Part shown: positions 1 through 62,532 of the stretch, piece after piece
Layout: every line of letters begins with the position of its first letter
How positions within the stretch are numbered: the stretch's first letter is position 1
NCBI GenBank assembly: GCA_026707585.1
Contig: JAPOWQ010000068.1
Span: 1-62,532 of the forward strand
Length of the DNA: 62,532 nt
Source of the DNA: Chloroflexota bacterium
GTDB taxonomy: Bacteria > Chloroflexota > UBA11872
Direction of reading: 5' to 3'
Notes under the pieces: generated by a model
Database searches by the model: none
What the model saw: only the letters and a program-made list of their open reading frames with translations
What the model was told of the DNA's origin: nothing
Position numbers and translations under genes: made by a program

Positions 1-558
1 GGTCAGGATGGCCAGGACGGTCAGGAGCATCCCAATGCGCCAATGGGCCACGGTGGCGACGGCGCCAACGACAACGGGGGAAAGGAATCCGCCCATCATG
101 GTGGCGGAGCTGACCGCGCCCAGCATGCGGCCGCGTTCGCGTTCGGGCGCCTGGCGGGCGACGTAGGCCTGGGCGGCGGCGCTGGCGGTGATGGATCCGG
201 CGCCCTCGACGATGCGGCCGATCAGGAGCAGCCAGTAGAACGGCGCGGAAACCGTGACGATGACGCCGACAATGGCCAGCGCGCCGCCGCCGTAAAAGAG
301 CGGGTGGAGCCGAACCCGGTCGACCAAGGCCCCGATGGGCAGGTTGATGATCAGGCGGGCGAGGGCAAAGCTGGCGATGAGGGCGGCGAGGGCCGTTCCG
401 GCGGTTTCCTCGAGATTGAAGTCTCGGCTGATGGGCGCCAAGACCGAGGCGATGGAGCCGTTGCCGAAGGCCACGGCCACGGTGATGGCCATGGACGCCA
501 GCACATCGCGCGGCAGGTCCAGGACCGCGAGCCAGGGGAGGCGGCGTCTGGGAGGCAT
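1..558 (-). CDS. MFS transporter, N-terminal part (cut by window edge)
   Basis: The reverse strand is open from an ATG at 558 to the window edge and gives 186 residues. They form several hydrophobic helices. A motif-A-like loop (GALVDRVR) lies where MFS proteins have GxLaDrxG between helices 2 and 3. This is the N-terminal half of a major facilitator superfamily permease of the inner membrane. The substrate cannot be told from this part. It lies just downstream of the dehydrogenase/TIM-barrel pair on the same strand with a 66-base gap, so it may import the compound they process; that is inference. The C-terminal half is outside the window. Confidence 0.8.
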   Translation of the reverse strand, partial: MPPRRRLPWLAVLDLPRDVLASMAITVAVAFGNGSIASVLAPISRDFNLEETAGTALAALIASFALARLIINLPIGALVDRVRLHPLFYGGGALAIVGVIVTVSAPFYWLLLIGRIVEGAGSITASAAAQAYVARQAPERERGRMLGAVSSATMMGGFLSPVVVGAVATVAHWRIGMLLTVLAILT

Positions 559-624
559 TCAGGGCCGGTCAGGCGTTCGTGTCACCTGGCCCGTACGGCG
601 CCTCCGGTACCTGGCGAGGCCACG

Positions 625-1638
625 TCAGTTCTTGACCTCCACGACCTGGTTCTCGATGGCGGAGTCGTAGCCGGCGAAGACGAGCCGGAGGTTGCGACGC
701 GCCTCGGCCAGGGTGTGGAGCGGCGGGGCGTCGCCGCGAACGGCGTCGGCGAAGCGGCGGAAGATGGGCGTGAAGCCGAGTTCGTCGGCGTCGGTGTTTT
801 CCAGCACTTCGGTTCGGTCGCCGGTGTGCAGAACGGCTTCGCCGCGGTCGAGGCGGATGGAGCCGAGATCGCCGTGCACCTCGGTGAGGCCGGTGGCGCT
901 GGTGGCGCTCCAGGCCGCCAGCACGATCGACGTGGCGCCGCTCGCGTGGCCGAGCATGAGGGCGGCGGTGTCGTCGACGTCCTGCTGCCGCACGTGGGTG
1001 CCGACGCGGGCACTGACCTGGGTGATAGGGGACTGGAGCATGGCCTCGGCGGTGTAGAGGTTGTGATAGCCGTTGTCGAGCAGGGCGCCGCCGCCGGCAT
1101 CCGCGCGCCGGCTGCGCCAGGTCGGGTCGTAGGCGGCCGCGCCCACGTACCAGCCGCTGCCCATGTGCTCCATGCGGAACATGAAGGGGCGGCCGATGCG
1201 CCCGGCTTCAATGGCGGCCAGCGTGGGGGCGGTGCTGGGGCGGTTGAGGTAGTTGTGCATGATGCCGGCGGGGATGTCGTGGCGTTCGACCTCGGCGATG
1301 ATCTCGTCGGCCTGTTTCAAGGAGGTGGCCAGGGGCTTTTCGCTGAGGAATGGCGTGCGGGTGCGGGCGGCGCCCAGGCAGACGGGGGCGTGGAAGCGAT
1401 GGGGCACGGCGATGTCCACGGCGTCGACGAGGCCGGAGCGCAGGAGATCGCGATAGTCCGGGAAACGGGCTTCGGTCGGGACGCCGAAACGGTCGCTGAT
1501 GAAATTGAGGCGCTCGGGCGTGGGGTCGGCCACGGCGGTGACCTGCCAGACGTCCGGCATGCGCTGAAGGACGGGGGCGTGGCCCTCTTCCTGGATGCGG
1601 CCGCAACCGATGAGGCCGATACGCAAGGGCTCGGCCAT
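625..1638 (-). CDS. Gfo/Idh/MocA family NAD(P)-dependent oxidoreductase
   Basis: A 337-residue protein. The N-terminal Rossmann fold carries GLIGCGRIQ (residues 8-16) for NAD(P) binding. The family's EKP motif is at residues 100-102, whose lysine is the usual catalytic residue, and it is followed by a C-terminal alpha/beta substrate domain. Members oxidise or epimerise sugars and cyclitols such as myo-inositol. I start at the ATG at 1638, not the TTG one codon earlier, because GGAGAG sits about 8 bases upstream. This start shares one base with the stop of the TIM-barrel gene before it (TGATG), so the two are translationally coupled. The exact substrate is unknown. Confidence 0.9.
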   Translation of the reverse strand: MAEPLRIGLIGCGRIQEEGHAPVLQRMPDVWQVTAVADPTPERLNFISDRFGVPTEARFPDYRDLLRSGLVDAVDIAVPHRFHAPVCLGAARTRTPFLSEKPLATSLKQADEIIAEVERHDIPAGIMHNYLNRPSTAPTLAAIEAGRIGRPFMFRMEHMGSGWYVGAAAYDPTWRSRRADAGGGALLDNGYHNLYTAEAMLQSPITQVSARVGTHVRQQDVDDTAALMLGHASGATSIVLAAWSATSATGLTEVHGDLGSIRLDRGEAVLHTGDRTEVLENTDADELGFTPIFRRFADAVRGDAPPLHTLAEARRNLRLVFAGYDSAIENQVVEVKN

Positions 1639-2486
1639 CAAGCGTTCTCTCCGGCGAGGTCAAACCCCAGGCGTTCGGTGAGGTAGCGGGAGTTGACTTC
1701 GAGGCTCTGGCGCGGGGTGGTCTGCGAGCGGTCGAGTTCGACGGTGAGCCAGCCGTCGTAGTCGGCTTCGCGGGCCACGTCTAGCAGAGCCGGCAGATCG
1801 ACGACGCCAGTGCCCAGTTCGCCGAAGAAGGCGATGCGAGGGGCATGGGCCTGGGCGCTGGCCACGTCCGGCGTCTCGACGTCCAGCTCGGGTACGTAGT
1901 CCTTGATGTGCATGTAGGTGAGGATGTCGCGGTAGCTGGAGGCGACCTCGACGGGGTCGTCGCCGGCCTTGGCGATGTGGGCGGGGTCGAGCGCCAGCTT
2001 GACGAGGTCGGTGTCGACGGCGTCGAAGAAGCGAGTGATTTCGTCGCGCTGCTCGATGACCGTGTTCCAGTGCGGGTGCATGCCGGCCACGATGCCCTTG
2101 TCGCGAGCGGCGGCCGCGACTTCGGTCGCTCCGCTGGCGAACCTGGCCATGTCCTCGGCGGTGGGCGTGCCGTCGCGCCGGCCGGGGCCGAGAACTATGC
2201 GGTCGGAGCCCATCTCGTGCAGGAAATCGATGATGGCGAGGTTGTTGGCAATGGCGTCGGCCTGCTGGGCGGGATCGTGCAGCGGACCGCCGCCGTAGAG
2301 GGCCGAGAGGCGCAGGCCGCGGGCCTGCAACATGGCCTGGAAGTCGTGGGCACGGCCGGCGAATTGGGTGACGACGGTGCCGAAGGTCTCGGTGCCGGCG
2401 TAGCCGAAGCTGCCGATGTCGTCGATGGCCTCGGCGAGATTGTCGCCCCAGGTGATCTGGTGGCAGGAACAGCGAAAGACGGCCAC
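1638..2486 (-). CDS. sugar phosphate isomerase/epimerase (xylose isomerase-like TIM barrel)
   Basis: A 282-residue protein of the AP-endonuclease-2/xylose-isomerase-like TIM barrel superfamily. It shows the family pattern of acidic and histidine metal ligands at strand ends: GMHPHWN near the middle, then ALDPAH, HIKDY, and a terminal WLTVELD segment. Such enzymes isomerise or epimerise sugars, keto-inositols or hydroxypyruvate with a divalent metal. It starts at GTG with GAGG 7 bases upstream. It is the first gene of a coupled pair with the Gfo/Idh/MocA dehydrogenase, a common pairing in inositol and rare-sugar catabolism. The substrate is not identifiable from sequence alone. Confidence 0.85.
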   Translation of the reverse strand: MAVFRCSCHQITWGDNLAEAIDDIGSFGYAGTETFGTVVTQFAGRAHDFQAMLQARGLRLSALYGGGPLHDPAQQADAIANNLAIIDFLHEMGSDRIVLGPGRRDGTPTAEDMARFASGATEVAAAARDKGIVAGMHPHWNTVIEQRDEITRFFDAVDTDLVKLALDPAHIAKAGDDPVEVASSYRDILTYMHIKDYVPELDVETPDVASAQAHAPRIAFFGELGTGVVDLPALLDVAREADYDGWLTVELDRSQTTPRQSLEVNSRYLTERLGFDLAGENA

Positions 2487-2725
2487 AGGACAACCTCACG
2501 ATGCAGAGGCGCGGGAAGGCGCCGACCCCGGCGGCGTGAACGTACGTTCTGCGGGGCCGGGGGGCAACTGGGAAGGGCCTCAGGGTCGCGTATCGCGCTT
2601 CGCCTTGCACCAGAGAATACGGAAGCCGCCATCGAGTGAGTTCTTGAGCGTCACGGTGCGGACAATGCGGCGTTTCGGTAGCTGTTGAGCCAGACTGCCC
2701 CGACGATCAGACTTTCTGAATCGCC

Positions 2726-3535
2726 ATGGAATCTAGAACCACGCGTCTGACCGACCGAGAGCGCCTGGGCGAGCAATATGCGGACGACACCCGGCTGGCT
2801 GTGCGGCAGGCGACGCACCGCAGGTATAGCGAGCGTCCCGAGAATATTCCCGAGTGGGTGCTGGGTCTGCTTGGGCCAAGAGCGGGCGATCTGGTGCTGG
2901 ATGCAGGCGCCGGGAATGGCGGCTACCACCCGCCGCTGCAGAGCCGCGAGGTCAGGATCGTGGCGGTCGAGCGCGAGATGGGGATGATCCGGTCGGCGTC
3001 GGATTCGTCGGCAGCGTTTGTGGCGGGTGACGTTGCGGCGTTGCCGCTGCAGACCGACGCCGTCGATCACAGCATGGCAAACCACATGCTGTACTACGTC
3101 CCCGACATTCCCAGGGCGCTCGCGGAGCTTGCACGAGTCACACGATCCGGAGGCCGCGTGGCCCTGACCACAAACGGCAACTGGCGCGAATCGCCGCTGC
3201 AGCAGCTGCACGAGCGAGCCGCGCGCGAGTTGGGCATCGACGCGGAGGTCGAGATCGCGTCAGACCGCTTTGGCGGGCACAACCTGGAGCAGGTGAGGTC
3301 TGTGTTTCCGAGCGCGGAGGCTGTTGAACAGTTGAATGCGCTGGTTTTTCCGATGACGGAGCCCGTGGTGGCGTTCTACGCCTCGGGGCCGGTGGACGCA
3401 GTCCGTGAGCCGACCGCGGAGACGCGCCGCGATTTGGTGGCGCGAGTGCGTGAGTTGGTCAAGCAACGGATCGCGGCCAACGGCGAGTTCCGGATTCCCA
3501 AGCGGCTGATCTGCTACCTGGCGTCGTGCCCGTAG
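2726..3535 (+). CDS. class I SAM-dependent methyltransferase
   Basis: A 269-residue protein with a SAM-binding Rossmann fold. Motif I is VLDAGAGNGGY (about residues 57-67), followed by an acidic residue at the end of strand 2 (VAVERE) and a motif with ADVAALPLQTDAVD-type spacing typical of the UbiE/COQ5-like methyltransferase_11 family. The methyl acceptor is unknown. It stands alone on the plus strand after a 239-base gap from the divergent sugar isomerase, with 70 bases before the SDR gene. No SD-like sequence is obvious before the ATG. Confidence 0.85.
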   Translation: MESRTTRLTDRERLGEQYADDTRLAVRQATHRRYSERPENIPEWVLGLLGPRAGDLVLDAGAGNGGYHPPLQSREVRIVAVEREMGMIRSASDSSAAFVAGDVAALPLQTDAVDHSMANHMLYYVPDIPRALAELARVTRSGGRVALTTNGNWRESPLQQLHERAARELGIDAEVEIASDRFGGHNLEQVRSVFPSAEAVEQLNALVFPMTEPVVAFYASGPVDAVREPTAETRRDLVARVRELVKQRIAANGEFRIPKRLICYLASCP

Positions 3536-3605
3536 GGTCAGGAGGCCGAGGGTTGCCTGTGCCACTATCGGGCCGGAACCGATCTGCGACTGGCGAGGTC
3601 TGAAC

Positions 3606-4391
3606 GTGGCGAAGGGACTGGACGGCAAGGTGGCCGTGATTACCGGCGCGGGGCGGGGCATTGGGCAGGCCATTGCCGAACGCTTCGCGGCCGAGGGCGC
3701 GGCGGTGCTGGTAGCGGACGTTGATACGGAGGCTGCCGAGGGTGTTGTGGCGGGCATCGCTGCGTCCGGCGGCTCGGCTCGGGCGCAGGCCGCCGACGTG
3801 CGAAATCCCGCGGACATCACCGCCATGTTCGATGCCGCCGAGGCGGCACTCGGTCCGGTGGACATCGTGGTGAACAACGCGGGGATCGGCGGGGCCTCGT
3901 CCATCGCCGAACAGTCGATGGACGCGTGGGACAACATGTTTGCCATCAACGTGCGCGGAGTCTTCCTGGGTGTGCAGGAAGCGGCCCGGCGGATGGAGCC
4001 GCGCGGTTCCGGCATCATCATCAACATTGCATCGGCCGCCGGAAAGATCGCGCGGCCGTATATGGCCTGCTATTGCGCGACCAAGCACGCAGTAATCGGG
4101 ATCACCCGTTCCACCGCCATGGAGCTTGCGCCGTCCGGTGTGCGCGTGGTTGCCCTCTGCCCCGGCATCGTGGACACGCGGCTCTGGCGGGAGGATCTGA
4201 ACCCGGACCTGACTGAGCTTGAGGGTCGGGAGAACGAGTCGGCCTGGGACGTGCGGGTGGCCGGGATCCCGATGGGCCGCCACCAGGTTACGGAAGACGT
4301 GGCGAACGCGGCCTACATGCTGGCCAGTGACGACGCCTCGTACATCACCGGGATTTCGCTGAGCGTGGACGGCGGGATGGTGCTGCATTGA
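3606..4391 (+). CDS. SDR family oxidoreductase (FabG-like)
   Basis: A 261-residue classical short-chain dehydrogenase. The cofactor motif GAGRGIGQ is at about residues 14-21, VVNNAGIGG is in the middle, and the catalytic Tyr and Lys lie in YCATK after a serine-containing strand (INIASAAG). It ends with the family signature of a Thr-Gly then SVDGG. It probably oxidises or reduces a small alcohol or ketone. It starts at GTG. Its stop overlaps the TTG start of the MetE-like gene by four bases (TTGA), so the two form a coupled operon. A second FabG-type gene inside the fatty-acid cluster (36.5 kb) is the likelier biosynthetic enzyme. Confidence 0.9.
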   Translation: MAKGLDGKVAVITGAGRGIGQAIAERFAAEGAAVLVADVDTEAAEGVVAGIAASGGSARAQAADVRNPADITAMFDAAEAALGPVDIVVNNAGIGGASSIAEQSMDAWDNMFAINVRGVFLGVQEAARRMEPRGSGIIINIASAAGKIARPYMACYCATKHAVIGITRSTAMELAPSGVRVVALCPGIVDTRLWREDLNPDLTELEGRENESAWDVRVAGIPMGRHQVTEDVANAAYMLASDDASYITGISLSVDGGMVLH

Positions 4392-5473
4392 GCGAGGCGC
4401 CGTTTCCGACGTTCGTGGTGGGGAGCCTGCCGCGGCCGGTGTGGGTGCGGGAGCTGATCGAGCGGCGGAAGCGGGGCGAAGTGAGCACGGCCGCGGCCGA
4501 ACGGGTGCTGGACGACGCGGTGCCGGCGGCGATCCGGATGCAGGAAGCGGCCGGGCTGGACTACGTCTCGGACGGCGAGTGGCGGCGCGAGAGCTACGTG
4601 AAGGTGTTTGCCGACGCGGTGGCGGGGTTCGAGCCGGACCTGATCGCGGGCGGCCGGGGGGCGGCGTATCCGGCGGTTACCCAGCCGCTGCGGCAGGAGC
4701 GGCCGATTGCGCTGGACGAGGCGCGGCTCGTGCAGCGGTCGACGACGCGGCGAACGCTGGCGGCGGTGCCGTCGCCGTACACCATTGCGCGCCGCATGTG
4801 GAGTCCGGAGCACTCCACGGGGGCATACGCGACGCGTGAGGATTTCATGGAGGCGTGCATTCCGATCATCAACGGGGAGTTGCAGCGGCTGACGTCGTTG
4901 GGTGTGGACGCGGTCCAACTGGACGATCCGTGGCTGGCGTTGCTGGTGGACCAGGATTACCGGGCGCGGGTTGGAATCCAGGACATCAAGCACGAGATCG
5001 AGATGGCGGTGCAGGGCGTCAACGGCGCGGTGGAGGGCGTGGACCACTCGCTGATCTCGGTGCACCTGTGCCACGCGCACGCCAACCGCCGGCACAGCAC
5101 GCGCGGGCCGTATGACCTGATCGTGGAGGCGCTGGGCCGGATGCACGTGCAGCGTTTCGCCATGGAGTTCGCCACGCCCGACGCCGGCGGGATCGAGGTG
5201 CTGAGGCAGTTTCCGGACGACAAGCTGCTGGGCCTGGGGGTAATCGACCACACGGACGGCAACGTCGAAACGCCGGAAGTCGTGGTCGACAGGGCCGAGG
5301 CAGCGATGCAGTACGTGCCGGCCGAGCGGCTGACGCTGAATCCGGACTGCGGATTCGCGCCGTCGAGTATCAACCCGATGGATTTGGACGAGGCGTACTT
5401 GAAGTTGCGGGCGTTGTGTGCGGGGGCTGACATATTGAAGTCGAGGCATCGCGTCAAGGCGGCACGAGGCTGA
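4388..5473 (+). CDS. MetE-like (cobalamin-independent methionine synthase family) methyltransferase
   Basis: A 361-residue, single-barrel protein related to the C-terminal catalytic domain of MetE and to the UROD/MetE superfamily. GSLPRP stands at residues 12-17. A zinc site can be read as H226-x-C228, E260 and C321, the last inside LNPDCGF, a MetE hallmark. It lacks the N-terminal MetE barrel, so it is probably not a classical methionine synthase. It may move a methyl group from an unknown donor to a thiol. The start is a TTG that overlaps the SDR stop by four bases. Pairing with an SDR suggests a small catabolic or demethylation module (inference). Confidence 0.8.
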   Translation: MSEAPFPTFVVGSLPRPVWVRELIERRKRGEVSTAAAERVLDDAVPAAIRMQEAAGLDYVSDGEWRRESYVKVFADAVAGFEPDLIAGGRGAAYPAVTQPLRQERPIALDEARLVQRSTTRRTLAAVPSPYTIARRMWSPEHSTGAYATREDFMEACIPIINGELQRLTSLGVDAVQLDDPWLALLVDQDYRARVGIQDIKHEIEMAVQGVNGAVEGVDHSLISVHLCHAHANRRHSTRGPYDLIVEALGRMHVQRFAMEFATPDAGGIEVLRQFPDDKLLGLGVIDHTDGNVETPEVVVDRAEAAMQYVPAERLTLNPDCGFAPSSINPMDLDEAYLKLRALCAGADILKSRHRVKAARG

Positions 5474-5531
5474 CTGCTTTTCGATTCGTGGTGTGGATAC
5501 CAACGCCCGTGCCGGCGGAGAGAGAAGCAAC

Positions 5532-5537
5532 TATAAT
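5532..5537 (+). promoter_or_regulatory. -10 element of the Phd/VapC operon
   Basis: A perfect TATAAT lies 40 bases upstream of the antitoxin ATG. The -35 region at the right distance (about 5509-5514) is weak. Downstream of the -10, a direct repeat of TGACCAG/TGACCGG spaced about 13 bases apart (5538-5558) is a candidate operator for autoregulation by the antitoxin. GGAG sits about 9 bases before the start codon. Confidence 0.5.
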
Positions 5538-5571
5538 TGACCAGTCTGAATGACCGGTTGGAGATTTAGAC

Positions 5572-5823
5572 ATGCGCGAAGTCAGGGCCACGGAGGCTAA
5601 AGCCCGTCTCTCGGAACTGCTGCGGAGCGTCGAGTTTGGCGAGAGCATCACGATCACGCGCAACGGAACGCCAGTTGCGAAGCTGGTACCCGCGCACACG
5701 GGCGACGTCGCAGCGCGCGCTGCAGCCGTTGCCCGGTTCCGTCGCCGTCGCGCTGGCATGAAGCGCCTCAAGATGTCTGTGGAGGAAATCGTGGCGGACC
5801 GGCGAGCGGGACACCGGATGTGA
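5572..5823 (+). CDS. type II antitoxin, Phd/YefM family
   Basis: An 83-residue protein with the Phd/YefM DNA-binding N-terminus: an EAKARLSELL helix followed by a GESITITRNGTPVAKLVP strand pair, the signature of prevent-host-death antitoxins. The basic, variable C-terminus probably wraps the toxin. In this family the antitoxin neutralises the toxin and represses its own operon. It overlaps the PIN toxin by four bases (ATGTGA region). A TATAAT box and a direct repeat lie upstream. Confidence 0.88.
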   Translation: MREVRATEAKARLSELLRSVEFGESITITRNGTPVAKLVPAHTGDVAARAAAVARFRRRRAGMKRLKMSVEEIVADRRAGHRM

Positions 5824-6221
5824 CTGACTTCGTGCTTGATTCGTGTGTGGCGGTAGCGTGGATTTGCCACGACGAGACGTCCGTCAGGGCCGACAAGGCC
5901 TTGTCACGATTGGAAGTTGACGAAGCGCTGGTTCCGCCCCTCTGGCATATGGAATTACGCAACGCGTTGGTGCGCGCCGAACGGCGAGGGCGGCTCTCTT
6001 CGGCCGAGGTCGACGACGGCTTGCTTGTCCTATACGAACTTCCGATTTACACCGCCGACGAGCCTGACCTGGATTCGCTGATTCCACTTGCGAGGAAGCA
6101 CCAAGTCTCCTGTTACGACGCCGTCTACCTGAGCCTGGCGCTGCGCCGAAACTCGGCGCTTGCGACGATTGACAACGCGCTTGCCAGGGCGGCCCGCCGC
6201 GAACGTGTGTCGTTGATCTGA
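5820..6221 (+). CDS. vapC: PIN-domain toxin, VapC family
   Basis: A 133-residue PIN domain. The acidic metal-binding quartet of VapC ribonucleases is visible as D7 (FVLDSCV), E45 (HMELRNAL), D100 (CYDAVYLSLA) and D118 (TIDNAL). Such toxins cut tRNA or rRNA when not bound by their antitoxin. It starts with a GTG that overlaps the antitoxin stop by four bases. All four acidic residues are present, so the toxin looks intact. Partner type (Phd-like with VapC) is a common combination. Confidence 0.9.
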   Translation: MTDFVLDSCVAVAWICHDETSVRADKALSRLEVDEALVPPLWHMELRNALVRAERRGRLSSAEVDDGLLVLYELPIYTADEPDLDSLIPLARKHQVSCYDAVYLSLALRRNSALATIDNALARAARRERVSLI

Positions 6222-6277
6222 CCCGTGTTTCGGTCCGTTGGTCGGTGGGAGCAGATCAACTCCGGAACGGTGGCCTA

Positions 6278-6952
6278 TCAAAGGCCAGGCCCGGCCACCT
6301 TGGTTCGGATACGCCAGAGAGCTTGGGCGCTGGCGAGGGTGAGGAAGGCGGCGGCGGCGGCGGCCGCGTAGTCGAGGAGGTTGAGGCTCCAGCCAAGGTA
6401 AGCGATCAGGAAGGGGTAGTAGACCATCCAGGTCTTGACACTGAATGGCAGCGGCGTGCGGAAACGGTCGGCCAGGTACAGCAAGACGTTGGCAAGGGGG
6501 TAGGCCGCGGCGTAGGCCACGCCGATTTCGCCGCGCAGGGCGCCCACCGCTACGAGGCCGCCCACCACGGTGAGCTCGCGCACGTGGTCGCAGACCTGGT
6601 CCAGCAGACCGCCGAAGTTGGAGGCCAGGCCGCGGGCGCGGGCCAGTTCGCCGTCAAGAAAGTCCAGGACCAGGGTGCCGATGAACAACGCGAGGGCCAG
6701 GCGGGGAAAGGGAACGATAAGGATGGCGACGACGAACCCAAGTGGGATCTGGCTGAGGGATAGCGCGTTGGGGTGGACGCGGGCGGCGGCAAGTGTCGTG
6801 ATAGCCGGGCGAACGAGGTAGCCGCCGAGCCGACGCAGCGGGGCTAGCAGCAGGCGTTCGAGGGTGGAGTAAGAGCCGGGAGGCGGGGGCTCGGGTAGCG
6901 GATCCTCACCCGGCCCTCTCCCGGTGGGAGAGGGTGGAGAAGGGGCCGGCAT
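6278..6952 (-). CDS. CDP-alcohol phosphatidyltransferase family protein
   Basis: A 224-residue membrane enzyme with the complete family motif D-G-x2-A-R-x8-G-x3-D-x3-D at residues 100-122 (D100, D118, D122; also D97). Four or more hydrophobic helices follow. It transfers a phosphoalcohol from a CDP-alcohol to a polar acceptor in phospholipid synthesis. Whether it makes phosphatidylinositol phosphate, phosphatidylglycerol phosphate or another lipid is not resolved. The first 25 or so residues are Pro/Gly-rich and are encoded by a copy of a short palindromic repeat (6901-6940). No later ATG, GTG or TTG in frame precedes the conserved region, so the repeat is part of the coding sequence. It lies 9 bases after glyS. 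Confidence 0.88.
   Translation of the reverse strand: MPAPSPPSPTGRGPGEDPLPEPPPPGSYSTLERLLLAPLRRLGGYLVRPAITTLAAARVHPNALSLSQIPLGFVVAILIVPFPRLALALFIGTLVLDFLDGELARARGLASNFGGLLDQVCDHVRELTVVGGLVAVGALRGEIGVAYAAAYPLANVLLYLADRFRTPLPFSVKTWMVYYPFLIAYLGWSLNLLDYAAAAAAAFLTLASAQALWRIRTKVAGPGL
6901..6940. repeat. short palindromic repeat, copy A (in coding sequence)
   Basis: One of three related copies (also 40886-40926 and 42053-42092) sharing a CCCTCTCCC...GGGAGAGGG stem followed by a GGGTGAGG tail. In this copy the tail points left. It lies inside the N-terminal coding region of the CDP-alcohol phosphatidyltransferase and adds a Pro/Gly-rich stretch. The family resembles REP-like intergenic repeats. Confidence 0.7.
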
Positions 6953-6961
6953 TGGCGCGAG

Positions 6962-8266
6962 TTACCAGGCGAGCTGGTCGGCGAAGTAGGGGCGCAGGCC
7001 GTCGGCGGCAACGCGCTCCTGCCGCATGGAGTCACGTTCGCGCACGGTGACGGTCTGGTCGTCGAGCGAGTCGAAGTCGACGGTCACCGCGAAGGGCGTG
7101 CCGGCCTCATCCTGGCGGGCGTAGCGGCGGCCGATGGAGCCGCTGGCATCGTAGAAGACGGGCCAGGCGGCGCGCAGGTCGTCGGCAATGCGGGTGGCCA
7201 GTTCGACCAAAGGCGGTCGGTTGCGGGCCAGGGGGAAGACGGCGACCTTGAACGGGGCGAGCCGCGGGTCGAGGTTCAGGAACGTGCGCGGTTTCCCGGC
7301 GACCTCCTGGACGGTGTAGGCGTCGGACAGGAAGGCGAGGGCCGCGCGGTCGACACCGGCGGCGGGCTCGATAACGTAAGGGGTGACGTGCTGTTTGGCC
7401 GCGTCGTCGAAGTAGGAGAGGTCGGTGCCGCTGGCCTCGGCGTGGCGCTGCAGGTCAAAGTCGGTGCGATTGGCGATGCCTTCCAGCTCGCCCCAGCCGA
7501 AGGGGAACTGGTACTCGATGTCGGTGGTGGCCTTGGCGTAATGGGCCAGTTCCTCGGGACTGTGGGGGCGCAGCCGCAGGCGGCGCGGTTCCAGCCCCAG
7601 GTCCTTCCACCAGGCAAAGCGGGCGTCGACCCAGTCCTCGTGGGATTCGTCGTCCTGGCCGGGCTCAACGAAATACTGCAGTTCCATCTGCTCGAACTCG
7701 CGGCTGCGGAAGATGAAGTTGCCGGTGGTGATCTCGTTGCGGAAGGCCTTGCCGATCTGGGCGATGCCGAAGGGCATGTGCACGCGCGCAGTGTCGCGCA
7801 CGTTCTTGAAGTTGACGTAGGTGGACTGGGCGGTTTCGGGCCGCAGGTAGGCGACGGAGGCGTCGTCCTCCACGGGGCCGACAAAGGTACGGAACATGGT
7901 GTTGAACATGCGGGGATCGGTAAGTTCGCCGCCGTCGTGGGGGCATAGGCCGTCGGCCACGTCGTCCTCGCGGAAGCGACGGCGGCAGGTGGGGCACTCC
8001 ACCAGCGGGTCGGCGAAGTGTTCGATGTGGCCGGACACTTCCCAGATGCGCGGGTGCATGAGGATGGAGGCGTTGAGGCCGACGACCTCCGGACGCACGT
8101 GCACCACGCGGCGCCACCAGGCGTCCTTGATGTTGCGGATCAGCTCGGCGCCGAGCGGACCGTAGTCCCAGGTGCTGGCGAAGCCGCCGTAAATCTCGGA
8201 ACTGGGAAATACGAACCCGCGGCGCTTGGCCAGGGAGGTCAGGGTGTCAAGGTCGGGAGCCGGCAT
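6962..8266 (-). CDS. glyS: glycine--tRNA ligase (dimeric type)
   Basis: A 434-residue class II aminoacyl-tRNA synthetase of the alpha2, eukaryote/archaea-like type, not the alpha/beta GlyQ-GlyS form. Near the N-terminus is SSEIYGGFASTWDYGPLG. Zinc-like CPTC and CPHD pairs sit around residues 90-110. Class II motif 2 follows as FRNEITTGNFIFRSREFEQ, then the ELEGIANRTDFDL segment. A C-terminal anticodon-binding domain starts near KVAVFPLAR. It charges tRNA-Gly. It lies 64 bases downstream of recO on the same strand. Confidence 0.95.
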   Translation of the reverse strand: MPAPDLDTLTSLAKRRGFVFPSSEIYGGFASTWDYGPLGAELIRNIKDAWWRRVVHVRPEVVGLNASILMHPRIWEVSGHIEHFADPLVECPTCRRRFREDDVADGLCPHDGGELTDPRMFNTMFRTFVGPVEDDASVAYLRPETAQSTYVNFKNVRDTARVHMPFGIAQIGKAFRNEITTGNFIFRSREFEQMELQYFVEPGQDDESHEDWVDARFAWWKDLGLEPRRLRLRPHSPEELAHYAKATTDIEYQFPFGWGELEGIANRTDFDLQRHAEASGTDLSYFDDAAKQHVTPYVIEPAAGVDRAALAFLSDAYTVQEVAGKPRTFLNLDPRLAPFKVAVFPLARNRPPLVELATRIADDLRAAWPVFYDASGSIGRRYARQDEAGTPFAVTVDFDSLDDQTVTVRERDSMRQERVAADGLRPYFADQLAW

Positions 8267-8330
8267 GGGTGTCCTCGTCTGTATCCGGGGTCATGGGGAT
8301 GGCGTGCGGGGTGACGCCACGTCGTCGGTG

Positions 8331-9125
8331 TTACGCCCCGGGCGCCGGCCGGGGTGCGGAACCCGCGCCGGCCCGTTCCAGGATGTGGGCGGACGAGATG
8401 TCGCGTTCGACGACGGCGGCCGCATAGGCGCGCAGGGCGGTGCGCAACTCAGCGCGGGTGCGCGGGTCGGCGCGCAGGCGGGATGCTCCGGCGAGACCGC
8501 TGTGGGCGATGAACCGCAACGACTTCAGTGTGTCGACACTAAGGTTATGGCTGGCGTTGTTGTGCGAACACGTCGAGCAGATCACGCCACCGGTTCGCGG
8601 GGCGAAGGCGTGGGCTCCGGGTTCAATGGTTCGGCCGCAGACGGTGCACTGCCACAGTTCCGGCGCGTAGCCGTGCACATCCAGCAAGTTGATGGCCAGG
8701 GCGGACAGGAGCGGTTCCGGGTCGGCGGCCTGTTGGTTGAGGGCGCCAAGGAACGCGACCAGGGCAGCGTAGGCATCCGGTGCGGCCTCGCCGTCCTCGC
8801 TGAGGCCGTCCAGCAGCTCCACGGCCCAGCCGGCGGCGGCAAAAGCTGCCAGGTCTTCGCTGAAGCGCTGGTAGGTCTCCAGGCTCTGCGCCTGTGTCAG
8901 CACGTCGAGGTTTGCGCCCACTACGCCAACAAGCCGGACGCGGCTAAAGAGCTCGATGTGGGGGGCGAGCTGACTGGTGGGCCGGCGCGAACCGCGGGCC
9001 ACCAGGCGGCGGCGGCCGAACTCGCGCGTGAAGAGCGTGACGATCCGGTCGGCGTCGCCCAGGTCGCGGCGACTGAGCACGACGCCCTCGGCCTTGTAGG
9101 TGCTGGAGCGCTGGAGCACGGCCAT
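8331..9125 (-). CDS. recO: DNA repair protein RecO
   Basis: A 264-residue RecO. The N-terminal OB fold carries the usual opening (KAEGVVLSRRDLGDADRIVTL) and is followed by the helical domain. A four-cysteine zinc site is intact at C160, C163, C183 and C186. RecO anneals single-stranded DNA and loads RecA with RecR in gap repair. I start at the ATG at 9125 and not the TTG two codons earlier, since AGG lies at a suitable distance. It is 20 bases from the first CBS-protein gene. Confidence 0.93.
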   Translation of the reverse strand: MAVLQRSSTYKAEGVVLSRRDLGDADRIVTLFTREFGRRRLVARGSRRPTSQLAPHIELFSRVRLVGVVGANLDVLTQAQSLETYQRFSEDLAAFAAAGWAVELLDGLSEDGEAAPDAYAALVAFLGALNQQAADPEPLLSALAINLLDVHGYAPELWQCTVCGRTIEPGAHAFAPRTGGVICSTCSHNNASHNLSVDTLKSLRFIAHSGLAGASRLRADPRTRAELRTALRAYAAAVVERDISSAHILERAGAGSAPRPAPGA

Positions 9126-9145
9126 GGGCAAGCCTAGCGTGAGAT

Positions 9146-10471
9146 TCAGGCGTCGGAGGCCGCGGCGTCCGCCTGGCGGCGGATCACGTCGACGGCCTCA
9201 ACGCGCGGGCCGCGCATGCGGCGCACGCGCAGCAGCCAACCCTCGTGTTCGACGGCATCGCCGGGCCTGGGGACGGCGTCGAGGCGCTGCATGACAAATC
9301 CGGCAACGGTGACAAAGTCGCCCGACGGCAGTCGGCACCCTGTGGACTCGACCAGCCGGTCGGCCCGCAGCGTGCCGGCGACCACAAAGCGGTCGGGTCC
9401 GAAGTGCTGAACGTCTCGAGGCGGGGCGTCGTGTTCGTCGCGAATCTCGCCCACGACTTCCTCGACCAGATCTTCCAACGTGACGATTCCAGCCGGCGAG
9501 CCGTGCTCGTCCACCACCAGGGCCAGATGCGCGCGGTCGCGGCGCATGGCCAAGAGCAACTCGCCAACTAGCGCCGAGTCTGGTGAGAGGTGTAGCGATC
9601 GAATCGCGTCGTCCGGCAAGGGCTGGTCGATGGCGTCGGGATCGATCGTCAGCAGATCCTTGACGTGAACGAATCCGACTATGGCGTCTGGCGAGTTGCG
9701 ATAGAGCGGGAATCGGGAGTAGCCAGTGGCAACGGCCTGGCGCTCGATCTCGCGCACCGAGGAGCCGGCGGGCACGATGTGTACGGCGGAGCGAGGCGCC
9801 ATGACGTCCCCCACGCGACGCGTCGCGAATCGCAGCGCGCGGTTGGCCAGTTGCTGCTGGGGCGCGCTGATCGCTCCAAGCCGGCGTAGTTCTCCGAGCA
9901 TGGAACCGATCTGCGCCGGTGTGTATGCCGTGGTCAACTCGTCGCGCGGGGGCACTCCAAAGACTCGGATGGTCAGGTTGGCCAACTCGTTGAGCACCCA
10001 CAGCAGCCCGCGCACGGCGTTGGCATACCCGCGATAGGGCAGGGCGACCCACAGCAGCGTTCGGACGGGCTCGGCTATAGCGATGTTCTTGGGGGCCATT
10101 TCACCCAGAACCATGTGTAAGAGGACGACGATGAACAGCGCGATGACGCCGGCGATCGCGTGAACCGCCGCTCCGTGAAGGCCGAGGCGTTCGGCGATAG
10201 TGGTTTCCAGCACGTCGGCGATGGCCGGCTCGGCCACGAAGCCAAGGCCCAGCGACGCCATGGTGATCCCCAGTTGCGCGCCGGTGAGCATGAAGGAGAG
10301 TTCGCGCATCGAGGCCACCGCCAGTCGCGCGGCCCGGCCGCCATCAGCGGCGCGTCGCTCAAGCTCACCACGGCGACTGGCCGCGGCGGCGGTGATTGCG
10401 ACCTCGGCGCCGACAAAGAAGCCGTTTATCAGCAGCAAGACGAGCGCGACGATGAGCAAGGGAACAGTCAT
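9146..10471 (-). CDS. CNNM/CorC-type transporter with CBS pair (copy 1)
   Basis: A 441-residue protein of the HlyC/CorC (CNNM) family. It has an N-terminal DUF21 membrane domain with hydrophobic segments around residues 1-25, 55-80, 95-120 and 130-150. A pair of CBS domains follows (VMAPRSAVHIVPA about residue 205; LALVVDEHGSPAGIVTLEDLVEEVVGEI about 310-335), then a CorC_HlyC C-terminal domain. Relatives export or regulate magnesium or cobalt, often sensing ATP through the CBS pair. It overlaps the next copy upstream by four bases (ATGA). It is the third gene in transcription order of three paralogues. Confidence 0.9.
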   Translation of the reverse strand: MTVPLLIVALVLLLINGFFVGAEVAITAAAASRRGELERRAADGGRAARLAVASMRELSFMLTGAQLGITMASLGLGFVAEPAIADVLETTIAERLGLHGAAVHAIAGVIALFIVVLLHMVLGEMAPKNIAIAEPVRTLLWVALPYRGYANAVRGLLWVLNELANLTIRVFGVPPRDELTTAYTPAQIGSMLGELRRLGAISAPQQQLANRALRFATRRVGDVMAPRSAVHIVPAGSSVREIERQAVATGYSRFPLYRNSPDAIVGFVHVKDLLTIDPDAIDQPLPDDAIRSLHLSPDSALVGELLLAMRRDRAHLALVVDEHGSPAGIVTLEDLVEEVVGEIRDEHDAPPRDVQHFGPDRFVVAGTLRADRLVESTGCRLPSGDFVTVAGFVMQRLDAVPRPGDAVEHEGWLLRVRRMRGPRVEAVDVIRRQADAAASDA

Positions 10472-11775
10472 GCGGCGCTACTCGGCCGATCGCTCGGAGC
10501 TTCCAGACGGACACGTTCGATGCGCTGTCTCCGCACGGCCGTCACGCGGATCGTCCAGCCCCCCAGCGACACAACATCCCCTTCGCGCGGGATACGCTGC
10601 AGAACGGCCATCAGCAGACCCGCCAGGGTCTCGAACCGGCCTGCCGGCATGGTGAAGCCAACGGCCTCGCGGAGTTCGTCGCGACGAATGCGCGCCGCCA
10701 CGTCGAATGCGCCGTCGTCCAACGGCGAAACGAGCAGGGCCTCGGGCTTGTCGTGCTCGTCCTCGATGTCGCCGAGCAGCTCCTCCACGATGTCCTCCAG
10801 GGTGACAATGCCGGCCGGCTGTCCAAATTCGTCGTCGACGATTGCCATGGCGTGGTGCTCGGCCTGCATTTCGAGTAGCAGCGATCGCAGGTCGCGCGCG
10901 GCCGGGACGACCAGGGCGTCCTGCGACTTGGCCGCGACCGGCGTATCGGATCGAGCCGTGGCGGGTAGCGCCAGGACATCCTTGACGTGGGCGATTCCCA
11001 TGTAGCCGCGCCCATCCGCAGCCCGAATCGGAAAACGCGAATAGCCGGACTGGATCGACAGTTGGGCCAGGTCGGCCAGGGAGTTGGTGGCGTTGATTGC
11101 CGCGACCTGGGAGCGCGGCACCATCACGTCGCCGGCAGTGGTACGACCCAGCCCGAGGGCGCGGTCGAGCACCTCGTACTCGATTCCCTCGATGGTGTTC
11201 TCGCGCGCAGCCCAGCGCAGCGCCTCCCGCATTTCCTCGAGGGACTGGAATCCCTCGAGCTCTTCCCGCGGCGCCAGGCCGACCAGGCGCATCGACGCGT
11301 TGGCCATGGCGTTGAGCAGGCGGATTACGGGTGAGACAACCGTGTTGACGAACATGGCCGGCGGCACGAAGAGGCGTGCCGTGGCCATCGGGCGCGAAAT
11401 GGCCAGGTTCTTTGGCGCTAGTTCGCCAAGAACCATCTGAATAACCGTGGCGAGAACCAGCGCCAACGCCGCGGTCAATGCAACCAGCGTGCCGTCCTCG
11501 ATTCCCGGAATCCAGGCGAGCATTGGCCGCAGCAAGGGGCCGATCGCGCCGTCCACCACGAAACCGAGGACCAGCGAACTGACCGTGATGCCCAGCTGCG
11601 CGCCCGAAAGTTGAAAGGACAGGGTTTCGAGACCCCGTTGCACCGCACGGTCGCGCCGCGTGCCGCGGTCGGCGGCGGACTCAACCTCGTAACGGTCGAC
11701 CGCCACGAGCGCGAACTGCGCGCCCGCGAAGAGGCCGTTGATGGCGATCAGGCCAAAAAAGACCAGGAGGCCCAC
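10468..11775 (-). CDS. CNNM/CorC-type transporter with CBS pair (copy 2)
   Basis: A 435-residue paralogue with the same layout: DUF21 membrane domain (hydrophobic segments near residues 1-25, 60-80, 95-120 and 130-150), two CBS domains (VMVPRSQVAAINA; AIVDDEFGQPAGIVTLEDIVEELLGDIEDEHD-like region), and a CorC_HlyC domain with AGLL near its end. It starts at GTG. It overlaps copy 1 by four bases and is 70 bases from copy 3, so the three are probably one transcript. Their sequences are clearly divergent, which suggests old duplication and perhaps different ions or hetero-oligomers. Confidence 0.9.
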   Translation of the reverse strand: MGLLVFFGLIAINGLFAGAQFALVAVDRYEVESAADRGTRRDRAVQRGLETLSFQLSGAQLGITVSSLVLGFVVDGAIGPLLRPMLAWIPGIEDGTLVALTAALALVLATVIQMVLGELAPKNLAISRPMATARLFVPPAMFVNTVVSPVIRLLNAMANASMRLVGLAPREELEGFQSLEEMREALRWAARENTIEGIEYEVLDRALGLGRTTAGDVMVPRSQVAAINATNSLADLAQLSIQSGYSRFPIRAADGRGYMGIAHVKDVLALPATARSDTPVAAKSQDALVVPAARDLRSLLLEMQAEHHAMAIVDDEFGQPAGIVTLEDIVEELLGDIEDEHDKPEALLVSPLDDGAFDVAARIRRDELREAVGFTMPAGRFETLAGLLMAVLQRIPREGDVVSLGGWTIRVTAVRRQRIERVRLEAPSDRPSSAA

Positions 11776-11845
11776 CAGGATGTCGATGGCCTGTCTCCGG
11801 AACTAGCTCGCGGCGGTCAGACCGCGGGGACCGGCGGTGGGACCG

Positions 11846-13117
11846 TCAGGCGGCATTGCCGTCTTCGTCGACGCGGGTGATCTCCAGGCGGGTTATGCGA
11901 GTTTCCTTGACGGCGTGCACGCGCAGCACCGCGCCGTTGACATTCACCGATTCGCCGACCGCCGGAACGCGACCAAAGGCGCTGAAGGCCAGACCGCCCA
12001 CGGTGTCTACACCGTCAGCGGTGAGCCTGAGGCCGAGTTCATTGTTCAGATCCGCGATCGGCAGGCTCGCGTCCACGATCAGGCGTCCGGGGCCGAGCGG
12101 CACGATTGGGACATCGGGAACGTCGTACTCATCCTCGATTTCGCCAACGATCTCTTCGAGCAGATCCTCGATCGTGACCAGGCCGGCGGTGTCGCCATAT
12201 TCGTTGACGACGATCGCCATGTGCAGATTGTCGGCTTGCATCTCGCGCAGCAGCCGGTCCACGAACTTGGAATCCGGGACGAAAAGGGGTTCGCGGACGA
12301 GCGATCGCAGGTCGGAGGTCTGGTTGGGCTCCAGCAATTCGGCCAGTCCGTCGCGGACGTGGATGATCCCGATGACGTTGTCCAGGTCGCCCTCGAACAC
12401 CGGCAAACGGGACAGCCCGTCCGCGTGCGCCGTGCGGAGCGCGGTTCGCAGCGGCGTGTCAACGCTGACGGCCACAATGTCGGGGCGCGGCGTCATGACC
12501 TGGCGTACGACCCGGTCGCCGAGCTGGATGACGTTGGTGATCATCTCGATGTCGGTGGCGTCGATAGCTCCCTCAGGCGCGCCTTCCACCGCCTCGATGA
12601 CCGCGGCGTCCTGCGGATCTGGTCCGCGCCAGGCTTCCTGCTCCCTGGGCGACAGCAGTCGCTCGAACGGGAGGCTGGCGGGCAGAAACAGGAGGTACTG
12701 ACCGTAGATCAGCCACGAGAAGCGGCGGGCGATTCGCAGGGGCCGACGCTGGGCAAGGATGCGCGGGGTCACACGTGCGCCACCGGCATGCAGCACGCTC
12801 AAGACGGCCAGGGCCAGGACGACGCCGGCGGCTCGCGCCCCCATCAACTCGCCCAGCCGCTCGCCCACGGTGGTGGCCGCGAGCGCCGCCGAAGCGAAGA
12901 TCAGCACGGCCGCGCCAATACGAGCGCTGGCCCAAAAGCGAAATCGATTATCGAGCAGAATGCGGAGACGCCGCGCGGCGTGCGGTTCGGTGCGATCGAG
13001 GGAGTCGAGCGCCGTCTGGGAAAGCTCCAGCGCGGCGTTTTCGGCCAGCACCAGCAATGTGCTGACCACTGTCAGCACGAGAATGAGGGCAAGTCCTACC
13101 CAACTAACCGGATCCAA
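11846..13117 (-). CDS. CNNM/CorC-type transporter with CBS pair (copy 3)
   Basis: A 423-residue paralogue and the first of the three to be transcribed. It has a DUF21 membrane domain with an N-terminal helix (WVGLALILVLTVVSTLLVLAENAALELSQ), two CBS domains (QVMTPRPDIVAVSVDTPLR; IVVNEYGDTAGLVTIEDLLEEIVGEIEDE), and a CorC_HlyC tail. The family AENAA/GAEVA motif after helix 1 is present. It starts at TTG; GGGAG lies about 10 bases upstream. It is 86 bases from prs. Likely role: divalent cation homeostasis at the inner membrane. Confidence 0.9.
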   Translation of the reverse strand: MDPVSWVGLALILVLTVVSTLLVLAENAALELSQTALDSLDRTEPHAARRLRILLDNRFRFWASARIGAAVLIFASAALAATTVGERLGELMGARAAGVVLALAVLSVLHAGGARVTPRILAQRRPLRIARRFSWLIYGQYLLFLPASLPFERLLSPREQEAWRGPDPQDAAVIEAVEGAPEGAIDATDIEMITNVIQLGDRVVRQVMTPRPDIVAVSVDTPLRTALRTAHADGLSRLPVFEGDLDNVIGIIHVRDGLAELLEPNQTSDLRSLVREPLFVPDSKFVDRLLREMQADNLHMAIVVNEYGDTAGLVTIEDLLEEIVGEIEDEYDVPDVPIVPLGPGRLIVDASLPIADLNNELGLRLTADGVDTVGGLAFSAFGRVPAVGESVNVNGAVLRVHAVKETRITRLEITRVDEDGNAA

Positions 13118-13203
13118 GAAGGATCCACTCCCCTATCGCGCGGCACAGACGGGTGCTCACGCCCAGATGCCGGTCCTCGCTCGCATGCGGGACCGCATCG
13201 CGA

Positions 13204-14196
13204 TCACTTGAACATCGCGGTGATGGACTCATCATTGTGGACTCGGCGGACCGCTTCCGCGAAAAGCGTGGCGGTGCCAACCTGGGTGATTGTGCATGCC
13301 TTGGAGTCGGAGTGCACAGGAACGCTGTCGGTGACGAAGGCTTGCGAAAGACCCGAACGCCGCAGGATTTCCAGGGCCTGTCCGGCAAAGATGCCGTGCG
13401 TGGCGCAAGCGTAGACCGCCTTCGCGCCTCGTTCCAGCAGGGCACGGGCACCCTCCGCCAGGGTGCCGCCGGTTGAGATGAGATCGTCGACGATGACCGC
13501 CGTGCGACCGCCCACCTCGCCAACCACGGAGAGCGTTTGGATTTCGTCGGGCGCCATCCGGTCCTTGAAAATGACGGCGAGCGACGAATTCTCCAGGCGC
13601 TGGCTGAAGTCGTACGCGCGTGCCACGCCGCCGGCGTCGGGCGACACCACCACCAGGTCGTCCGAGGCAACGCGCCGGAGGGACTCCGCGAGCAGCGGTG
13701 AGGCCTGCAGGTGATCGACCGGGATGTCGAAAAACCCCTGCACGGCGGGCGCGTGCAGATCCAGGGTTATAACCCGATTGGCGCCGGCGGCTTCCAGCAG
13801 GTTGGCGACCAGCTTGGCGGTAATAGGCTCCCGGCCGGTCGACTTCTTTTCCTGGCGGGCGTATCCGAAGTAGGGAATCACGGCCGTGATGCGCCCGGCT
13901 GATGCGCGTCGCAGCGCGTCAATCATGATCAGCAGCTGCATCAGGTTCTCATCCACCGGCGCGGAGGTGGACTGAATCACGAAGACGTCCGTCCCGCGGA
14001 CGTTCTCGTTGATCTGCACGCGGGCTTCGCCGTCGGGGAACTGTTCGAGCCTGACGGACCCCAGCGGCTGATCGAGACGCGCGGCGATGCGCTCGGCTAG
14101 AGCCCGGTTGCTCGAGCCGGCAAACACCTTGAGTTCGCCGTCCAGTGTCGTTGCCTTGTACGGCCTGCCGCGCGGGACTGCCGACCCCGCAGGCAC
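13204..14196 (-). CDS. prs: ribose-phosphate pyrophosphokinase
   Basis: Makes PRPP from ribose 5-phosphate and ATP for nucleotide, histidine and tryptophan synthesis. The flexible-loop region (YFGYARQEKKSTGREPITAK), the DLHA segment and the PRPP-binding loop VDDLISTGGTL are all intact. The frame is open back to 14340 (378 residues), but the first 48 residues have no family match and overlap the next gene by 92 bases. A GTG at 14196 gives about 330 residues, close to the usual 310-320. The start is therefore chosen by homology and is uncertain by a few codons. It probably shares a transcript with tRNA-Gln and the GlmU-like gene. Confidence 0.92.
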   Translation of the reverse strand: MPAGSAVPRGRPYKATTLDGELKVFAGSSNRALAERIAARLDQPLGSVRLEQFPDGEARVQINENVRGTDVFVIQSTSAPVDENLMQLLIMIDALRRASAGRITAVIPYFGYARQEKKSTGREPITAKLVANLLEAAGANRVITLDLHAPAVQGFFDIPVDHLQASPLLAESLRRVASDDLVVVSPDAGGVARAYDFSQRLENSSLAVIFKDRMAPDEIQTLSVVGEVGGRTAVIVDDLISTGGTLAEGARALLERGAKAVYACATHGIFAGQALEILRRSGLSQAFVTDSVPVHSDSKACTITQVGTATLFAEAVRRVHNDESITAMFK

Positions 14197-14248
14197 CCTG
14201 ACTCGCCCATGATATCCGGCCTCGGCGAGGGCCCGTGGCAGTTGACGG

Positions 14249-15025
14249 CTAGCGGCGCTGCGGCTTGTGTTCCCGGCGGCGAAACGCGGCGTTGGCGGCG
14301 GCGAGTCGATCGAGGTCGTCGCAACCAATCGTTTCGTCAAGATCGATCAGCTGATACCCGGCCACTGCCCGGCCATCATCGATGGCCAGGTCGACAAGTT
14401 GGGTCAGGTAGCGCTCGCCGGAGGTGGGACTGGGTGCCACGCGCGACAGCGCGCGCCGCACCCAGGCGGCGCGAAAGGCCGCCGGGCCGGCATTCACGGT
14501 GGTCAGCGCCAGATCGTCCGCCGTGGCGTCTGCTGCCTCCACGATCCCGAGCACCAGGCCGTCTGCCGCCAGGCGGACGCGGCCAAAGGCGGCGGGCTGC
14601 GGAACATCGGCCCACGTGATGGCCGCCACGGCATTGCTGACTGCCAATGCGTTCACGACGCCGCGCACAGTCGCCGGGCGAACGAGGGGCGAGTCGCCAT
14701 AGAGCGCGACGACAACATCAATGCCAGCCGGCACGGCGCCGAGGCCGACTTCCACCGCGAAGGCGGTGCCCCGGCCGGTGGGCGGCTGGTCCACGGAAAC
14801 GGCTCCGTCGGCCGCCGAACCAACCTCCATGCCAGGCTGGATGACGACCACCAGTGGGTCGAGACCGGCGGCACGGCCCGTCGCGACCACGTGCGCCAGC
14901 ATGGGACGCCCCGCCACGTGATGCATGACCTTGGGCACATCCGACGCGAAGCGCGTGCCCTGGCCGGCCGCCATGACAATGCCGGCGGCGCCAATCACCT
15001 CCGCTTCGGGGTCACCGGCGTTCAT
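14249..15025 (-). CDS. GlmU-like NTP transferase (uridylyltransferase domain only)
   Basis: A 258-residue nucleotidyltransferase. MAAGQGTRFASDVPKVMH near the N-terminus matches the LAAGxGTRM-S-PKVLH signature of GlmU. GDSPL is the metal-binding Asp loop and GRGTA is the uracil-binding segment. The left-handed beta-helix acetyltransferase half of GlmU (about 200 residues) is absent, so it should only make UDP-sugar from sugar 1-phosphate, probably UDP-GlcNAc. Its ATG (15023-15025) directly abuts the encoded CCA of tRNA-Gln (15026). A GTG nine codons downstream (14998) is an alternative start. It lies between tRNA-Gln and prs. Confidence 0.8.
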   Translation of the reverse strand: MNAGDPEAEVIGAAGIVMAAGQGTRFASDVPKVMHHVAGRPMLAHVVATGRAAGLDPLVVVIQPGMEVGSAADGAVSVDQPPTGRGTAFAVEVGLGAVPAGIDVVVALYGDSPLVRPATVRGVVNALAVSNAVAAITWADVPQPAAFGRVRLAADGLVLGIVEAADATADDLALTTVNAGPAAFRAAWVRRALSRVAPSPTSGERYLTQLVDLAIDDGRAVAGYQLIDLDETIGCDDLDRLAAANAAFRRREHKPQRR

Positions 15026-15099
15026 TGGCTGGGGAGGAAGGGTTCGAACCTTCGATCACGGATCCAAAATCCGTTGCCTTACCACTTGGCCACTCCCCA
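15026..15099 (-). tRNA. tRNA-Gln (anticodon TTG)
   Basis: A 74-base tRNA with encoded CCA. The 7-bp acceptor stem is TGGGGAG/CTCCCCA, the discriminator is G, the T loop is GTTCGAAC, and a 5-bp anticodon stem (ACGGA/TCCGT) holds a TTTTGGA loop with anticodon TTG, which reads CAA. A sigma70-like promoter lies directly upstream. The next gene's start codon follows the CCA with no spacer. Confidence 0.97.
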
Positions 15100-15106
15100 C
15101 AGGGAA

Positions 15107-15135
15107 AGCGTAGGCAGGCGCTGTAGGCCGGTCAA
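15107..15135 (-). promoter_or_regulatory. promoter of tRNA-Gln
   Basis: On the minus strand TTGACC (15130-15135) and TACGCT (15107-15112) are separated by 17 bases, so transcription should begin at or next to the tRNA 5' end (15099). The -35 box overlaps the stop codon of ispE (15132-15134). Confidence 0.7.
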
Positions 15136-15995
15136 AGCTGACTGGCGGCGTCGTCGGGCGGGGTCATGAAGCGCGTGGTCTGGGTCCACCAGCCGTGCGA
15201 TCCCACCCGAGATTCCGCGTTCCTCGCGGCTGCCCTGGTTGGGAACAGTCCGAAGCAGGTTGGTCCGCTGCCGGCCAGCAGCGCCGGCTCCGCTCCGGCG
15301 GACTCCAGGGCGCGCAGGACCTGGGCGACTTCCGGCACCAGGCGGATCGCGGCAGGCTGCAGGTCATTGATCAGCAGTTGCGGCATAAAGTCACCGTCTC
15401 GAAGCCCGTCCACCTGCTGCAGAGTGGCGCTCCCGCCTGACCACTCGGGCGGGCGCAACTCGGCGTAGGCGTCGCGGGCAGATATCTCGGCATGGGGCCG
15501 GACAAGCAAGACCCAGCGCATCGGAGCCGGCGGCATTGGCCGCAGGTCGTCGCCGCGGGCCAGACCGAGCGCGGTCCCCGGATGAAGAAAGAATGGAATA
15601 TCCGCGCCTAGTGCCCGTGCGGACTCGGCGGTGGTGGAAGCATCCGCATTCCACAGGCGTCGCAGGCCAAGCAGAACGGCGGCCGCATCGGTGCTGCCGC
15701 CGGCGAGTCCGGCCGCGACGGGGATGCGCTTGTCAATGCTGATGTGCACGCCACCGGTCGTTCCTATTCGCTCCTGCAGTTCGTACGCCGCACGGAAGGC
15801 AAGGTCGGAACCGGCATCCAGGCCGTCCACTGCGCTTTCGCCCCGGATCGTCGGCGCCGGCGTCAAGTGCACCGTGTCGCCGAATTCGAGCGCCTGGAAG
15901 ATGGTCACGATCTCGTGATACCCGTCAGCACGCCGTCCGCGGACTTCGAGGCCCAGGTTGATCTTGGCCGGCGCGGCAATCGTGAGCCCGCTCAC
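15132..15995 (-). CDS. ispE: 4-diphosphocytidyl-2-C-methyl-D-erythritol kinase
   Basis: A 287-residue GHMP kinase. The opening APAKINLGLEV, the DGYHE motif, and the ATP loop PVAAGLAGGSTDAAAVL (about residues 90-106) are typical of IspE, and a C-terminal GSGPTCFGLF glycine-rich loop is present. It phosphorylates CDP-methylerythritol in the non-mevalonate isoprenoid pathway. It starts at GTG, two bases after the ybeY stop. Its stop codon forms part of the tRNA-Gln promoter. Confidence 0.95.
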   Translation of the reverse strand: MSGLTIAAPAKINLGLEVRGRRADGYHEIVTIFQALEFGDTVHLTPAPTIRGESAVDGLDAGSDLAFRAAYELQERIGTTGGVHISIDKRIPVAAGLAGGSTDAAAVLLGLRRLWNADASTTAESARALGADIPFFLHPGTALGLARGDDLRPMPPAPMRWVLLVRPHAEISARDAYAELRPPEWSGGSATLQQVDGLRDGDFMPQLLINDLQPAAIRLVPEVAQVLRALESAGAEPALLAGSGPTCFGLFPTRAAARNAESRVGSHGWWTQTTRFMTPPDDAASQL

Positions 15996-15997
15996 GG

Positions 15998-16498
15998 TCA
16001 GCGGACGGGCTTGTGGTCGCGCAAGAGTCCGACAGCGGCCATGACGGTCTCTTCCACACGGCGCATTTGGCGCTGCGCCGCGTCGTCGTCGTGGCCAAAG
16101 CCGGCCAGATGCAGCAGGCCGTGCGTGAGCAGGTAGCCGAATTCGCGTTCGATCCCGTGTCCAAGGGCGAGAGCCTGCGAGCGCACGCGTTCCAGCGACA
16201 TGGCTATGTCGCCCGGATGCTCGGGGTCCCCGCTGGAGAAGGCAAGGACATCGGTGGCGCTGGGTTGGCCGGCGAAGGCGCCGTTCAGCCGGGACATCTC
16301 GGCATCGTCGGTAAGGCGCAGTGCCACCACGCCGGTCAGGCCGGTGCTGTCATGCACGGCGGCGGCAATGGGGTCAATCAGCCGGGCCAGGCCGCGGGGC
16401 AGCGGAATGCCCTCGCCGACATGGATTCGCAAACAGGTCGCCCCGTCCGCAGGGGCGGGCGGGTCAGCCGCCGCCGAGGAGTTTGCCAACGAGGGCAT
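15998..16498 (-). CDS. ybeY: rRNA maturation endoribonuclease YbeY
   Basis: A 166-residue protein with the zinc motif H-x3-H-x5-H as HGLLHLAGFGHDDD near the C-terminus and the RLNGAFAGQPSATDVLAFS segment (family: LN..yRg.d.pTDVLSFp). YbeY takes part in 16S rRNA 3' end maturation and ribosome quality control. The first 25 residues are Ala/Pro-rich and not conserved; they overlap the yqeY end by 35 bases, so a later start (TTG near residue 24) is possible. It lies in the run yqeY, ybeY, ispE. Confidence 0.92.
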   Translation of the reverse strand: MPSLANSSAAADPPAPADGATCLRIHVGEGIPLPRGLARLIDPIAAAVHDSTGLTGVVALRLTDDAEMSRLNGAFAGQPSATDVLAFSSGDPEHPGDIAMSLERVRSQALALGHGIEREFGYLLTHGLLHLAGFGHDDDAAQRQMRRVEETVMAAVGLLRDHKPVR

Positions 16499-16919
16499 TC
16501 ACGGCGCGTCCGTCAACCGTTCCTTGTTCGCGCAGTCGTGCCATCAGGGGACGCATGACTTTGCCCATGTCTCGGCGGGTGGTAGCCCCGACTTCGTCGA
16601 TAACCTCGCGTGCGATGGCTTCCATGGCATCGCTGTCGATCTCATCGGGCTGATAAGCGCTGATGACGGCGCGCTCGGCGCGCTCGGCGTCTGCTTGGGC
16701 GGGACGGTCGCCGTTGACATAAAGTTGGATGGCTTCGTCGCGCCGACGGATGTCGCGCTGAATGACACGCACGACCAGGGCGTCATCCGCGGACGCGCCG
16801 GACTCCTTGGCCTCGTACTTGATCTGGGAGATGAGCGTGCGCAGCACACGCAGACGATCGGCGTCGCCGCTCCGTTGCGCCGTTCGCAGATCCCCGGTGA
16901 GGCGGTCGATTAGCGCCAT
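16464..16919 (-). CDS. GatB/YqeY domain protein
   Basis: A 151-residue helical protein of the YqeY family: N-terminal LRTLISQIKYEAKESGA, central YQPDEID, and C-terminal GKVMRPLMARLREQGTVDGRAVNALVGKLL match the family. The domain is shared with the tail of GatB/GatE, which binds tRNA; a role in tRNA-dependent amidation or tRNA binding is suspected but not proven. It lies 21 bases downstream of rpsU, a common pairing in bacteria. Confidence 0.9.
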   Translation of the reverse strand: MALIDRLTGDLRTAQRSGDADRLRVLRTLISQIKYEAKESGASADDALVVRVIQRDIRRRDEAIQLYVNGDRPAQADAERAERAVISAYQPDEIDSDAMEAIAREVIDEVGATTRRDMGKVMRPLMARLREQGTVDGRAVNALVGKLLGGG

Positions 16920-16940
16920 GCGGGGCTGGGAATGCGTTGG

Positions 16941-17156
16941 CTAAAGGGCGCGGGCCTCGGCTTCGGCCGCCTTCATGGCCGCCCGCCGGGCCTTGCGGCG
17001 CTTGGTGGCTTCCTTCTTCTTGCGCAGCACGCTGGGCTTGTCGTATGCCTTCCGGCGCCGGGTCTCCGTGATAATGCCCTCTTGCTGCACCTTCTTGTTG
17101 AAACGGCGCAGGGCCGCATCAAAACTCTCGTTGGCGCCGATCGTGATATGAACCAA
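16941..17156 (-). CDS. rpsU: 30S ribosomal protein S21
   Basis: A 71-residue basic protein with the S21 pattern: VHITIGANESFDAALRRFNKK, then QQEGIITETRRRKAYDKPSVLRKKK and a Lys/Arg/Ala-rich tail. It binds the 30S platform near the anti-SD region of 16S rRNA. The open frame begins with a TTG at 17168; I take the TTG at 17156 because it gives the family N-terminus MVHI and has a G-rich stretch just before it. No ATG or GTG is available. The 5' leader of about 125 bases holds an intrinsic-terminator-like hairpin. Confidence 0.93.
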   Translation of the reverse strand: MVHITIGANESFDAALRRFNKKVQQEGIITETRRRKAYDKPSVLRKKKEATKRRKARRAAMKAAEAEARAL

Positions 17157-17177
17157 TGAACCCCCCAATTCGGACGG

Positions 17178-17206
17178 AAAACAAGAAACCCGCCGTTCCG
17201 GCGGGT
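17178..17206 (-). terminator. intrinsic terminator or attenuator in the rpsU leader
   Basis: On the minus strand an 8-bp GC-rich stem (17188-17206, ACCCGCCG/CGGCGGGT, 3-base loop) is followed by a T-rich run (17178-17187). It sits between the rpsU promoter and its start codon. Upstream GGCGGGT copies in the same leader could pair with the 5' arm, giving a possible antiterminator. It could also simply end a short RNA. Confidence 0.6.
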
Positions 17207-17287
17207 GCTGGCGGGTTGGTCAACCGGGCTGCGCGACTTCGGTCAGGCGCCTCCTGATGATGACCCGCCACCCCGCTAACGGGAGAG

Positions 17288-17317
17288 AGTATATGCGGCG
17301 CCGAAATACCCGGTCAA
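17288..17317 (-). promoter_or_regulatory. promoter of rpsU
   Basis: On the minus strand TTGACC (17312-17317) and TATACT (17288-17293) are separated by 18 bases. Transcription would begin near 17281, leaving a leader of about 125 bases before the TTG start at 17156. The leader contains an imperfect hairpin around 17241-17268 and the terminator-like hairpin at 17178-17206. Confidence 0.7.
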
Positions 17318-17347
17318 CATGGGCCGGCTTCGCGGCCGGCGGCTGGC

Positions 17348-18361
17348 GTGGCTGAGCTTAACTGGCTGGCGCTGGCCATTGGTGCGCCGCTGGCGCTGGT
17401 ATTCACCCTGGGTGTGCGCACGCTGGCTGCCCGGCGGGGCTGGATGGACAGGCCCGGGGCGGCCCGCATTCACGCCGTGCCGGTGCCCCGGCTGGGCGGG
17501 GTGGCCATGTATGCGGCGTTCGTCATCACCGTGCTGGTAGTGGCTTGGCCGTTGGACGGACCGACCCTGGGGCTCTTGCTGGGAGCGACACTGCTCGTCG
17601 TCTTCATCGTGGTGGACGACCTGCGCGGGATGCGCCCGCGCGACAAGTTCCTGGCCCAACTCGCCGCCGCGGCGGTGCCGCTGCTGTTCGGTGTCCGTAT
17701 CGATGCAATCAGCAACCCGTTCGAGGCCGGCGTGGTGCTGCTGCACGCGGCGATCGTGATTCCCTTCACGTTGTTCTGGATCACGGGAATGATGAATGCC
17801 ATCAACTTCGTTGACGGTCTCGATGGGCTGGCCGGCGGTGTCGTCACCATTGCCGCGATCGTGCTCATAGCCCTGTCACTCCGGCTGGGCCTGCCCGAAA
17901 CGGCCACGCTGGCCCTGGTGCTGGTGGCGGTGGTTCTCGGGTTTCTGCCGTTCAACGTCTACCGCTCCAGCATCATCATGGGCGACGCCGGCTCGAACTT
18001 CCTGGGCTTTGCGCTGGCGGTCATCGCCATCATGGGTCCGGCCAAGCTGGCCACGGCAATCCTGGTGCTGGGCGTGCCGATCCTCGACATCGCCTGGTCC
18101 ATCGGGCGGCGGTTGGCCAGCGGCCGGCGCTTCGCCGATCGCGACGCCGAGCACCTGCATCATCGACTCTGGGAGGCCGGCGTGCCGCAGCCGGCCATTG
18201 CGCTGATGTACTACACGCTGGCGGGTGTCCTGGGTGTCATCGCCCTCCTGGTCGAACGGCTGGACAAGATCTTCGCGTTTCTGGGCCTGGCGGCGTTCCT
18301 GGGAGTGCTCCTGGCTATTCTGAGCCGGGCGCCGCGGCGCCGGGGTATCCCCCGGCGCTAG
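17348..18361 (+). CDS. MraY/WecA-family undecaprenyl-phosphate glycosyl-1-phosphate transferase
   Basis: A 337-residue polytopic membrane protein of about ten helices. It shows the family loops: VVDDLRGM (about residues 95-102), NFVDGLDGLAGG with paired aspartates (about residue 155), MGDAGSNFLGF, and a HLHHRLWEAG histidine loop (about residue 262) that is typical of the WecA/TagO branch rather than MraY. It loads a sugar phosphate, probably HexNAc 1-phosphate, onto undecaprenyl phosphate to start a surface polymer. It starts at GTG, divergent from rpsU with 191 bases between the start codons. Confidence 0.88.
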   Translation: MAELNWLALAIGAPLALVFTLGVRTLAARRGWMDRPGAARIHAVPVPRLGGVAMYAAFVITVLVVAWPLDGPTLGLLLGATLLVVFIVVDDLRGMRPRDKFLAQLAAAAVPLLFGVRIDAISNPFEAGVVLLHAAIVIPFTLFWITGMMNAINFVDGLDGLAGGVVTIAAIVLIALSLRLGLPETATLALVLVAVVLGFLPFNVYRSSIIMGDAGSNFLGFALAVIAIMGPAKLATAILVLGVPILDIAWSIGRRLASGRRFADRDAEHLHHRLWEAGVPQPAIALMYYTLAGVLGVIALLVERLDKIFAFLGLAAFLGVLLAILSRAPRRRGIPRR

Positions 18362-18434
18362 GGCGGGTCACGTCTGTAGGAGGTCGCGTCAACCGCCTCT
18401 ATACTAGGGCCGTGACCGACGGAGGCTCCGAACG

Positions 18435-18641
18435 TTGAACCCTGAAATCCATCCCGCGTATATGGACTGCCGCGTGACCTGTTCCTGCGGCAACATGTTT
18501 GAAACGCGCGCCACGACGTCTTCGATCCACGTGGACGTATGCTCCAATTGCCACCCGTTCTACACGGGCCAGCAGCGGCTGGTGGACTCGACCGGCCAGG
18601 TAGAGCGGTTCGAGCGGCGCCGGCGCAGGTCACGCGCCTAG
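18435..18641 (+). CDS. rpmE: 50S ribosomal protein L31
   Basis: A 68-residue L31 with the zinc-binding (C+) form: C-S-C near residue 16 and CSNCHPFYTG near residue 37. It starts at TTG (NPEIHP follows, the usual L31 opening MKxxIHP), with GGAGG 10 bases upstream. A TATACT -10-like box lies at about 18398, with a poor -35. L31 bridges the two ribosomal subunits at the central protuberance. Confidence 0.95.
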   Translation: MNPEIHPAYMDCRVTCSCGNMFETRATTSSIHVDVCSNCHPFYTGQQRLVDSTGQVERFERRRRRSRA

Positions 18642-18680
18642 CTCGTTGGCACGGCGGCCGTGCGCCGTCGCCGTTCCCGG

Positions 18681-19661
18681 ATGAGCACCCCGACCCCAAT
18701 GTCCGCATCGTCTGGCGGTAGCAACGAACTGCGGATCAACTACGGCGGGCAGGCCGTGCTGGAAGGCGTGATGATGCGGGGTCGCCGGTCGGCCGCGACC
18801 GCGGTGCGGCACCCGGCCGGGCACATCGTGCTCAAGACCGAGGACCTGGATCCCCACCGGCTTTCGCAGCGGCTGCGCCGCGTACCGTTCGTGCGCGGGG
18901 TCGTGGCGCTGTGGGAAATGCTGGCCATCGGGCTGCGGGCGTTGAACTTCTCCGCCAACGTGCAACTGGCCGAAGAGGAAGACCAGGACGAGGGACCAGG
19001 CGGCGCCGCCGGAGGGATGATGACCGGCAGCCTGGTAATCGGCCTGGTGGTCGGCATTGCGCTGTTCTTTGTGCTGCCGCTCGTCTTGACATCGTTTACC
19101 GACGGCCTCGTCGAGTCCGACTTCGTCAGCAACGTCATCGAAGGCGCGGTTCGAATGGCCGTCTTCGTGACCTACATCGCGCTGATCGGCTTGATGCCCG
19201 ACATCCGGCGGGTGTGGATGTATCACGGCGCCGAGCACAAAACGATCAACACGCTGGAGGCCGGCGAGCGACTGACCGTGCCGAACGTGCGGCGCTTTGG
19301 GCTGGCGCACCCGCGCTGTGGCACATCGTTCATCGTAACGCTGGTGGCCATCTCGATCATTGTGTTTGCGTTGCTGGGGCGTCCGCCCATGGCGATTCGC
19401 GTGGTGTCCCGCATTGTGTTGCTGCCGCTGATCGCGGGGGTTGGCTATGAGTACATCATGCTGACGGCCCGCTACCAGGGTTATGCGCTGGCGCGCTGGG
19501 CTGCGAAGCCCGGCATGTGGTTCCAGAAAATGACGACGCGCGAGCCGGACGACGACCAGCTCGAAGTGGCGATCACGGCCATGGATCACGTGCTGGCCCG
19601 CGAGGACGCTTTGGCCGAGCTCCGGCCTGCCGAGGTGCATGCGGTGGTCGTTGATGATTGA
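18681..19661 (+). CDS. DUF1385 membrane protein (YqhQ-like)
   Basis: A 326-residue member of the DUF1385 family. It opens with [25 protein letters not shown], the family hallmark. Four or more hydrophobic helices follow at about residues 110-135, 150-175, 220-240 and 245-265 ([34 protein letters not shown]), with the conserved [15 protein letters not shown] and [12 protein letters not shown] loops between. The function is unknown. It sits between rpmE and prfA, the usual neighbours in Firmicutes and Chloroflexota. A GTG at 18660 would add seven basic residues. Confidence 0.9.
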
Positions 19662-20733
19662 CCGCCTGGCCGAAGCGCGCCGCCGCTACGACGAGCTGAC
19701 GGCGGAGCTTGCCGGCGCGGGCGGCGCCCTGGACTCGCGGCGCCTGGCGAGCGTGGGACGCGAAATGGCGCAGCTGGAAACGGCGGCGCGGCTGCATGAC
19801 GAGCTGTCGGACGCCCGGGAACGTCTGGCCGAAGCGCGCGGCCTGCTGAAGTCGTCCGATCCTGAGCTGGTGGAACTGGCGCGCGACGAACTTGGTGACG
19901 TGCAGGCCGAGATCGAGGAGATCCAGGCCCGCGCCATCAACGTGCTGGTGAGTGACGATCCGGACGACGCGCGAAACGCCATCGTGGAAGTCCGCGCCGG
20001 CACGGGCGGCGAAGAGGCGGCGTTGTTCGCGGGTGATCTGCTCCGGATGTATACGCGCTATGCCGAGCGCCTGCGCCTCAAGGCGGAGCCGTTGACCGTG
20101 AACGGCACGGACCGCGGCGGCGTCAAGGAAGGCATCCTGCGCGTCGTCGGCGCCCGAGCATTCGGGGCCTTCCGGTTTGAGAGCGGTGTGCACCGCGTGC
20201 AACGCGTGCCGGTCACGGAGGCTGGCGGCCGAATCCATACCTCGGCGGCCAGCGTGGCGGTGCTGCCGGAAGCCGAAGCGATTGACATTGAGATTCCGGA
20301 GTCCGACGTGCGGGTGGACGTATTCCGCTCAAGCGGACATGGAGGGCAAAGCGTCAATACCACGGACTCCGCCGTCCGGATCACGCACCTGCCCACGAAC
20401 ACCGTGGTGAGCATCCAGGATGAGAAGTCCCAATTGCAGAATCGAGCAAAGGCCATGCAGGTGCTGCGCGCACGGCTGCTGGAACGGGAGCGGGAACGCC
20501 AGGCGGCGGAGCGCGGGCAGGCGCGCCGCGACCAGATCGGCAGCGGCGACCGCAGCGAGAAGATTCGCACATACAACTTCCCGCAGGATCGGATCACCGA
20601 TCACCGTGTGGGTCTGACGGTGCACAATCTGCCGGCAATTCTGGACGGAAACCTCGACCGGGTGGTCGATTCACTGCGACAGGCGGAGCGGGACCGGGAA
20701 CTGGCGGGCTTTGCCGACGTCGGCGCCGCCTGA
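19654..20733 (+). CDS. prfA: peptide chain release factor 1
   Basis: A 359-residue class I release factor reading UAA and UAG. The catalytic GGQ is at residues 230-232 in [20 protein letters not shown], and the C-terminal [13 protein letters not shown] segment is intact. A coiled N-terminal domain precedes it. The ATG at 19654 overlaps the DUF1385 stop by eight bases; an ATG at 19639 would add five residues without family support. PrmC, which methylates this GGQ glutamine, is encoded immediately downstream with a 23-base overlap. Confidence 0.96.
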
Positions 20734-21571
20734 CACGCTCGCGGAGCGGCGCCGCTCGGTCATTGCGCGCCTGCGCATGGCTGGTGTTGATACCCCGGTG
20801 CTGGACGCGAACGTCCTGTTCGGACACCTGCTTGGATTGGCTCCCGAACAGGTTGCCCTGAGGCCTGACGTCGAACTCGGGCCCGGAGCCCTGCGAGGAC
20901 TGGAATCCGCGACGTGCCGTCGCGAGCGGCGCGAGCCGGTGGCCTACATCACCGGACGCAAGGCGTTCCGCCGGCTGGAAATCTCGGTGAATCAGGATGT
21001 GCTGATCCCACGGCCTGAAAGCGAGTTACTGGTTGAGCTTGGCCTGGACCTGTGGGACGCGAGCCGGGACGCCACGGCGGTCGACGTCGGAACCGGCAGC
21101 GGGGCGATAGCGCTGGCCCTCGCTGACGAGCGGCCCGGGCGGCGCGTGGTTGGCACGGACTGTTCGCGCGCGGCGCTGCGGGTGGCGCGGGGCAACGCCC
21201 GGCGATTGCGACTCGCGCGGCGGGCAAAGTTTCGCCTTGCGGACGGCGCGTCCGGCGTGGACCTGAATGGTGCGGTCGTCGTGGCCAACCTGCCCTACAT
21301 CCCATCGGCGGCGTTGGCTGCGCTCGCGCCGGAAATCTCGCGGTGGGAGCCCGGATTGGCGCTGGATGGGGGGACGGATGGCCTGGCCGTCATTCGCAGG
21401 GCCATTGCGCAGGTTGGTCGAGGGCAGGCGCGCGCCGCCGCTTTCGAGATCGGACCCGGGCAAGCCGACACCGTCAAGACGCTGCTGCGGCGGGCGGGAT
21501 TCGCGCGAACGGCCGTCCATCGAGATCTCGCCGGACTGCCGCGCGTCGTAACGGGTACCCGCGTAAGCTGA
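20711..21571 (+). CDS. prmC: peptide chain release factor N(5)-glutamine methyltransferase
   Basis: A 286-residue enzyme with the PrmC N-terminal helical domain ([18 protein letters not shown]), [16 protein letters not shown] motif [13 protein letters not shown], and a catalytic motif written NLPY instead of the common NPPY. It methylates the GGQ glutamine of release factors. The TTG start at 20711 lies inside prfA and is the only in-frame start that keeps the first helix. The NLPY variant keeps the Asn and Tyr that bind the glutamine side chain. Adjacent prfA supports the call. Confidence 0.92.
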
Positions 21572-21607
21572 GCACAGGCGGCGGCTTGCGGCCGTTTGCT
21601 CGGGAGG

Positions 21608-22264
21608 ATGCCGCGACGCGTGTCACCTGCGACTGATTCGCCGCGCAGCGGGCTGCTGTTCCTCGTCACCGCTCCCTCCGGCGCCGGCAAGGACTCGGTG
21701 ATCGGGGTGCTGCGCGACCGCGGTGCTGACGTGACCTTCGCGATCACGGCTCTGACGCGCGAGCCTCGCAGGGGCGAGCGGGACGGCATCGACCACTTCT
21801 TTCTCACCGACGCGGAGTTCGAGCGACGGCTGAGCATCGGCTGGTTTCTCGAAACGGCCAGCGTCTACGGACGGCGCTACGGCACGCCCATCCACCAGGT
21901 GCGCGCACCGCTGCTGGACGGTCGAGACGTGATGCTGCGCCTGGACGTGCAGGGCGCACGCGAACTGAAGCGGCGCTATCCGGGCGCTATTGCAATCTTC
22001 GTGCAGCCCCCCTCGCCGGAAGAGGCCGAGCGGCGCATGCGGTCCCGGGCCACCGAGTCGCCACGGGAAATCGAACGCCGGATTACCGCCATGCGCGACT
22101 ACGAACTGTCGTTTGCCGAGGAGGCCGACTTTCGCGTCGTCAATACAACCGGCGACCTGGGGCGTGCAGCCGACCGCGTATGGGAGATCGTCACCTCGGT
22201 CCGCCGAACCCCCGAGCGAACGGCGGTGGCGGCTGATCTGACTCCGGTCCGATCCCTCGACTAA
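21608..22264 (+). CDS. gmk: guanylate kinase
   Basis: About 218 residues, with P-loop APSGAGKDS, the GMP-binding region (TALTREPRRGERDGIDHFFLT, then YGRRYGTP), MLRLDVQGARELKRRYP, and the lid RMRSRATESPREIERR. It phosphorylates GMP to GDP. Start choice is unclear: TTG 21596, ATG 21608 or GTG 21620 are all in frame. GGGAGG abuts the ATG, which fits the GTG better at about 12 bases. The omega subunit gene rpoZ, often next to gmk, is absent here; priA follows directly. Confidence 0.94.
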   Translation: MPRRVSPATDSPRSGLLFLVTAPSGAGKDSVIGVLRDRGADVTFAITALTREPRRGERDGIDHFFLTDAEFERRLSIGWFLETASVYGRRYGTPIHQVRAPLLDGRDVMLRLDVQGARELKRRYPGAIAIFVQPPSPEEAERRMRSRATESPREIERRITAMRDYELSFAEEADFRVVNTTGDLGRAADRVWEIVTSVRRTPERTAVAADLTPVRSLD

Positions 22265-22268
22265 TCAC

Positions 22269-24707
22269 GTGAACGCAAAGGCGCCCGCGTATGCCGAGGT
22301 CATCGTGGCGGCCGGCGACGTGCGCGGGGACCAGACGTTTCACTACAGCGTGCCGGACGACTTGCAGGGCAAGCTGCGGCCCGGCCAACTGGTGATGGCG
22401 CCCTTCGGGGCGCGGCAACTCCCCGGGGTGGTCACCGCGCTGGCCGACACCTCGCCGGTGGCCGAGACGCGCGATCTCCTGCAACTGGTCTGGGAGCCGC
22501 CCTTGATCGGACCTCGGCAGCTTGCGCTGGCCCGCTGGGTGGCCGCTCGCTACGGGGCCCCCTTGCGGTCTGCCCTGGACCTGGTCGGGCCGCCGCGCCT
22601 GGCTCACCATCTACACGCCGTCTACACGGTGGCAAGTGCGGACGAGCCGGGACCGAAGCTCCCGGGCACCGAGCGACGCGTGCTCACACTCCTTCGCGAA
22701 CGCGGCGGGCTATCCGAGGCCGCGCTGCGGAGCGAACTTGGCAAGACTGCCGCGACACGCGGCGTGGCCCGGCTGGTTCGCCGCGGCCTCGTAACGCGTC
22801 ACGTCAGTCTTCGCTTTCCCGAGCCGCCCGCGGAGCGTCTTGTCGAGGCCCTGCCGCCGCCCGATGGCCAGTCGCCGGCCGCGTTGTTGCGGCGCGCGCC
22901 CAGGCAACGTGCCCTCTGGGAGCACCTGCGACGCCTCGACGGACCGATGCCCGTCGCCCAGGTGCTCAGGCTGGTTTCGGCGTCGAGGTCATCGTTGCAG
23001 GGGCTGGTGGCTCGGGGCCTGGCGCGGATCCAGGTCCGCTGGTCGGCTTCGTACGTCGTCACCGGATCGCGCGACGCGGCACTCGGCGCTGAAGTGTCCG
23101 ATCCGCCGGCCGGGCCGCAACTGGTTGAGGCTCTGACACGCCGGCCGCCGGGCGCGGCGGTCATGCAGGGCTGCGAGTCCGACCGCTGGTCGATGTACGC
23201 CGGCGCGATCGACAGGGTAACGGCCGAGGGACGGCAGGCTCTGGTGATCGCGCCTGAAGCGTCGACGGCCGCCGCACTGGCCGATTGGCTGGCCGCCCGG
23301 CTCGGTGTGTCCGTGGCTGACGCCACCCGGGCGCGCACGCCGGCGCAGCGCGTCGCGTTGTGGCGCGCGCTGCGGGCCGGAGAAATCGATCTGCTGGTGG
23401 GCACGCGTGACGCGACCTTTGCGCCGCTGACGCGCCTGGGTCTCGTGATCGTGGATCGCGAGGAAGACGCGGGTCACAAGCACCGCGTGGCGCCCAGGTA
23501 CCACGTGCCGGTCTGCGCCGCCAGGCTGGCGCAACTCGTCGCCTGCCCCCTGCTGCTGGGTACGGAAACGCCGCGCGTGGCTACCTTTCACGCCGTGGAA
23601 ACAGGCCAGGCCCGGCTGGTCCAGGCCGGGGCCCCGGGACGACTGGCCAGGTTGCAGGACGAGCCCGAGCGCTTGTCGGGCGCGCGGCGCTCCTCGCTCG
23701 ACGCGGAGATTGTGGACACGCGCCGGGCTGCCGTCGTGGGACGCTACGGGTCGGTCTCGCGCGTGCTACTGGAGGCGCTGCGGGAGACGCTGGCGCTGGA
23801 CGAACGCGCCGTCCTGTATGTGAATCGGCGGGGCATGGCGGCGCTCACCATTTGCCGCACCTGTGCCCACGTCTTCGAGTGCCCGCGCTGCAGCACCGGC
23901 CTGGTCCAGCATCGCCAGACGCGGCAGATGGTCTGTCACATTTGCAATTGGCGAGACTCGGCGCCGCGTTGGTGTCCGGTCTGCGAGGGCGACCGCCTGC
24001 GCCTCTGGGGCTACGGCAGCGAGGCCGTGGCCGAGGCGGTAACCCATCTGCTGCCGCGCGCCGTCGTGGCCCGGATCGACAGCGACCGGCCGCTCAATGC
24101 AATGGATGCCGATGTTTCGGCCTTCGAGCGCGGCGCGGTGCAGGTCCTCGTCGGCACGCAGCGACTGCTGGGCTATGGCAAGCGACTGCAGGCGGGTCTG
24201 CTGGGCATCGTGCAGGCCGACATCGGGCTCCAGTTTCCCGACTTCCTGGCGCCCGAGCGAGTCTTCCTCACGTTGTCGCGGCTTCGGCATCTCACGGCCG
24301 CCAACGGGGCAACGGCGCGTACAGTGGTGCAAACGATGATGCCCCACCACCACGTCATCCAGGCCCTGCAAACCGGCAGCTACCTCCGCTTCTTCCAAGC
24401 CGAGATGGAACAACGCCGCGGTGAAGGCTTGCCACCGCTGCGTCCACTCATCAAGGCCTCCTTCGGCCACGCCAACGAGACCCGCGCCGAAGAAGAGGCC
24501 CGCCGCGCACGGCGCGAACTCACCACGGTCCTCGCCGCCGGCCAGCCGCTGGACCTGGACGTGCTGGGGCCGGCTCCGGCCTTTGTGTACCGGCAGCGCG
24601 GCCAGTACCAATGGCAGTTGCTGTTGCAGGGCGCCGACGCGGAGAAGGCGCTCCCCCTATTCCACGGCGGCTGGACGCTGGACGCCGACCCGCTGGACTT
24701 GACATAA
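22269..24707 (+). CDS. priA: primosomal protein N' (PriA), degenerate helicase
   Basis: An 812-residue protein with full PriA length. The N-terminal 3'-DNA-binding domain is present (HYSVPDDLQGKLRPGQLVMAPFG). The zinc-binding insert is intact, with eight cysteines in CRTC, CPRC, CHIC and CPVC pairs from residue 529 on, as is the C-terminal domain. The helicase motifs are not: the Walker A site near residues 298-310 reads QGCESDRWSMY instead of GVTGSGKT, and the DEEH box near 396-400 reads DREED. It therefore probably recognises forks and recruits partners without unwinding. It starts at GTG four bases after gmk. Confidence 0.88.
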   Translation: MNAKAPAYAEVIVAAGDVRGDQTFHYSVPDDLQGKLRPGQLVMAPFGARQLPGVVTALADTSPVAETRDLLQLVWEPPLIGPRQLALARWVAARYGAPLRSALDLVGPPRLAHHLHAVYTVASADEPGPKLPGTERRVLTLLRERGGLSEAALRSELGKTAATRGVARLVRRGLVTRHVSLRFPEPPAERLVEALPPPDGQSPAALLRRAPRQRALWEHLRRLDGPMPVAQVLRLVSASRSSLQGLVARGLARIQVRWSASYVVTGSRDAALGAEVSDPPAGPQLVEALTRRPPGAAVMQGCESDRWSMYAGAIDRVTAEGRQALVIAPEASTAAALADWLAARLGVSVADATRARTPAQRVALWRALRAGEIDLLVGTRDATFAPLTRLGLVIVDREEDAGHKHRVAPRYHVPVCAARLAQLVACPLLLGTETPRVATFHAVETGQARLVQAGAPGRLARLQDEPERLSGARRSSLDAEIVDTRRAAVVGRYGSVSRVLLEALRETLALDERAVLYVNRRGMAALTICRTCAHVFECPRCSTGLVQHRQTRQMVCHICNWRDSAPRWCPVCEGDRLRLWGYGSEAVAEAVTHLLPRAVVARIDSDRPLNAMDADVSAFERGAVQVLVGTQRLLGYGKRLQAGLLGIVQADIGLQFPDFLAPERVFLTLSRLRHLTAANGATARTVVQTMMPHHHVIQALQTGSYLRFFQAEMEQRRGEGLPPLRPLIKASFGHANETRAEEEARRARRELTTVLAAGQPLDLDVLGPAPAFVYRQRGQYQWQLLLQGADAEKALPLFHGGWTLDADPLDLT

Positions 24708-24712
24708 CCAGG

Positions 24713-25213
24713 ATGGCCGTCTTGACCGTCCTCCCCGTCGACCACCCCATGCTGCGCCGCAAGGCCAGCCGGATTCGGGGTGTGTCGGCCGGCCTGCGGA
24801 CGTTCGTGGACGACATGTTTGACACCATGCAGGCGCACCGCGGCGCCGGCTTGGCGGCAACCCAGCTTGGGCGGCCCTGGCGCGTCATTGTGGCGGACAC
24901 CGGCGCCGAGCGCTTCGCCCTGATCAATCCCGAAATCGTCCGCGCCAGCGGCGCCGCCATCGCGGACGAAGGCTGCCTCAGTCTGCCCAACTGGTACGGC
25001 CCGGTAGAGCGCGCCACCGACGTCACCGTGAAAGGCCTGGGCCTCGGCGGCAAGCCCATACGCCGCCGCCTGCACGACCTGGCCGCCCGCGTGGTGCTGC
25101 ACGAGATTGACCACCTGGACGGCGTGATCTTCACCGACCGTCTGGTGGATCCCGAGAAACTGCGCTTCGTCGACCCTCGCTCGCCCGAAGCGCAAGAGTT
25201 GCAGGCCTCCTAG
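24713..25213 (+). CDS. def: peptide deformylase
   Basis: A 166-residue metalloenzyme with all three motifs: GAGLAATQ (residues 44-51), EGCLS (87-91, with metal ligand C89) and HEIDHLDG (130-137, H130, H134 and catalytic E131). It removes the N-terminal formyl group from nascent proteins. The ATG at 24713 follows the priA stop closely (CCAGG lies just before). The frame is open further upstream into priA but without family match. fmt follows four bases downstream, so formylation and deformylation genes are coupled. Confidence 0.96.
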   Translation: MAVLTVLPVDHPMLRRKASRIRGVSAGLRTFVDDMFDTMQAHRGAGLAATQLGRPWRVIVADTGAERFALINPEIVRASGAAIADEGCLSLPNWYGPVERATDVTVKGLGLGGKPIRRRLHDLAARVVLHEIDHLDGVIFTDRLVDPEKLRFVDPRSPEAQELQAS

Positions 25214-25217
25214 CGCC

Positions 25218-26171
25218 ATGCGGATGGTCTTCTTCGGCACGCCTGAATTCGCGCTCCCATCGCTGCACAGATTGGCTACGGATTTCGACGTGGCGCTGGT
25301 GGTAACGCGCCCCGACCGTCCCGTGGGTCGAGGCGGAAGGCTAACGGCCCCGCCGGTCGCCTACGCGGCCCGCGAACTGCACTTGGATCTTTTCCAGCCG
25401 CCAAACCCCAATGTGCCGGAGGCCGTGGAGGCCATAGGCTCGTACGAGCCCCACGCCGTGGTGTGCGTGGCCTACGGCCGGCTGCTGGGCACGCTGCTCC
25501 GCCGCCTGGCGCCACCCGGGATCCTCAACGCGCATCCCTCCTTGCTGCCCGCCTACCGCGGAGCGTCGCCAATCCAGGGTGCGTTGCTGGATGGCGCCCG
25601 CGAATCCGGCGTCACGTTGATTCGCCTCGTCCGCGCTCTCGACGCCGGACCGATCGTGGCGGTCGAGCGAGCACGGATCGACCCCGACGAGACCGCGGCG
25701 GACCTGCACGCGCGGCTGGCCGACGTGACGGCCGATATGCTGACCGGCGTCCTGCCCGCCTGGGCCGCCGGCGACCTGTCCGAAGAGCCGCAGGACGAAG
25801 CGAAGGCCAGCCTTACGCGTCCGCTCGAGCGCAAAGACGCCGATCTGGATCTGCGCCGACCGGCTCTCGAGATCTACAACCGCTGGCGGGCGTTTCAACC
25901 CTGGCCGGGGGTGCGGGTGCGTGCGGGAGACACGATCTGCGCGCTGACGGACGTGCGCCCCGGCAACGAGCAGCTGGAACCCGGGCAGGTGCGCCTCGAC
26001 GAGAACGCGCTGCTGCTCGGGTGCGGCAACGGATCGCTGTCGATTCGCACCCTCCAGCCGGCGGGGCGCACGCGCATGCAGGCGGCGGCGTTCGCTCGCG
26101 GCTATCAACGCCTGTTGCAGATGCCCTGGGGTCATCCCTATCCCGACGCGAGGCCGCCGCTCATCGAGTAA
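25218..26171 (+). CDS. fmt: methionyl-tRNA formyltransferase
   Basis: A 317-residue enzyme opening with RMVFFGTPEFALPSL. The catalytic region is ILNAHPSLLPAYRGASPIQGALLDG (family: N-x-H-x-S-L-L-P-x-Y-R-G), followed by the D loop (DAGPIV), linker and a C-terminal OB-like domain that binds tRNA. It formylates Met-tRNAi using 10-formyl-THF. It starts at ATG, four bases after def. Confidence 0.96.
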   Translation: MRMVFFGTPEFALPSLHRLATDFDVALVVTRPDRPVGRGGRLTAPPVAYAARELHLDLFQPPNPNVPEAVEAIGSYEPHAVVCVAYGRLLGTLLRRLAPPGILNAHPSLLPAYRGASPIQGALLDGARESGVTLIRLVRALDAGPIVAVERARIDPDETAADLHARLADVTADMLTGVLPAWAAGDLSEEPQDEAKASLTRPLERKDADLDLRRPALEIYNRWRAFQPWPGVRVRAGDTICALTDVRPGNEQLEPGQVRLDENALLLGCGNGSLSIRTLQPAGRTRMQAAAFARGYQRLLQMPWGHPYPDARPPLIE

Positions 26172-26268
26172 GTGGAAGCTCCGCTACGGTGCCGAATCGA
26201 CCCGGTGCTACCCTTTGTTCCAAGACGCGTCGCGTACCGCAGCGACTGCGCGAAGAGGCTTGATCATC

Positions 26269-26994
26269 GTGTTCTTCCCCTTCTTCGACCCCTTGTATCT
26301 GCTCCTGATCGCCCCGGCGTTCATCCTGGCCATGTGGGCGCAGAACCGCGTCAAGGGCACCTACAACAAGTACTCCCAGGTCATGTCCAGTTCGGGCATC
26401 CCGGCCCACCTGGCGGCCCGGCGCCTGCTGGACGCGGTGGGCCTGTACAACGTGGAGGTCAAGCGGGTGCCGGGCGAGCTGACGGACCACTACGACCCAA
26501 CCAAGAAGGTGCTGCGCCTGTCCGACGGCGTATTTGACAGCAACTCGCTGGCGGCCGTGGCGATTGCGGCGCATGAAGCCGGCCATGCCATGCAGGACAA
26601 GATCCGCTATCCCTTCCTGGTGCTGCGAACGGCCATGGTTCCCATCACGACCTTCGGTTCTCGCTTCGGCTACTTCATGCTGATCGGCGGATTCCTGCTG
26701 GCCCTGTTCACGGGTGGGAGTCCATTGGGCCTCGCGGTGGCCTGGATCGGTTTGGCGCTCTTCGCCACCGCCTTCGTGTTCGCCCTGATCACGCTGCCGG
26801 TCGAGTTTGACGCCAGCCGGCGGGCCATCCAGATGATGGAGAGCGTCTACGTCATCAGCGGCGCCGAGCGGCTCCACGCCAAGAAAGTGCTGGACGCGGC
26901 GGCTCTCACCTACATCGCCGCGATGTTCATCGCGCTGATGCAGGTGCTCTACTTCGCGCTGCGCCTGTTGGCGCTGTCCGGCAGCCGCGACTAG
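26269..26994 (+). CDS. zinc metallopeptidase, YugP-like (DUF/peptidase family related to M48)
   Basis: About 241 residues. The N-terminal helix starts FFPFFDPLYLLLIAP, followed by NRVKGTYNKYSQVMSSSG and a soluble zinc-protease domain with HEAGHAMQ (HExxH) at about residue 105. Two or more membrane helices follow (FGYFMLIGGFLLALF; AWIGLALFATAFVFALI), and LPVEFDASRRA is a family hallmark. I use the GTG at 26269, with AAGAGG about 10 bases upstream, because it gives the family N-terminus; a TTG at 26215 would add 18 unconserved residues. The substrate is unknown. Confidence 0.87.
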   Translation: MFFPFFDPLYLLLIAPAFILAMWAQNRVKGTYNKYSQVMSSSGIPAHLAARRLLDAVGLYNVEVKRVPGELTDHYDPTKKVLRLSDGVFDSNSLAAVAIAAHEAGHAMQDKIRYPFLVLRTAMVPITTFGSRFGYFMLIGGFLLALFTGGSPLGLAVAWIGLALFATAFVFALITLPVEFDASRRAIQMMESVYVISGAERLHAKKVLDAAALTYIAAMFIALMQVLYFALRLLALSGSRD

Positions 26995-27009
26995 CGCTCC
27001 AGCGCTCGC

Positions 27010-28089
27010 ATGAGCGGTCCTCCGGACGCTGCGCCGGGCCGTCCGCCGATCACCGGCGTCCCCGCGCCGACCCTGTGTCAAGTCCTTTCAACTCAACCGC
27101 CGTACCGAATCGACCAGCTCCAGCGCGCGCTCTATCGGGAGTCGGCCACGGAGTTCGAGCAGATTCTGACCCTGCCGACTCCGTTGCGCTCGGCTCTCGC
27201 GCAACGATTCCGCTACGAGTCGCTGGACGCGGTCCACACGGAACGCTCGTCCGATGGAACGCGTAAGACGCTGTTTCGCACCGCCGACGGCGCGCCGGTG
27301 GAAACGGTGCAGATGCCGACCGAGCGCGCTGGCGCCACGACCATCTGCCTCAGCTCGCAGGCGGGCTGCGGCATGGGCTGCACGTTTTGCGCCACCGGCG
27401 CGATGGGGCTGACCCGCAATCTCACCGGCAGCGAGATCGTCGACCAGTTTCTGCACTTCCGACGGCGCTCGGACGCCGACCGAACCCCGGACCGGGCGGT
27501 ATTCATGGGAATGGGCGAACCGCTGGCCAATCTTCAGGCGGTGGAGGCGGCCGTGCGAACCCTCGTCGATCCCGCCGCCGTTGGGCTTAGCCCGCGCCGG
27601 GTTACCGTCTCGACCGTTGGCTTGCCGCGAGGCATTCACGCCATGGCCGGCTGGGGACTGCCCGTGAGCCTGGCCATTTCCCTGCACGCCGCTGACAACG
27701 ACCTGCGAACGCACCTGGTCCCCGTCGCCCGCCGCTTTCCGCTCGACTCGCTAATGGAGGCCAGCCGCCGCTACCAGCGCCGGGCCCGGCGTCGCGTGAC
27801 GTATGAATACACCCTGCTGGACGGTGTGAACGATGCCCCGGCGCAGGCCCTGGGCCTGGCGCGACTACTCCGCGGCCAGCGGTGCCACGTGAATCTGATT
27901 CCGTTCAACGCCTATCCGGGGGCTCGCTATCGCCCCACGCCGCGCGCCGCGGTCCGGGCTTTTCGCGACACCCTGCGGGAGCATGGGCTGCGGGCCACCG
28001 TTCGTCGAACCCGCGGACGCGACATCTCGGGCGCGTGCGGTCAGTTGCACGCCGGAGCTCTGGCCCCGGACGGCGGTGTGCGCGGCTGA
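27010..28089 (+). CDS. rlmN: 23S rRNA (adenine(2503)-C(2))-methyltransferase
   Basis: A 359-residue radical SAM enzyme. The cluster motif C-x3-C-x2-C is CGMGCTFC in SQAGCGMGCTFCATG (about residues 118-130). GEPLAN, the later SLHA segment, and the C-terminal GRDISGACGQL carrying the methyl-carrier cysteine are all present. It methylates A2503 of 23S rRNA and A37 of some tRNAs. It starts at ATG 15 bases after the protease gene. Confidence 0.95.
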   Translation: MSGPPDAAPGRPPITGVPAPTLCQVLSTQPPYRIDQLQRALYRESATEFEQILTLPTPLRSALAQRFRYESLDAVHTERSSDGTRKTLFRTADGAPVETVQMPTERAGATTICLSSQAGCGMGCTFCATGAMGLTRNLTGSEIVDQFLHFRRRSDADRTPDRAVFMGMGEPLANLQAVEAAVRTLVDPAAVGLSPRRVTVSTVGLPRGIHAMAGWGLPVSLAISLHAADNDLRTHLVPVARRFPLDSLMEASRRYQRRARRRVTYEYTLLDGVNDAPAQALGLARLLRGQRCHVNLIPFNAYPGARYRPTPRAAVRAFRDTLREHGLRATVRRTRGRDISGACGQLHAGALAPDGGVRG

Positions 28090-28198
28090 CCGTTTCGACT
28101 TAGTCTTCGCAGGGCAACCCCGGGCGTGGTGCCGATGCCGGCACCCAGATTCGAACACGGGTGCCGCCGATGCCGAACGGTAGGAGGGCGTTAGTCGC

Positions 28199-28861
28199 GT
28201 GAGCCAGGTGCTGATCGCTCCCTCCATCCTTTCCGCCGACTTCGCGTCCCTTGGGGACCAGGTCCGTGAGGCCGAGGCCGGCGGCGCCGACTGGATCCAT
28301 GTGGACGTCATGGATGGGCACTTCGTCCCCCAGATCAGCTTCGGCGAGCCGATCGTGCGAGCCCTCCGGCCCGTCACCGCGCTGCCGCTCGACGTCCATC
28401 TCATGATTGAGCCGGTGGACCCGCAACTGCAAGCCTTTGCGGCGGCGGGTGCCGACTCCATCACCGTCCACGTTGAGGCCACGCCGGATCCGGCTCGCAC
28501 GCTGCGGACGATTCGGGACCTGGGCGTTCGACCGGGTCTGACCCTGCGGCCCGGCACGCCCGCCTGGACGCTGTGGCCCTACTTGGAGCTCGCCGACCTC
28601 GTGCTGGTCATGACGGTCGAACCAGGACGCGGCGGGCAGGCGTTCATGCCCGACATGCTGCCGCGCATCGGGCAGGTAGCCGAGCGGCTAGATGCGCTGG
28701 ACGGCCACCGCTGGCTTCAGGTCGACGGCGGGCTGAACGTCATGACCACAGGCCCAGTCGTCGCCGCCGGAGCACACGTCATCGTTGCCGGGTCGGCGGT
28801 ATTCGGGAGTGCGGGAGGGGTCGCGGCCGCGATTGACGGCCTGCGTGCGGCCGCCGGTTAG
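28199..28861 (+). CDS. rpe: ribulose-phosphate 3-epimerase
   Basis: A 220-residue TIM barrel opening with IAPSILSADFASLGDQV. Metal and catalytic residues lie in IHVDVMDGHFVP, LDVHLMIE and the late VDGGLN motif. It interconverts ribulose 5-phosphate and xylulose 5-phosphate in the pentose phosphate pathway. It starts at GTG after AGGAGG. Its stop codon interlocks with that of the convergent rpmB gene (28858-28861). Confidence 0.95.
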   Translation: MSQVLIAPSILSADFASLGDQVREAEAGGADWIHVDVMDGHFVPQISFGEPIVRALRPVTALPLDVHLMIEPVDPQLQAFAAAGADSITVHVEATPDPARTLRTIRDLGVRPGLTLRPGTPAWTLWPYLELADLVLVMTVEPGRGGQAFMPDMLPRIGQVAERLDALDGHRWLQVDGGLNVMTTGPVVAAGAHVIVAGSAVFGSAGGVAAAIDGLRAAAG

Positions 28862-29064
28862 CCCAGGCGGTCGACCGTGCGAATGCAGCGCGTACAAATC
28901 TTCACGCGCTGGTAGCGGCCGTCGATCACCAGCCGCTTCCGCTGGACGTTGACGGACCATCTCTTCTGCTTGCGAGGCGCCTTCCGCTCCCAGCGACCGG
29001 ACGCCGAATGGCGAATGTGCCGGCCGAACTGCGGACCCGCGTCGCAAACCTCACACCGAGCCAA
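28858..29064 (-). CDS. rpmB: 50S ribosomal protein L28
   Basis: A 68-residue L28. The zinc-type cysteines are C4-x2-C7 and a CTRC pair near the C-terminus. GRHIRHSASGRWERKAPRKQKRW fits the family middle (fGnxvSHSxxxTkrxwkpN). It is convergent with rpe, overlapping by four bases, and divergent from the DAK2 kinase gene with 86 bases between. Confidence 0.93.
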   Translation of the reverse strand: MARCEVCDAGPQFGRHIRHSASGRWERKAPRKQKRWSVNVQRKRLVIDGRYQRVKICTRCIRTVDRLG

Positions 29065-29080
29065 GGGCGCACCTACTTCG

Positions 29081-29110
29081 TTGACGCAAACCTGAACGCG
29101 TTCATAAGAT
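29081..29110 (+). promoter_or_regulatory. promoter of the DAK2-recG operon
   Basis: TTGACG (29081-29086) and TAAGAT (29105-29110) are separated by 18 bases. Transcription would begin near 29117, giving a leader of about 34 bases before the ATG at 29151. It lies in the rpmB/DAK2 divergent gap. Confidence 0.62.
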
Positions 29111-29150
29111 CAAGCTTCGCCATGCTAGCACCGCGAAAAGGCCGCTCGGT

Positions 29151-30791
29151 ATGACGCTGGCAGATTCCCAAACCGAGGCTTCGGACGTGCGCGACGGTCG
29201 TCGCTTCATGCACGCGATCGAGTACAGCCTACGCTGGCTGGAGATCAACGCCGAGGCGATCGACCGCCTGAACGTCTACCCGGTACCGGACGGCGACACC
29301 GGGACCAACATGGTTCTGACATTGCGCGCTGCGATCCGTGAGGCCACCGACAACCCCTCAAACAACGTGGACGTGGTGGCGGCGCATCTGGCGCGCGGTG
29401 CCCTGCTCGGCGCACGCGGGAACTCTGGCGTCATTCTGTCTCAGATCATCCGCGGCCTTGCCGAGGGCCTCGACGGCCATCGCGAGTTCGGCATCCCCGA
29501 GTTCAGCATGGCCCTCGAACGCGCCTACCAGGTTGGATACAAGGCCGTCACCAATCCCGTCGAAGGCACCATCCTCACCGTGGCCCGCGACGCTGGCGAA
29601 GCCGCGCAGGCCGCGCAGGCACAGGTCGAGTCGGTGGAAGATCTCATCGCGCAGGTCGTGGATGCCACCCGCGAGTCCGTCGCCAACACGCCCAATCTCC
29701 TGGACGTCCTGGCCGAGGCCGGCGTGGTGGATGCGGGCGGCCAGGGTCTGCACGTTATCTATGAAGGTCTGCTGCGCGCGCTCCGTGGCGAGCCGCTGCC
29801 CGAATCGGCGGACCTGGACCGGGCGACCGACGTGTTCGCCGCCTTCGCCGAGACGCACCAGGCAGATGAGCATGGCTTCTGCACCGAATTCGTGGTGCAC
29901 GGCACCGACCTGGACGCCGATGCCATGCGAAACGAATTCGCCAAGATCGGCGAGTCGCTGCTGGTGGTGGGCGACAACAGCCTTGTGCGCGTGCATATTC
30001 ACATCGAGAGGCCCGGCGACGTCTTTAACGCGGCCATGTCCTACGGCGAGATCGACCAACTCAAGGCCGACAACATGGACCTGCAGCAGGCACGAAACTT
30101 CGAGGGAGCGCTGGCCGAGGCGACCGAGCCGCCACCGCCAGCCAACGGCGTGATCGCGGTGGCCAGCGGCGACGGCCTGGAAGAGGTCTTTCGCAGCCTC
30201 GGGGTGGACGTCGTGCGCGGCGGCCAGAGCATGAATCCCAGCGCCGGCGAACTGCTGGACGCCATCGGCCGCACCCCCGATGACTGGGCGGTCGTGCTGC
30301 CCAACAACTCCAACATCTATCTGACGGCGCGGCAGGCGGCCGAACAATCCGAGAAAAATGTACATGTGATCGCTACGCGCACCCTCCCGCAGGGTTTTTC
30401 GGCCGCCCTGGCGTTCAACCCGGCCGATTCCTCCGAGAACAACGCCGAGGCCATGAGCGAGGCCGCCGGCGACGTCACCACCCTGGAAGTCACCCAGGCG
30501 GTGCGCGACGCCGTGCTGGACGGCAACCCGGTCGCCGAGGGCGAGTACATGGGGCTGCTGGACGACAAGTTTGTGGAGCGCGGCCAGACGCCCCACCCCG
30601 TCATCATGCAAATGCTGGAACGAGTCGCGGACGACGAGCCGGAAGCCCTCACGATATACGTGGGCCAGGCCTCGCCCGCCGCGCAGGCCAGCGAACTCGC
30701 CTCCGCAATCAGCGAGCGCTACCCCGACATGGACGTACAGACAGTGGCGGGCGGCCAGGACCACTACGACTACATCATTGCGGTTGAGTAG
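29151..30791 (+). CDS. DAK2 domain protein, FakA/YloV-like kinase
   Basis: A 546-residue protein. The N-terminal DAK2 (Dak-phosphatase) domain holds LNVYPVPDGDTGTNM, where paired aspartates bind Mg-ATP, and GARGNSGVILSQI. The middle and C-terminal parts match the YloV/FakA layout, ending in a DegV-like fold (QTVAGGQDHYDYIIAVE). FakA phosphorylates fatty acids bound by FakB for phospholipid synthesis; no fakB is present here, so the substrate is inferred. It heads an operon with recG 15 bases on. Confidence 0.9.
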   Translation: MTLADSQTEASDVRDGRRFMHAIEYSLRWLEINAEAIDRLNVYPVPDGDTGTNMVLTLRAAIREATDNPSNNVDVVAAHLARGALLGARGNSGVILSQIIRGLAEGLDGHREFGIPEFSMALERAYQVGYKAVTNPVEGTILTVARDAGEAAQAAQAQVESVEDLIAQVVDATRESVANTPNLLDVLAEAGVVDAGGQGLHVIYEGLLRALRGEPLPESADLDRATDVFAAFAETHQADEHGFCTEFVVHGTDLDADAMRNEFAKIGESLLVVGDNSLVRVHIHIERPGDVFNAAMSYGEIDQLKADNMDLQQARNFEGALAEATEPPPPANGVIAVASGDGLEEVFRSLGVDVVRGGQSMNPSAGELLDAIGRTPDDWAVVLPNNSNIYLTARQAAEQSEKNVHVIATRTLPQGFSAALAFNPADSSENNAEAMSEAAGDVTTLEVTQAVRDAVLDGNPVAEGEYMGLLDDKFVERGQTPHPVIMQMLERVADDEPEALTIYVGQASPAAQASELASAISERYPDMDVQTVAGGQDHYDYIIAVE

Positions 30792-30806
30792 CGGCCAGCG
30801 GCGCTG

Positions 30807-33110
30807 ATGACCGCCGACCCGGAGCCGGCGCTGGCACGAGAAGCGCGGCGGCTGCTGGAGGCCGAGGCGGCGGCCGGTTTCGACGACTCGGCCACGCCCG
30901 AAGGGCTGTCAGGCTGGCTCGCCGGTCAGCGCGCGAACGTGGGCTCGCTTGCCCGCCTGTCGCAGTACTCGCGGCTACGGCCGCGCACGCGCCAGGATCT
31001 GGCGCGCGCCGTTCTGTCGGACCTGGGAACGAGCAGAGCGTCACCCGCAGTCGGCCAGGACGCTGATGCTCCGGTCACCGTGCTGCCGGGAGTAGGCGCC
31101 ACGGCCGAGAAGCGGCTGGCCGCGCTGGGGATTCAGACGGTAAGCGATCTGCTCCATCACCGGCCGCGCCGCTACATCGATCACTCGTCCGTCGTTCCGA
31201 TCGCCGAGGCGGAACCGGGCCGCGAAGTCACCGTGATTGGGGAGGTCGTCGAGATCCGCGCCAGGCCCGCTCGCTCAGGCCGAGTGCGCGTGATCGAGGC
31301 GGCCATCGCAGACGAAACGGGACAGATCCTCGCGGTCTGGTTCAACCAGGTCTACCTGGTCAAGACCTTGCGGGGTCGGCGCAACGTTGCCTTCGCTGGC
31401 CGGGTCGAGTCGGCCGCCTACGACCGCCAGCTCACCAGCCCTGAGTACGAGTTGGATGTACACCGCATGGTGCATGCCGGCCGGCTGGTACCGGTCTATC
31501 CGCTCACCCGCGGGCTCTCGCAGCGCCAGCTGCGCCGCTGGATGGCGCTGGCCGTTGACGCCTACGCCGCCGCCGTTCCCGAAACGCTGGGCGCCGCGCA
31601 ACGTCGGATGCACGGCCTGCCGGACATGGCGACAGCTATCCGCAATCTCCACTTTCCGGTCGACGCTGCCGCCAAAGACGCCGCCGCGCGGCGCTTCGCG
31701 TTCGCCGAACTGCTGGTCTACCAGCTGGCGATCATGCGCCGCCGTCAGGCCTGGCGTCAGAGCCAGCCCGGGCGTCCGGTGCGTATCCATCAGGACGCGC
31801 TGGCGGCGTTCGGCGGGCGGCTGCCGTTCACATTGACCGAGGGACAGCGGGCGGCCGTGGCCGACGTCCTGAACGACCTGCGGCGCGACCGGCCCATGAG
31901 CCGGCTGCTGCAAGGCGACGTCGGCTCCGGAAAGACCGTCGTGGCTGCCGGCGCGCTGCACGCGATCGTCGGTGACGGCTGGCAGGGCGCGATCATGGCC
32001 CCCACCGAAGTCCTGGCCGAGCAGCACGCCGCCACCCTACGCGAGTTGCTGACCCCACTGGGTGTCCGAGTCGAGTTGGTCACGGGCAACGTCCCGGCCG
32101 GTGAGAAACGGCGGATCTGGCGTGACATCGAGCGTGGCGGCGTCCACGTGGTCGTCGGCACGCAGGCCATCATCCAGCGCAGCGCCAGGTTCGCCCGTCT
32201 GAACCTGGCGGTCGTGGACGAGCAGCACCGGTTCGGCGTCCAGCAGCGCGGGGAAATCCGCTCCAAGGGCTACAACCCGCACCTGCTGGCCATGTCGGCC
32301 ACGCCAATCCCCCGCACGCTGGCGCTGACCGTGTATGGGGATCTGGATGTCAGCCTTCTGCGCGAACTGCCCAGGGGACGCCGGCCCGTCAAGACATCCT
32401 TCGTTCCCAACCACAAGCGCGGCGACGCCTACGCGTTCATTCGGCGCGAGGTGGCGGCTGGCCACCAGGCCTTCGTTGTGTTTCCGATCATCGAGGAGTC
32501 GGAAACCCTCAACGCCCGCGCCGCGACCGAGGAGCACAAGCGCCTGACGCGCGGCACTTTCGCCGACCTGGCCGACCATGTGGGGCTGCTGCACGGACGC
32601 ATGAGCGCCGCATCCAAGGAGCGTGTCATGCGGGCCTTTCGCGATGGTGAACTCAAAATCCTGGTCAGCACCGCGGTAATCGAGGTGGGCATCGACGTGC
32701 CCAACGCTTCGGTGATCCTGATCGAAGGCGCGGAACGCTTCGGGCTGGCGCAGCTACATCAGCTGCGCGGGCGCGTTGGCCGCAGCGGCCAGGACTCCTT
32801 CTGCCTGTTGACGAGCGAGACTACAGACCCCCGGGAAAACGCGCGGCTGCGCACGCTCCAGTCGGTGAACGACGGCTTTGCCCTGGCTGAGCGCGATCTC
32901 GAACTGCGCGGACCGGGCGACGTTATCGGGACGCGCCAGAGCGGGGCGCTCGGATTCCGCTTCGCGTCGGTCACCGATCTCCCCACCATCCAGTCGGCCC
33001 GCTCCGACGCCGAAGCCGTGATTCGCGCGGATCCCAAACTGGCCCGGTCCGAGCATGCCGGGCTGGCCGCCGCCGTGGAGCGCCTGCTCCAGCGCAACGA
33101 GTGGAACTGA
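30807..33110 (+). CDS. recG: ATP-dependent DNA helicase RecG
   Basis: A 767-residue helicase. The N-terminal wedge/OB domain contains LPGVGATAEKRLAALGIQTVSDLLHHRPRRY-type sequence, Walker A is LLQGDVGSGKTVVA, and motif II is VVDEQHRFG. Motif III is MSATPIPRT, and the C-terminal helicase half includes STAVIEVGIDVPNA and QLRGRVGRSG. It remodels stalled replication forks and Holliday junctions. All motifs are intact, in contrast to priA in the same window. An extra Ala/Arg-rich N-terminus of about 85 residues precedes the conserved region. Confidence 0.96.
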   Translation: MTADPEPALAREARRLLEAEAAAGFDDSATPEGLSGWLAGQRANVGSLARLSQYSRLRPRTRQDLARAVLSDLGTSRASPAVGQDADAPVTVLPGVGATAEKRLAALGIQTVSDLLHHRPRRYIDHSSVVPIAEAEPGREVTVIGEVVEIRARPARSGRVRVIEAAIADETGQILAVWFNQVYLVKTLRGRRNVAFAGRVESAAYDRQLTSPEYELDVHRMVHAGRLVPVYPLTRGLSQRQLRRWMALAVDAYAAAVPETLGAAQRRMHGLPDMATAIRNLHFPVDAAAKDAAARRFAFAELLVYQLAIMRRRQAWRQSQPGRPVRIHQDALAAFGGRLPFTLTEGQRAAVADVLNDLRRDRPMSRLLQGDVGSGKTVVAAGALHAIVGDGWQGAIMAPTEVLAEQHAATLRELLTPLGVRVELVTGNVPAGEKRRIWRDIERGGVHVVVGTQAIIQRSARFARLNLAVVDEQHRFGVQQRGEIRSKGYNPHLLAMSATPIPRTLALTVYGDLDVSLLRELPRGRRPVKTSFVPNHKRGDAYAFIRREVAAGHQAFVVFPIIEESETLNARAATEEHKRLTRGTFADLADHVGLLHGRMSAASKERVMRAFRDGELKILVSTAVIEVGIDVPNASVILIEGAERFGLAQLHQLRGRVGRSGQDSFCLLTSETTDPRENARLRTLQSVNDGFALAERDLELRGPGDVIGTRQSGALGFRFASVTDLPTIQSARSDAEAVIRADPKLARSEHAGLAAAVERLLQRNEWN

Positions 33111-33117
33111 GAACGAC

Positions 33118-33714
33118 GTGGCGGCGCGCGGCCGCGGTCTGACCATCACGGCCGGAATCCATCGGGGTCGGCGGCTGCGCGTCCCGCCTGGCATTCGCCC
33201 GACCACGGACCGCATCCGGGCGGCCGCGTTCGACGCATTACAGGGCCCGCCGCCCGCGCGCGTGCTGGATCTCTATGCCGGGTCCGGCGCGTTTGGCCTC
33301 GAGGCGTTGAGCCGCGGTGCCGCGTACGCTTGCTTTATCGAGCGCAGCCGCCGCGCCGCTGCCGTCATCAGGCAGAACCTGGACCTCTTGGATTTCCGCG
33401 AGCAGGGCGAGGTTGTGCTGGGAGACGCTCGCCGGCTCGCGCTGGCCCGCGGCGCGCCGTTCGGCCTGGTCTTCGCCGATCCGCCCTACGCCGACGATCC
33501 GTGGGTGGCGCTGTTCGACGCGCTGGAGACGCCCGGCGTGCTGACGAACGACGCCCTGGTCGTGACCGAGACCAGCAGCCGGATCGGCGCTCCGCGCGCT
33601 CCGTTCGGCTGGCACCGCGTGAAAGAGCGGCGTCACGGCGACACCACGTTCGCGATCTTCGTCCGCGTGGCGCCCCAGCGCATGCAGCTTCGCCGGGAGC
33701 CGCCCTCGTTATAA
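33118..33714 (+). CDS. rsmD: 16S rRNA (guanine(966)-N(2))-methyltransferase
   Basis: A 198-residue enzyme with the RsmD opening ITAGIHRGRRLRVPPG-IRPTTDRIRAAAFDAL, SAM motif I VLDLYAGSGAFGLEALSRGA, and catalytic FADPPYADDP. It methylates G966 of 16S rRNA. The GTG at 33118 lies just after recG; the open frame starts earlier inside recG but only this start gives the family N-terminus. A TATAAT overlapping its end (33710-33715) may serve coaD. Confidence 0.94.
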   Translation: MAARGRGLTITAGIHRGRRLRVPPGIRPTTDRIRAAAFDALQGPPPARVLDLYAGSGAFGLEALSRGAAYACFIERSRRAAAVIRQNLDLLDFREQGEVVLGDARRLALARGAPFGLVFADPPYADDPWVALFDALETPGVLTNDALVVTETSSRIGAPRAPFGWHRVKERRHGDTTFAIFVRVAPQRMQLRREPPSL

Positions 33715-33742
33715 TGCGCGGGGTGTGTTGGAAGGGCAGGCC

Positions 33743-34234
33743 GTGCGCGCGCTGTTTCCCGCGACCTTCGACCCGGTCACCAACGGGCACATGGACATCC
33801 TCAGCCGGACGGCTGGCGTCTGCGACACGGTCGTGGCCGGCGTGTTCGACAACGAACGTGGCGACACGCTGTTCACCGCGGACGAGCGTCTGGCGTTGCT
33901 TGCGACGGCCGTCGCTCACCTGCCCAACGTCGAGCCGCGCATCTACTCGGGGCTGACCGTGGACTATGCGCGCAAGATTGGGGCCGGAGTGTTGGTTCGA
34001 GGTTTGCGCGCCGTGTCAGACTTCGAGTACGAGTTCGCGCTCTCGGCCATGAATCGGCGCTTGCATCCGGATATCGACACCATGTTCTTTCTCTCGGCGC
34101 CGGAGCACGCATTCGTCAGCTCATCGCTCATTCGTGAGATCGGGGCGCTCGGCCGTTCGGTCGAGCCGTTCGTCCCGCCAAACGTCGCGGCCGCGGTCGG
34201 CGCTAAGTTCGCCGCACATCCTGAGCGGAGGTAG
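33743..34234 (+). CDS. coaD: phosphopantetheine adenylyltransferase
   Basis: A 163-residue nucleotidyltransferase with ALFPATFDPVTNGHMDIL (the TxGH motif), ERLALLA, and FVSSSLIREIGALG (ISSTxxR-like). It adds AMP to 4'-phosphopantetheine in CoA synthesis. The GTG at 33743 fits the usual 160-residue length; a TTG at 33725 would add six residues. A TATAAT lies 28 bases upstream in the end of rsmD. Its stop lies within GGAGGTAG, so the same bases serve as SD for the next gene. Confidence 0.94.
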   Translation: MRALFPATFDPVTNGHMDILSRTAGVCDTVVAGVFDNERGDTLFTADERLALLATAVAHLPNVEPRIYSGLTVDYARKIGAGVLVRGLRAVSDFEYEFALSAMNRRLHPDIDTMFFLSAPEHAFVSSSLIREIGALGRSVEPFVPPNVAAAVGAKFAAHPERR

Positions 34235-34240
34235 ATCGCC

Positions 34241-34720
34241 ATCGATCTCATAAACCTGATTGAGCGACTTGAGACGCTGCTGCGTCATGCCCAGCGCGTG
34301 CCCATGACGCACAAGCTTGTCATTGACGAGCGCACCCTGCTGACCATCGTGGATGAAATGCGTATTCGCATTCCCGAGGAAATCCGCGAGGCGCGTCGCG
34401 TCATGCGCCAGCGCGACCAGATTCCGCAGTCGGCCCAGATGGAGGCCGAGCGCATTGTTCAGCAGGCGCAGGAGCAGGCTGAACAGATGATTCGCGATGA
34501 AGAAATCGTGAAACAGGCCGAGGCGCACGCCCTGCAGTTGGTCCAGGAAGCGGAGGAGCGCACCGACGCCACCCGCGAGGAAATGGACCTCTATGCCTTG
34601 AGCATGCTCCGCGACCTGGAAAGCCGGTTGGAGTCCCACCTCACCAGCATCCGCCGCGGTGTCGCCGCGCTTGACCATAGCGATGCCGAACCCGTCGAGT
34701 TCGACGAAGAGCCTGCCTGA
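34241..34720 (+). CDS. coiled-coil protein between coaD and DUF177 (probable AUC start)
   Basis: About 159 residues if begun at an ATC at 34241, 140 if begun at the GTG at 34298. It is highly charged and helical, with long Glu/Arg/Gln heptads (for example MEAERIVQQAQEQAEQMIRDEE) resembling ATP-synthase b or V-ATPase E stalks. The upstream 19 codons encode DLINLIERLETLLRHAQR, which continues the amphipathic pattern, and GGAGG lies 9 bases before the ATC; the GTG has no SD. An in-frame stop at 34232 excludes a longer frame. The function is unknown; similar proteins stand at this place in Chloroflexota (from memory). Confidence 0.75.
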   Translation: MDLINLIERLETLLRHAQRVPMTHKLVIDERTLLTIVDEMRIRIPEEIREARRVMRQRDQIPQSAQMEAERIVQQAQEQAEQMIRDEEIVKQAEAHALQLVQEAEERTDATREEMDLYALSMLRDLESRLESHLTSIRRGVAALDHSDAEPVEFDEEPA

Positions 34721-34761
34721 GCCGAGTTGAACCGCTTGCGCCTCTGACCTGAGGGTCGCCG

Positions 34762-35283
34762 GTGGCCGATTACATCTTCAACGTCGCGCGCGTGCTCGCG
34801 CAGACCTCCGGGCCGAGCCGCGCGGTTGACGTGCACGCGCCGGCGCGCGTCTTGGGCGTTTCGGAACTCAGCGGGCCTGTCCGGGGCACGGCACGCATCA
34901 CGCGGCTGTCCGACGCCGTTCTCGTCACCGGACAGATGCGGGCCTCGGCGTCGGTGTCCTGTGCCCGCTGCATGGATGACGTGGAGATCGAGCTTGCGTT
35001 CGAGTTGGACGACCAATTCGTGCCGCGCATCGATCCGGTGCGCGGCGGTGTGGTCGATCCCGGCGACCGCTGGCCGCTTGATCCCGGCCACAACCTTGAT
35101 CTCTCCCAGGTCCTGGCTGAAGGCGCCATCAGCGCGCTGCCCCCCCGCGTGCTCTGCGCCGGGCCGTGCGAGGCGCCCGGGAGTGGTCCGGCCGCCAGCC
35201 GGCCGGCGGTGGACCCGCGGCTGGCGCCGCTGGAACGCCTGCGCCGCCAAATGCTCCACAAGAGCGACCAATCTCATGGATAA
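34762..35283 (+). CDS. DUF177 protein (YceD family)
   Basis: A 173-residue protein. The core is GPVRGTARITRLSDAVLVTGQMRASASVSCARCMDDVEIELAFELD, with the family Cys pair CARC, and a later C-x3-C (LCAGPC). YceD proteins almost always precede rpmF, as here with nine bases between, and are linked with 23S rRNA or L32 assembly. It starts at GTG (ADYIFNVA follows), 41 bases after the coiled-coil gene. Confidence 0.9.
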   Translation: MADYIFNVARVLAQTSGPSRAVDVHAPARVLGVSELSGPVRGTARITRLSDAVLVTGQMRASASVSCARCMDDVEIELAFELDDQFVPRIDPVRGGVVDPGDRWPLDPGHNLDLSQVLAEGAISALPPRVLCAGPCEAPGSGPAASRPAVDPRLAPLERLRRQMLHKSDQSHG

Positions 35284-35292
35284 TGGCGCGTT

Positions 35293-35493
35293 ATGACTCC
35301 TCTGCCCAAACGTCGGCTCACCCGTTCGCGTTCGCGCGCCCGTCGCCATTCGGCCCGCGCGCGCCGACCGAATCTCGGGCGCTGTCCAACCTGCCATCGC
35401 CTGGTCGTCAGTCACCAGGTTTGCCCCTTGTGCGGCAACTACCGCGGCAATCTGGTCATCGAGCCTTCCGAACAAGCCGTCAAGTACCGCTAG
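35293..35493 (+). CDS. rpmF: 50S ribosomal protein L32
   Basis: A 66-residue basic protein with a complete zinc ribbon: CPTC at about residues 31-34 and CPLC at 44-47 (LGRCPTCHRLVVSHQVCPLCGNYRG). The opening [19 protein letters not shown] fits the AVPKRRTSKsRrrxRRaH pattern. Its position after DUF177 and before fabD is the classic rpmF-fab arrangement. Confidence 0.96.
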   Translation: MTPLPKRRLTRSRSRARRHSARARRPNLGRCPTCHRLVVSHQVCPLCGNYRGNLVIEPSEQAVKYR

Positions 35494-35517
35494 CCGGGGG
35501 ATCCGGAACCACGCACC

Positions 35518-36516
35518 ATGGCGCCTGAACGGGCCCGGGTGGCCTTTGTCTTTCCGGGCCAGGGTTCCCAGGCGCCGGCCATGGGTCGCAGCCTGCGTGA
35601 ATCGTCGGCTGCCGCGCGCAAGGTCTGGCAGGCGGCCGACGCCAGCTACGGCGCCTCGCTCAGCGGCCTGACCGGCGCGGGCAGTCCCGAAGACCTCCAG
35701 CCGACCGACGTGCAGCAGCCGGCCATTGTGGCTGCCTCCGTCGCCGCCCTCGCGGCCTTCAACGAAGTGCTGAGCGTCCACGGGGCCGCGGTCACGGCCA
35801 GCGGCTATCCCCTGCACGTCGCCGCCCTTGCCGGCCACAGCGTTGGCCTGGTGTCCGCCGCGGTCGCCGCCGGCTGCACCCCCGTTGGCGAAGCCGTGGC
35901 CCTGGTGCGAGACCGCGGTCGTTTCATGGCCTCGGCGGCTTTCGAAAAACCGGGCCGCATGGCGGCGGTCCTGGGATTGGATGAACGTGCGGTCGAGAAT
36001 CTGGCGGCGGCGATTCGAGCCGAGACTCCTGGGAGCTATCTGGCGGTGGCCAACGTCAACGCACCTCAGCAGGTGGTGGTCGCCGGTGATCTGGCCGCCA
36101 TTGATCGCATCGTGACCGAAGGACGCAAGGCCGGCGCCCGCCGCGTGATCCCGCTCAGCGTCAGCGGCGCCTTCCACTCCGTCGCCATGCTCCCGGCGCA
36201 GGCCGCCATGCGCGAGCGTCTGCTGGCGATCGGAATCGATCCGCCGGCGGCGCCTGTGATCAGTAACATCGACGCCGGACAGCTTTTCGACCCGTCGGCT
36301 ATTCGGGCCGAGCTGGCGAACCACATCGCGGCTCCGGTCCGCTGGCTGGATGGCATCCGGACAATTGAGGCATTGGGCGTGCGGCACATCGTGGAGTTTG
36401 GACACGGTTCGGTCCTTACCGGCATGCTGCGGCGCACGGTGAAAGATATTGGCCTGCACAACGTGAGCGACATGGCCTCGGCCCGTGCGACGGCCGCTGC
36501 CCTGACTAATGGCTAG
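35518..36516 (+). CDS. fabD: malonyl-CoA:ACP transacylase
   Basis: A 332-residue acyltransferase with VFPGQGSQAPAMG at the N-terminus, the active-site GHSVG (family GHSxG) and a late VSGAFHS histidine segment. It loads malonyl units on acyl carrier protein. An insert of about 15 residues precedes AGHSVG. It overlaps fabG by eight bases. No fabH, acpP or fabF lies in this window. Confidence 0.93.
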   Translation: MAPERARVAFVFPGQGSQAPAMGRSLRESSAAARKVWQAADASYGASLSGLTGAGSPEDLQPTDVQQPAIVAASVAALAAFNEVLSVHGAAVTASGYPLHVAALAGHSVGLVSAAVAAGCTPVGEAVALVRDRGRFMASAAFEKPGRMAAVLGLDERAVENLAAAIRAETPGSYLAVANVNAPQQVVVAGDLAAIDRIVTEGRKAGARRVIPLSVSGAFHSVAMLPAQAAMRERLLAIGIDPPAAPVISNIDAGQLFDPSAIRAELANHIAAPVRWLDGIRTIEALGVRHIVEFGHGSVLTGMLRRTVKDIGLHNVSDMASARATAAALTNG

Positions 36517-37267
36517 CCACGGGCGCCTGGTCGGGGCGCGGACGCTGGTTACTGGCGCCTCGGGTGCGCTCGGACGCGCCTTTGCGCGTCGGCTGGCTGC
36601 CGAAGGCGCCGACCTGGTCCTGCACTACAACTCGAACGCGCAGCAGGCCGATGCCCTGGCCTCCGAGATTCATTCCAACGGTGGCAGCGCGGTCGTCATC
36701 GGCGCCGACTTGTCCACGGTTCGGGGGGCGGAGCTGATTGTGGACCAGGCGCAGGAAGCCCTGGGCGGCCTTGACGTCCTCGTCAACAACGCCGGCACCA
36801 CCCGCGACAACCTGCTCATGCGTATGTCCGACGAGCAGTGGGACACGGTCATGAACACCAACCTGCGCTCGGCCTTCGTCTGCTCGCGCCGCGCGGTCCG
36901 CGGCATGATCCGCCAGCGCAGCGGCCGCATCATCAACATCGCATCCGTCGTCGGACTTCGCGGCAACGCCGGCCAGGCCAACTACGCCGCCGCCAAGGCC
37001 GGCTTGATCGGCTTTACCCGTGCCTTGGCGCAGGAAGTCGGCAGCCGCGGCATCACCGTCAACGCCGTGGCGCCGGGCTTCGTCATCTCGCCGCTCACCG
37101 ACGTCATCCCCAACCGGCTGCGCGAGCAAGCGCTGAACGCGATTCCCCTGGGTCGCTTCGCCGACCCGGACGATATCGCCGGGGCCGTGGCGTTTCTCGC
37201 ATCTGACGACGGCGCCTACGTCACCGGTCACGTGCTGACCGTGGACGGCGGCCTCGCCATGGGCTGA
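36509..37267 (+). CDS. fabG: 3-oxoacyl-ACP reductase
   Basis: A 252-residue SDR. The cofactor loop reads TGASGALGRAFA, then LVNNAGTTRDNLLMRMSDEQWD, the catalytic Ser-Tyr-Lys in INIASVVG and NYAAAKAGLIGFTRALAQE, and the terminal VLTVDGGLAM. NNAGTTRDNLLMRM is characteristic of FabG. It reduces 3-oxoacyl-ACP with NADPH. It overlaps fabD by eight bases and is followed three bases later by accC. Confidence 0.94.
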   Translation: MASHGRLVGARTLVTGASGALGRAFARRLAAEGADLVLHYNSNAQQADALASEIHSNGGSAVVIGADLSTVRGAELIVDQAQEALGGLDVLVNNAGTTRDNLLMRMSDEQWDTVMNTNLRSAFVCSRRAVRGMIRQRSGRIINIASVVGLRGNAGQANYAAAKAGLIGFTRALAQEVGSRGITVNAVAPGFVISPLTDVIPNRLREQALNAIPLGRFADPDDIAGAVAFLASDDGAYVTGHVLTVDGGLAMG

Positions 37268-37270
37268 GCC

Positions 37271-38629
37271 ATGTTCGAAAAGGTGCTCGTCGCCAACCGG
37301 GGCGAGATGGCCGTTCGCATCATTCGCGCCTGTCGCGACCTCGGCGTCCGCACCGTGGCCATCTATTCCGAACCCGACGCCCACGGCCTCCCCGTCCAGC
37401 TGGCCGACGAATCGGTCTGCATCGGACCGGCGCCCGCGGCCGCCAGCTACCTCAACGTGCCCCACATCATCGCGGCCGGGCTCAACACCGGCTGCGACGC
37501 TGTGCATCCCGGCGCCGGCTTCCTGGCCGAAAACGCCTACTTCGCCGAAGCCTGCGAACGCTACCGCATCACCTTCATCGGCCCCACGCCCGCCAACATG
37601 CGCATGATGGGCGAGAAGACCCGCGCTCGCGAAGCCGCGCTCGCGGCTGGCCTGCCGGTCATCCCCGGCTCCGATGGCCCCGTGGCCGACGTTAACGAGG
37701 CCAAGACGATCGCTCGCGAGATCGGCTTCCCGGTCATGCTCAAGGCGGCCGGCGGCGGCGGCGGGCGCGGTATTCGTCGCGTGAGCGACGTCGATGACCT
37801 CGTCACCCTCTTCCCGCTGGCCCAGGCCGAGGCCCGCAGCTCCTTCGGCAACGCCGATCTCTACGTGGAAAAGCAGATCGAACGCTCGCGTCACGTCGAG
37901 GTGCAGGTGCTGGGGGACGGCTCCGCCGTCTTGCACCTGGGGCACCGCGAGTGCTCCATCCAGCGCCGCTTTCAAAAGCTGATCGAGGAAGCGCCTGCCC
38001 CCAGCCTCGCCGGCCGCCAGGGCGACCGCGTTGCCCGCGCCGCCGTGCGCCTGGCCGAGTCCATTGACTACCGCGGTGCCGGGACGGTCGAGTTCCTGCT
38101 CGATGACCAGAACCGCTTCTACTTCATCGAGACCAACACCCGCATCCAGGTCGAACATCCCGCCACCGAGGAAGTCACCGGCATCGATATCGTTCGCGCC
38201 CAACTTCAGATCGCGGCCGGCGAGCCCACCGGCCTGCGCCAGCGCGACGTCCGCCTTACCGGCCACGCCATCGAATACCGCCTGCTCGCCGAGGACCCCG
38301 AGCGCGACTTCCGGCCCGACGCTGGCACCGTCGCCAACCTGCGACTCCCCGGCGGCCCTGGCGTGCGCGTGGACACCCACCTCTATGCCGGCTGCGAAGT
38401 CTCCCCCTTCTACGACTCGCTGCTCGCCAAGCTCATTGTCTACGGCGACACCCGTGACGAGGCCATCCGGCGTTCCCGCCGGGCCTTGGCCGAGACTCGG
38501 ATCGAAGGTCCGGCAACCAACCTGGACCTGCACCGCGCCATCCTGCAGGACCGGCGCTTCGTCTCGGCCGACTACGACCTGGAATACGTCACGGGCATGC
38601 CTGTCCCGCTCGCGGAATCCACCGGCTAG
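37271..38629 (+). CDS. accC: acetyl-CoA carboxylase, biotin carboxylase subunit
   Basis: A 452-residue ATP-grasp enzyme. It opens KVLVANRGEMAVRIIRACRDLG, has the ATP loop KAAGGGGGRGIRRV, then HVEVQVLGDG, and active-site ETNTRIQVEHPATEEVTGID. It carboxylates the biotin of BCCP using bicarbonate. No accB gene lies beside it, although accB-accC pairs are usual, so BCCP must be elsewhere. It may instead serve a propionyl- or other acyl-CoA carboxylase; the fab neighbours favour acetyl-CoA. Confidence 0.94.
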   Translation: MFEKVLVANRGEMAVRIIRACRDLGVRTVAIYSEPDAHGLPVQLADESVCIGPAPAAASYLNVPHIIAAGLNTGCDAVHPGAGFLAENAYFAEACERYRITFIGPTPANMRMMGEKTRAREAALAAGLPVIPGSDGPVADVNEAKTIAREIGFPVMLKAAGGGGGRGIRRVSDVDDLVTLFPLAQAEARSSFGNADLYVEKQIERSRHVEVQVLGDGSAVLHLGHRECSIQRRFQKLIEEAPAPSLAGRQGDRVARAAVRLAESIDYRGAGTVEFLLDDQNRFYFIETNTRIQVEHPATEEVTGIDIVRAQLQIAAGEPTGLRQRDVRLTGHAIEYRLLAEDPERDFRPDAGTVANLRLPGGPGVRVDTHLYAGCEVSPFYDSLLAKLIVYGDTRDEAIRRSRRALAETRIEGPATNLDLHRAILQDRRFVSADYDLEYVTGMPVPLAESTG

Positions 38630-38633
38630 GCCA

Positions 38634-39080
<447 letters not shown>

Positions 39081-39084
39081 CTGA

Positions 39085-39909
39085 ATGGCCGAAGCCGACC
39101 AGGCCCTGACCGACCCGACGCAACCTCAGGAAGAACTCGGCGGCGTCATGTCGCTGCGCGAGCACCTGAATGAGTTGCGCAAGCGGCTCACGGTCGCTGT
39201 CCTCTCCGTCATTATCGCCAGCTTCGTAGTCTGGCCGTTCAAGGACTTTGTCTTTCACTTCGTGCAGTTGCCGCTCCCCCGCGGCGCTGTGCTGCAGCAA
39301 ATCGCGGTCACCGAGACGCTGTTTACGTTCGTCAAGATCTCGTTCATCGTCGGCTTTGGCCTGGCCAGCCCCATCGTCGTTTACGAGGTGCTGGCCTTCG
39401 TAGCTCCCGGGCTCTACCCCCACGAGCGACGCTGGCTCTTCATGAGCATTCCGGCCATCGCGCTCGCGTTCATGGCCGGCGTGGCCTTCGCCTGGTTCAT
39501 CGTGCTGCGCTTCACGGTTGGCTTCCTGGCCGGATTCGCGCCCGCCACCATCAGTACGGAGTTCACGGTCGACGGCTGGGTCTCGTTCGTCCTACGCATC
39601 CTGTTGGCCGTTGGGCTGGCCTTCGAAACACCGTTCATCATCTTTGCCCTGGCCAAGATTGGCGTCGTCACCGCCGACAGCCTCGCCCGCCAGCGGCGCT
39701 ACGCCATCGTCGCCATCGCCGTCATTTCGGCCATCATCACGCCCACACCAGACCCATTCACCCAGGCATCCGTCGGTATACCGCTCTACGCTCTCTACGA
39801 AGTCGGCGTTGTCCTGGCCCGCGTGGCCGCGCCCGCCGACCGGACGGACGACGAGACGGAACTGGAACCCGACCCCGAAGACAACGGCTCCGTTCCCACC
39901 ACCGCCTAG
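39085..39909 (+). CDS. tatC: Sec-independent protein translocase TatC
   Basis: A 274-residue membrane protein of six helices. It opens with LREHLNELRKRLTVAVLSVIIASF, the TatC signature, and has APGLYPHERRWLF with the conserved Glu of the signal-binding loop, and later LARQRRYAIVAIAVISAIITPTPDPFTQ. It is the twin-arginine receptor. A Tat-type signal is present on the binding protein at 61.5 kb. No tatA or tatB lies here. Its stop interlocks with that of rluD (CTAG, 39906-39909). Confidence 0.94.
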   Translation: MAEADQALTDPTQPQEELGGVMSLREHLNELRKRLTVAVLSVIIASFVVWPFKDFVFHFVQLPLPRGAVLQQIAVTETLFTFVKISFIVGFGLASPIVVYEVLAFVAPGLYPHERRWLFMSIPAIALAFMAGVAFAWFIVLRFTVGFLAGFAPATISTEFTVDGWVSFVLRILLAVGLAFETPFIIFALAKIGVVTADSLARQRRYAIVAIAVISAIITPTPDPFTQASVGIPLYALYEVGVVLARVAAPADRTDDETELEPDPEDNGSVPTTA

Positions 39910-40850
39910 CGCATCTCCGGTCCTGAGGCCGGCGTGTCCGGCAGCGTAACGCCCAGCTCCTCCGCCCTGCGCTGGAAGTCCTCGGGCGGTCTCGCCGCCG
40001 CCAGCCGGCGCTCTCCCGCGTCATCCTCAAAGCGCAACGTCCACGCATGCAGCATCACCCGTTCGGCCGACGCCGGTCCGCCGTAGGTCGCGTCGCCCAG
40101 GATCGGATGACCGATCGCCGCCATGTGCACCCGGATCTGGTGCGTGCGTCCGGTCGCAGGGCTGGCTTGCACCAGCGCCGCGCCGCAGCCACGGTCCAGC
40201 ACGCGGTAGGCGGTTACCGCCGCCCGTCCGCGCCGCACCACCGCCATGCGCGTCCGCTGCGTCGGGTGTCGCCCGATCGGCGCGTCGATACGCCCTCGCG
40301 GCGGATCCGGCATCCCGCGCACGATCAGCAGGTACCGCTTCCGCACCTCCCGCCGTTCAAACGCCTTGGCCAGGTGCGCGTACATCGCCGGCGTGCGTGC
40401 GATCAGCACCACCCCCGAGGTCTCCTTGTCCAGCCGGTGCACGATCCCAGGACGCCGCGGATGCCCAATGCCGGCAATCTCCGGGTAATGCGCCACCAGC
40501 CGGTGCGCCAGCGTCCCGCTACCGGCGCCGGCCCCCGGATGCATCACGATCCCCGCCGGCTTGTCCACCGCGACGAATCCATCAGTCGTCAGCAGCCGCG
40601 CCAGTGCCCCAGGCTCCGGCGCAAGCTCCGCCGCCACCGTCGGAAACTCGCCGCGCACGATGTCGCCCGCGTGCAGCCGTCGCGACGGCGCCGCCACCTG
40701 CCCGTTCACCGTAATCACGCGGTCACGAATCAACCGCGCCGCCCGCGACCGCGAGAGGTCCGTTACGGCCTCGGCCACGAACGCATCCAGCCGCATCACC
40801 CTCGACCTGCCCACAAACGTCAGTTCAAACCGCTCGCCAGGCTCTGACAT
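39906..40850 (-). CDS. rluD: RluD-family 23S rRNA pseudouridine synthase
   Basis: A 314-residue protein. An N-terminal S4 domain (LDAFVAEAVTDLSRSRAARLIRD) is followed by the synthase domain with PGIVMHPGAG and catalytic HRLDKETSGVVLIARTP (active Asp). It then has RTHQIRVHMAAIGHPILGD. It makes pseudouridines in 23S rRNA, most likely at the RluD positions. It is convergent with tatC with four shared bases. Confidence 0.92.
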   Translation of the reverse strand: MSEPGERFELTFVGRSRVMRLDAFVAEAVTDLSRSRAARLIRDRVITVNGQVAAPSRRLHAGDIVRGEFPTVAAELAPEPGALARLLTTDGFVAVDKPAGIVMHPGAGAGSGTLAHRLVAHYPEIAGIGHPRRPGIVHRLDKETSGVVLIARTPAMYAHLAKAFERREVRKRYLLIVRGMPDPPRGRIDAPIGRHPTQRTRMAVVRRGRAAVTAYRVLDRGCGAALVQASPATGRTHQIRVHMAAIGHPILGDATYGGPASAERVMLHAWTLRFEDDAGERRLAAARPPEDFQRRAEELGVTLPDTPASGPEMR

Positions 40851-40885
40851 CGCGCTGCGCGACTACCCGGCGCGGCGTGTTCGTC

Positions 40886-40926
40886 TCCCTCTCCCGCAAG
40901 GAGAGGGTTGGAGTGAGGGTCTTCGG
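40886..40926. repeat. short palindromic repeat, copy B
   Basis: CCCTCTCCC-loop-GGAGAGGG stem with a GAGTGAGGGTCTTC tail pointing right. It is intergenic, between rluD and the zinc-finger membrane protein. Closely related to copy C at 42053-42092 and, on the other strand, to copy A at 6901-6940. Confidence 0.75.
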
Positions 40927-40962
40927 TCTGTGCTGATGCCGGAACCCGGTGACTTCACCGGC

Positions 40963-41835
40963 CTACGCATCATTCTCAGCGCGCGACCGCACCTCGACTT
41001 CCCCAATCGACACGTAGCCCTCGTGTCCGCCGTTCGCCAGCAACCGCAGCAATACATACCGCGTGACCTCGGTCGGAATCTCGATCCGCACGCTCGGCGC
41101 CGGATCCAGCTCCGCCTGCCGGATGAACTTCAGGCCGCTCGGGTCCTCGCGCGGGTCGACCTCGCGCGACGTGAACACCTGCACCCGCCGCAGGTAGCTG
41201 GCCGGCGGCTCGCCTGGGTGATTGAGGATGTCGATCGTCGCAATTGGCGTCCGCAGGTTCATCTTCAGTACCACATCCTGCGGAAACACCGCGTTCGCCG
41301 ACCGCCAGGCCGGAAAGTCCGCTTCCACCAGCCCGTCCACCAGCGCCTCGGCCCCGTGGCCCTCCTGCGCGCCCGCTGGCGCATAGGCGCGCCCGCCCAC
41401 CGCCGAAGCCGAAACCAGTGCCCCGCGGCTGCGGTCCGCGCCGTCGAACAACAGGCGCATCTTTACCGCCAGGTCGCCGCGCAGGTCGCTGCCGTTGGAC
41501 ACGATGAACAGTTGGACGGCCATCAGCAGGGACAGCCCCAGCACGATCCCGACCGGCAGCCAATTCCACGAAAACACGTTGCGCCGCAGCGCCGTGCGGT
41601 CCAGTTCGAGCCGTCGTTCCAGCTGCCCCTGGCAGACCTCGCACACGTAGCCCCAGTCCGTGTCGTTCAGCGCCTCGTCGCAGAACAGCCGCGCACAGTG
41701 GTCGCAGCGCTGCGTCGCGACTCGCGTCGGGTAGACGGTGCAGCGGTACAGCGCCAGTTCGCGCGCGCTTTCCGCGAATATGCGACGGCTGGGTGGGCGC
41801 TTCCCCGTCTCGCCAACCCGCATCGCTGGATCCAT
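40963..41835 (-). CDS. zinc-finger membrane protein with discoidin-like C-terminus (unrecognised)
   Basis: A 290-residue protein I cannot name. Residues 30-70 hold a B-box-like cluster (C32, then CDHCARLFC and CEVCQ), a possible zinc site. One transmembrane helix follows at about residues 93-112 (WLPVGIVLGLSLLMAVQLFIV). The outer C-terminal domain of about 165 residues has a beta pattern (VVLKMNLRTPIATIDILNH; YVLLRLLANGGHEGYVSIGEVEV) like F5/8-type discoidin domains that bind sugars or lipids. The fold reading is inference. Start uncertain. It is flanked by two palindromic repeats. Confidence 0.6.
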   Translation of the reverse strand: MDPAMRVGETGKRPPSRRIFAESARELALYRCTVYPTRVATQRCDHCARLFCDEALNDTDWGYVCEVCQGQLERRLELDRTALRRNVFSWNWLPVGIVLGLSLLMAVQLFIVSNGSDLRGDLAVKMRLLFDGADRSRGALVSASAVGGRAYAPAGAQEGHGAEALVDGLVEADFPAWRSANAVFPQDVVLKMNLRTPIATIDILNHPGEPPASYLRRVQVFTSREVDPREDPSGLKFIRQAELDPAPSVRIEIPTEVTRYVLLRLLANGGHEGYVSIGEVEVRSRAENDA

Positions 41836-42158
41836 CCGCCGCCATTCTTCTGCGCGTGTGACGGAGTCCAGGACCCGGCATCCCGGCGGCGCGCGTCGCC
41901 CGCGCGCCGCAAAGCGCAGCCTTGCCTCAATATACTCGGGTCAACCAACTCGCCGCCGCTGCGGACACTTCGGTCGCTGGTCGCTCCGTCGATCTCCAAC
42001 GGTGAGATACGGCCAAGGCTTCATCGAACCGGGAATGACGGCCGCCGTCTTTCCCCTCTGCCCGTGGGAGAGGGTTAGGGTGAGGGTCTTCCGGGCACGG
42101 AGCTACGAGCGATCCAGGACCCACCGAACGCCGCGCCGGCGAACTCCGCTGAGGCCCC
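41836..42158. other. intergenic region with repeat, no gene seen
   Basis: This 323-base gap between the zinc-finger membrane protein and lepB holds palindromic repeat copy C and a TATACT box (about 41931) on the plus strand without a good -35. No supported reading frame was found. Confidence 0.5.
42053..42092. repeat. short palindromic repeat, copy C
   Basis: CCCTCTGCCCGTGGGAGAGGGTTAGGGTGAGGGTC-type sequence; same orientation as copy B. It lies about 65 bases upstream of lepB and could fold in the lepB leader. Confidence 0.75.
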
Positions 42159-42749
42159 ATGTTCCGCCGCAACAGCAACATCCTCCTCGAGATCGCTGAA
42201 ACCGTCCTCCTGGCCGCCCTCATTTTCTTCGGTACCCGCCTGCTCGTGCAGAACTTCCTGGTCGAGGGCCCCAGCATGTCCCCCAACCTGGCCGACTCCG
42301 AGTTCCTCCTCGTCAACAAGCTCTCCTACCTGACCGAGGATCCACGGCGCGGCGACGTCATCGTCTTTCGCTCCCCCCGCAATCCCGACGAGGACCTGGT
42401 CAAGCGCGTAATCGGCCTACCGAACGATGAGGTCGAAATCCGCGCCGGACAGGTCCTCGTCAACGGCCACCTCGTCAATGAGTCGAGTTACTTGAGCGGC
42501 CCCATCGGGCGCGACACGCTCCCTCGGCGTGTGCCCGAAGACTCATACTTCGTTATGGGCGACAACCGTCTGCAAAGCCGCGACTCCCGCGACATCGGCA
42601 CGGTGCCCCGCGCCTCCATCGTCGGGCAGGTCTGGCTGGTCTACTGGCCGCCCGGCAAGTTCGGATTCCTGCCGGACGCCACGCCCGCGCTGGTCCCCAT
42701 CCCCCAGCGCACGCCCGACCTCCCGCCCGCCGGGACCGCCGGCCGCTAG
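42159..42749 (+). CDS. lepB: signal peptidase I
   Basis: A 196-residue S26 peptidase. One N-terminal membrane helix (about residues 9-28) is followed by the catalytic serine in VEGPSMSPNL, RGDVIVFRSP, the lysine in DLVKRVIGLPNDEV, and the GDNRLQSRDSRDIG box. The serine-lysine pair is intact. It removes signal peptides from exported proteins. Its stop interlocks with that of the convergent HIT gene (CTAG, 42746-42749). Confidence 0.95.
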   Translation: MFRRNSNILLEIAETVLLAALIFFGTRLLVQNFLVEGPSMSPNLADSEFLLVNKLSYLTEDPRRGDVIVFRSPRNPDEDLVKRVIGLPNDEVEIRAGQVLVNGHLVNESSYLSGPIGRDTLPRRVPEDSYFVMGDNRLQSRDSRDIGTVPRASIVGQVWLVYWPPGKFGFLPDATPALVPIPQRTPDLPPAGTAGR

Positions 42750-43237
42750 TCGGCCCAGGCGTCCACCAGGCGTCGCTTCGTTTGGTCCAGCGTCTCAGGC
42801 ATCACCTTCACGTCCCCCGTGACCGGCATGAAGTTCGTGTCCCCGGCCCAGCGCGGCACCACGTGGAAGTGCAGGTGACTCGGAATCCCGGCCCCCGCCG
42901 CCGATCCCAGGTTCATACCCACGTTATAGCCGTCGGGCGAAAACGCCTCCTGCAACGCCACCCGTGACTGCACCACCAGTGACATCAGTTCGCGTGCCTC
43001 GTCGGGCTCTAGTTCGTCCAGGTCCGCCACGTGCCGGTACGGCAGCACCAGCACGTGCCCGTTGTTGTAGGGGTACAGATTCAGCGTCACGTACCCCAAC
43101 CGCCCCGCGTGCACGAGCAGCTCCGGCAACTCCAGGGCCTCCGCCACCGGCACGCAAAACGGACATGCCCCGTCGTCACGATTCTCGCCCCGCACATACG
43201 CCATCCGCCAGGGACTCCACAACCGCTGCCAAGCCAC
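42746..43237 (-). CDS. HIT family protein (Ap4A hydrolase/phosphorylase-like)
   Basis: About 163 residues. LWSPWRMAYV opens the conserved part, followed by CPFC (a zinc site in this branch), YPYNNGHVLVLPYRHVADL, and the histidine triad in PSHLHFHVVPRW. It probably hydrolyses or phosphorylises dinucleoside polyphosphates. The frame is open to 43552, but the first 105 residues are low-complexity and unconserved; the GTG at 43237 has GGAG six bases upstream and gives the family length. Confidence 0.9.
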   Translation of the reverse strand: MAWQRLWSPWRMAYVRGENRDDGACPFCVPVAEALELPELLVHAGRLGYVTLNLYPYNNGHVLVLPYRHVADLDELEPDEARELMSLVVQSRVALQEAFSPDGYNVGMNLGSAAGAGIPSHLHFHVVPRWAGDTNFMPVTGDVKVMPETLDQTKRRLVDAWAD

Positions 43238-43576
43238 CAACCACTCCGGCCGGACCGGCGGCTCCACGACCGCCGCAAATGCTGGCCGTGATCTTACCGA
43301 CGCGGCTTTCGTGGCGCGGTTCGAGCGCGATGCAACACTGGAGTCGTGGCGACTAATCAGTCGGACAATGACTGTTCCGCGGAGACTGTGCCAGCTTCTG
43401 GTCTTTCCTGCCTCGGCCGCGAACAGGTCAGTCTCGACCCGGCCACCTGTGGCCGGTGCGGACGATGGCGGTGTGTTCGACTCTGTGTCTTGGCCAATTG
43501 GATTCGGAGATGATCCTGGCCGTACCCGCAACGAGCAGAAGGCACGGCGCACGCGGCGCCGTGCCTCACAGCTAGG
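43238..43576. other. intergenic region, no supported gene
   Basis: A 339-base gap between the HIT gene and the LRR/propeller gene. The HIT frame stays open through it, but the translation is Ser/Arg-rich without family pattern. No RNA gene or repeat is evident. Confidence 0.4.
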
Positions 43577-43591
43577 GTGATGAGGCCTAAC

Positions 43592-45694
43592 GTGAGGCCG
43601 CTTGCACGTCGCGCCGGTGCGCTGGTCGCAGTTCTGGTTCTAGTTCTCGTCATGGTGTTGGTGCTAGTCGGAATCTGGCGCTTGGTGGCAGGGAGTGTGG
43701 GGCAGGCCGACATCGTCATCGTGCCAAAGGACGTGCCCCCAGAAGTGAACTACGGGGTGAGGGACTTGTCCGCGCACCCCGATTACGGCACAGGGTCTAT
43801 CGCCTACTGCGAGACAGACCTTGCTTCTGAAGATCTGAGACAGCAGGCGGGATTCGTCGCGTGGCGGGCGGATGGTTCGGCCGTTCTCTTCAATGTTGGA
43901 CCTGATCTCTATGCGGTGGGGGACAGGGGGCAGTGGATTCGGAAGCTGGCCCAGGCCGGGCAAGCACCGGCGCTGAGCATTTCGCCGGACGGAACATCCG
44001 TTTTGTACGCGAGTTGCGAAGCCTTCAATGAGTCTGCTGATCGCTTTGATGAGCCGGAGCTGATGCTGGCCGACTTAAACCGGTCACCAGAGAAACCCCA
44101 TCGCCTGACGACGAACGAGGTTGTGGATTTCTACCCGGCATGGTCGCCGGACGGCCGGCGCGTGGCCTTTCTGCGCGGGGCTCGGAACGCAACTGTTCGT
44201 GACAGAGAACCTGCCGGTGGGCTGCACGTCATGCGTTCGGACGGAAGCGATGTGCGCCCCGTTCGCGGCGGTGAGGCGCTGCTGGGCCCACCTCAATGGT
44301 CCCCTGATGGTCGCTGGTTGGCATTTGTCAACGATGACGGCGAAGAGGGTCCAGGCCTCTACGTCACGGACGCGGATCTCAGCGCAAGCCGGCGTCTTAC
44401 TCACACGTTGAGTTGGCCAGCTTGGTCCCCGGACAGTCAACGGCTGGCATTCGCCCGACGCGACGGCTCAACGTTGGCCCTCTACACCATTGCGGCTATT
44501 GCAGGCGATGACGACGAGTTGCGGCTTCTGGACATGGAAAGCGAGGCCCGACGGGCCTGGATTCGGCATCTCGACTGGTCGCCGACCGGTGACCACATCC
44601 TGTATGCGTGCAATGACAGCGCTCTCTGCGTCGTCGAGCCGGACGGTACGTCGGTGAGCAGACTGCCGCTTGACGGCGCGGCCGCGGCTTGGTCGCCGGA
44701 CGGGTCTCGAATCGCGGTGGCCAGATCCGCCTCCGAGCAGATCCGTGAAAGCGGGATCGTGGCGTTCAGCATCTCGCCTGACGGAACCGACCTACAGCCA
44801 CTAGTTAGAGAGTACGAGTGGGATCGCCGTGCGTACTACGCCGCTCAGGCCGAGCACGAGAACGTCGCCGCAGGCATCGCTTCTTGCGCCCGTGGCTTCG
44901 TGATTCGCGACCCTCAGCAGCATCCTGGCCTCGTTCGCGACTGCCAGGCGCTCATCGGTTTGCGGCGTGAGCTGCTTGGCCCCGTCGCCCTGAATTGGAA
45001 CAGCGAGACTCCGATGAGGGAGTGGATCGGTGTCTTCTGGGACGGTTCGCCGCCGCGCGTCGCCCGCCTGGAATTGAGGTCCCTCGGCCTCCCCGGGAAA
45101 CCAGGCCCGCTGCCGACGTCGATCGGGGAGCTTTCCGAGTTGGAGGTGCACATCCTCTACGACAATCAATTCACTGGGCCTCTTCCGGCGGAACTCGGCA
45201 GGCTCAAGCGAATGCAACGCCTGCACCTGTTCGACAACGCCTTCACTGGGCCCATCCCAACCGAACTTGCCCAGCTGACCGAATTGCGATCTCTGGCACT
45301 GGGGATGAACCAATTGACCGGACGGATCCCGGAGTCGCTCGCCGAATTGAAGAATCTGAGAACACTCCACCTGTCATCCAACCGCTTATCCGGCGAGATT
45401 CCCCCCAAACTCGGACGCCTGATCGACTTGCGGGATCTCGAACTTGGTGCCAATCAATTGACCGGCGGAATCCCCGACGCACTGGCCGAGTTGACGAACC
45501 TTAGAACGCTTAACCTCTCGTCGAATCAACTGACGGGGACGATCCCGCGCGATTTCCGCCAACTAATCTGGCTATCAAAGGTCTATCTCTCCGAGAACCA
45601 GTTGACCGGCTGCACTCCGTCGGCATGGGCCAGTTTGGGTTCCTATTCGACAGATCTTGATCGTTTGAACTTGCCGGACTGTGAGGCCGTCTAA
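43592..45694 (+). CDS. membrane-anchored TolB-like beta-propeller plus plant-type LRR protein
   Basis: About 700 residues. A basic N-terminus and one helix (about residues 9-32, rich in Val/Leu) act as anchor or uncleaved signal. Several PD40/TolB repeats follow (SISPDGTSVLYA, AWSPDGRRVAFLR, QWSPDGRWLAFV, AWSPDSQRLAFAR, DWSPTGDHILYA, AWSPDGSRIAVA). After a linker, about seven 24-residue leucine-rich repeats of the plant-specific type follow (LxxLxLxxNxLTGxIPxxL). An outer-surface binding role is inferred; no enzyme motif was seen. The GTG at 43592 has GAGG six bases upstream; GTG 43577 and ATG 43580 are alternatives. Codon use is less GC-biased than in the neighbours. Confidence 0.82.
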   Translation: MRPLARRAGALVAVLVLVLVMVLVLVGIWRLVAGSVGQADIVIVPKDVPPEVNYGVRDLSAHPDYGTGSIAYCETDLASEDLRQQAGFVAWRADGSAVLFNVGPDLYAVGDRGQWIRKLAQAGQAPALSISPDGTSVLYASCEAFNESADRFDEPELMLADLNRSPEKPHRLTTNEVVDFYPAWSPDGRRVAFLRGARNATVRDREPAGGLHVMRSDGSDVRPVRGGEALLGPPQWSPDGRWLAFVNDDGEEGPGLYVTDADLSASRRLTHTLSWPAWSPDSQRLAFARRDGSTLALYTIAAIAGDDDELRLLDMESEARRAWIRHLDWSPTGDHILYACNDSALCVVEPDGTSVSRLPLDGAAAAWSPDGSRIAVARSASEQIRESGIVAFSISPDGTDLQPLVREYEWDRRAYYAAQAEHENVAAGIASCARGFVIRDPQQHPGLVRDCQALIGLRRELLGPVALNWNSETPMREWIGVFWDGSPPRVARLELRSLGLPGKPGPLPTSIGELSELEVHILYDNQFTGPLPAELGRLKRMQRLHLFDNAFTGPIPTELAQLTELRSLALGMNQLTGRIPESLAELKNLRTLHLSSNRLSGEIPPKLGRLIDLRDLELGANQLTGGIPDALAELTNLRTLNLSSNQLTGTIPRDFRQLIWLSKVYLSENQLTGCTPSAWASLGSYSTDLDRLNLPDCEAV

Positions 45695-45759
45695 AGAAGC
45701 CTCTGCCGCGGGCTCGTCCGCGATTCCGCTTCACCAAGTGAGAATCCGCGTGCTCACGA

Positions 45760-45951
45760 TCAGCCTCCGGTCCCCGGGCCCGCCAGCCGATCAACGGCAA
45801 TGAGGATCCCCGTCGCTGCCGAAACGAGCAGCAACATCCAGGCCGCCAGTGCGAACTTCAGATTGGCCAGATCGGCCTTCGTCGCGTAGTGCCGGAGACT
45901 TCGGTCCAATTCCTCGCGCAACTCGGCGCGAGTGAGCGGCTCCACCGTCAT
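45760..45951 (-). CDS. small coiled-coil membrane protein
   Basis: A 63-residue protein: a charged helix (LTRAELREELDRSLRHYATKADLANLKF) then one transmembrane helix (AAWMLLLVSAATGILIAV). The ATKADL heptad resembles small CCDC90/DUF1640-like proteins found widely in bacteria; function unknown. The ATG at 45951 has GGGAGG five or six bases upstream, so I prefer it to the longer frame starting at 46059. Confidence 0.65.
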   Translation of the reverse strand: MTVEPLTRAELREELDRSLRHYATKADLANLKFALAAWMLLLVSAATGILIAVDRLAGPGTGG

Positions 45952-46176
45952 CAGATCCTCCCTGCGTTCGGGATTCGGCTCCCCCGCAGTCAAGGCGACG
46001 GCGGGCCAGTGCGTCGACTTCCGGTCCGCCCACGCCGATTGTATGCCGCGGTGCCTCATGCCCGCTGCCTGAATCGTGAAATGGAACAGGCGGCGCGCTG
46101 GCCAAACGACTGCAGAGCATCAGTGCTTTCCACCCCCGGAGAGTTGCGGCGTCCGCGATTGCTACGATTCGCTCCC

Positions 46177-47388
46177 ATGAGCCTGAAAGCCCACTACAGC
46201 CCCGTCGCGCAGGCGATGGAGCAGAACCCGCTGCGGCCCAGTTGGACCATGCAGCGCCCCGGCTTGATCAGTCTGGCCTACGGCTTCCCCGACTCGGCGA
46301 GCTTCCCCTACGACGAGCTGGCCGAGACAACCGCCGCCCTCATGGCCGACCACAACGCCGAGGCCCTCCAATACGGTCCCGTCTCCGGCCCTGAACCGCT
46401 GCGCAGCTTCCTCGCCGACTGGGTCGGCGCCACCGAGGGCCTGGACGTCGGGCCCGACAACATCATGATCACCAGCGGCGCCTCCCAGGGCATCGCGCTG
46501 GCGGCCCGATTGCTGGTGCCGTCCGGCGGAACCGTCATCGTCGAGTCGCCCACCTTCATCGGCGCCCTCTGGTTCTTCCGCGGACTGGGCATCAACGTCG
46601 TCGGGGTCGACACCGACGAGCTCGGTATCGTGCCCTCCGCGCTTCGCGAAACGGTCACTCGCCAGCGCCAGGCCGGCGCCCACGTGTCCCTCGTCTACAC
46701 CATGCCCACCGTCCACAACCCCGTCGGCTTCAACGCGCCCGTCGAACGCCGGCGCCAGCTTGCCGACGTCGGCGAGGAACTCGACCTGGTCTTCCTGGAG
46801 GACGACGCCTACGGCGACCTCATCTTCGAGGGTGACCGCCCCCCCGCCCTCTACGCCATCGCCGGCCGCGAGCGCGTCATCAAGCTGGGCACCCTCTCCA
46901 AGCTCGTCGCCGGCGGCATGCGCCTCGGCTGGGCCATCGCCGAGCCCGACGACATCTCGCGCATGTGCGGCCTCAAGGCCGACAGCGCCACCAGCCCCTT
47001 CGCCGCCTGGGTCACCGGCGCCTACCTGCAAAGCGGCGCGCTCGCCAGGCGACTGCCCTCCCTGCTGGACCTCTATCGCAAGCGTCGCGACGCCATGATT
47101 GAGGAGTTGGCGCTGCTTCGTGACCTCGGCTGCGACTGGATCACACCCGTCGGCGGCTTCTTCATCTGGCTGGAGCTACCCGAAGGCGCCGACAGCGAGG
47201 CCATCCGCGAACGCGCCGAAGAGAACGGCGTCACCTACCTGGCCGGCCACCACTGCTTCGCCCACGACCTCAACCGCCGCTGCATCCGCCTGGCCTACAG
47301 CTACATCCCCGAAGACCAACTCCGCGAAGGCACCCGCCGCCTCGTCCAAACCCTCCAGGCCGAACTCACGCCCGCCGCCCCCCGCTAA
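46177..47388 (+). CDS. PLP-dependent aminotransferase, class I/II (2-aminoadipate/MocR-core type)
   Basis: A 403-residue fold-type I enzyme. ISLAYGFPDSASFP opens it, LQYGPVSGPEPLRSFLADW and MITSGASQGIALAARLL follow, the cofactor Asp lies in FLEDDAYGDLIFEG, and the PLP lysine is in GTLSKLVAGGMRLGW. It resembles the aminotransferase half of MocR regulators and LysN/Aro8-type enzymes that act on 2-aminoadipate or branched and aromatic amino acids, but has no DNA-binding domain. The frame extends upstream to 45889 without family match; ATG 46177 fits. Confidence 0.9.
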   Translation: MSLKAHYSPVAQAMEQNPLRPSWTMQRPGLISLAYGFPDSASFPYDELAETTAALMADHNAEALQYGPVSGPEPLRSFLADWVGATEGLDVGPDNIMITSGASQGIALAARLLVPSGGTVIVESPTFIGALWFFRGLGINVVGVDTDELGIVPSALRETVTRQRQAGAHVSLVYTMPTVHNPVGFNAPVERRRQLADVGEELDLVFLEDDAYGDLIFEGDRPPALYAIAGRERVIKLGTLSKLVAGGMRLGWAIAEPDDISRMCGLKADSATSPFAAWVTGAYLQSGALARRLPSLLDLYRKRRDAMIEELALLRDLGCDWITPVGGFFIWLELPEGADSEAIRERAEENGVTYLAGHHCFAHDLNRRCIRLAYSYIPEDQLREGTRRLVQTLQAELTPAAPR

Positions 47389-47435
47389 GGTCTATTGTTG
47401 AATCCTCGGCCTCGCGCTGCGGGTCGACGAAGCCG

Positions 47436-47768
47436 CTAGCCCTCGTCGACGGCGTACCTGGCCGCCCGTTCCCGAAAGGCCAGCACCGCCTCCGGCAAGT
47501 CAAGCCGGATCTCCCCGGCCCGTCGCATCGCCTGCGCCATGTCGTAGGCGGCCTGCAACTGGTACCAGGTACTGGCGCCGCCGCCGAAGGCCTTGTCGAG
47601 CCGGATCGCCATCTCCGGAGAGACTCCGGCTCGCCCATTGACCAGGGCCGACAGCTGCTTGCGGCTCACCCCCAGCACCCGCGCCCCGTCCGTCACGCTG
47701 AGGCCCAGCGGCTCCAGGCAGTCATAGCGGACCGACGACCCCGGATGGGGTGGACTGTGCATAGGCAT
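47436..47768 (-). CDS. higA: HigA-family antitoxin (XRE helix-turn-helix)
   Basis: A 110-residue protein. [58 protein letters not shown] contains the HigA pattern: a HPG start, helix-turn-helix with [14 protein letters not shown], then SWYxLQxxYDL-like [14 protein letters not shown]. It neutralises HigB and represses the operon. Starts ATG 47768 or 47762; the longer frame to 47819 overlaps the toxin gene. It lies 25 bases after the toxin, in the toxin-first order typical of higBA. Confidence 0.9.
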
Positions 47769-47793
47769 CGCAATCTCCCTCAAGTCTCGGACG

Positions 47794-48072
47794 CTAGTGG
47801 TAGTCCACCAGGTCCACATCCCGGACGTTTTCCGCCTCGAAGCGGAAGATGATGCGCCAGTTCCCCGACACGCTGACGGCCCAGAATCCGGCCAGGTTGC
47901 CCCGCAGCGGGTGCAGCCGGAAGCCTGGCAGATTCATGTCGGCCGGCTCCGTCGCCACGTCCAGCCGCGCCAGGATCCGCTCGATCTTGCTGACGCGTCG
48001 TGACGGGAGAAGCCGCCGGTCGCCTCTCTCATAGAGCCGCCGCAGCCCTTTGTGCCGGAACCGCACAATCAT
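47794..48072 (-). CDS. higB: HigB-family toxin (RelE fold)
   Basis: A 92-residue protein with the HigB/plasmid-killer pattern: [18 protein letters not shown] at the N-terminus, [43 protein letters not shown] in the middle, and a VDYH C-terminus. It is expected to cut mRNA at the ribosome. It is the first gene of the pair with HigA. All the family's core positions are there, so it looks functional. Confidence 0.9.
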
Positions 48073-48272
48073 CCCCGGATTGTAACCCGTAACGTATCAG
48101 GTGACAAGCTCAAGCCAACGTGCTCGATTCTCGCTGGCACACGTCTCTTTCCGCCGGCCGTGGGCAGAGCGTTCTCTCGCGGCAGGCTGCCTCACGCTGG
48201 AAGTAGCGCCCCTGGCGGCCTTCTCGATTCCCAGGGGGCTTGCGCCCGCTCGACTGGAACGAATGGCAATCG

Positions 48273-49493
48273 CTAGGAAGCCGCCCGCGCCCGCACCACC
48301 CGATACCCCAGGTTCGCCTCGGTCCGCTCGGCCACCGGCAGCACTTCAATCAACACGTGAGAAATGCCGGCCACATCCCCGTTCTCGTCAAAGCTGTAAT
48401 CGTCACCGATCGCTCCGCTCCAGGTCAGGCCGTGCAGGCAATCCCGGAATCCATCGGTGTCCTGGTCGTCGTTGGTCTGCCGCAGGCATTCGGCGGCGAT
48501 GTAGACGCCGTCGTAGGCCGACCCCTGGTACCACGGCCACGGGGCGACGCCGAAACGGCTGTTGAAATGCGCCAGGAAGTTCGTGCCGGTGCTGGTATTC
48601 AGCTCAGGGTCCGGAACAATCGCTTTCAGCCCGGTCGCGTGCTCGCCGGCAATCTCCAGGGCGTTCGGTCCTGTCGGTACCACCTCGGAGTAGATGGGAC
48701 CGTCGTAACCCAGCTCGCGCGCCTGCTTGATGATGGTGCCCCCCGAGATCTCGCCTTGCGCGGCCAGGAACATCGCCTCGGCGTCCACACGCAATAGCTT
48801 CGCGAGTTGGCTGCGAAAGTCGATCGCGTCCGAGGGATAGCTCTCCGCCGCAGCCACCGTGCCGCCCAGCTGCTCGAACTGCGCCACGGCCGCGCGGCGA
48901 CTTCCTTCCGCGTAGTCCGTGGCCTCGCTGATCGTGACAATCGTCCGAACGCCGTCGGCCCAAAGCAGGTTGCCCACGTCCGTGCCGGCCTTCTGCGAGC
49001 TGATCGCCGTCCGGAAGACATAGTCGCCGGCGTGCGTGATGTCGGGACTCGTCGACGAAGGCGAAAACAGGATCACGCCGTCTTTCTCCGCCAGCGGCGC
49101 GACCCCCAGCGTCGCCCCGCTGCAGGTCGCCCCCAGGACGATCTTGATGCCCTCCACGTCGGTCAGCCGCTGGTACGCGGCAATCGCGTCCGTGGACGTG
49201 CACTTCGAGTCCTCGATCACCAGCTGCAGCATCCGCCCGTTGACGCCGCCCGCCGCATTAATCTCCTCCACCGCCAGCAGCTTCGACCGTGACAGCGGAA
49301 CCCCATACGACTCCCCAACCCCCGTCAGCGAGTCCAACGCCCCAATCACAAACGGCTCTTCCGAACTGGCCTGTTCGGCGTTGGCGGCGCCCGCCTCCCG
49401 GCCTGGTTCTGGCGCGGCCTCCTCGCCGCACGCAATCGCCAGCAGCGCGCACAGGCCAACCAGGACCATTCGCGTCCAGCACCTGAGCTGCAT
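48273..49493 (-). CDS. ABC transporter substrate-binding lipoprotein, branched-chain amino acid type
   Basis: A 406-residue periplasmic-binding protein of the LivJ/Peripla_BP_6 type. The lipobox is LLAIAC with C22 after a short hydrophobic helix. The fold opens with FVIGALDSLTGVGESYG and includes KLLAVEEINAAGGVNGRMLQLVIEDSK, typical of amino-acid or amide binders. No livHMGF permease or ATPase genes are next to it, so it is an orphan, perhaps using a transporter elsewhere or acting as a sensor. The ATG at 49493 follows CAGGGTGAC; the open frame to 49712 has no signal peptide. Confidence 0.88.
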   Translation of the reverse strand: MQLRCWTRMVLVGLCALLAIACGEEAAPEPGREAGAANAEQASSEEPFVIGALDSLTGVGESYGVPLSRSKLLAVEEINAAGGVNGRMLQLVIEDSKCTSTDAIAAYQRLTDVEGIKIVLGATCSGATLGVAPLAEKDGVILFSPSSTSPDITHAGDYVFRTAISSQKAGTDVGNLLWADGVRTIVTISEATDYAEGSRRAAVAQFEQLGGTVAAAESYPSDAIDFRSQLAKLLRVDAEAMFLAAQGEISGGTIIKQARELGYDGPIYSEVVPTGPNALEIAGEHATGLKAIVPDPELNTSTGTNFLAHFNSRFGVAPWPWYQGSAYDGVYIAAECLRQTNDDQDTDGFRDCLHGLTWSGAIGDDYSFDENGDVAGISHVLIEVLPVAERTEANLGYRVVRARAAS

Positions 49494-49650
49494 GTCACCC
49501 TGCCAGCTGGCCGCGATCCGCCCGCGACCGATCATTCTATTGGGCCTACGGACCGCAGACCCTGTCTGAACTCCACGACCCGGGGCGCGCAAGCTCGCCA
49601 TGTACCCTGCGAGCAACCGGCGCGCTTGCACATGCCCGGAGGCCGCTGAC

Positions 49651-50247
49651 ATGGACACGGAGCCGAACGGCGTTCTGATCGTCGTGGGCGACGCCACCGA
49701 GACAGTGGACACGCTCTACCCAATCCTGCGGCTGCAGGAGGACGGCTTTCGCCCCGTCGTCGCTGCGCCCAGGAAGCGCCGTTACCAGATGGTCCTGCAC
49801 GAGATCCCCCAATCCGGCTGGGAAATCACGCGCGAATATGAGGGCTACACCATCCAGGCCGACGTGGCCTTCGCCGATGTGCGCCCCGAGGCGTACGTGG
49901 GCATCTTCTTTTCCGGCGGTCGCGCGCCCGAGTACATCCGCTACGACCCTGACCTGGTCCGCATCACGCGCCACTTCTTTGAGCACGACAAGCCCGCCGC
50001 CTCCGTCTGCCACGGCGTGGAGATCCCGGCCTATGCGGGCGTCGTGGAGGGGCGCACGATGGCCTGCGTCCCCAAGTGCAGGTTCGATCTGGAAGTCTGC
50101 GGCGGGATCTACTCCGAGGAGAGCTGGGCGATCGACCGCAACCTGGTCTCCGGACGAACCTGGCACGACCACGGCCGGTACATGAAGCACTGGATCGAGC
50201 TGTTGAAGGCCGAGCGCCAACGCATGCTCGGGACACGGGACGCATGA
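49651..50247 (+). CDS. DJ-1/PfpI family protein
   Basis: A 198-residue protein of the class I glutamine amidotransferase-like/PfpI group. NGVLIVVGDATETVDTLYPIL opens it, FFSGGRAPEYIRYDPDLVRITRHFFE follows, and the nucleophile elbow is ASVCHGVEIPAYAG (family A-x-x-C-H-G). The nucleophile cysteine and histidine are present. Activities in the family range from glyoxalase and chaperone to peptidase and amidase. The ATG at 49651 has GGAGG 10 bases upstream. It overlaps the next gene by four bases (ATGA), so the two are likely to work together. Confidence 0.87.
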   Translation: MDTEPNGVLIVVGDATETVDTLYPILRLQEDGFRPVVAAPRKRRYQMVLHEIPQSGWEITREYEGYTIQADVAFADVRPEAYVGIFFSGGRAPEYIRYDPDLVRITRHFFEHDKPAASVCHGVEIPAYAGVVEGRTMACVPKCRFDLEVCGGIYSEESWAIDRNLVSGRTWHDHGRYMKHWIELLKAERQRMLGTRDA

Positions 50248-51086
50248 GCCACATCAAGTTGGGCGCGGGAACCTACGCCTTTCGCGACGTGGACGTCTTC
50301 GAGGCCCTGCCGCGCTTGCGCCGCATCGGGTTCGAAGCCATCGAGATCCTGGCCGGCGAGGGCTGGCCCACCGCGCCGGCGCGCCTGAACCCAGCCGATC
50401 GGGCCCGCCTGTCGAGGGCGATTCGCGCTCAGGGTTTCGACTCGCCCGCCCTCATGGCCTTGCTGCCGCTATGCGAGGAAGGCGACGGCGCGCACGACGT
50501 CGAAGCCGAGTTTCGCGCCGTCTGCCGGCTCGCCCGCGATCTCTCCTTCTCGGATGACCCGTCGATTCTCAGCTCTCCCATTGGGCACGAGAGTCCAGCG
50601 TGGGCGAGCGGCCGCGCGCGCATCGCCGACCGCCTGTGTGCACTGGCCGACATTGCGCAGGAGCACGGGGTGATCCTGGCCGTCGAGCCGCACGTCGGAA
50701 ACCCCTTGGACAGCCCCGAAAAGGCCGTCTGGCTCATGCAGCAGACCAACCATCCCGCGCTACGGCTCAACTTCGATATCAGCCACTTCCACGTGCAGGG
50801 GATGGATCTGCGCCACTCCATCCAGGCCTGCCTGCCGTATGCCGCCCACATCCACGTCAAGGATGGCTACATCGACGCCCACGGCGAGGTTGTCTTTCTG
50901 CTCCCCGGCCAGGGAAGCCTGGACCTCGGCGACTACTTCCGAATCCTGGCGGAACACGACTCCACTATCCCGGTCACCGCCGAAGTCAGCGCCATGATCT
51001 GGCGACGCCCCGACTACGATCCTTGGGCGGCGGCCGAACAGTCATTCGCCGCCCTCGATGCCGCCCGGCGGGCTGCCGGCAGCTAG
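50244..51086 (+). CDS. sugar phosphate isomerase/epimerase (TIM barrel)
   Basis: A 280-residue xylose-isomerase-like TIM barrel. IKLGAGTYAFRD opens it, VILAVEPHVGNPLDSPEKAVWLM carries a metal-ligand Glu, LRLNFDISHFHVQG the Asp and His, and AAHIHVKDGY the histidine loop. A metal-dependent isomerase or epimerase of a sugar or keto-acid is likely. It is coupled to the DJ-1-like gene by a four-base overlap. It is a distant paralogue of the barrel at 1638-2486. Confidence 0.85.
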   Translation: MSHIKLGAGTYAFRDVDVFEALPRLRRIGFEAIEILAGEGWPTAPARLNPADRARLSRAIRAQGFDSPALMALLPLCEEGDGAHDVEAEFRAVCRLARDLSFSDDPSILSSPIGHESPAWASGRARIADRLCALADIAQEHGVILAVEPHVGNPLDSPEKAVWLMQQTNHPALRLNFDISHFHVQGMDLRHSIQACLPYAAHIHVKDGYIDAHGEVVFLLPGQGSLDLGDYFRILAEHDSTIPVTAEVSAMIWRRPDYDPWAAAEQSFAALDAARRAAGS

Positions 51087-51158
51087 CCCGCGCGCCTACA
51101 TCTTCGGACCGCGCGTTTCGAAGTACCGGACCCGACATTCAGGATCGCACCCGAGCGG

Positions 51159-52034
51159 TCACTCCCAACTGTCCAGGCCCAGCAGTTTCCGGCCCAGGGC
51201 GGTCAGGACGGCCGGCGACTGGGTTCGATGTTCCCGGTCACGAGGATCCCGCGGCCAGCCGGGCCCGCCGCCTGGCGACTTGGCCGGTCGGCGCTCCCGC
51301 CACGACTCGATGCGCAATCGCCGCAGTTCCTCATCGTCGTCCGCCGGTTGCATGGTGATGTACTGCGCCAGACGCGGCTTGTCGGACCTGTTGTGACCGT
51401 TGCCGTGCGCCAGCTTGCGGTCCCAGATAATCAGGTCGCCGGCCTTGCCGGCAATTGGCTTGACCTCAAGTCCTTCCAGGTCGGGCGACCAGGGATCGCG
51501 GTCGGCGGGCTGGGTCTTCACCCAGTCGTCAAAGCCGCGATGAAAGCCCGGAACGCACTGGAAGCCGCCCTGGTCCTCCGCCGTATCGGTCAGATACAGC
51601 ACCCCCTGCACCCCAAACGGAATCTCCCGGCGCGACGTATCCACGTCCCAGTGAATCATGCCCGTATGGCCCCAATCCGGCCGGTCGGCTCGCACGGGTG
51701 GCTTCATGTTGACCCGGTCCAGCGAGACCCACAGCCGCTCGCTCCCAAATATCTGCGCGAAGGCCTGATGCACCCGCGGGTACTGCCGGTTGTCCCACAT
51801 CGCCTGGTGCTGGTACATCGACACCATGCCGGCCTCGGAAATCGGCGTCTGCGGATCACTGCGGTCATACGGCGCCCACTTGTACCAATCGTCCGGCCTG
51901 TCCGGGTCCATCTCCAGGAAGTCCCAGATGGCCTCCACCAGCGCCGCCAGCTGCGCCCCCGGCACCGCATCCGGCACCACCACATATCCCTGCTCATCCC
52001 AAAACGCCAGCTCGCGCCCGCTCAGCACCGCCAT
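51159..52034 (-). CDS. phytanoyl-CoA dioxygenase family protein (copy 1)
   Basis: A 291-residue Fe(II)/2-oxoglutarate dioxygenase fold. The iron facial triad is read as H-W-D in MIHWDVD with the distal histidine in KLAHGNGHN. The N-terminal FWDEQGYVVVPDAVPGAQL is the usual PhyH opening. The GFQCVPGFHRG segment precedes the distal histidine. The substrate is unknown; many of these act on small metabolites rather than phytanoyl-CoA. Divergent from the second copy with 191 bases between. Confidence 0.9.
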   Translation of the reverse strand: MAVLSGRELAFWDEQGYVVVPDAVPGAQLAALVEAIWDFLEMDPDRPDDWYKWAPYDRSDPQTPISEAGMVSMYQHQAMWDNRQYPRVHQAFAQIFGSERLWVSLDRVNMKPPVRADRPDWGHTGMIHWDVDTSRREIPFGVQGVLYLTDTAEDQGGFQCVPGFHRGFDDWVKTQPADRDPWSPDLEGLEVKPIAGKAGDLIIWDRKLAHGNGHNRSDKPRLAQYITMQPADDDEELRRLRIESWRERRPAKSPGGGPGWPRDPRDREHRTQSPAVLTALGRKLLGLDSWE

Positions 52035-52136
52035 GTCATCCCACCGCGTCTAAATCGGTGGTGCACTGTAGCGGCTGGCGAATGCCCGCAACCCGCCCCG
52101 CACGCTTGGGCCAGTGTGGCGGCCGGCACGTGAGCT

Positions 52137-52166
52137 TTGTCGGCATCGCTCGCGCGGCTCTATACT
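52137..52166 (+). promoter_or_regulatory. promoter of the second phytanoyl-CoA dioxygenase gene
   Basis: TTGTCG (52137-52142) and TATACT (52161-52166) are separated by 18 bases and lie about 60 bases upstream of the ATG at 52226. Confidence 0.55.
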
Positions 52167-52225
52167 CGCTCGGCAGAGCCGACTAGAATCCGGCGACGAG
52201 GCCTACGCCCTTCGGCACCGAAACA

Positions 52226-53194
52226 ATGAGCCTCACAGCCGAGCAGCTCGATCACTTCCAGCGTGCAGGTTACGTGGTGGCCAGGAATGTTCTGATTCCT
52301 GGTGAAGACCTTCAGCCAGTTATCGATGAGTACGCCGAAGTCCTGGATCGGATGGCCCGGCGCATGCACGCGGACGGCGAGATTCGCTCCATCTACGCCG
52401 ACCTGCCGTTCGAACAGCGCGCGATCGCCATCGTCAAGGACGCTGGCGCCCTGGACCAGCAAGCGTTCGATATCAGCTTTCCGGCCCACAGCGCGCTGAA
52501 ACCCGACACCGGGTTCCACTTTGGGCCGGCCGTCTTTGGCCTGCTCCGCAATCGAAGGCTGCTCGACGCGGTCGAGTCAATCCTTGGACCTGAAGTCACG
52601 TCGAATCCGATCCAACACGTACGCATGAAGGTGCCCGAGCATCTGATTCATCCGGACAAGCGCACCAGCCTGAACGCGCAGACCGGCTGGCATCAGGACA
52701 ACGGGGTCGTGCAAACCGAGGCGGATAGCTCCGACCTGCTGACCGTCTGGTTTCCGCTCACCGAATCAAGTCTGCGCAATGGTTGCCTCATGGTCGTCCC
52801 GCGCAGCCACGTCGAGGGTCTGCGCGTCCACTGTTCCGATGCCCGCCAGAGCCAGATCCCGACCCAACTGGTACCCAAGGAACGCATCCGGCCGCTGCCC
52901 ATGTCCCCGGGCGATGTCCTCTTCATGCACCAGCGCTGTATGCACGCCTCGCTGGCCAACGTGAGCGACGAGATTCGCTGGAGCCTGGATATCCGCTATC
53001 ACCCGACCGGCCAGCCGTCCGGCCGGGACTACTACCCCAGCTTCGTCGCGCGCAGCCGAGCCAATCCCGACTCCGAGCTACGTGACCCGGACGCATGGCG
53101 GCGGAGCTGGCTCGATGTTCGTCAGCGCATTCTCGCGATCAACCAGCCGCTGGGCTCCGATCGCTGGGACGGCACGCACGAACTGTGCGCCTAG
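52226..53194 (+). CDS. phytanoyl-CoA dioxygenase family protein (copy 2)
   Basis: A 322-residue PhyH dioxygenase. LDHFQRAGYVVARNVL opens it, the H-x-D of the iron site is in GWHQDNGVVQ, and GCLMVVPRSHVEGL and the distal histidine CMHASLANVSDEIRWSLDIRY complete the core. The arginine in DIRY is placed to bind 2-oxoglutarate. It is only distantly related to copy 1. It is transcribed alone from its own promoter and converges on the DegT gene. Confidence 0.92.
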   Translation: MSLTAEQLDHFQRAGYVVARNVLIPGEDLQPVIDEYAEVLDRMARRMHADGEIRSIYADLPFEQRAIAIVKDAGALDQQAFDISFPAHSALKPDTGFHFGPAVFGLLRNRRLLDAVESILGPEVTSNPIQHVRMKVPEHLIHPDKRTSLNAQTGWHQDNGVVQTEADSSDLLTVWFPLTESSLRNGCLMVVPRSHVEGLRVHCSDARQSQIPTQLVPKERIRPLPMSPGDVLFMHQRCMHASLANVSDEIRWSLDIRYHPTGQPSGRDYYPSFVARSRANPDSELRDPDAWRRSWLDVRQRILAINQPLGSDRWDGTHELCA

Positions 53195-53299
53195 CCGCGC
53201 CGACCGCTGGGATCCAAGCCCACTAGGGTCCTCATCCAGGAACCTGAGAGCGCGGTCTCAATGACTGCAACCGGTTTCGGTCCGCGAGCCGCACCGGCG

Positions 53300-54589
53300 C
53301 TAGCCGCCGATCAACGCCTCCCGCTGGTCCCAGACCTTGTGGAACGCGTCTAGGTATTGGTCGATTAGCGCGGACTGGTCGCCTCGCAGCGCCGCCGCCC
53401 CCATCACCTCCAATTCGCTGGTCGCGCAGCGGGCTTCGGCCACCGGGCAATCGCCCTGGCGGTATAGCTCAGAGGAGTGGTCGTTCAGCGCCCACGGCAT
53501 GCCTTCGCCGTAGAAGTAGTGCCGTTCCTGGAAGCGCGCTCGCAGGTGAATTGGCGTACGCACATACCCCAGCGTGATCTGCACCCCCTCGGCGGCGACA
53601 GCCTCCACGAAAGCCTCGCGCGTCAGACCCTCGGCCTCCTCCGGAACAAATGACGGGCAGTACTTGTGGTAGCAGTGCTCGGCGCCCGGCAACTCCACCA
53701 CGGGGCTGATGCAGGGGATGTCACTCAGCCCGTCCGAGAGCCGGTGATGATTCGCGCGCCGCGCCAGGTTCCACTCCGGCAGGAAGTCCAGCTGGCGGTT
53801 CACGATCACGGCCGCCATCGGGTGCATGCGGAACGTGTACGTCAGGTTGTTCATGTAGCGCGCTACCTCGGGATCCGAGATGTCGCGTTCCTGGCGCCGT
53901 TGATGCGAGCCAATCTCGATCAGGCGCTGCCACATCGCGGCGTCGTCCGTAACCACGCAGCCGCCGTCGCCGCCGATGATCTGCTTGCCGTTGCCGAAGC
54001 TGAAGCAGGCCAGGTCGCCCAGGGTCCCGACTTCGTGACCGCGGTAGAACGCGCCCATGGCCTGGGCGCAGTCTTCGATCACCGGAAGCCCATGGCGGCG
54101 CCCGATCTCGACGATGGGATCCATGTCCGCCGGATGGCCATAGATGTGGACGACCAGGATGGCTTTCGTGCGCTCGGTAATCGCCGCTTCGACGGCGTCG
54201 GGACGCATCGTGAACGAATCCGGGTCGATATCGGCGAACACGGGCGTACCGAGTTGATGCAGGATCGGTGAGACCGTTTGCGGCCACGTGTAGGGCGACA
54301 CCACGACCTCATCGCCCGCGCCCACCCCGGCAGCGTAGAGCGCCATCTGGATCGCGGCCGTGCATGAGTTACTGGTTACCGCATGCCGCCGACCCAGGTA
54401 TTCGCCGATGTGGGCTTCGAGCGCGGCGATCGGACCTCCGGCGGGCATCGAATCGAGGTAGCTGACGTCGGTCTGCGAGATCCTGATGGCCTCGTGCAGG
54501 TCGCGGATCTCGGGCTCGCCGATGTGCGGCCAGAGCGGGCGCTCAAGGGTGACGGCGGGCTCGCCGCCCAGGACGGCCAGTTCACTCAT
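53300..54589 (-). CDS. DegT/DnrJ/EryC1/StrS family aminotransferase
   Basis: A 429-residue fold-type I PLP enzyme. SNSCTAAIQMALYAAGVGAGDEVVVSPYTW is the family opening, VIEDCAQAMGAFY the cofactor Asp region, and FSFGNGKQIIGGDGG holds the PLP lysine. Members aminate keto-sugars for surface glycans or antibiotics, or make amino-cyclitols. It is the last gene of the minus-strand cluster, 162 bases after the gamma-glutamyltransferase, so it might be a separate transcript. Confidence 0.92.
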   Translation of the reverse strand: MSELAVLGGEPAVTLERPLWPHIGEPEIRDLHEAIRISQTDVSYLDSMPAGGPIAALEAHIGEYLGRRHAVTSNSCTAAIQMALYAAGVGAGDEVVVSPYTWPQTVSPILHQLGTPVFADIDPDSFTMRPDAVEAAITERTKAILVVHIYGHPADMDPIVEIGRRHGLPVIEDCAQAMGAFYRGHEVGTLGDLACFSFGNGKQIIGGDGGCVVTDDAAMWQRLIEIGSHQRRQERDISDPEVARYMNNLTYTFRMHPMAAVIVNRQLDFLPEWNLARRANHHRLSDGLSDIPCISPVVELPGAEHCYHKYCPSFVPEEAEGLTREAFVEAVAAEGVQITLGYVRTPIHLRARFQERHYFYGEGMPWALNDHSSELYRQGDCPVAEARCATSELEVMGAAALRGDQSALIDQYLDAFHKVWDQREALIGG

Positions 54590-54751
54590 CGCGTCCCACC
54601 TTTCGACTGGCGACCATTCGTCTTCGAATCATCGCTCACACCATCTTCCGCGCTGGCGTCCATACCGGCAAACGAGAGGGGTGGGTTGGTCCAAGTCCGG
54701 GAACTTGTTCAATGGACCGGCACTCAACAGCTATAGGCGCTCGACCATCGT

Positions 54752-56467
54752 TCACAGAGCTACGGCTGCCGTCCGATGCAGATTCGAGATGCCACTGCGG
54801 AACCCCCGTCCGTCCGGCAGGACTTCAATCGTCACCGGGCGGCCGAAGAAGGGGGAATGGACGGTCTCCTCCACGACGTGAATCTCGTGCCCAAGCGACC
54901 GCAACTCGCGCAGCACGTTCTTGCCGACTCGAACATCCACCCAGGCGTCACCGGTCTCACAATGCACACGCGGCGCCTCGATCACCTCCTGCGCGCTCAT
55001 CCCGAAATCGACAATCCCGCAGATCACGTGGATCTGGCAGCTGATGGTTGTGCGGCCGCCGGAGGCGCCGAAGACCAGGCGCGGCGCACCGTTCCGGAGG
55101 AGGACGACATTGGGCGCGAACGCCATCACTCGGCGGTTCGGGCGAATCGAGTTCGCTCGGCCGGGCTCCGGATCGAACGAGATCATGGCGTTGTTCAGGA
55201 CGATGCCCGTGCCCGGCACGGTGACGCCCGACCCGAACGCGCCTCCGTGCGTGACGTTGAAGCTCGCCAGGTTGCCGTCGCAATCGGCGGCGACGACCTG
55301 GGTCGTTCCAGGGTTGTCGATTCCGCGGGAGGCTTCACGCTTGCTCGCCGGGCGTTGCTGTCCGGTAATGCGCGTTTCATGCGGCCATGGGTCGATGGGT
55401 TGCACCCTGCTGCTCGCCCGCCGCATGTCGATGCGGTCGGCGATCTCGGCCGCATACGCCTTGCTCCACAGCGCATCGATCGGCGTGGGCATCATCCCGG
55501 GATCGGCCAGGTACTCGAGAACCGCGCTGAACGCGTATCGCATCGTCTCGATCATGAGATGGCGGTACGCCGGGCTATCGGGGCTCAGGGACGCCAGGTC
55601 GAAGTTCTCGAGGACGTTGAGCATCAGCGGAGCGAAATAGCCGTCGGCCCAGACCAACTCGTATCCCCGATACGTGAAGGGTCGCTCCTGCGAATCGATG
55701 CGCACCGGCAGGTCGCGAAGATCTTGAGCCGTCAGGATTCCACCGACGGATGCCAGGTGTTGCTCAATCCGTTTGGCCAGCTCACCGCCGTGAAAGACGG
55801 CGGCACCATTGCGCGCGACTTGCTGCAAACTCTGTGCGAGGTCGGCTTGGACGATCATCGAGCCCGCCTGATGCGCGCTGCCCGGGCTCGGCGGCACGCC
55901 GCCAGGAGCGAAGATCTCGGCCGTGGACGGATAGCGCAAAAGCTCGCGCAGGTGGCTCCCAATCGTCAGGGCCGAATGGCCGTCGACCGGAAACCCATCC
56001 CGCGCATAGGCGATGGCTGGTTCCAGCAGCCGTGCCAGCGGGAGGCTGCCATAGGCGTCCAGCACAGCGCTCATCCCGGCGAGCGCACCGGGCGTGGCGA
56101 TGGAACGCGGGCCGTGCATATTGGCGTCGTCCCTGACCCTGCGCCAGCGCCCCCATGGGTCGAGCCCCGGCTCGAGCTCGAACATGTCTTCGGTCGCAGC
56201 CGCCGGAACTCCTCGAACCGGGTAGAGCACGGTTGTCTCACCGCTGGCCGCCAGGTGCATCACGCCCTGCACAGTCCCGCCCACCCCGCACATCTCGGGC
56301 TCGACGACCCAGGACGCGAACACGGCGGCCGCCGCCGCGTCGATCGCATTGCCGCCGTCCATCAGAACCTGCGCCCCGACATCCGCCGACAGGCGGTGGC
56401 CGGTACAAATCATCCCGACGGACGAACGGACGGCGTTCCTGGAAACGCTGAGCTCGGCTCGTCTCAC
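54752..56467 (-). CDS. gamma-glutamyltransferase family protein
   Basis: A 571-residue Ntn hydrolase. DGGNAIDAAAAAVFASWVVEPEMCGVGG is the large-subunit opening. The autoprocessing and catalytic threonine is T388 in NPGTTQVVAADCDGNLASFN (family: TTH-x-S-V-D-x-x-G-N). The C-terminal FGASGGRTTISCQ and DFGMSAQEVIEAPRVH are intact. No signal peptide is seen, so it may act in the cytoplasm. It starts at GTG with GGAGG six bases upstream. It lies between an unknown protein and DegT in a sugar-type ABC cluster, an unusual setting. Confidence 0.9.
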   Translation of the reverse strand: MRRAELSVSRNAVRSSVGMICTGHRLSADVGAQVLMDGGNAIDAAAAAVFASWVVEPEMCGVGGTVQGVMHLAASGETTVLYPVRGVPAAATEDMFELEPGLDPWGRWRRVRDDANMHGPRSIATPGALAGMSAVLDAYGSLPLARLLEPAIAYARDGFPVDGHSALTIGSHLRELLRYPSTAEIFAPGGVPPSPGSAHQAGSMIVQADLAQSLQQVARNGAAVFHGGELAKRIEQHLASVGGILTAQDLRDLPVRIDSQERPFTYRGYELVWADGYFAPLMLNVLENFDLASLSPDSPAYRHLMIETMRYAFSAVLEYLADPGMMPTPIDALWSKAYAAEIADRIDMRRASSRVQPIDPWPHETRITGQQRPASKREASRGIDNPGTTQVVAADCDGNLASFNVTHGGAFGSGVTVPGTGIVLNNAMISFDPEPGRANSIRPNRRVMAFAPNVVLLRNGAPRLVFGASGGRTTISCQIHVICGIVDFGMSAQEVIEAPRVHCETGDAWVDVRVGKNVLRELRSLGHEIHVVEETVHSPFFGRPVTIEVLPDGRGFRSGISNLHRTAAVAL

Positions 56468-56564
56468 CCGCCGCCTCCGAAGCCGATCACAACGCCTTCA
56501 CGCCTGGCAGCCCACGGCGTGCGCGCGGACTGTACGGAACCTGCGCTACGTATCGCTGTGCCGC

Positions 56565-57437
56565 CTAGTCCTCGGCCGACAGCAACACCGAGTCCAGGTA
56601 GAAGAAGCAGCGCCGGTCGGCATCGGCCTCCACCGCGAAGGCCAGGTTCAACAGATTTGACAGGTTCGACTCGGCCTCCCCCGACACCGGCGGAAAGCCG
56701 CGCAGGTCATATACCCGGTCGTTGCACTGGAATTCCAGGGAGTGCAGTCCGTCGAGGTCAACCAGCCAGCGCACGTAGTGCCAGTTGATCTTGGTGGCCA
56801 CCTCGTTGTAGCAGAGCGGCTGATAGGCGTCGGGAATGTCCTCGAACTCGTCGGCACGCAGCGCATGCGTCGATCCGGCCGACGCCTTGTCGCTGGGGCC
56901 AGTGCGAACCTTTGGGCGCATGTACTTCGACCTGGTCTGCCAGACCCGTCGAAGTTCGCCTTCCTGCGAGTTGTGGTAGCGAATGGAGGGAATCGCCCGG
57001 CGTCCCCGGTCCTCATATCCGTCCTGGAGGTCCATCTGGATGGTGAACGCGCGTAATTCTTCATCCCCCAACGTGAGCCGCGAGGCTTCCACGGTATAGG
57101 TGATGAACGCCTCGAGCTGAATCACGCCGAGACGCTGCCAGGTCATGCGTTTCACCGCATACGCGAAGTGCCCGGGTTGGCCGCGCGTCGCGATCTTGAG
57201 GGCATAGGTGCCGTCCATCGCCCCGTGCGACCCGATGTCGAACATTGGAATCGACGAGAGCATGGGCGCTCGCGTGTCGTCAGAGTTCCTGATGTTGTCC
57301 AGCGTCTCCTCATAGTTGCCCACGAGCTGTGTCCATCCGCACACGCCGTCGTCGAAGTCGTCATACGAAATGATCCGTGGCAGCGGATTGAATTTGCTAA
57401 GCGCGGGGTTTCCGTGGCTCGCGACGTGCGCGTTCAT
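56565..57437 (-). CDS. unrecognised 290-residue protein in the ABC cluster
   Basis: I do not recognise the family. It has no signal peptide or membrane helix. The sequence is rich in aromatic and acidic residues and reads like beta-sandwich (DDFDDGVCGWTQLVGNYEETL; GTYALKIATRG; WHYVRWLVDLDGLHSLEFQCND; FFYLDSVLL), recalling carbohydrate-binding or laminin-G-like jelly rolls. ATG with AGGAGG nine bases upstream. It is followed 97 bases on by the gamma-glutamyltransferase and preceded by another unknown gene 86 bases upstream. Confidence 0.75.
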   Translation of the reverse strand: MNAHVASHGNPALSKFNPLPRIISYDDFDDGVCGWTQLVGNYEETLDNIRNSDDTRAPMLSSIPMFDIGSHGAMDGTYALKIATRGQPGHFAYAVKRMTWQRLGVIQLEAFITYTVEASRLTLGDEELRAFTIQMDLQDGYEDRGRRAIPSIRYHNSQEGELRRVWQTRSKYMRPKVRTGPSDKASAGSTHALRADEFEDIPDAYQPLCYNEVATKINWHYVRWLVDLDGLHSLEFQCNDRVYDLRGFPPVSGEAESNLSNLLNLAFAVEADADRRCFFYLDSVLLSAED

Positions 57438-57523
57438 CTAGGCAGTCCTCCTGTCGACAGGGGCTCGGCGCACCGCGTCGTGTCGCATCGGCATGCCAGG
57501 TCCGGTACGGATCCAGTCGCGAG

Positions 57524-57850
57524 CTACTTGAGGTCCCACGAGAAGATCACTTTCAGCCCTCCCGTGGTACATCCGACCACGCGCAGCCAGCTGCCAAAGT
57601 GGGCAACGCTCACAAAGTGCACGCCTGGATCGAGCGAACCGCGCAGCGCCGCCCCATGGTCGGCCCAGTGGATCCCGTCCGACGAAATCTGAACGCGCAG
57701 ATCGATCCCGGGACTTTCGCCTTCGGTCTCCAGCACGTGAAGGAATCCGATGGCTTCCAGCGCCCAGCCGGCCTCATAGGGCTCGACCTCGAAGTCTCCG
57801 CGCCACCACGCATTCCGCTCGACGACCGCGATATGGCTGCGGCGAATCAT
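57524..57850 (-). CDS. unrecognised 108-residue protein in the ABC cluster
   Basis: I do not recognise it. IRRSHIAVVERNAWWRGDFEVEPYEAGWALEAIGFLHVLET and SSDGIHWADHG suggest a small all-beta domain with many Trp and His residues; the SDGIHW pattern resembles turns in galactose-binding-like or sialidase-like beta folds. No signal peptide. ATG 57850 has GGAGGGG five bases before it; a GTG at 57856 is also in frame. It sits 13 bases after the permease stop, so it is certainly in that operon. Confidence 0.68.
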   Translation of the reverse strand: MIRRSHIAVVERNAWWRGDFEVEPYEAGWALEAIGFLHVLETEGESPGIDLRVQISSDGIHWADHGAALRGSLDPGVHFVSVAHFGSWLRVVGCTTGGLKVIFSWDLK

Positions 57851-57863
57851 GCCCACCCCTCCG

Positions 57864-58976
57864 TCATCCCTTGATGCCGGAAAGCGAAATCCCGGCGATG
57901 AAGTACCGCTGGAACAGCAGGAACAGGATGAAAACCGGCAGCGTCACCAGGACCCCGCCGGCCATCCCGTATTGCCACTGGATCACGCTTTCTCCCTGGA
58001 CGCTCCGAAAGCTGGAAAGCCAGATCGACAGCGTATGCAGGTCCACCTTGCGGAGAAAGATCAGCGGCTCGATGAACGCGCCCCATGACCCCTGCAGGCT
58101 GAGAATCGCCACGGCGACCATCGCGGGCGTCGCCTGGGGCAAGACGATCCGACGCCAGATTGCGAATTCCGACGCCCCATCCACGCGCCCGGCCTCGATC
58201 AGTTCATGCGGAATGGTCAGGAAGTACTGTCGCATGATGAATATGTACAGCGCGCTGCTTCCCGCCGCGCCAAAGAACTCGGGCACCACCAGCGGCAAAT
58301 AGGTGTTCTGGGCCCAGCTTCGCGATTCGAAGAAGATCGTCCAACTGAATACCTGGCCAAGTTGATCCTGCAAAATGTAGGTGTTTCCGGAAAACAGCAC
58401 GAACAAGGGAATAATTCGCACGATAAACGGAACCATGAGGCTGCTGAGAACAAGCAAGAAGAGCAGGTTTCGGCCTGGGAATCTCAGCCGCGCAAACCCA
58501 TAGCCCACAAAGGACGCAATTCCAACATTAGCAACCAGATTGAAGACCGTCATCAAACTCGTGTTTTTGAATAGCTGCAAGACATTAAACCGCTCAAAGG
58601 TGAACAGGAAGGGATAGTTGCCCCACTGCGGCTCGCGCGGCAGCAGCAGGTAGGGTTCGACCTCGTAGGTCTCGGGCAGCGTCTTCAGTGACGTGGACAC
58701 CATCCAAAAGATGGGGATAAGAGCCAGCACGCTGATGCCGATCATCAGCTCATAGCGAATGGCCGACGCCAGGCGCCGTTGCAGACGCGGCCCACCCCAC
58801 CGCGGAATTCTCGGCGACACCAGCCATGCCACGCCGGAAAGGTCCAGAATCCAATTGGCCGCAATCACAATCGTCCACAGCAGTTCGCCCGACGACATGC
58901 CAATCGGCGTCGGCTGATCGCCAATGGAACGTCCGCCGAAGACCACGAACCCCAGCCACAAAATGGTGGCGATCAT
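57864..58976 (-). CDS. carbohydrate ABC transporter permease (MalG-like) with N-terminal extension
   Basis: A 370-residue inner-membrane permease. The EAA loop is ELIEAGRVDGASEFAIWRRIVLPQATPAM, and SGIKG ends it, both as in MalG-type subunits. Such proteins usually have about 280 residues. Here an extra N-terminal part of about 85 residues holds two more hydrophobic helices (MIATILWLGFVVFGG; LLWTIVIAANWILDLSGVAWLV). The ATG at 58976 overlaps the stop of the partner permease by four bases. Confidence 0.9.
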   Translation of the reverse strand: MIATILWLGFVVFGGRSIGDQPTPIGMSSGELLWTIVIAANWILDLSGVAWLVSPRIPRWGGPRLQRRLASAIRYELMIGISVLALIPIFWMVSTSLKTLPETYEVEPYLLLPREPQWGNYPFLFTFERFNVLQLFKNTSLMTVFNLVANVGIASFVGYGFARLRFPGRNLLFLLVLSSLMVPFIVRIIPLFVLFSGNTYILQDQLGQVFSWTIFFESRSWAQNTYLPLVVPEFFGAAGSSALYIFIMRQYFLTIPHELIEAGRVDGASEFAIWRRIVLPQATPAMVAVAILSLQGSWGAFIEPLIFLRKVDLHTLSIWLSSFRSVQGESVIQWQYGMAGGVLVTLPVFILFLLFQRYFIAGISLSGIKG

Positions 58977-59908
58977 GACTCGGGCTGCTCGTAGTGCACC
59001 AGCCGGCGCGAGACCCAAAACGACAGAGCCGTGAGAAGCATGATGATGAAGAAGAGAATGGTAGCAAGAGCCGATGCGTAACCGAATTCAAACGATACGA
59101 ATGCCTTTCGCCACAGGTAAAGCACGTAGAAAAGCGTCGAATCCAGCGGTCCTCCCTGCGTCAACACGAAGGCCGTGGTAAAGACCTGGAACGAGTTGAT
59201 GATCCCGATAATGATGACCAGGAAAATCGTCGGCGATACCAGGGGAATCGTGACGTGGAGCAACTTACGCAGCGGACCGGCGCCATCAATCTCAGCAGCT
59301 TCGTAGAGATGCGGCGGAACGGCCTGCAGGGCGGCCAGGAATAGGATCATCTGCACGCCAATGCTCGACCATACGGTGAGAATGACGATCCCAGGCTTGG
59401 ACCAATACTCGTCAACCATGAACCGTGGCGTCGGAATACCCATCGTGTCTTCAAGCAGGAACTTCAGTAATCCGAGCTCCGGTTGGAGCACCCATGCCCA
59501 GACAATCGAAGCGACAACCAGCGGCATGATCGTGGGAAGAAAGTAGAAGGCTCGAAAGAGCGATGCGAGCGGGAGTTTGGTGTTCACCAACACGGCCAGC
59601 AGAAATCCAATGACCACTTGGCACGGTACTAACAGGCCGACGTATATCGCCGTATTGACTAACGACTTGAGGAATTTCTCGTCGTCGGTAAATATCTCAA
59701 TAAAGTTCTCCAGGCCTGCGAACGTAGGAGCTTGGAGAATGTCGTACTCGGTGAATCCCCACGCGATGATGGCCACCGTGGGCCCTAGGCTGAATATCAC
59801 GAACCCCAGGATCCACGGCGCGATGAAGACGAAGCCCCACACGGCCTCCCGTCGGCCGATGGTCCAGCGCGGGGCTCGCACAGCCAGGTTTGGCCGTGCG
59901 AGCCTCAC
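58973..59908 (-). CDS. carbohydrate ABC transporter permease (MalF-like)
   Basis: A 311-residue permease with six helices. AVWGFVFIAPWILGFVIFSLGPTVAI opens it, and the EAA loop is YEAAEIDGAGPLRKLLHVTIPLVSPT. It is the partner of the next gene, overlapping it by four bases, and follows the binding protein by 60 bases. No ATPase gene lies in the cluster, so a shared MsmK/UgpC-like ATPase is expected elsewhere. It starts at GTG. Confidence 0.93.
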   Translation of the reverse strand: MRLARPNLAVRAPRWTIGRREAVWGFVFIAPWILGFVIFSLGPTVAIIAWGFTEYDILQAPTFAGLENFIEIFTDDEKFLKSLVNTAIYVGLLVPCQVVIGFLLAVLVNTKLPLASLFRAFYFLPTIMPLVVASIVWAWVLQPELGLLKFLLEDTMGIPTPRFMVDEYWSKPGIVILTVWSSIGVQMILFLAALQAVPPHLYEAAEIDGAGPLRKLLHVTIPLVSPTIFLVIIIGIINSFQVFTTAFVLTQGGPLDSTLFYVLYLWRKAFVSFEFGYASALATILFFIIMLLTALSFWVSRRLVHYEQPES

Positions 59909-59968
59909 CGGCCAATCAGGCTTGCTCGTCCGCGAAAACCCTTACGAACCGGAACGTCTGGCCCCCGT

Positions 59969-61528
59969 CTACAGGCTGGCGAAGAACTCATCCAGGAGCT
60001 CACGCGTCTGACCGGCCATCGACGCCAGCGTTTCTTCAGGCGACTGCTTGCCAGCCATCATCAGCTCCATCTCGTCCTTCAGCACCTGGTCGATGTCCGG
60101 GTTCACCGGCGTGATCGGTGATGCCTCGACCAGCGGAAGTACCGACTTCAGGTCGTTCCAGAGCGGTTCGGACTGGTACAGCGGGTCGTCGTTGTACTTG
60201 GGAACCGACGATGGGCGCTTGAGGTTGCCCATGAACGCCAGGTTGCCCTCACCCGCGGTCAGGTATCGCAGCCACTCCCAGCCCTCTTCCAGGTTTTGCG
60301 CCCCCTTGGGCATCCCGTACGACCAGCCGTCGTCGGAAATCGAGCGCGGCCTCGCATTCGGGTTGGTGTCGTCGTACGGCATGTGCGTCACACCGGCGTT
60401 GATGTCCGGCGCGTCCCGGCGCATCACGCCCAGGAACCACACGCCTTCCACGCGCATGGTCAGCAGACCGTTGTAAAACGCGGTCCGGGAAGCGCCCACG
60501 GCGTCCATGTATCCCTGGATGTTGTCCCAGCCGTCGTTGAGCTTCTGCACCATGTCGAGCTGCCATGTGACGTTGCGCTGCCCGATCGCGTCATCGAACA
60601 ACACCGATTTGGCGTCCTCCGTGAACATGTGGCCGCCGGCCGGGAACTGCCAGCCCTTGAAACTGGCATCCGTGCGCGCGCCCTTGATCATTTCCGGCAC
60701 GAACATGCCGTGGCGGGTGATTTCGCCGCCTTCGCGCACGGTGGTCTTCAGCGCCATCTCCTCCAGCTCGGTCCATGTCGTCGGCGGTGTGTCCGGGTCC
60801 AGACCGACCTCTTCGAACGTGTCCTTGTTCCACCAGAAGAGATACCAGGCGCCCGTGTTATCCAGGGGTAGCGTGTACTGGACGTCCAGCCAGCTTCCCT
60901 TCGGCCATTCACCCGCGTAGAAGATATCGGCCAGATTCAGCCCGGCCTTTCCAATGAATGCGTCCAGCGGAATGATCCCCCCGCGCGCCGCGAATTGCGG
61001 CACCCGCGATTCCTGAATCTGAATCACGTCGGGCGGATCGCCGCCAGCGATCTGGGTGAGGTAGATCTCATACATCTGCGCTTCTTCGATCCGCTCGTTC
61101 ACGATCTCAATGTAGGGAAACTGCGCTTCGAAGCCGGGAATCATCTTCTCTTCAATCGTCGGCTGGAAGGCGTCGGCCCAGACTTCCTGCCAGCGCACCT
61201 TCACCGTCTCCCGCATGGCGGGAACCTCTTTGACGACTTCCTTGACGACTTCGCGAGTTACGACACGGTCAACCGGAACTTCCTTTGTGACGACTTTCTC
61301 CTGCGTAACAATCCTCTCGACCGGGACTTCCTTGATTTCGGTCTTTGTTACCACGGTCTCAACTGGAACTTCCTTTACCACAATCTTTTCGACCGGAACT
61401 TCCTTCGTAACGATCTGAGGCTCGGCCTCACCGCAGGCCGCAAGTGCCGCGGCGCCCGCTGCGCTAATGCCCAGTCCGCCGGCAATTCGCAGAAGTCGGC
61501 GCCGCGTCATGTGCGAGTTCTTGCCCAT
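59969..61528 (-). CDS. sugar-type ABC substrate-binding lipoprotein with repeat stalk
   Basis: A 519-residue extracytoplasmic solute-binding protein (family 1). The signal has a twin-arginine-like TRRRLLRIAGG and a lipobox LAAC with C32. Residues about 40-105 form a stalk of KEVPVE-type repeats. The binding domain follows (VRWQEVWADAFQPTIEEKMIPGFEAQFP onwards). GGDPPDVIQIQ and LYFWWNKD-like segments fit sugar binders. The ATG at 61528 has GAGAGG nine bases upstream; the frame open to 61876 has no signal. It begins the cluster of two permeases, two unknown proteins, gamma-glutamyltransferase and DegT. Confidence 0.92.
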   Translation of the reverse strand: MGKNSHMTRRRLLRIAGGLGISAAGAAALAACGEAEPQIVTKEVPVEKIVVKEVPVETVVTKTEIKEVPVERIVTQEKVVTKEVPVDRVVTREVVKEVVKEVPAMRETVKVRWQEVWADAFQPTIEEKMIPGFEAQFPYIEIVNERIEEAQMYEIYLTQIAGGDPPDVIQIQESRVPQFAARGGIIPLDAFIGKAGLNLADIFYAGEWPKGSWLDVQYTLPLDNTGAWYLFWWNKDTFEEVGLDPDTPPTTWTELEEMALKTTVREGGEITRHGMFVPEMIKGARTDASFKGWQFPAGGHMFTEDAKSVLFDDAIGQRNVTWQLDMVQKLNDGWDNIQGYMDAVGASRTAFYNGLLTMRVEGVWFLGVMRRDAPDINAGVTHMPYDDTNPNARPRSISDDGWSYGMPKGAQNLEEGWEWLRYLTAGEGNLAFMGNLKRPSSVPKYNDDPLYQSEPLWNDLKSVLPLVEASPITPVNPDIDQVLKDEMELMMAGKQSPEETLASMAGQTRELLDEFFASL

Positions 61529-62290
61529 CTCGAATGCCTCTCCCTCAGCGCGCCGCATCCGCTCGACGCCGTGCGCCAAGGTACCATGCGGGAACGAAGA
61601 ATTCATAGTCGAATTGCTTTTCCCCAACGCGATCTCCTGGTCACCGCATAACGCATGGACGGCCTGACACGGCGTGCCTGCGCGCCCGCTTTCTCTGCGA
61701 AGCACATTAATCGCGGACCGCATCCTGGACCCCGATGCCCTAAGACGTCTCCCAAACCCGGAAGTGCTGATGGGAGCCCACATCCAGAGTTGAACCGGAG
61801 ACCTCGTTCGTTCCGGGGACGACGCTCGACGGTGTGGCTCTACTCCGCTGCTGCTCCTGGCAATCTGACGCTGCAAGTCCTGGAGTTACCCCGCGCTCCC
61901 CGCCGCCGGCCTGACGGCCTTCAGCTTCACGGCTGCCGCGGCCCACCCACGGTCGCCGGCGGAGCGCCGATGACGCGCACGCTGACAGCCGCCAACACCG
62001 GCGGCGTGTGGACGCTGGACGCAACGACCGCCCCCACCATGGTCCCGGTCACGATCACCGTCACGACCGCGGGCTGAAGGCGGCGGCGGGCGGGGGCGCC
62101 CGGCCCGCTGGCCTGAAGTCGACGACGGGGTGCCCGAGCCTCGGGGACCGGGCCGGCGGATGGGCTGGGGCTGATGGCATGAAGGTTGTTGCATAACGCA
62201 CAGTCTTTGTGATTATCTTTTCTCTATTGCGCCCCGACCGGGTAGAGCGAATGTCGGCCAGCGGACGAATCGCGCCCCGTCGGTTCACCA
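61529..62290. other. region without a complete gene
   Basis: This stretch upstream of the binding-protein gene shows no intact supported gene. On the plus strand 61970-62077 encodes a short beta-like tail (LTAANTGGVWTLDATTAPTMVPVTITV, ending at 62077) that may be a remnant of a secreted protein, but it lacks a plausible start. An AT-rich patch at 62190-62230 could hold a promoter. Confidence 0.35.
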
Positions 62291-62532
62291 GGCCTTGACG
62301 GTGCTGGCGATTCCGGAGGGGGCGCCGCCGGGCGTGCCGGGGGCGTCGCCGGCCTCGGCGGCGACGCGGGGGCGACGAAGGCCGGCACGCCCGGGATCGT
62401 GCCCAACGTCCGGTTCGACAACGTCACGTCCACGTCGGCCCGGGCGCGCTGGGACAAGCCCAGCAACGGCGGGCGGGCGCTGACCGGGTTCGGGTTGCTC
62501 ATGTGGACCGGGCCGGACCACCCGAACTACGG
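62291..62532 (+). pseudogene. fibronectin type III-like protein, broken and cut by window edge
   Basis: From about 62378 to the edge, frame 2 reads PGIVPNVRFDNVTSTSARARW, then DKPSNGGRALTGFGLLMWTG, matching an FN3 domain (strand A-B, the W of strand B, PxNGG and GY-like turn). No start codon lies upstream in that frame. The preceding part, LTVLAIPEGAPPGVPGA, looks like the end of an earlier FN3 domain but is in frame 3, so a frameshift (true, or an assembly error near a contig end) lies between 62340 and 62378. The function is unknown; such proteins are usually secreted. Confidence 0.45.

What the first reader, a model, noticed from the sequence alone, without database searches (positions are those of the whole stretch)
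53300..61528. Sugar-type ABC transporter cluster with two unknown proteins, a cytoplasmic gamma-glutamyltransferase and a DegT aminotransferase
Seven minus-strand genes run in order: binding protein, two permeases, a 108-residue and a 290-residue unknown beta-rich protein, a GGT lacking a signal peptide, and DegT. Tight spacing (13 bases from permease to first unknown) ties the unknowns to transport. The set suggests uptake of a glycosyl or amino-sugar compound carrying a gamma-glutamyl group, which is cut inside the cell. I know of no described pathway with this content. This is the best candidate for an undescribed system in the window.
Basis: inference. Interest (0 to 1): 0.78.

Follow-up and report, generated by a model that had tools for sequence, protein, structure and literature searches.

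The report
Obligate protein pair beside sugar importer

Summary
The seven genes are real and placed as stated. The 290-residue protein is Pfam DUF6772 (340 bits); the 108-residue one (p110) is only a sub-threshold relative of DUF6385. The main result is that these two form an obligate pair: in 400 genomes of the phylum, independent searches find both in exactly the same 20 genomes, 25 copies each; in 39 dereplicated loci, with record titles from eight phyla, 41 of 42 DUF6772 genes have p110 as same-strand neighbour, 36 within 30 bases. Models give a concanavalin-like sandwich and a small jelly-roll. Sugar ABC permeases and sugar-acid dehydratases recur beside the pair in distant lineages, so the link to sugar uptake is general. 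GGT and DegT are not part of the general system: they occur only in four congeneric genomes, in a co-inherited 9.5-kb block that also holds a PhyH dioxygenase. The GGT keeps its Thr nucleophile but has replaced all six gamma-glutamyl-binding residues. Best explanation: a two-subunit cytoplasmic enzyme acting on an imported (probably acidic) sugar or glycoside. Physical contact, catalysis and substrate are unproven.

The parts
59969..61528 (-). Solute-binding lipoprotein of a sugar-type (CUT1-like) ABC importer
   Evidence: SBP_bac_1 112 bits; nearest solved relatives are sugar-binding proteins
58973..59908 (-). Permease A (MalF/UgpA type)
   Evidence: BPD_transp_1; best NCBIfam match UgpA 119.5 bits, below its cut-off
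57864..58976 (-). Permease B (MalG/UgpE type) with an N-terminal extension of roughly 90 residues; start overlaps the stop of permease A
   Evidence: BPD_transp_1 at residues 170-376; sequence at the junction
57524..57850 (-). p110 (108 aa): obligate partner of DUF6772, small jelly-roll protein, distant DUF6385 relative
   Evidence: Same 20 of 400 genomes as DUF6772; model pLDDT 94.8; DUF6385 16.4 bits against a cut-off of 26.8
56565..57437 (-). DUF6772 protein (290 aa): concanavalin-like beta-sandwich, no signal peptide
   Evidence: PF20562 339.7 bits; model pLDDT 88; fold matches
54752..56467 (-). GGT-superfamily Ntn amidohydrolase, leaderless, gamma-glutamyl pocket residues replaced
   Evidence: PF01019 364.5 bits; alignment with E. 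coli GGT
53300..54589 (-). DegT/DnrJ/EryC1/StrS aminotransferase with the PLP-binding Lys kept (K202)
   Evidence: PF01041 282 bits; alignment with 8gyh and 7b0d
52226..53194 (+). PhyH-type Fe(II)/2-oxoglutarate dioxygenase, convergent with DegT, part of the co-inherited block
   Evidence: PF05721 94.7 bits; kept in all four genomes that hold the cassette
52139..61655 (.). Syntenic block shared by the four cassette-bearing genomes of the genus (right edge about 61605-61655 in two relatives; the third contig ends inside the binding-protein gene)
   Evidence: blastn at 86-91% identity

Best explanation
DUF6772 and p110 are the two subunits of one cytoplasmic complex, most likely an enzyme, that acts on a sugar compound (probably acidic: a uronide or sugar acid) brought in by a neighbouring ABC importer. 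Shown: obligate one-to-one co-occurrence, tight and often overlapping gene order, no signal peptides, beta-sandwich folds, and recurrent linkage to sugar importers and sugar-acid dehydratases. Inferred: that the two proteins touch, that the conserved polar residues of DUF6772 form an active site, and that the substrate is an acidic sugar or glycoside. In the window's genus the module travels in a 9.5-kb cassette with a GGT-like Ntn amidase that probably cuts a non-glutamyl amide, a DegT aminotransferase and a PhyH dioxygenase, which suggests that the local substrate carries an amide-linked amino group (N-acylated amino sugar or aminocyclitol). This last step is inference only.
For: Same 20 of 400 genomes and equal copy numbers from two independent searches. 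p110 found in 103 of 104 loci; same-strand neighbour of 41 of 42 DUF6772 genes, 36 within 30 bases. Confident models with a lectin/GH16/alginate-lyase-like sandwich and a jelly-roll. 27 invariant DUF6772 columns, many charged. Permeases, MR/MLE dehydratases and binding proteins lead the neighbour tally and are enriched near against far. UxuA and a D-mannonate oxidoreductase-type SDR in L128, UxuA in L055, ManD in L112, PL8 lyases in L112 and L113. Annotated alphaproteobacterial operons with FadR/GntR, MR/MLE, two permeases, DUF6772, p110 and SDR. GGT and DegT confined to the genus cassette.
Against: No catalytic residue is demonstrated, and the fold matches include non-catalytic lectins and CBMs with low TM-scores. 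About half of the dereplicated loci have no sugar ABC permease near the pair, including the window genome's own second copy. Contexts vary (SSF, MFS or ABC transport), so one fixed substrate is not shown. No complex was modelled.
Confidence: 0.55

Rival explanations
1. The pair is a non-catalytic cytoplasmic sugar-binding (lectin-like) or regulatory complex, for instance a sensor or buffer for the imported sugar.
For: Both folds resemble lectins and carbohydrate-binding modules; DUF6772 has D-rich N-terminal and DS C-terminal motifs that in CBM-type jelly-rolls often hold structural calcium (own knowledge, not tested).
Against: Many invariant Lys, Arg, Glu and Asp residues over a whole 290-residue protein are more typical of an enzyme; most operons with the pair already have their own regulator (FadR/GntR, IclR or LacI type).
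Confidence: 0.25
2. GGT, DegT and PhyH are a separate functional unit (for example tailoring of an aminocyclitol or N-acyl compound) that merely travels with the importer and pair.
For: No DUF6772 locus outside four congeneric genomes carries them; gaps of 97 and 162 bases before GGT and DegT are larger than those inside the importer; PhyH is on the other strand.
Against: All three are kept in each of the four genomes with the window-type pair, and the GGT orthologue in none of the other 15 family genomes.
Confidence: 0.35
3. One reading: import of a gamma-glutamylated glycosyl or amino-sugar compound and removal of the gamma-glutamyl group in the cytoplasm by the GGT.
For: Importer and a leaderless GGT-superfamily enzyme in one conserved gene run.
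Against: R114, N411, Q430, D433, S462 and S463 of E. coli GGT align with V, G, A, S, M and A; R114L and R114D abolish activity in E. coli GGT (PMC8062742); TIGR00066 scores 335.8, below its cut-off of 357.85.
Confidence: 0.06

Closest known systems
CUT1-type (MalFG/UgpAE) sugar ABC importer operons
   Same: SBP_bac_1 binding protein and two BPD_transp_1 permeases in one run
   Different: No ATPase gene in the cluster; the importer is followed by DUF6772, p110, GGT, DegT and PhyH
Hexuronate/aldonate catabolic islands (UxuA, UxuB-type SDR, ManD, MR/MLE dehydratases, SMP-30 lactonase)
   Same: Such genes surround the same pair in other bacteria
   Different: None of them is in the window cassette; published versions that I know of do not include DUF6772 or p110
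Two-subunit C-glycoside deglycosidases (CGD; PMC8563793)
   Same: A larger and a small beta-rich subunit encoded together in sugar catabolism (analogy only)
   Different: The CGD large subunit is a TIM barrel (own knowledge), DUF6772 a concanavalin-like sandwich; p110 relatives do not match CGDB PF19906 in Pfam
3-keto-disaccharide hydrolase family (PF06439, DUF1080)
   Same: Concanavalin-like sandwich used in sugar catabolism (own knowledge)
   Different: No profile similarity to DUF6772 (hhalign probability 0.2%)
Gamma-glutamyltransferase (E. coli GGT)
   Same: Superfamily, Thr nucleophile and Gly-Gly oxyanion pair kept
   Different: All six donor-binding residues replaced, PLSSM motif absent, no signal peptide

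Membership tests
DUF6772 (PF20562) | Full-length match above the curated cut-off | tested here: met
   339.7 bits against 27, residues 9-289 of 290
DUF6385 (PF19912) | Window p110 scores above the curated cut-off | tested here: not met
   16.4 bits against 26.8; all 58 relatives match at E<=1, best 5.5e-7, so a distant relative
Gamma-glutamyltransferase | Thr nucleophile and Gly-Gly oxyanion pair | tested here: met
   T388 aligns with T391 (small-chain start), GG kept
Gamma-glutamyltransferase | Gamma-glutamyl donor pocket (R114, N411, Q430, D433, S462, S463) | tested here: not met
   V, G, A, S, M, A at these columns; an Arg one column from R114 leaves a small alignment doubt there; roles in PMC8062742
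Gamma-glutamyltransferase | NCBIfam equivalog TIGR00066 above cut-off | tested here: not met
   335.8 against 357.85
DegT/DnrJ/EryC1/StrS aminotransferase | Family score and PLP-binding Lys | tested here: met
   282 bits; K202 aligns with the Lys of 8gyh
CUT1 sugar ABC importer | SBP_bac_1 protein plus two MalF/MalG-type permeases | tested here: met
CUT1 sugar ABC importer | MalK-type ATPase | not tested
   None in the cluster; the rest of the genome was not searched for one
3-keto-disaccharide hydrolase (PF06439) | Profile similarity to DUF6772 | tested here: not met
   hhalign probability 0.2%
C-glycoside deglycosidase beta subunit (PF19906) | p110 relatives match the family | tested here: not met
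   None of 58 relatives lists it in Pfam at E<=1; the genome search with it had no working control

The most novel reading that the evidence does not exclude
DUF6772 and p110 form a previously undescribed class of two-subunit carbohydrate-active enzyme, a concanavalin-like catalytic sandwich with an obligate small jelly-roll partner, that works in the cytoplasm on imported uronides or other sugar acids in many bacterial phyla; in this Chloroflexota genus a non-glutamyl Ntn amidase, an aminotransferase and a dioxygenase extend it to an amide-bearing amino sugar or aminocyclitol.
Probability: 0.35. Interest if true: 0.72.

Novelty: new variant of a known kind. Interest (0 to 1): 0.52.

Why it matters
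An obligate, widespread protein pair with no assigned function sits in sugar-uptake and sugar-acid breakdown islands of culturable bacteria such as Bosea, Chelatococcus and Sphingomonas. Finding its reaction would name one Pfam family and one uncatalogued family at once, and the pair is now a well-defined, testable target. The GGT result also shows a GGT-type annotation that the sequence does not support.

Tried and rejected
Relationship of DUF6772 to 3-keto-disaccharide hydrolases: no profile similarity. Homology between DUF6772 and p110: none. Search of the phylum for CGDB (PF19906): nothing, but no control genome rang, so uninformative as an absence. Pair as a stand-in for glucuronate isomerase UxaC: rejected as a general rule, because UxaC is present in 9 of 13 DUF6772 genomes tested, although not found in the window's own genome. 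Sequence search of solved structures with both profiles: only chance-level or low-complexity hits. Literature: no held paper names DUF6772 or DUF6385; two context searches returned nothing. Model coordinates could not be read, so the placing of the invariant residues in the groove was not measured. One search asked for one base too many, and searches failed on wrong frames; the first was replaced, the others.

Full report
What is there. Pfam and NCBIfam name a sugar-type binding protein, two MalF/MalG-type permeases, a DUF6772 protein (340 bits), a GGT-superfamily enzyme and a DegT aminotransferase; the 108-residue protein (p110) has only a sub-threshold DUF6385 match. Permease B's ATG overlaps permease A's stop, and p110 starts 13 bases after permease B (and coordinates). 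The window is contig C26 of a 3.92-Mb genome. Its closest named relatives are metagenome-assembled genomes labelled Chloroflexi or Chloroflexota.

The obligate pair. DUF6772 was sought in 400 genomes of the phylum and found in 20. p110 was then sought independently with its own profile and found in the same 20 genomes, in matching copy number, 25 and 25. A scan of about 85,000 species genomes with DUF6772 alone found 261 relatives, of which the best 80 loci were fetched. Together with the loci from the phylum, 103 of 104 carry p110; in the exception, L103, the contig ends about 200 bases after DUF6772, and in L109 the p110 gene lies about 7 kb upstream. After dereplication at 85% identity to 39 loci, 41 of 42 DUF6772 genes have p110 as nearest same-strand neighbour, and in 36 it follows directly within 30 bases, often with overlapping stop and start; the exception is a third copy in L076. 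In the window, L105/L109, L124 and one copy of L042 the order is reversed; the tree needs about three changes of order, at least two forced by well-supported branches. Loci were chosen by DUF6772 only, so the adjacency is not a selection effect. By record title the hosts belong to Chloroflexota, Pseudomonadota, Spirochaetota, Latescibacterota, Rokubacteria, Acidobacteriota, Actinomycetota and Gemmatimonadota; many are metagenome bins, so single assignments may be wrong.

Folds. Models from the alignments are confident (p110 pLDDT 94.8; DUF6772 pLDDT 88). p110 is a small jelly-roll whose weak matches include lectins and carbohydrate-binding modules. DUF6772 is a concanavalin-like sandwich; its matches include the Emp46/47 and legume lectins, alginate lyase vAL-1, GH16-like proteins and CBM16, with TM-scores of about 0.3-0.66. 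Neither has a recognisable signal peptide by inspection. Twenty-seven DUF6772 columns are invariant in 51 sequences, among them K81, K96, R97, E109, D136, R147, R153, K216 and Y221; in p110 E25, P26, E28, W31, S58, D60, G61, W64, G88 and R92.

Context. The Pfam tally of 118 same-strand neighbours is led by BPD_transp_1 (19), MR_MLE_C (9) and SBP_bac_1 (7). In 25 full-length loci a permease lies within 4 kb in 11 and at 4-9 kb in 3; an MR/MLE protein in 9 and 1. Annotated plasmids of Chelatococcus and Terrarubrum show SBP, SBP, FadR/GntR divergent from MR/MLE, permease, permease, DUF6772, hypothetical protein (p110), SDR; Roseomonas and Rhizobium have rearranged versions. UxuA passes its cut-off in L128 and L055, with a D-mannonate oxidoreductase-type SDR in L128; ManD passes in L112. 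L112 and L113 carry PL8 polysaccharide lyases. The importer genes of the window are 47-50% (permease A) and 32-34% (binding protein) identical to those beside the pair in L047 and L053. Pair-plus-importer loci fall in widely separated clades of the DUF6772 tree. The common theme is uptake and breakdown of sugars and sugar acids; the exact reaction is not shown. About half of the dereplicated loci, including the window genome's second copy (L026), have no sugar permease near the pair, so the importer is a frequent but not a fixed companion.

GGT, DegT and PhyH. GGT and DegT homologues occur beside DUF6772 only in the window and three congeneric genomes. Among the 19 genomes of the family, the GGT orthologue (86-89% identity) and the window-type DUF6772 orthologue (94-99%) are in exactly the same four genomes; the chance of that is 1 in 3876 if genomes were independent, which they are not. 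The shared block spans 52139 to about 61655 and includes the PhyH gene at 52226-53194. In two relatives its left edge lies beside another stretch resembling the binding-protein leader, and similar sequence occurs at 16 other places in the window's genome; recombination between leaders is a possible way for the block to move (inference).

The GGT test. Aligned with E. coli GGT (2e0w), the window protein keeps the Thr nucleophile and the Gly-Gly pair but has V, G, A, S, M and A in place of R114, N411, Q430, D433, S462 and S463; the PLSSM motif is gone. R114L and R114D abolish activity in E. coli GGT (PMC8062742); N411 and Q430 as donor-binding residues are from my own knowledge. An Arg one column away leaves a small alignment uncertainty for R114. 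The protein is best called a GGT-superfamily amidase of unknown substrate.

Mechanism proposed. The importer takes up a sugar, probably acidic or glycosidic (inferred from families and context). DUF6772-p110 processes it in the cytoplasm (inferred from obligate pairing, fold and context). Dehydratases and dehydrogenases, where present, feed the product into central metabolism (family knowledge). In this genus an amidase, an aminotransferase and a dioxygenase may adapt the route to an amide-bearing amino sugar or aminocyclitol (speculative). A non-catalytic, lectin-like role for the pair remains possible.

Limits. Only the best 80 of 261 relatives were read. Gene calls in the flanks come from open frames and homology, not from a trained gene finder. 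Kinship between genomes inflates simple chance figures. The confidences given for the rivals are not mutually exclusive: the separate-unit reading of GGT, DegT and PhyH is compatible with the best explanation of the pair.

Noticed in passing
window 61200-61700 and 16 other places in G000: The 5' region of the binding-protein gene (signal and KEVPVE-repeat coding part) has relatives at 65-79% DNA identity at 16 other places in the genome, and one lies at the left edge of the cassette in two relatives; a possible recombination site between importer operons.
   Followed up: partly
window 52226-53194 and 51159-52034: Two PhyH-type dioxygenase genes lie left of DegT; only the first is kept in all four cassette genomes.
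   Followed up: partly
window 57864-58976: Permease B carries an N-terminal extension of roughly 90 residues with hydrophobic stretches before the usual MalG-type domain, conserved in the three relatives.
   Followed up: no
G000:C16:65375-66271 (L001, L026): A second DUF6772-p110 pair in the same genome, about 40% identical, in the opposite gene order and without a sugar importer nearby; it is the common copy in the genus.
   Followed up: partly
L112:5142-7571 and L113:919-4371: PL8 polysaccharide lyases (hyaluronate or xanthan lyase superfamily) within 5-9 kb of the pair together with mannonate dehydratases.
   Followed up: partly
G125:C105:30721-32430 (L165): The GGT-like orthologue in genome G125 is listed with one TGA inside the matched range; a sequencing error or a damaged end.
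   Followed up: no
L069:7071-8072 and L084:11181-12149: An AstE/AspA-type acylase-like protein follows the pair in Comamonadaceae loci (Pfam match for L069 only), another possible amide-cutting companion.
   Followed up: no
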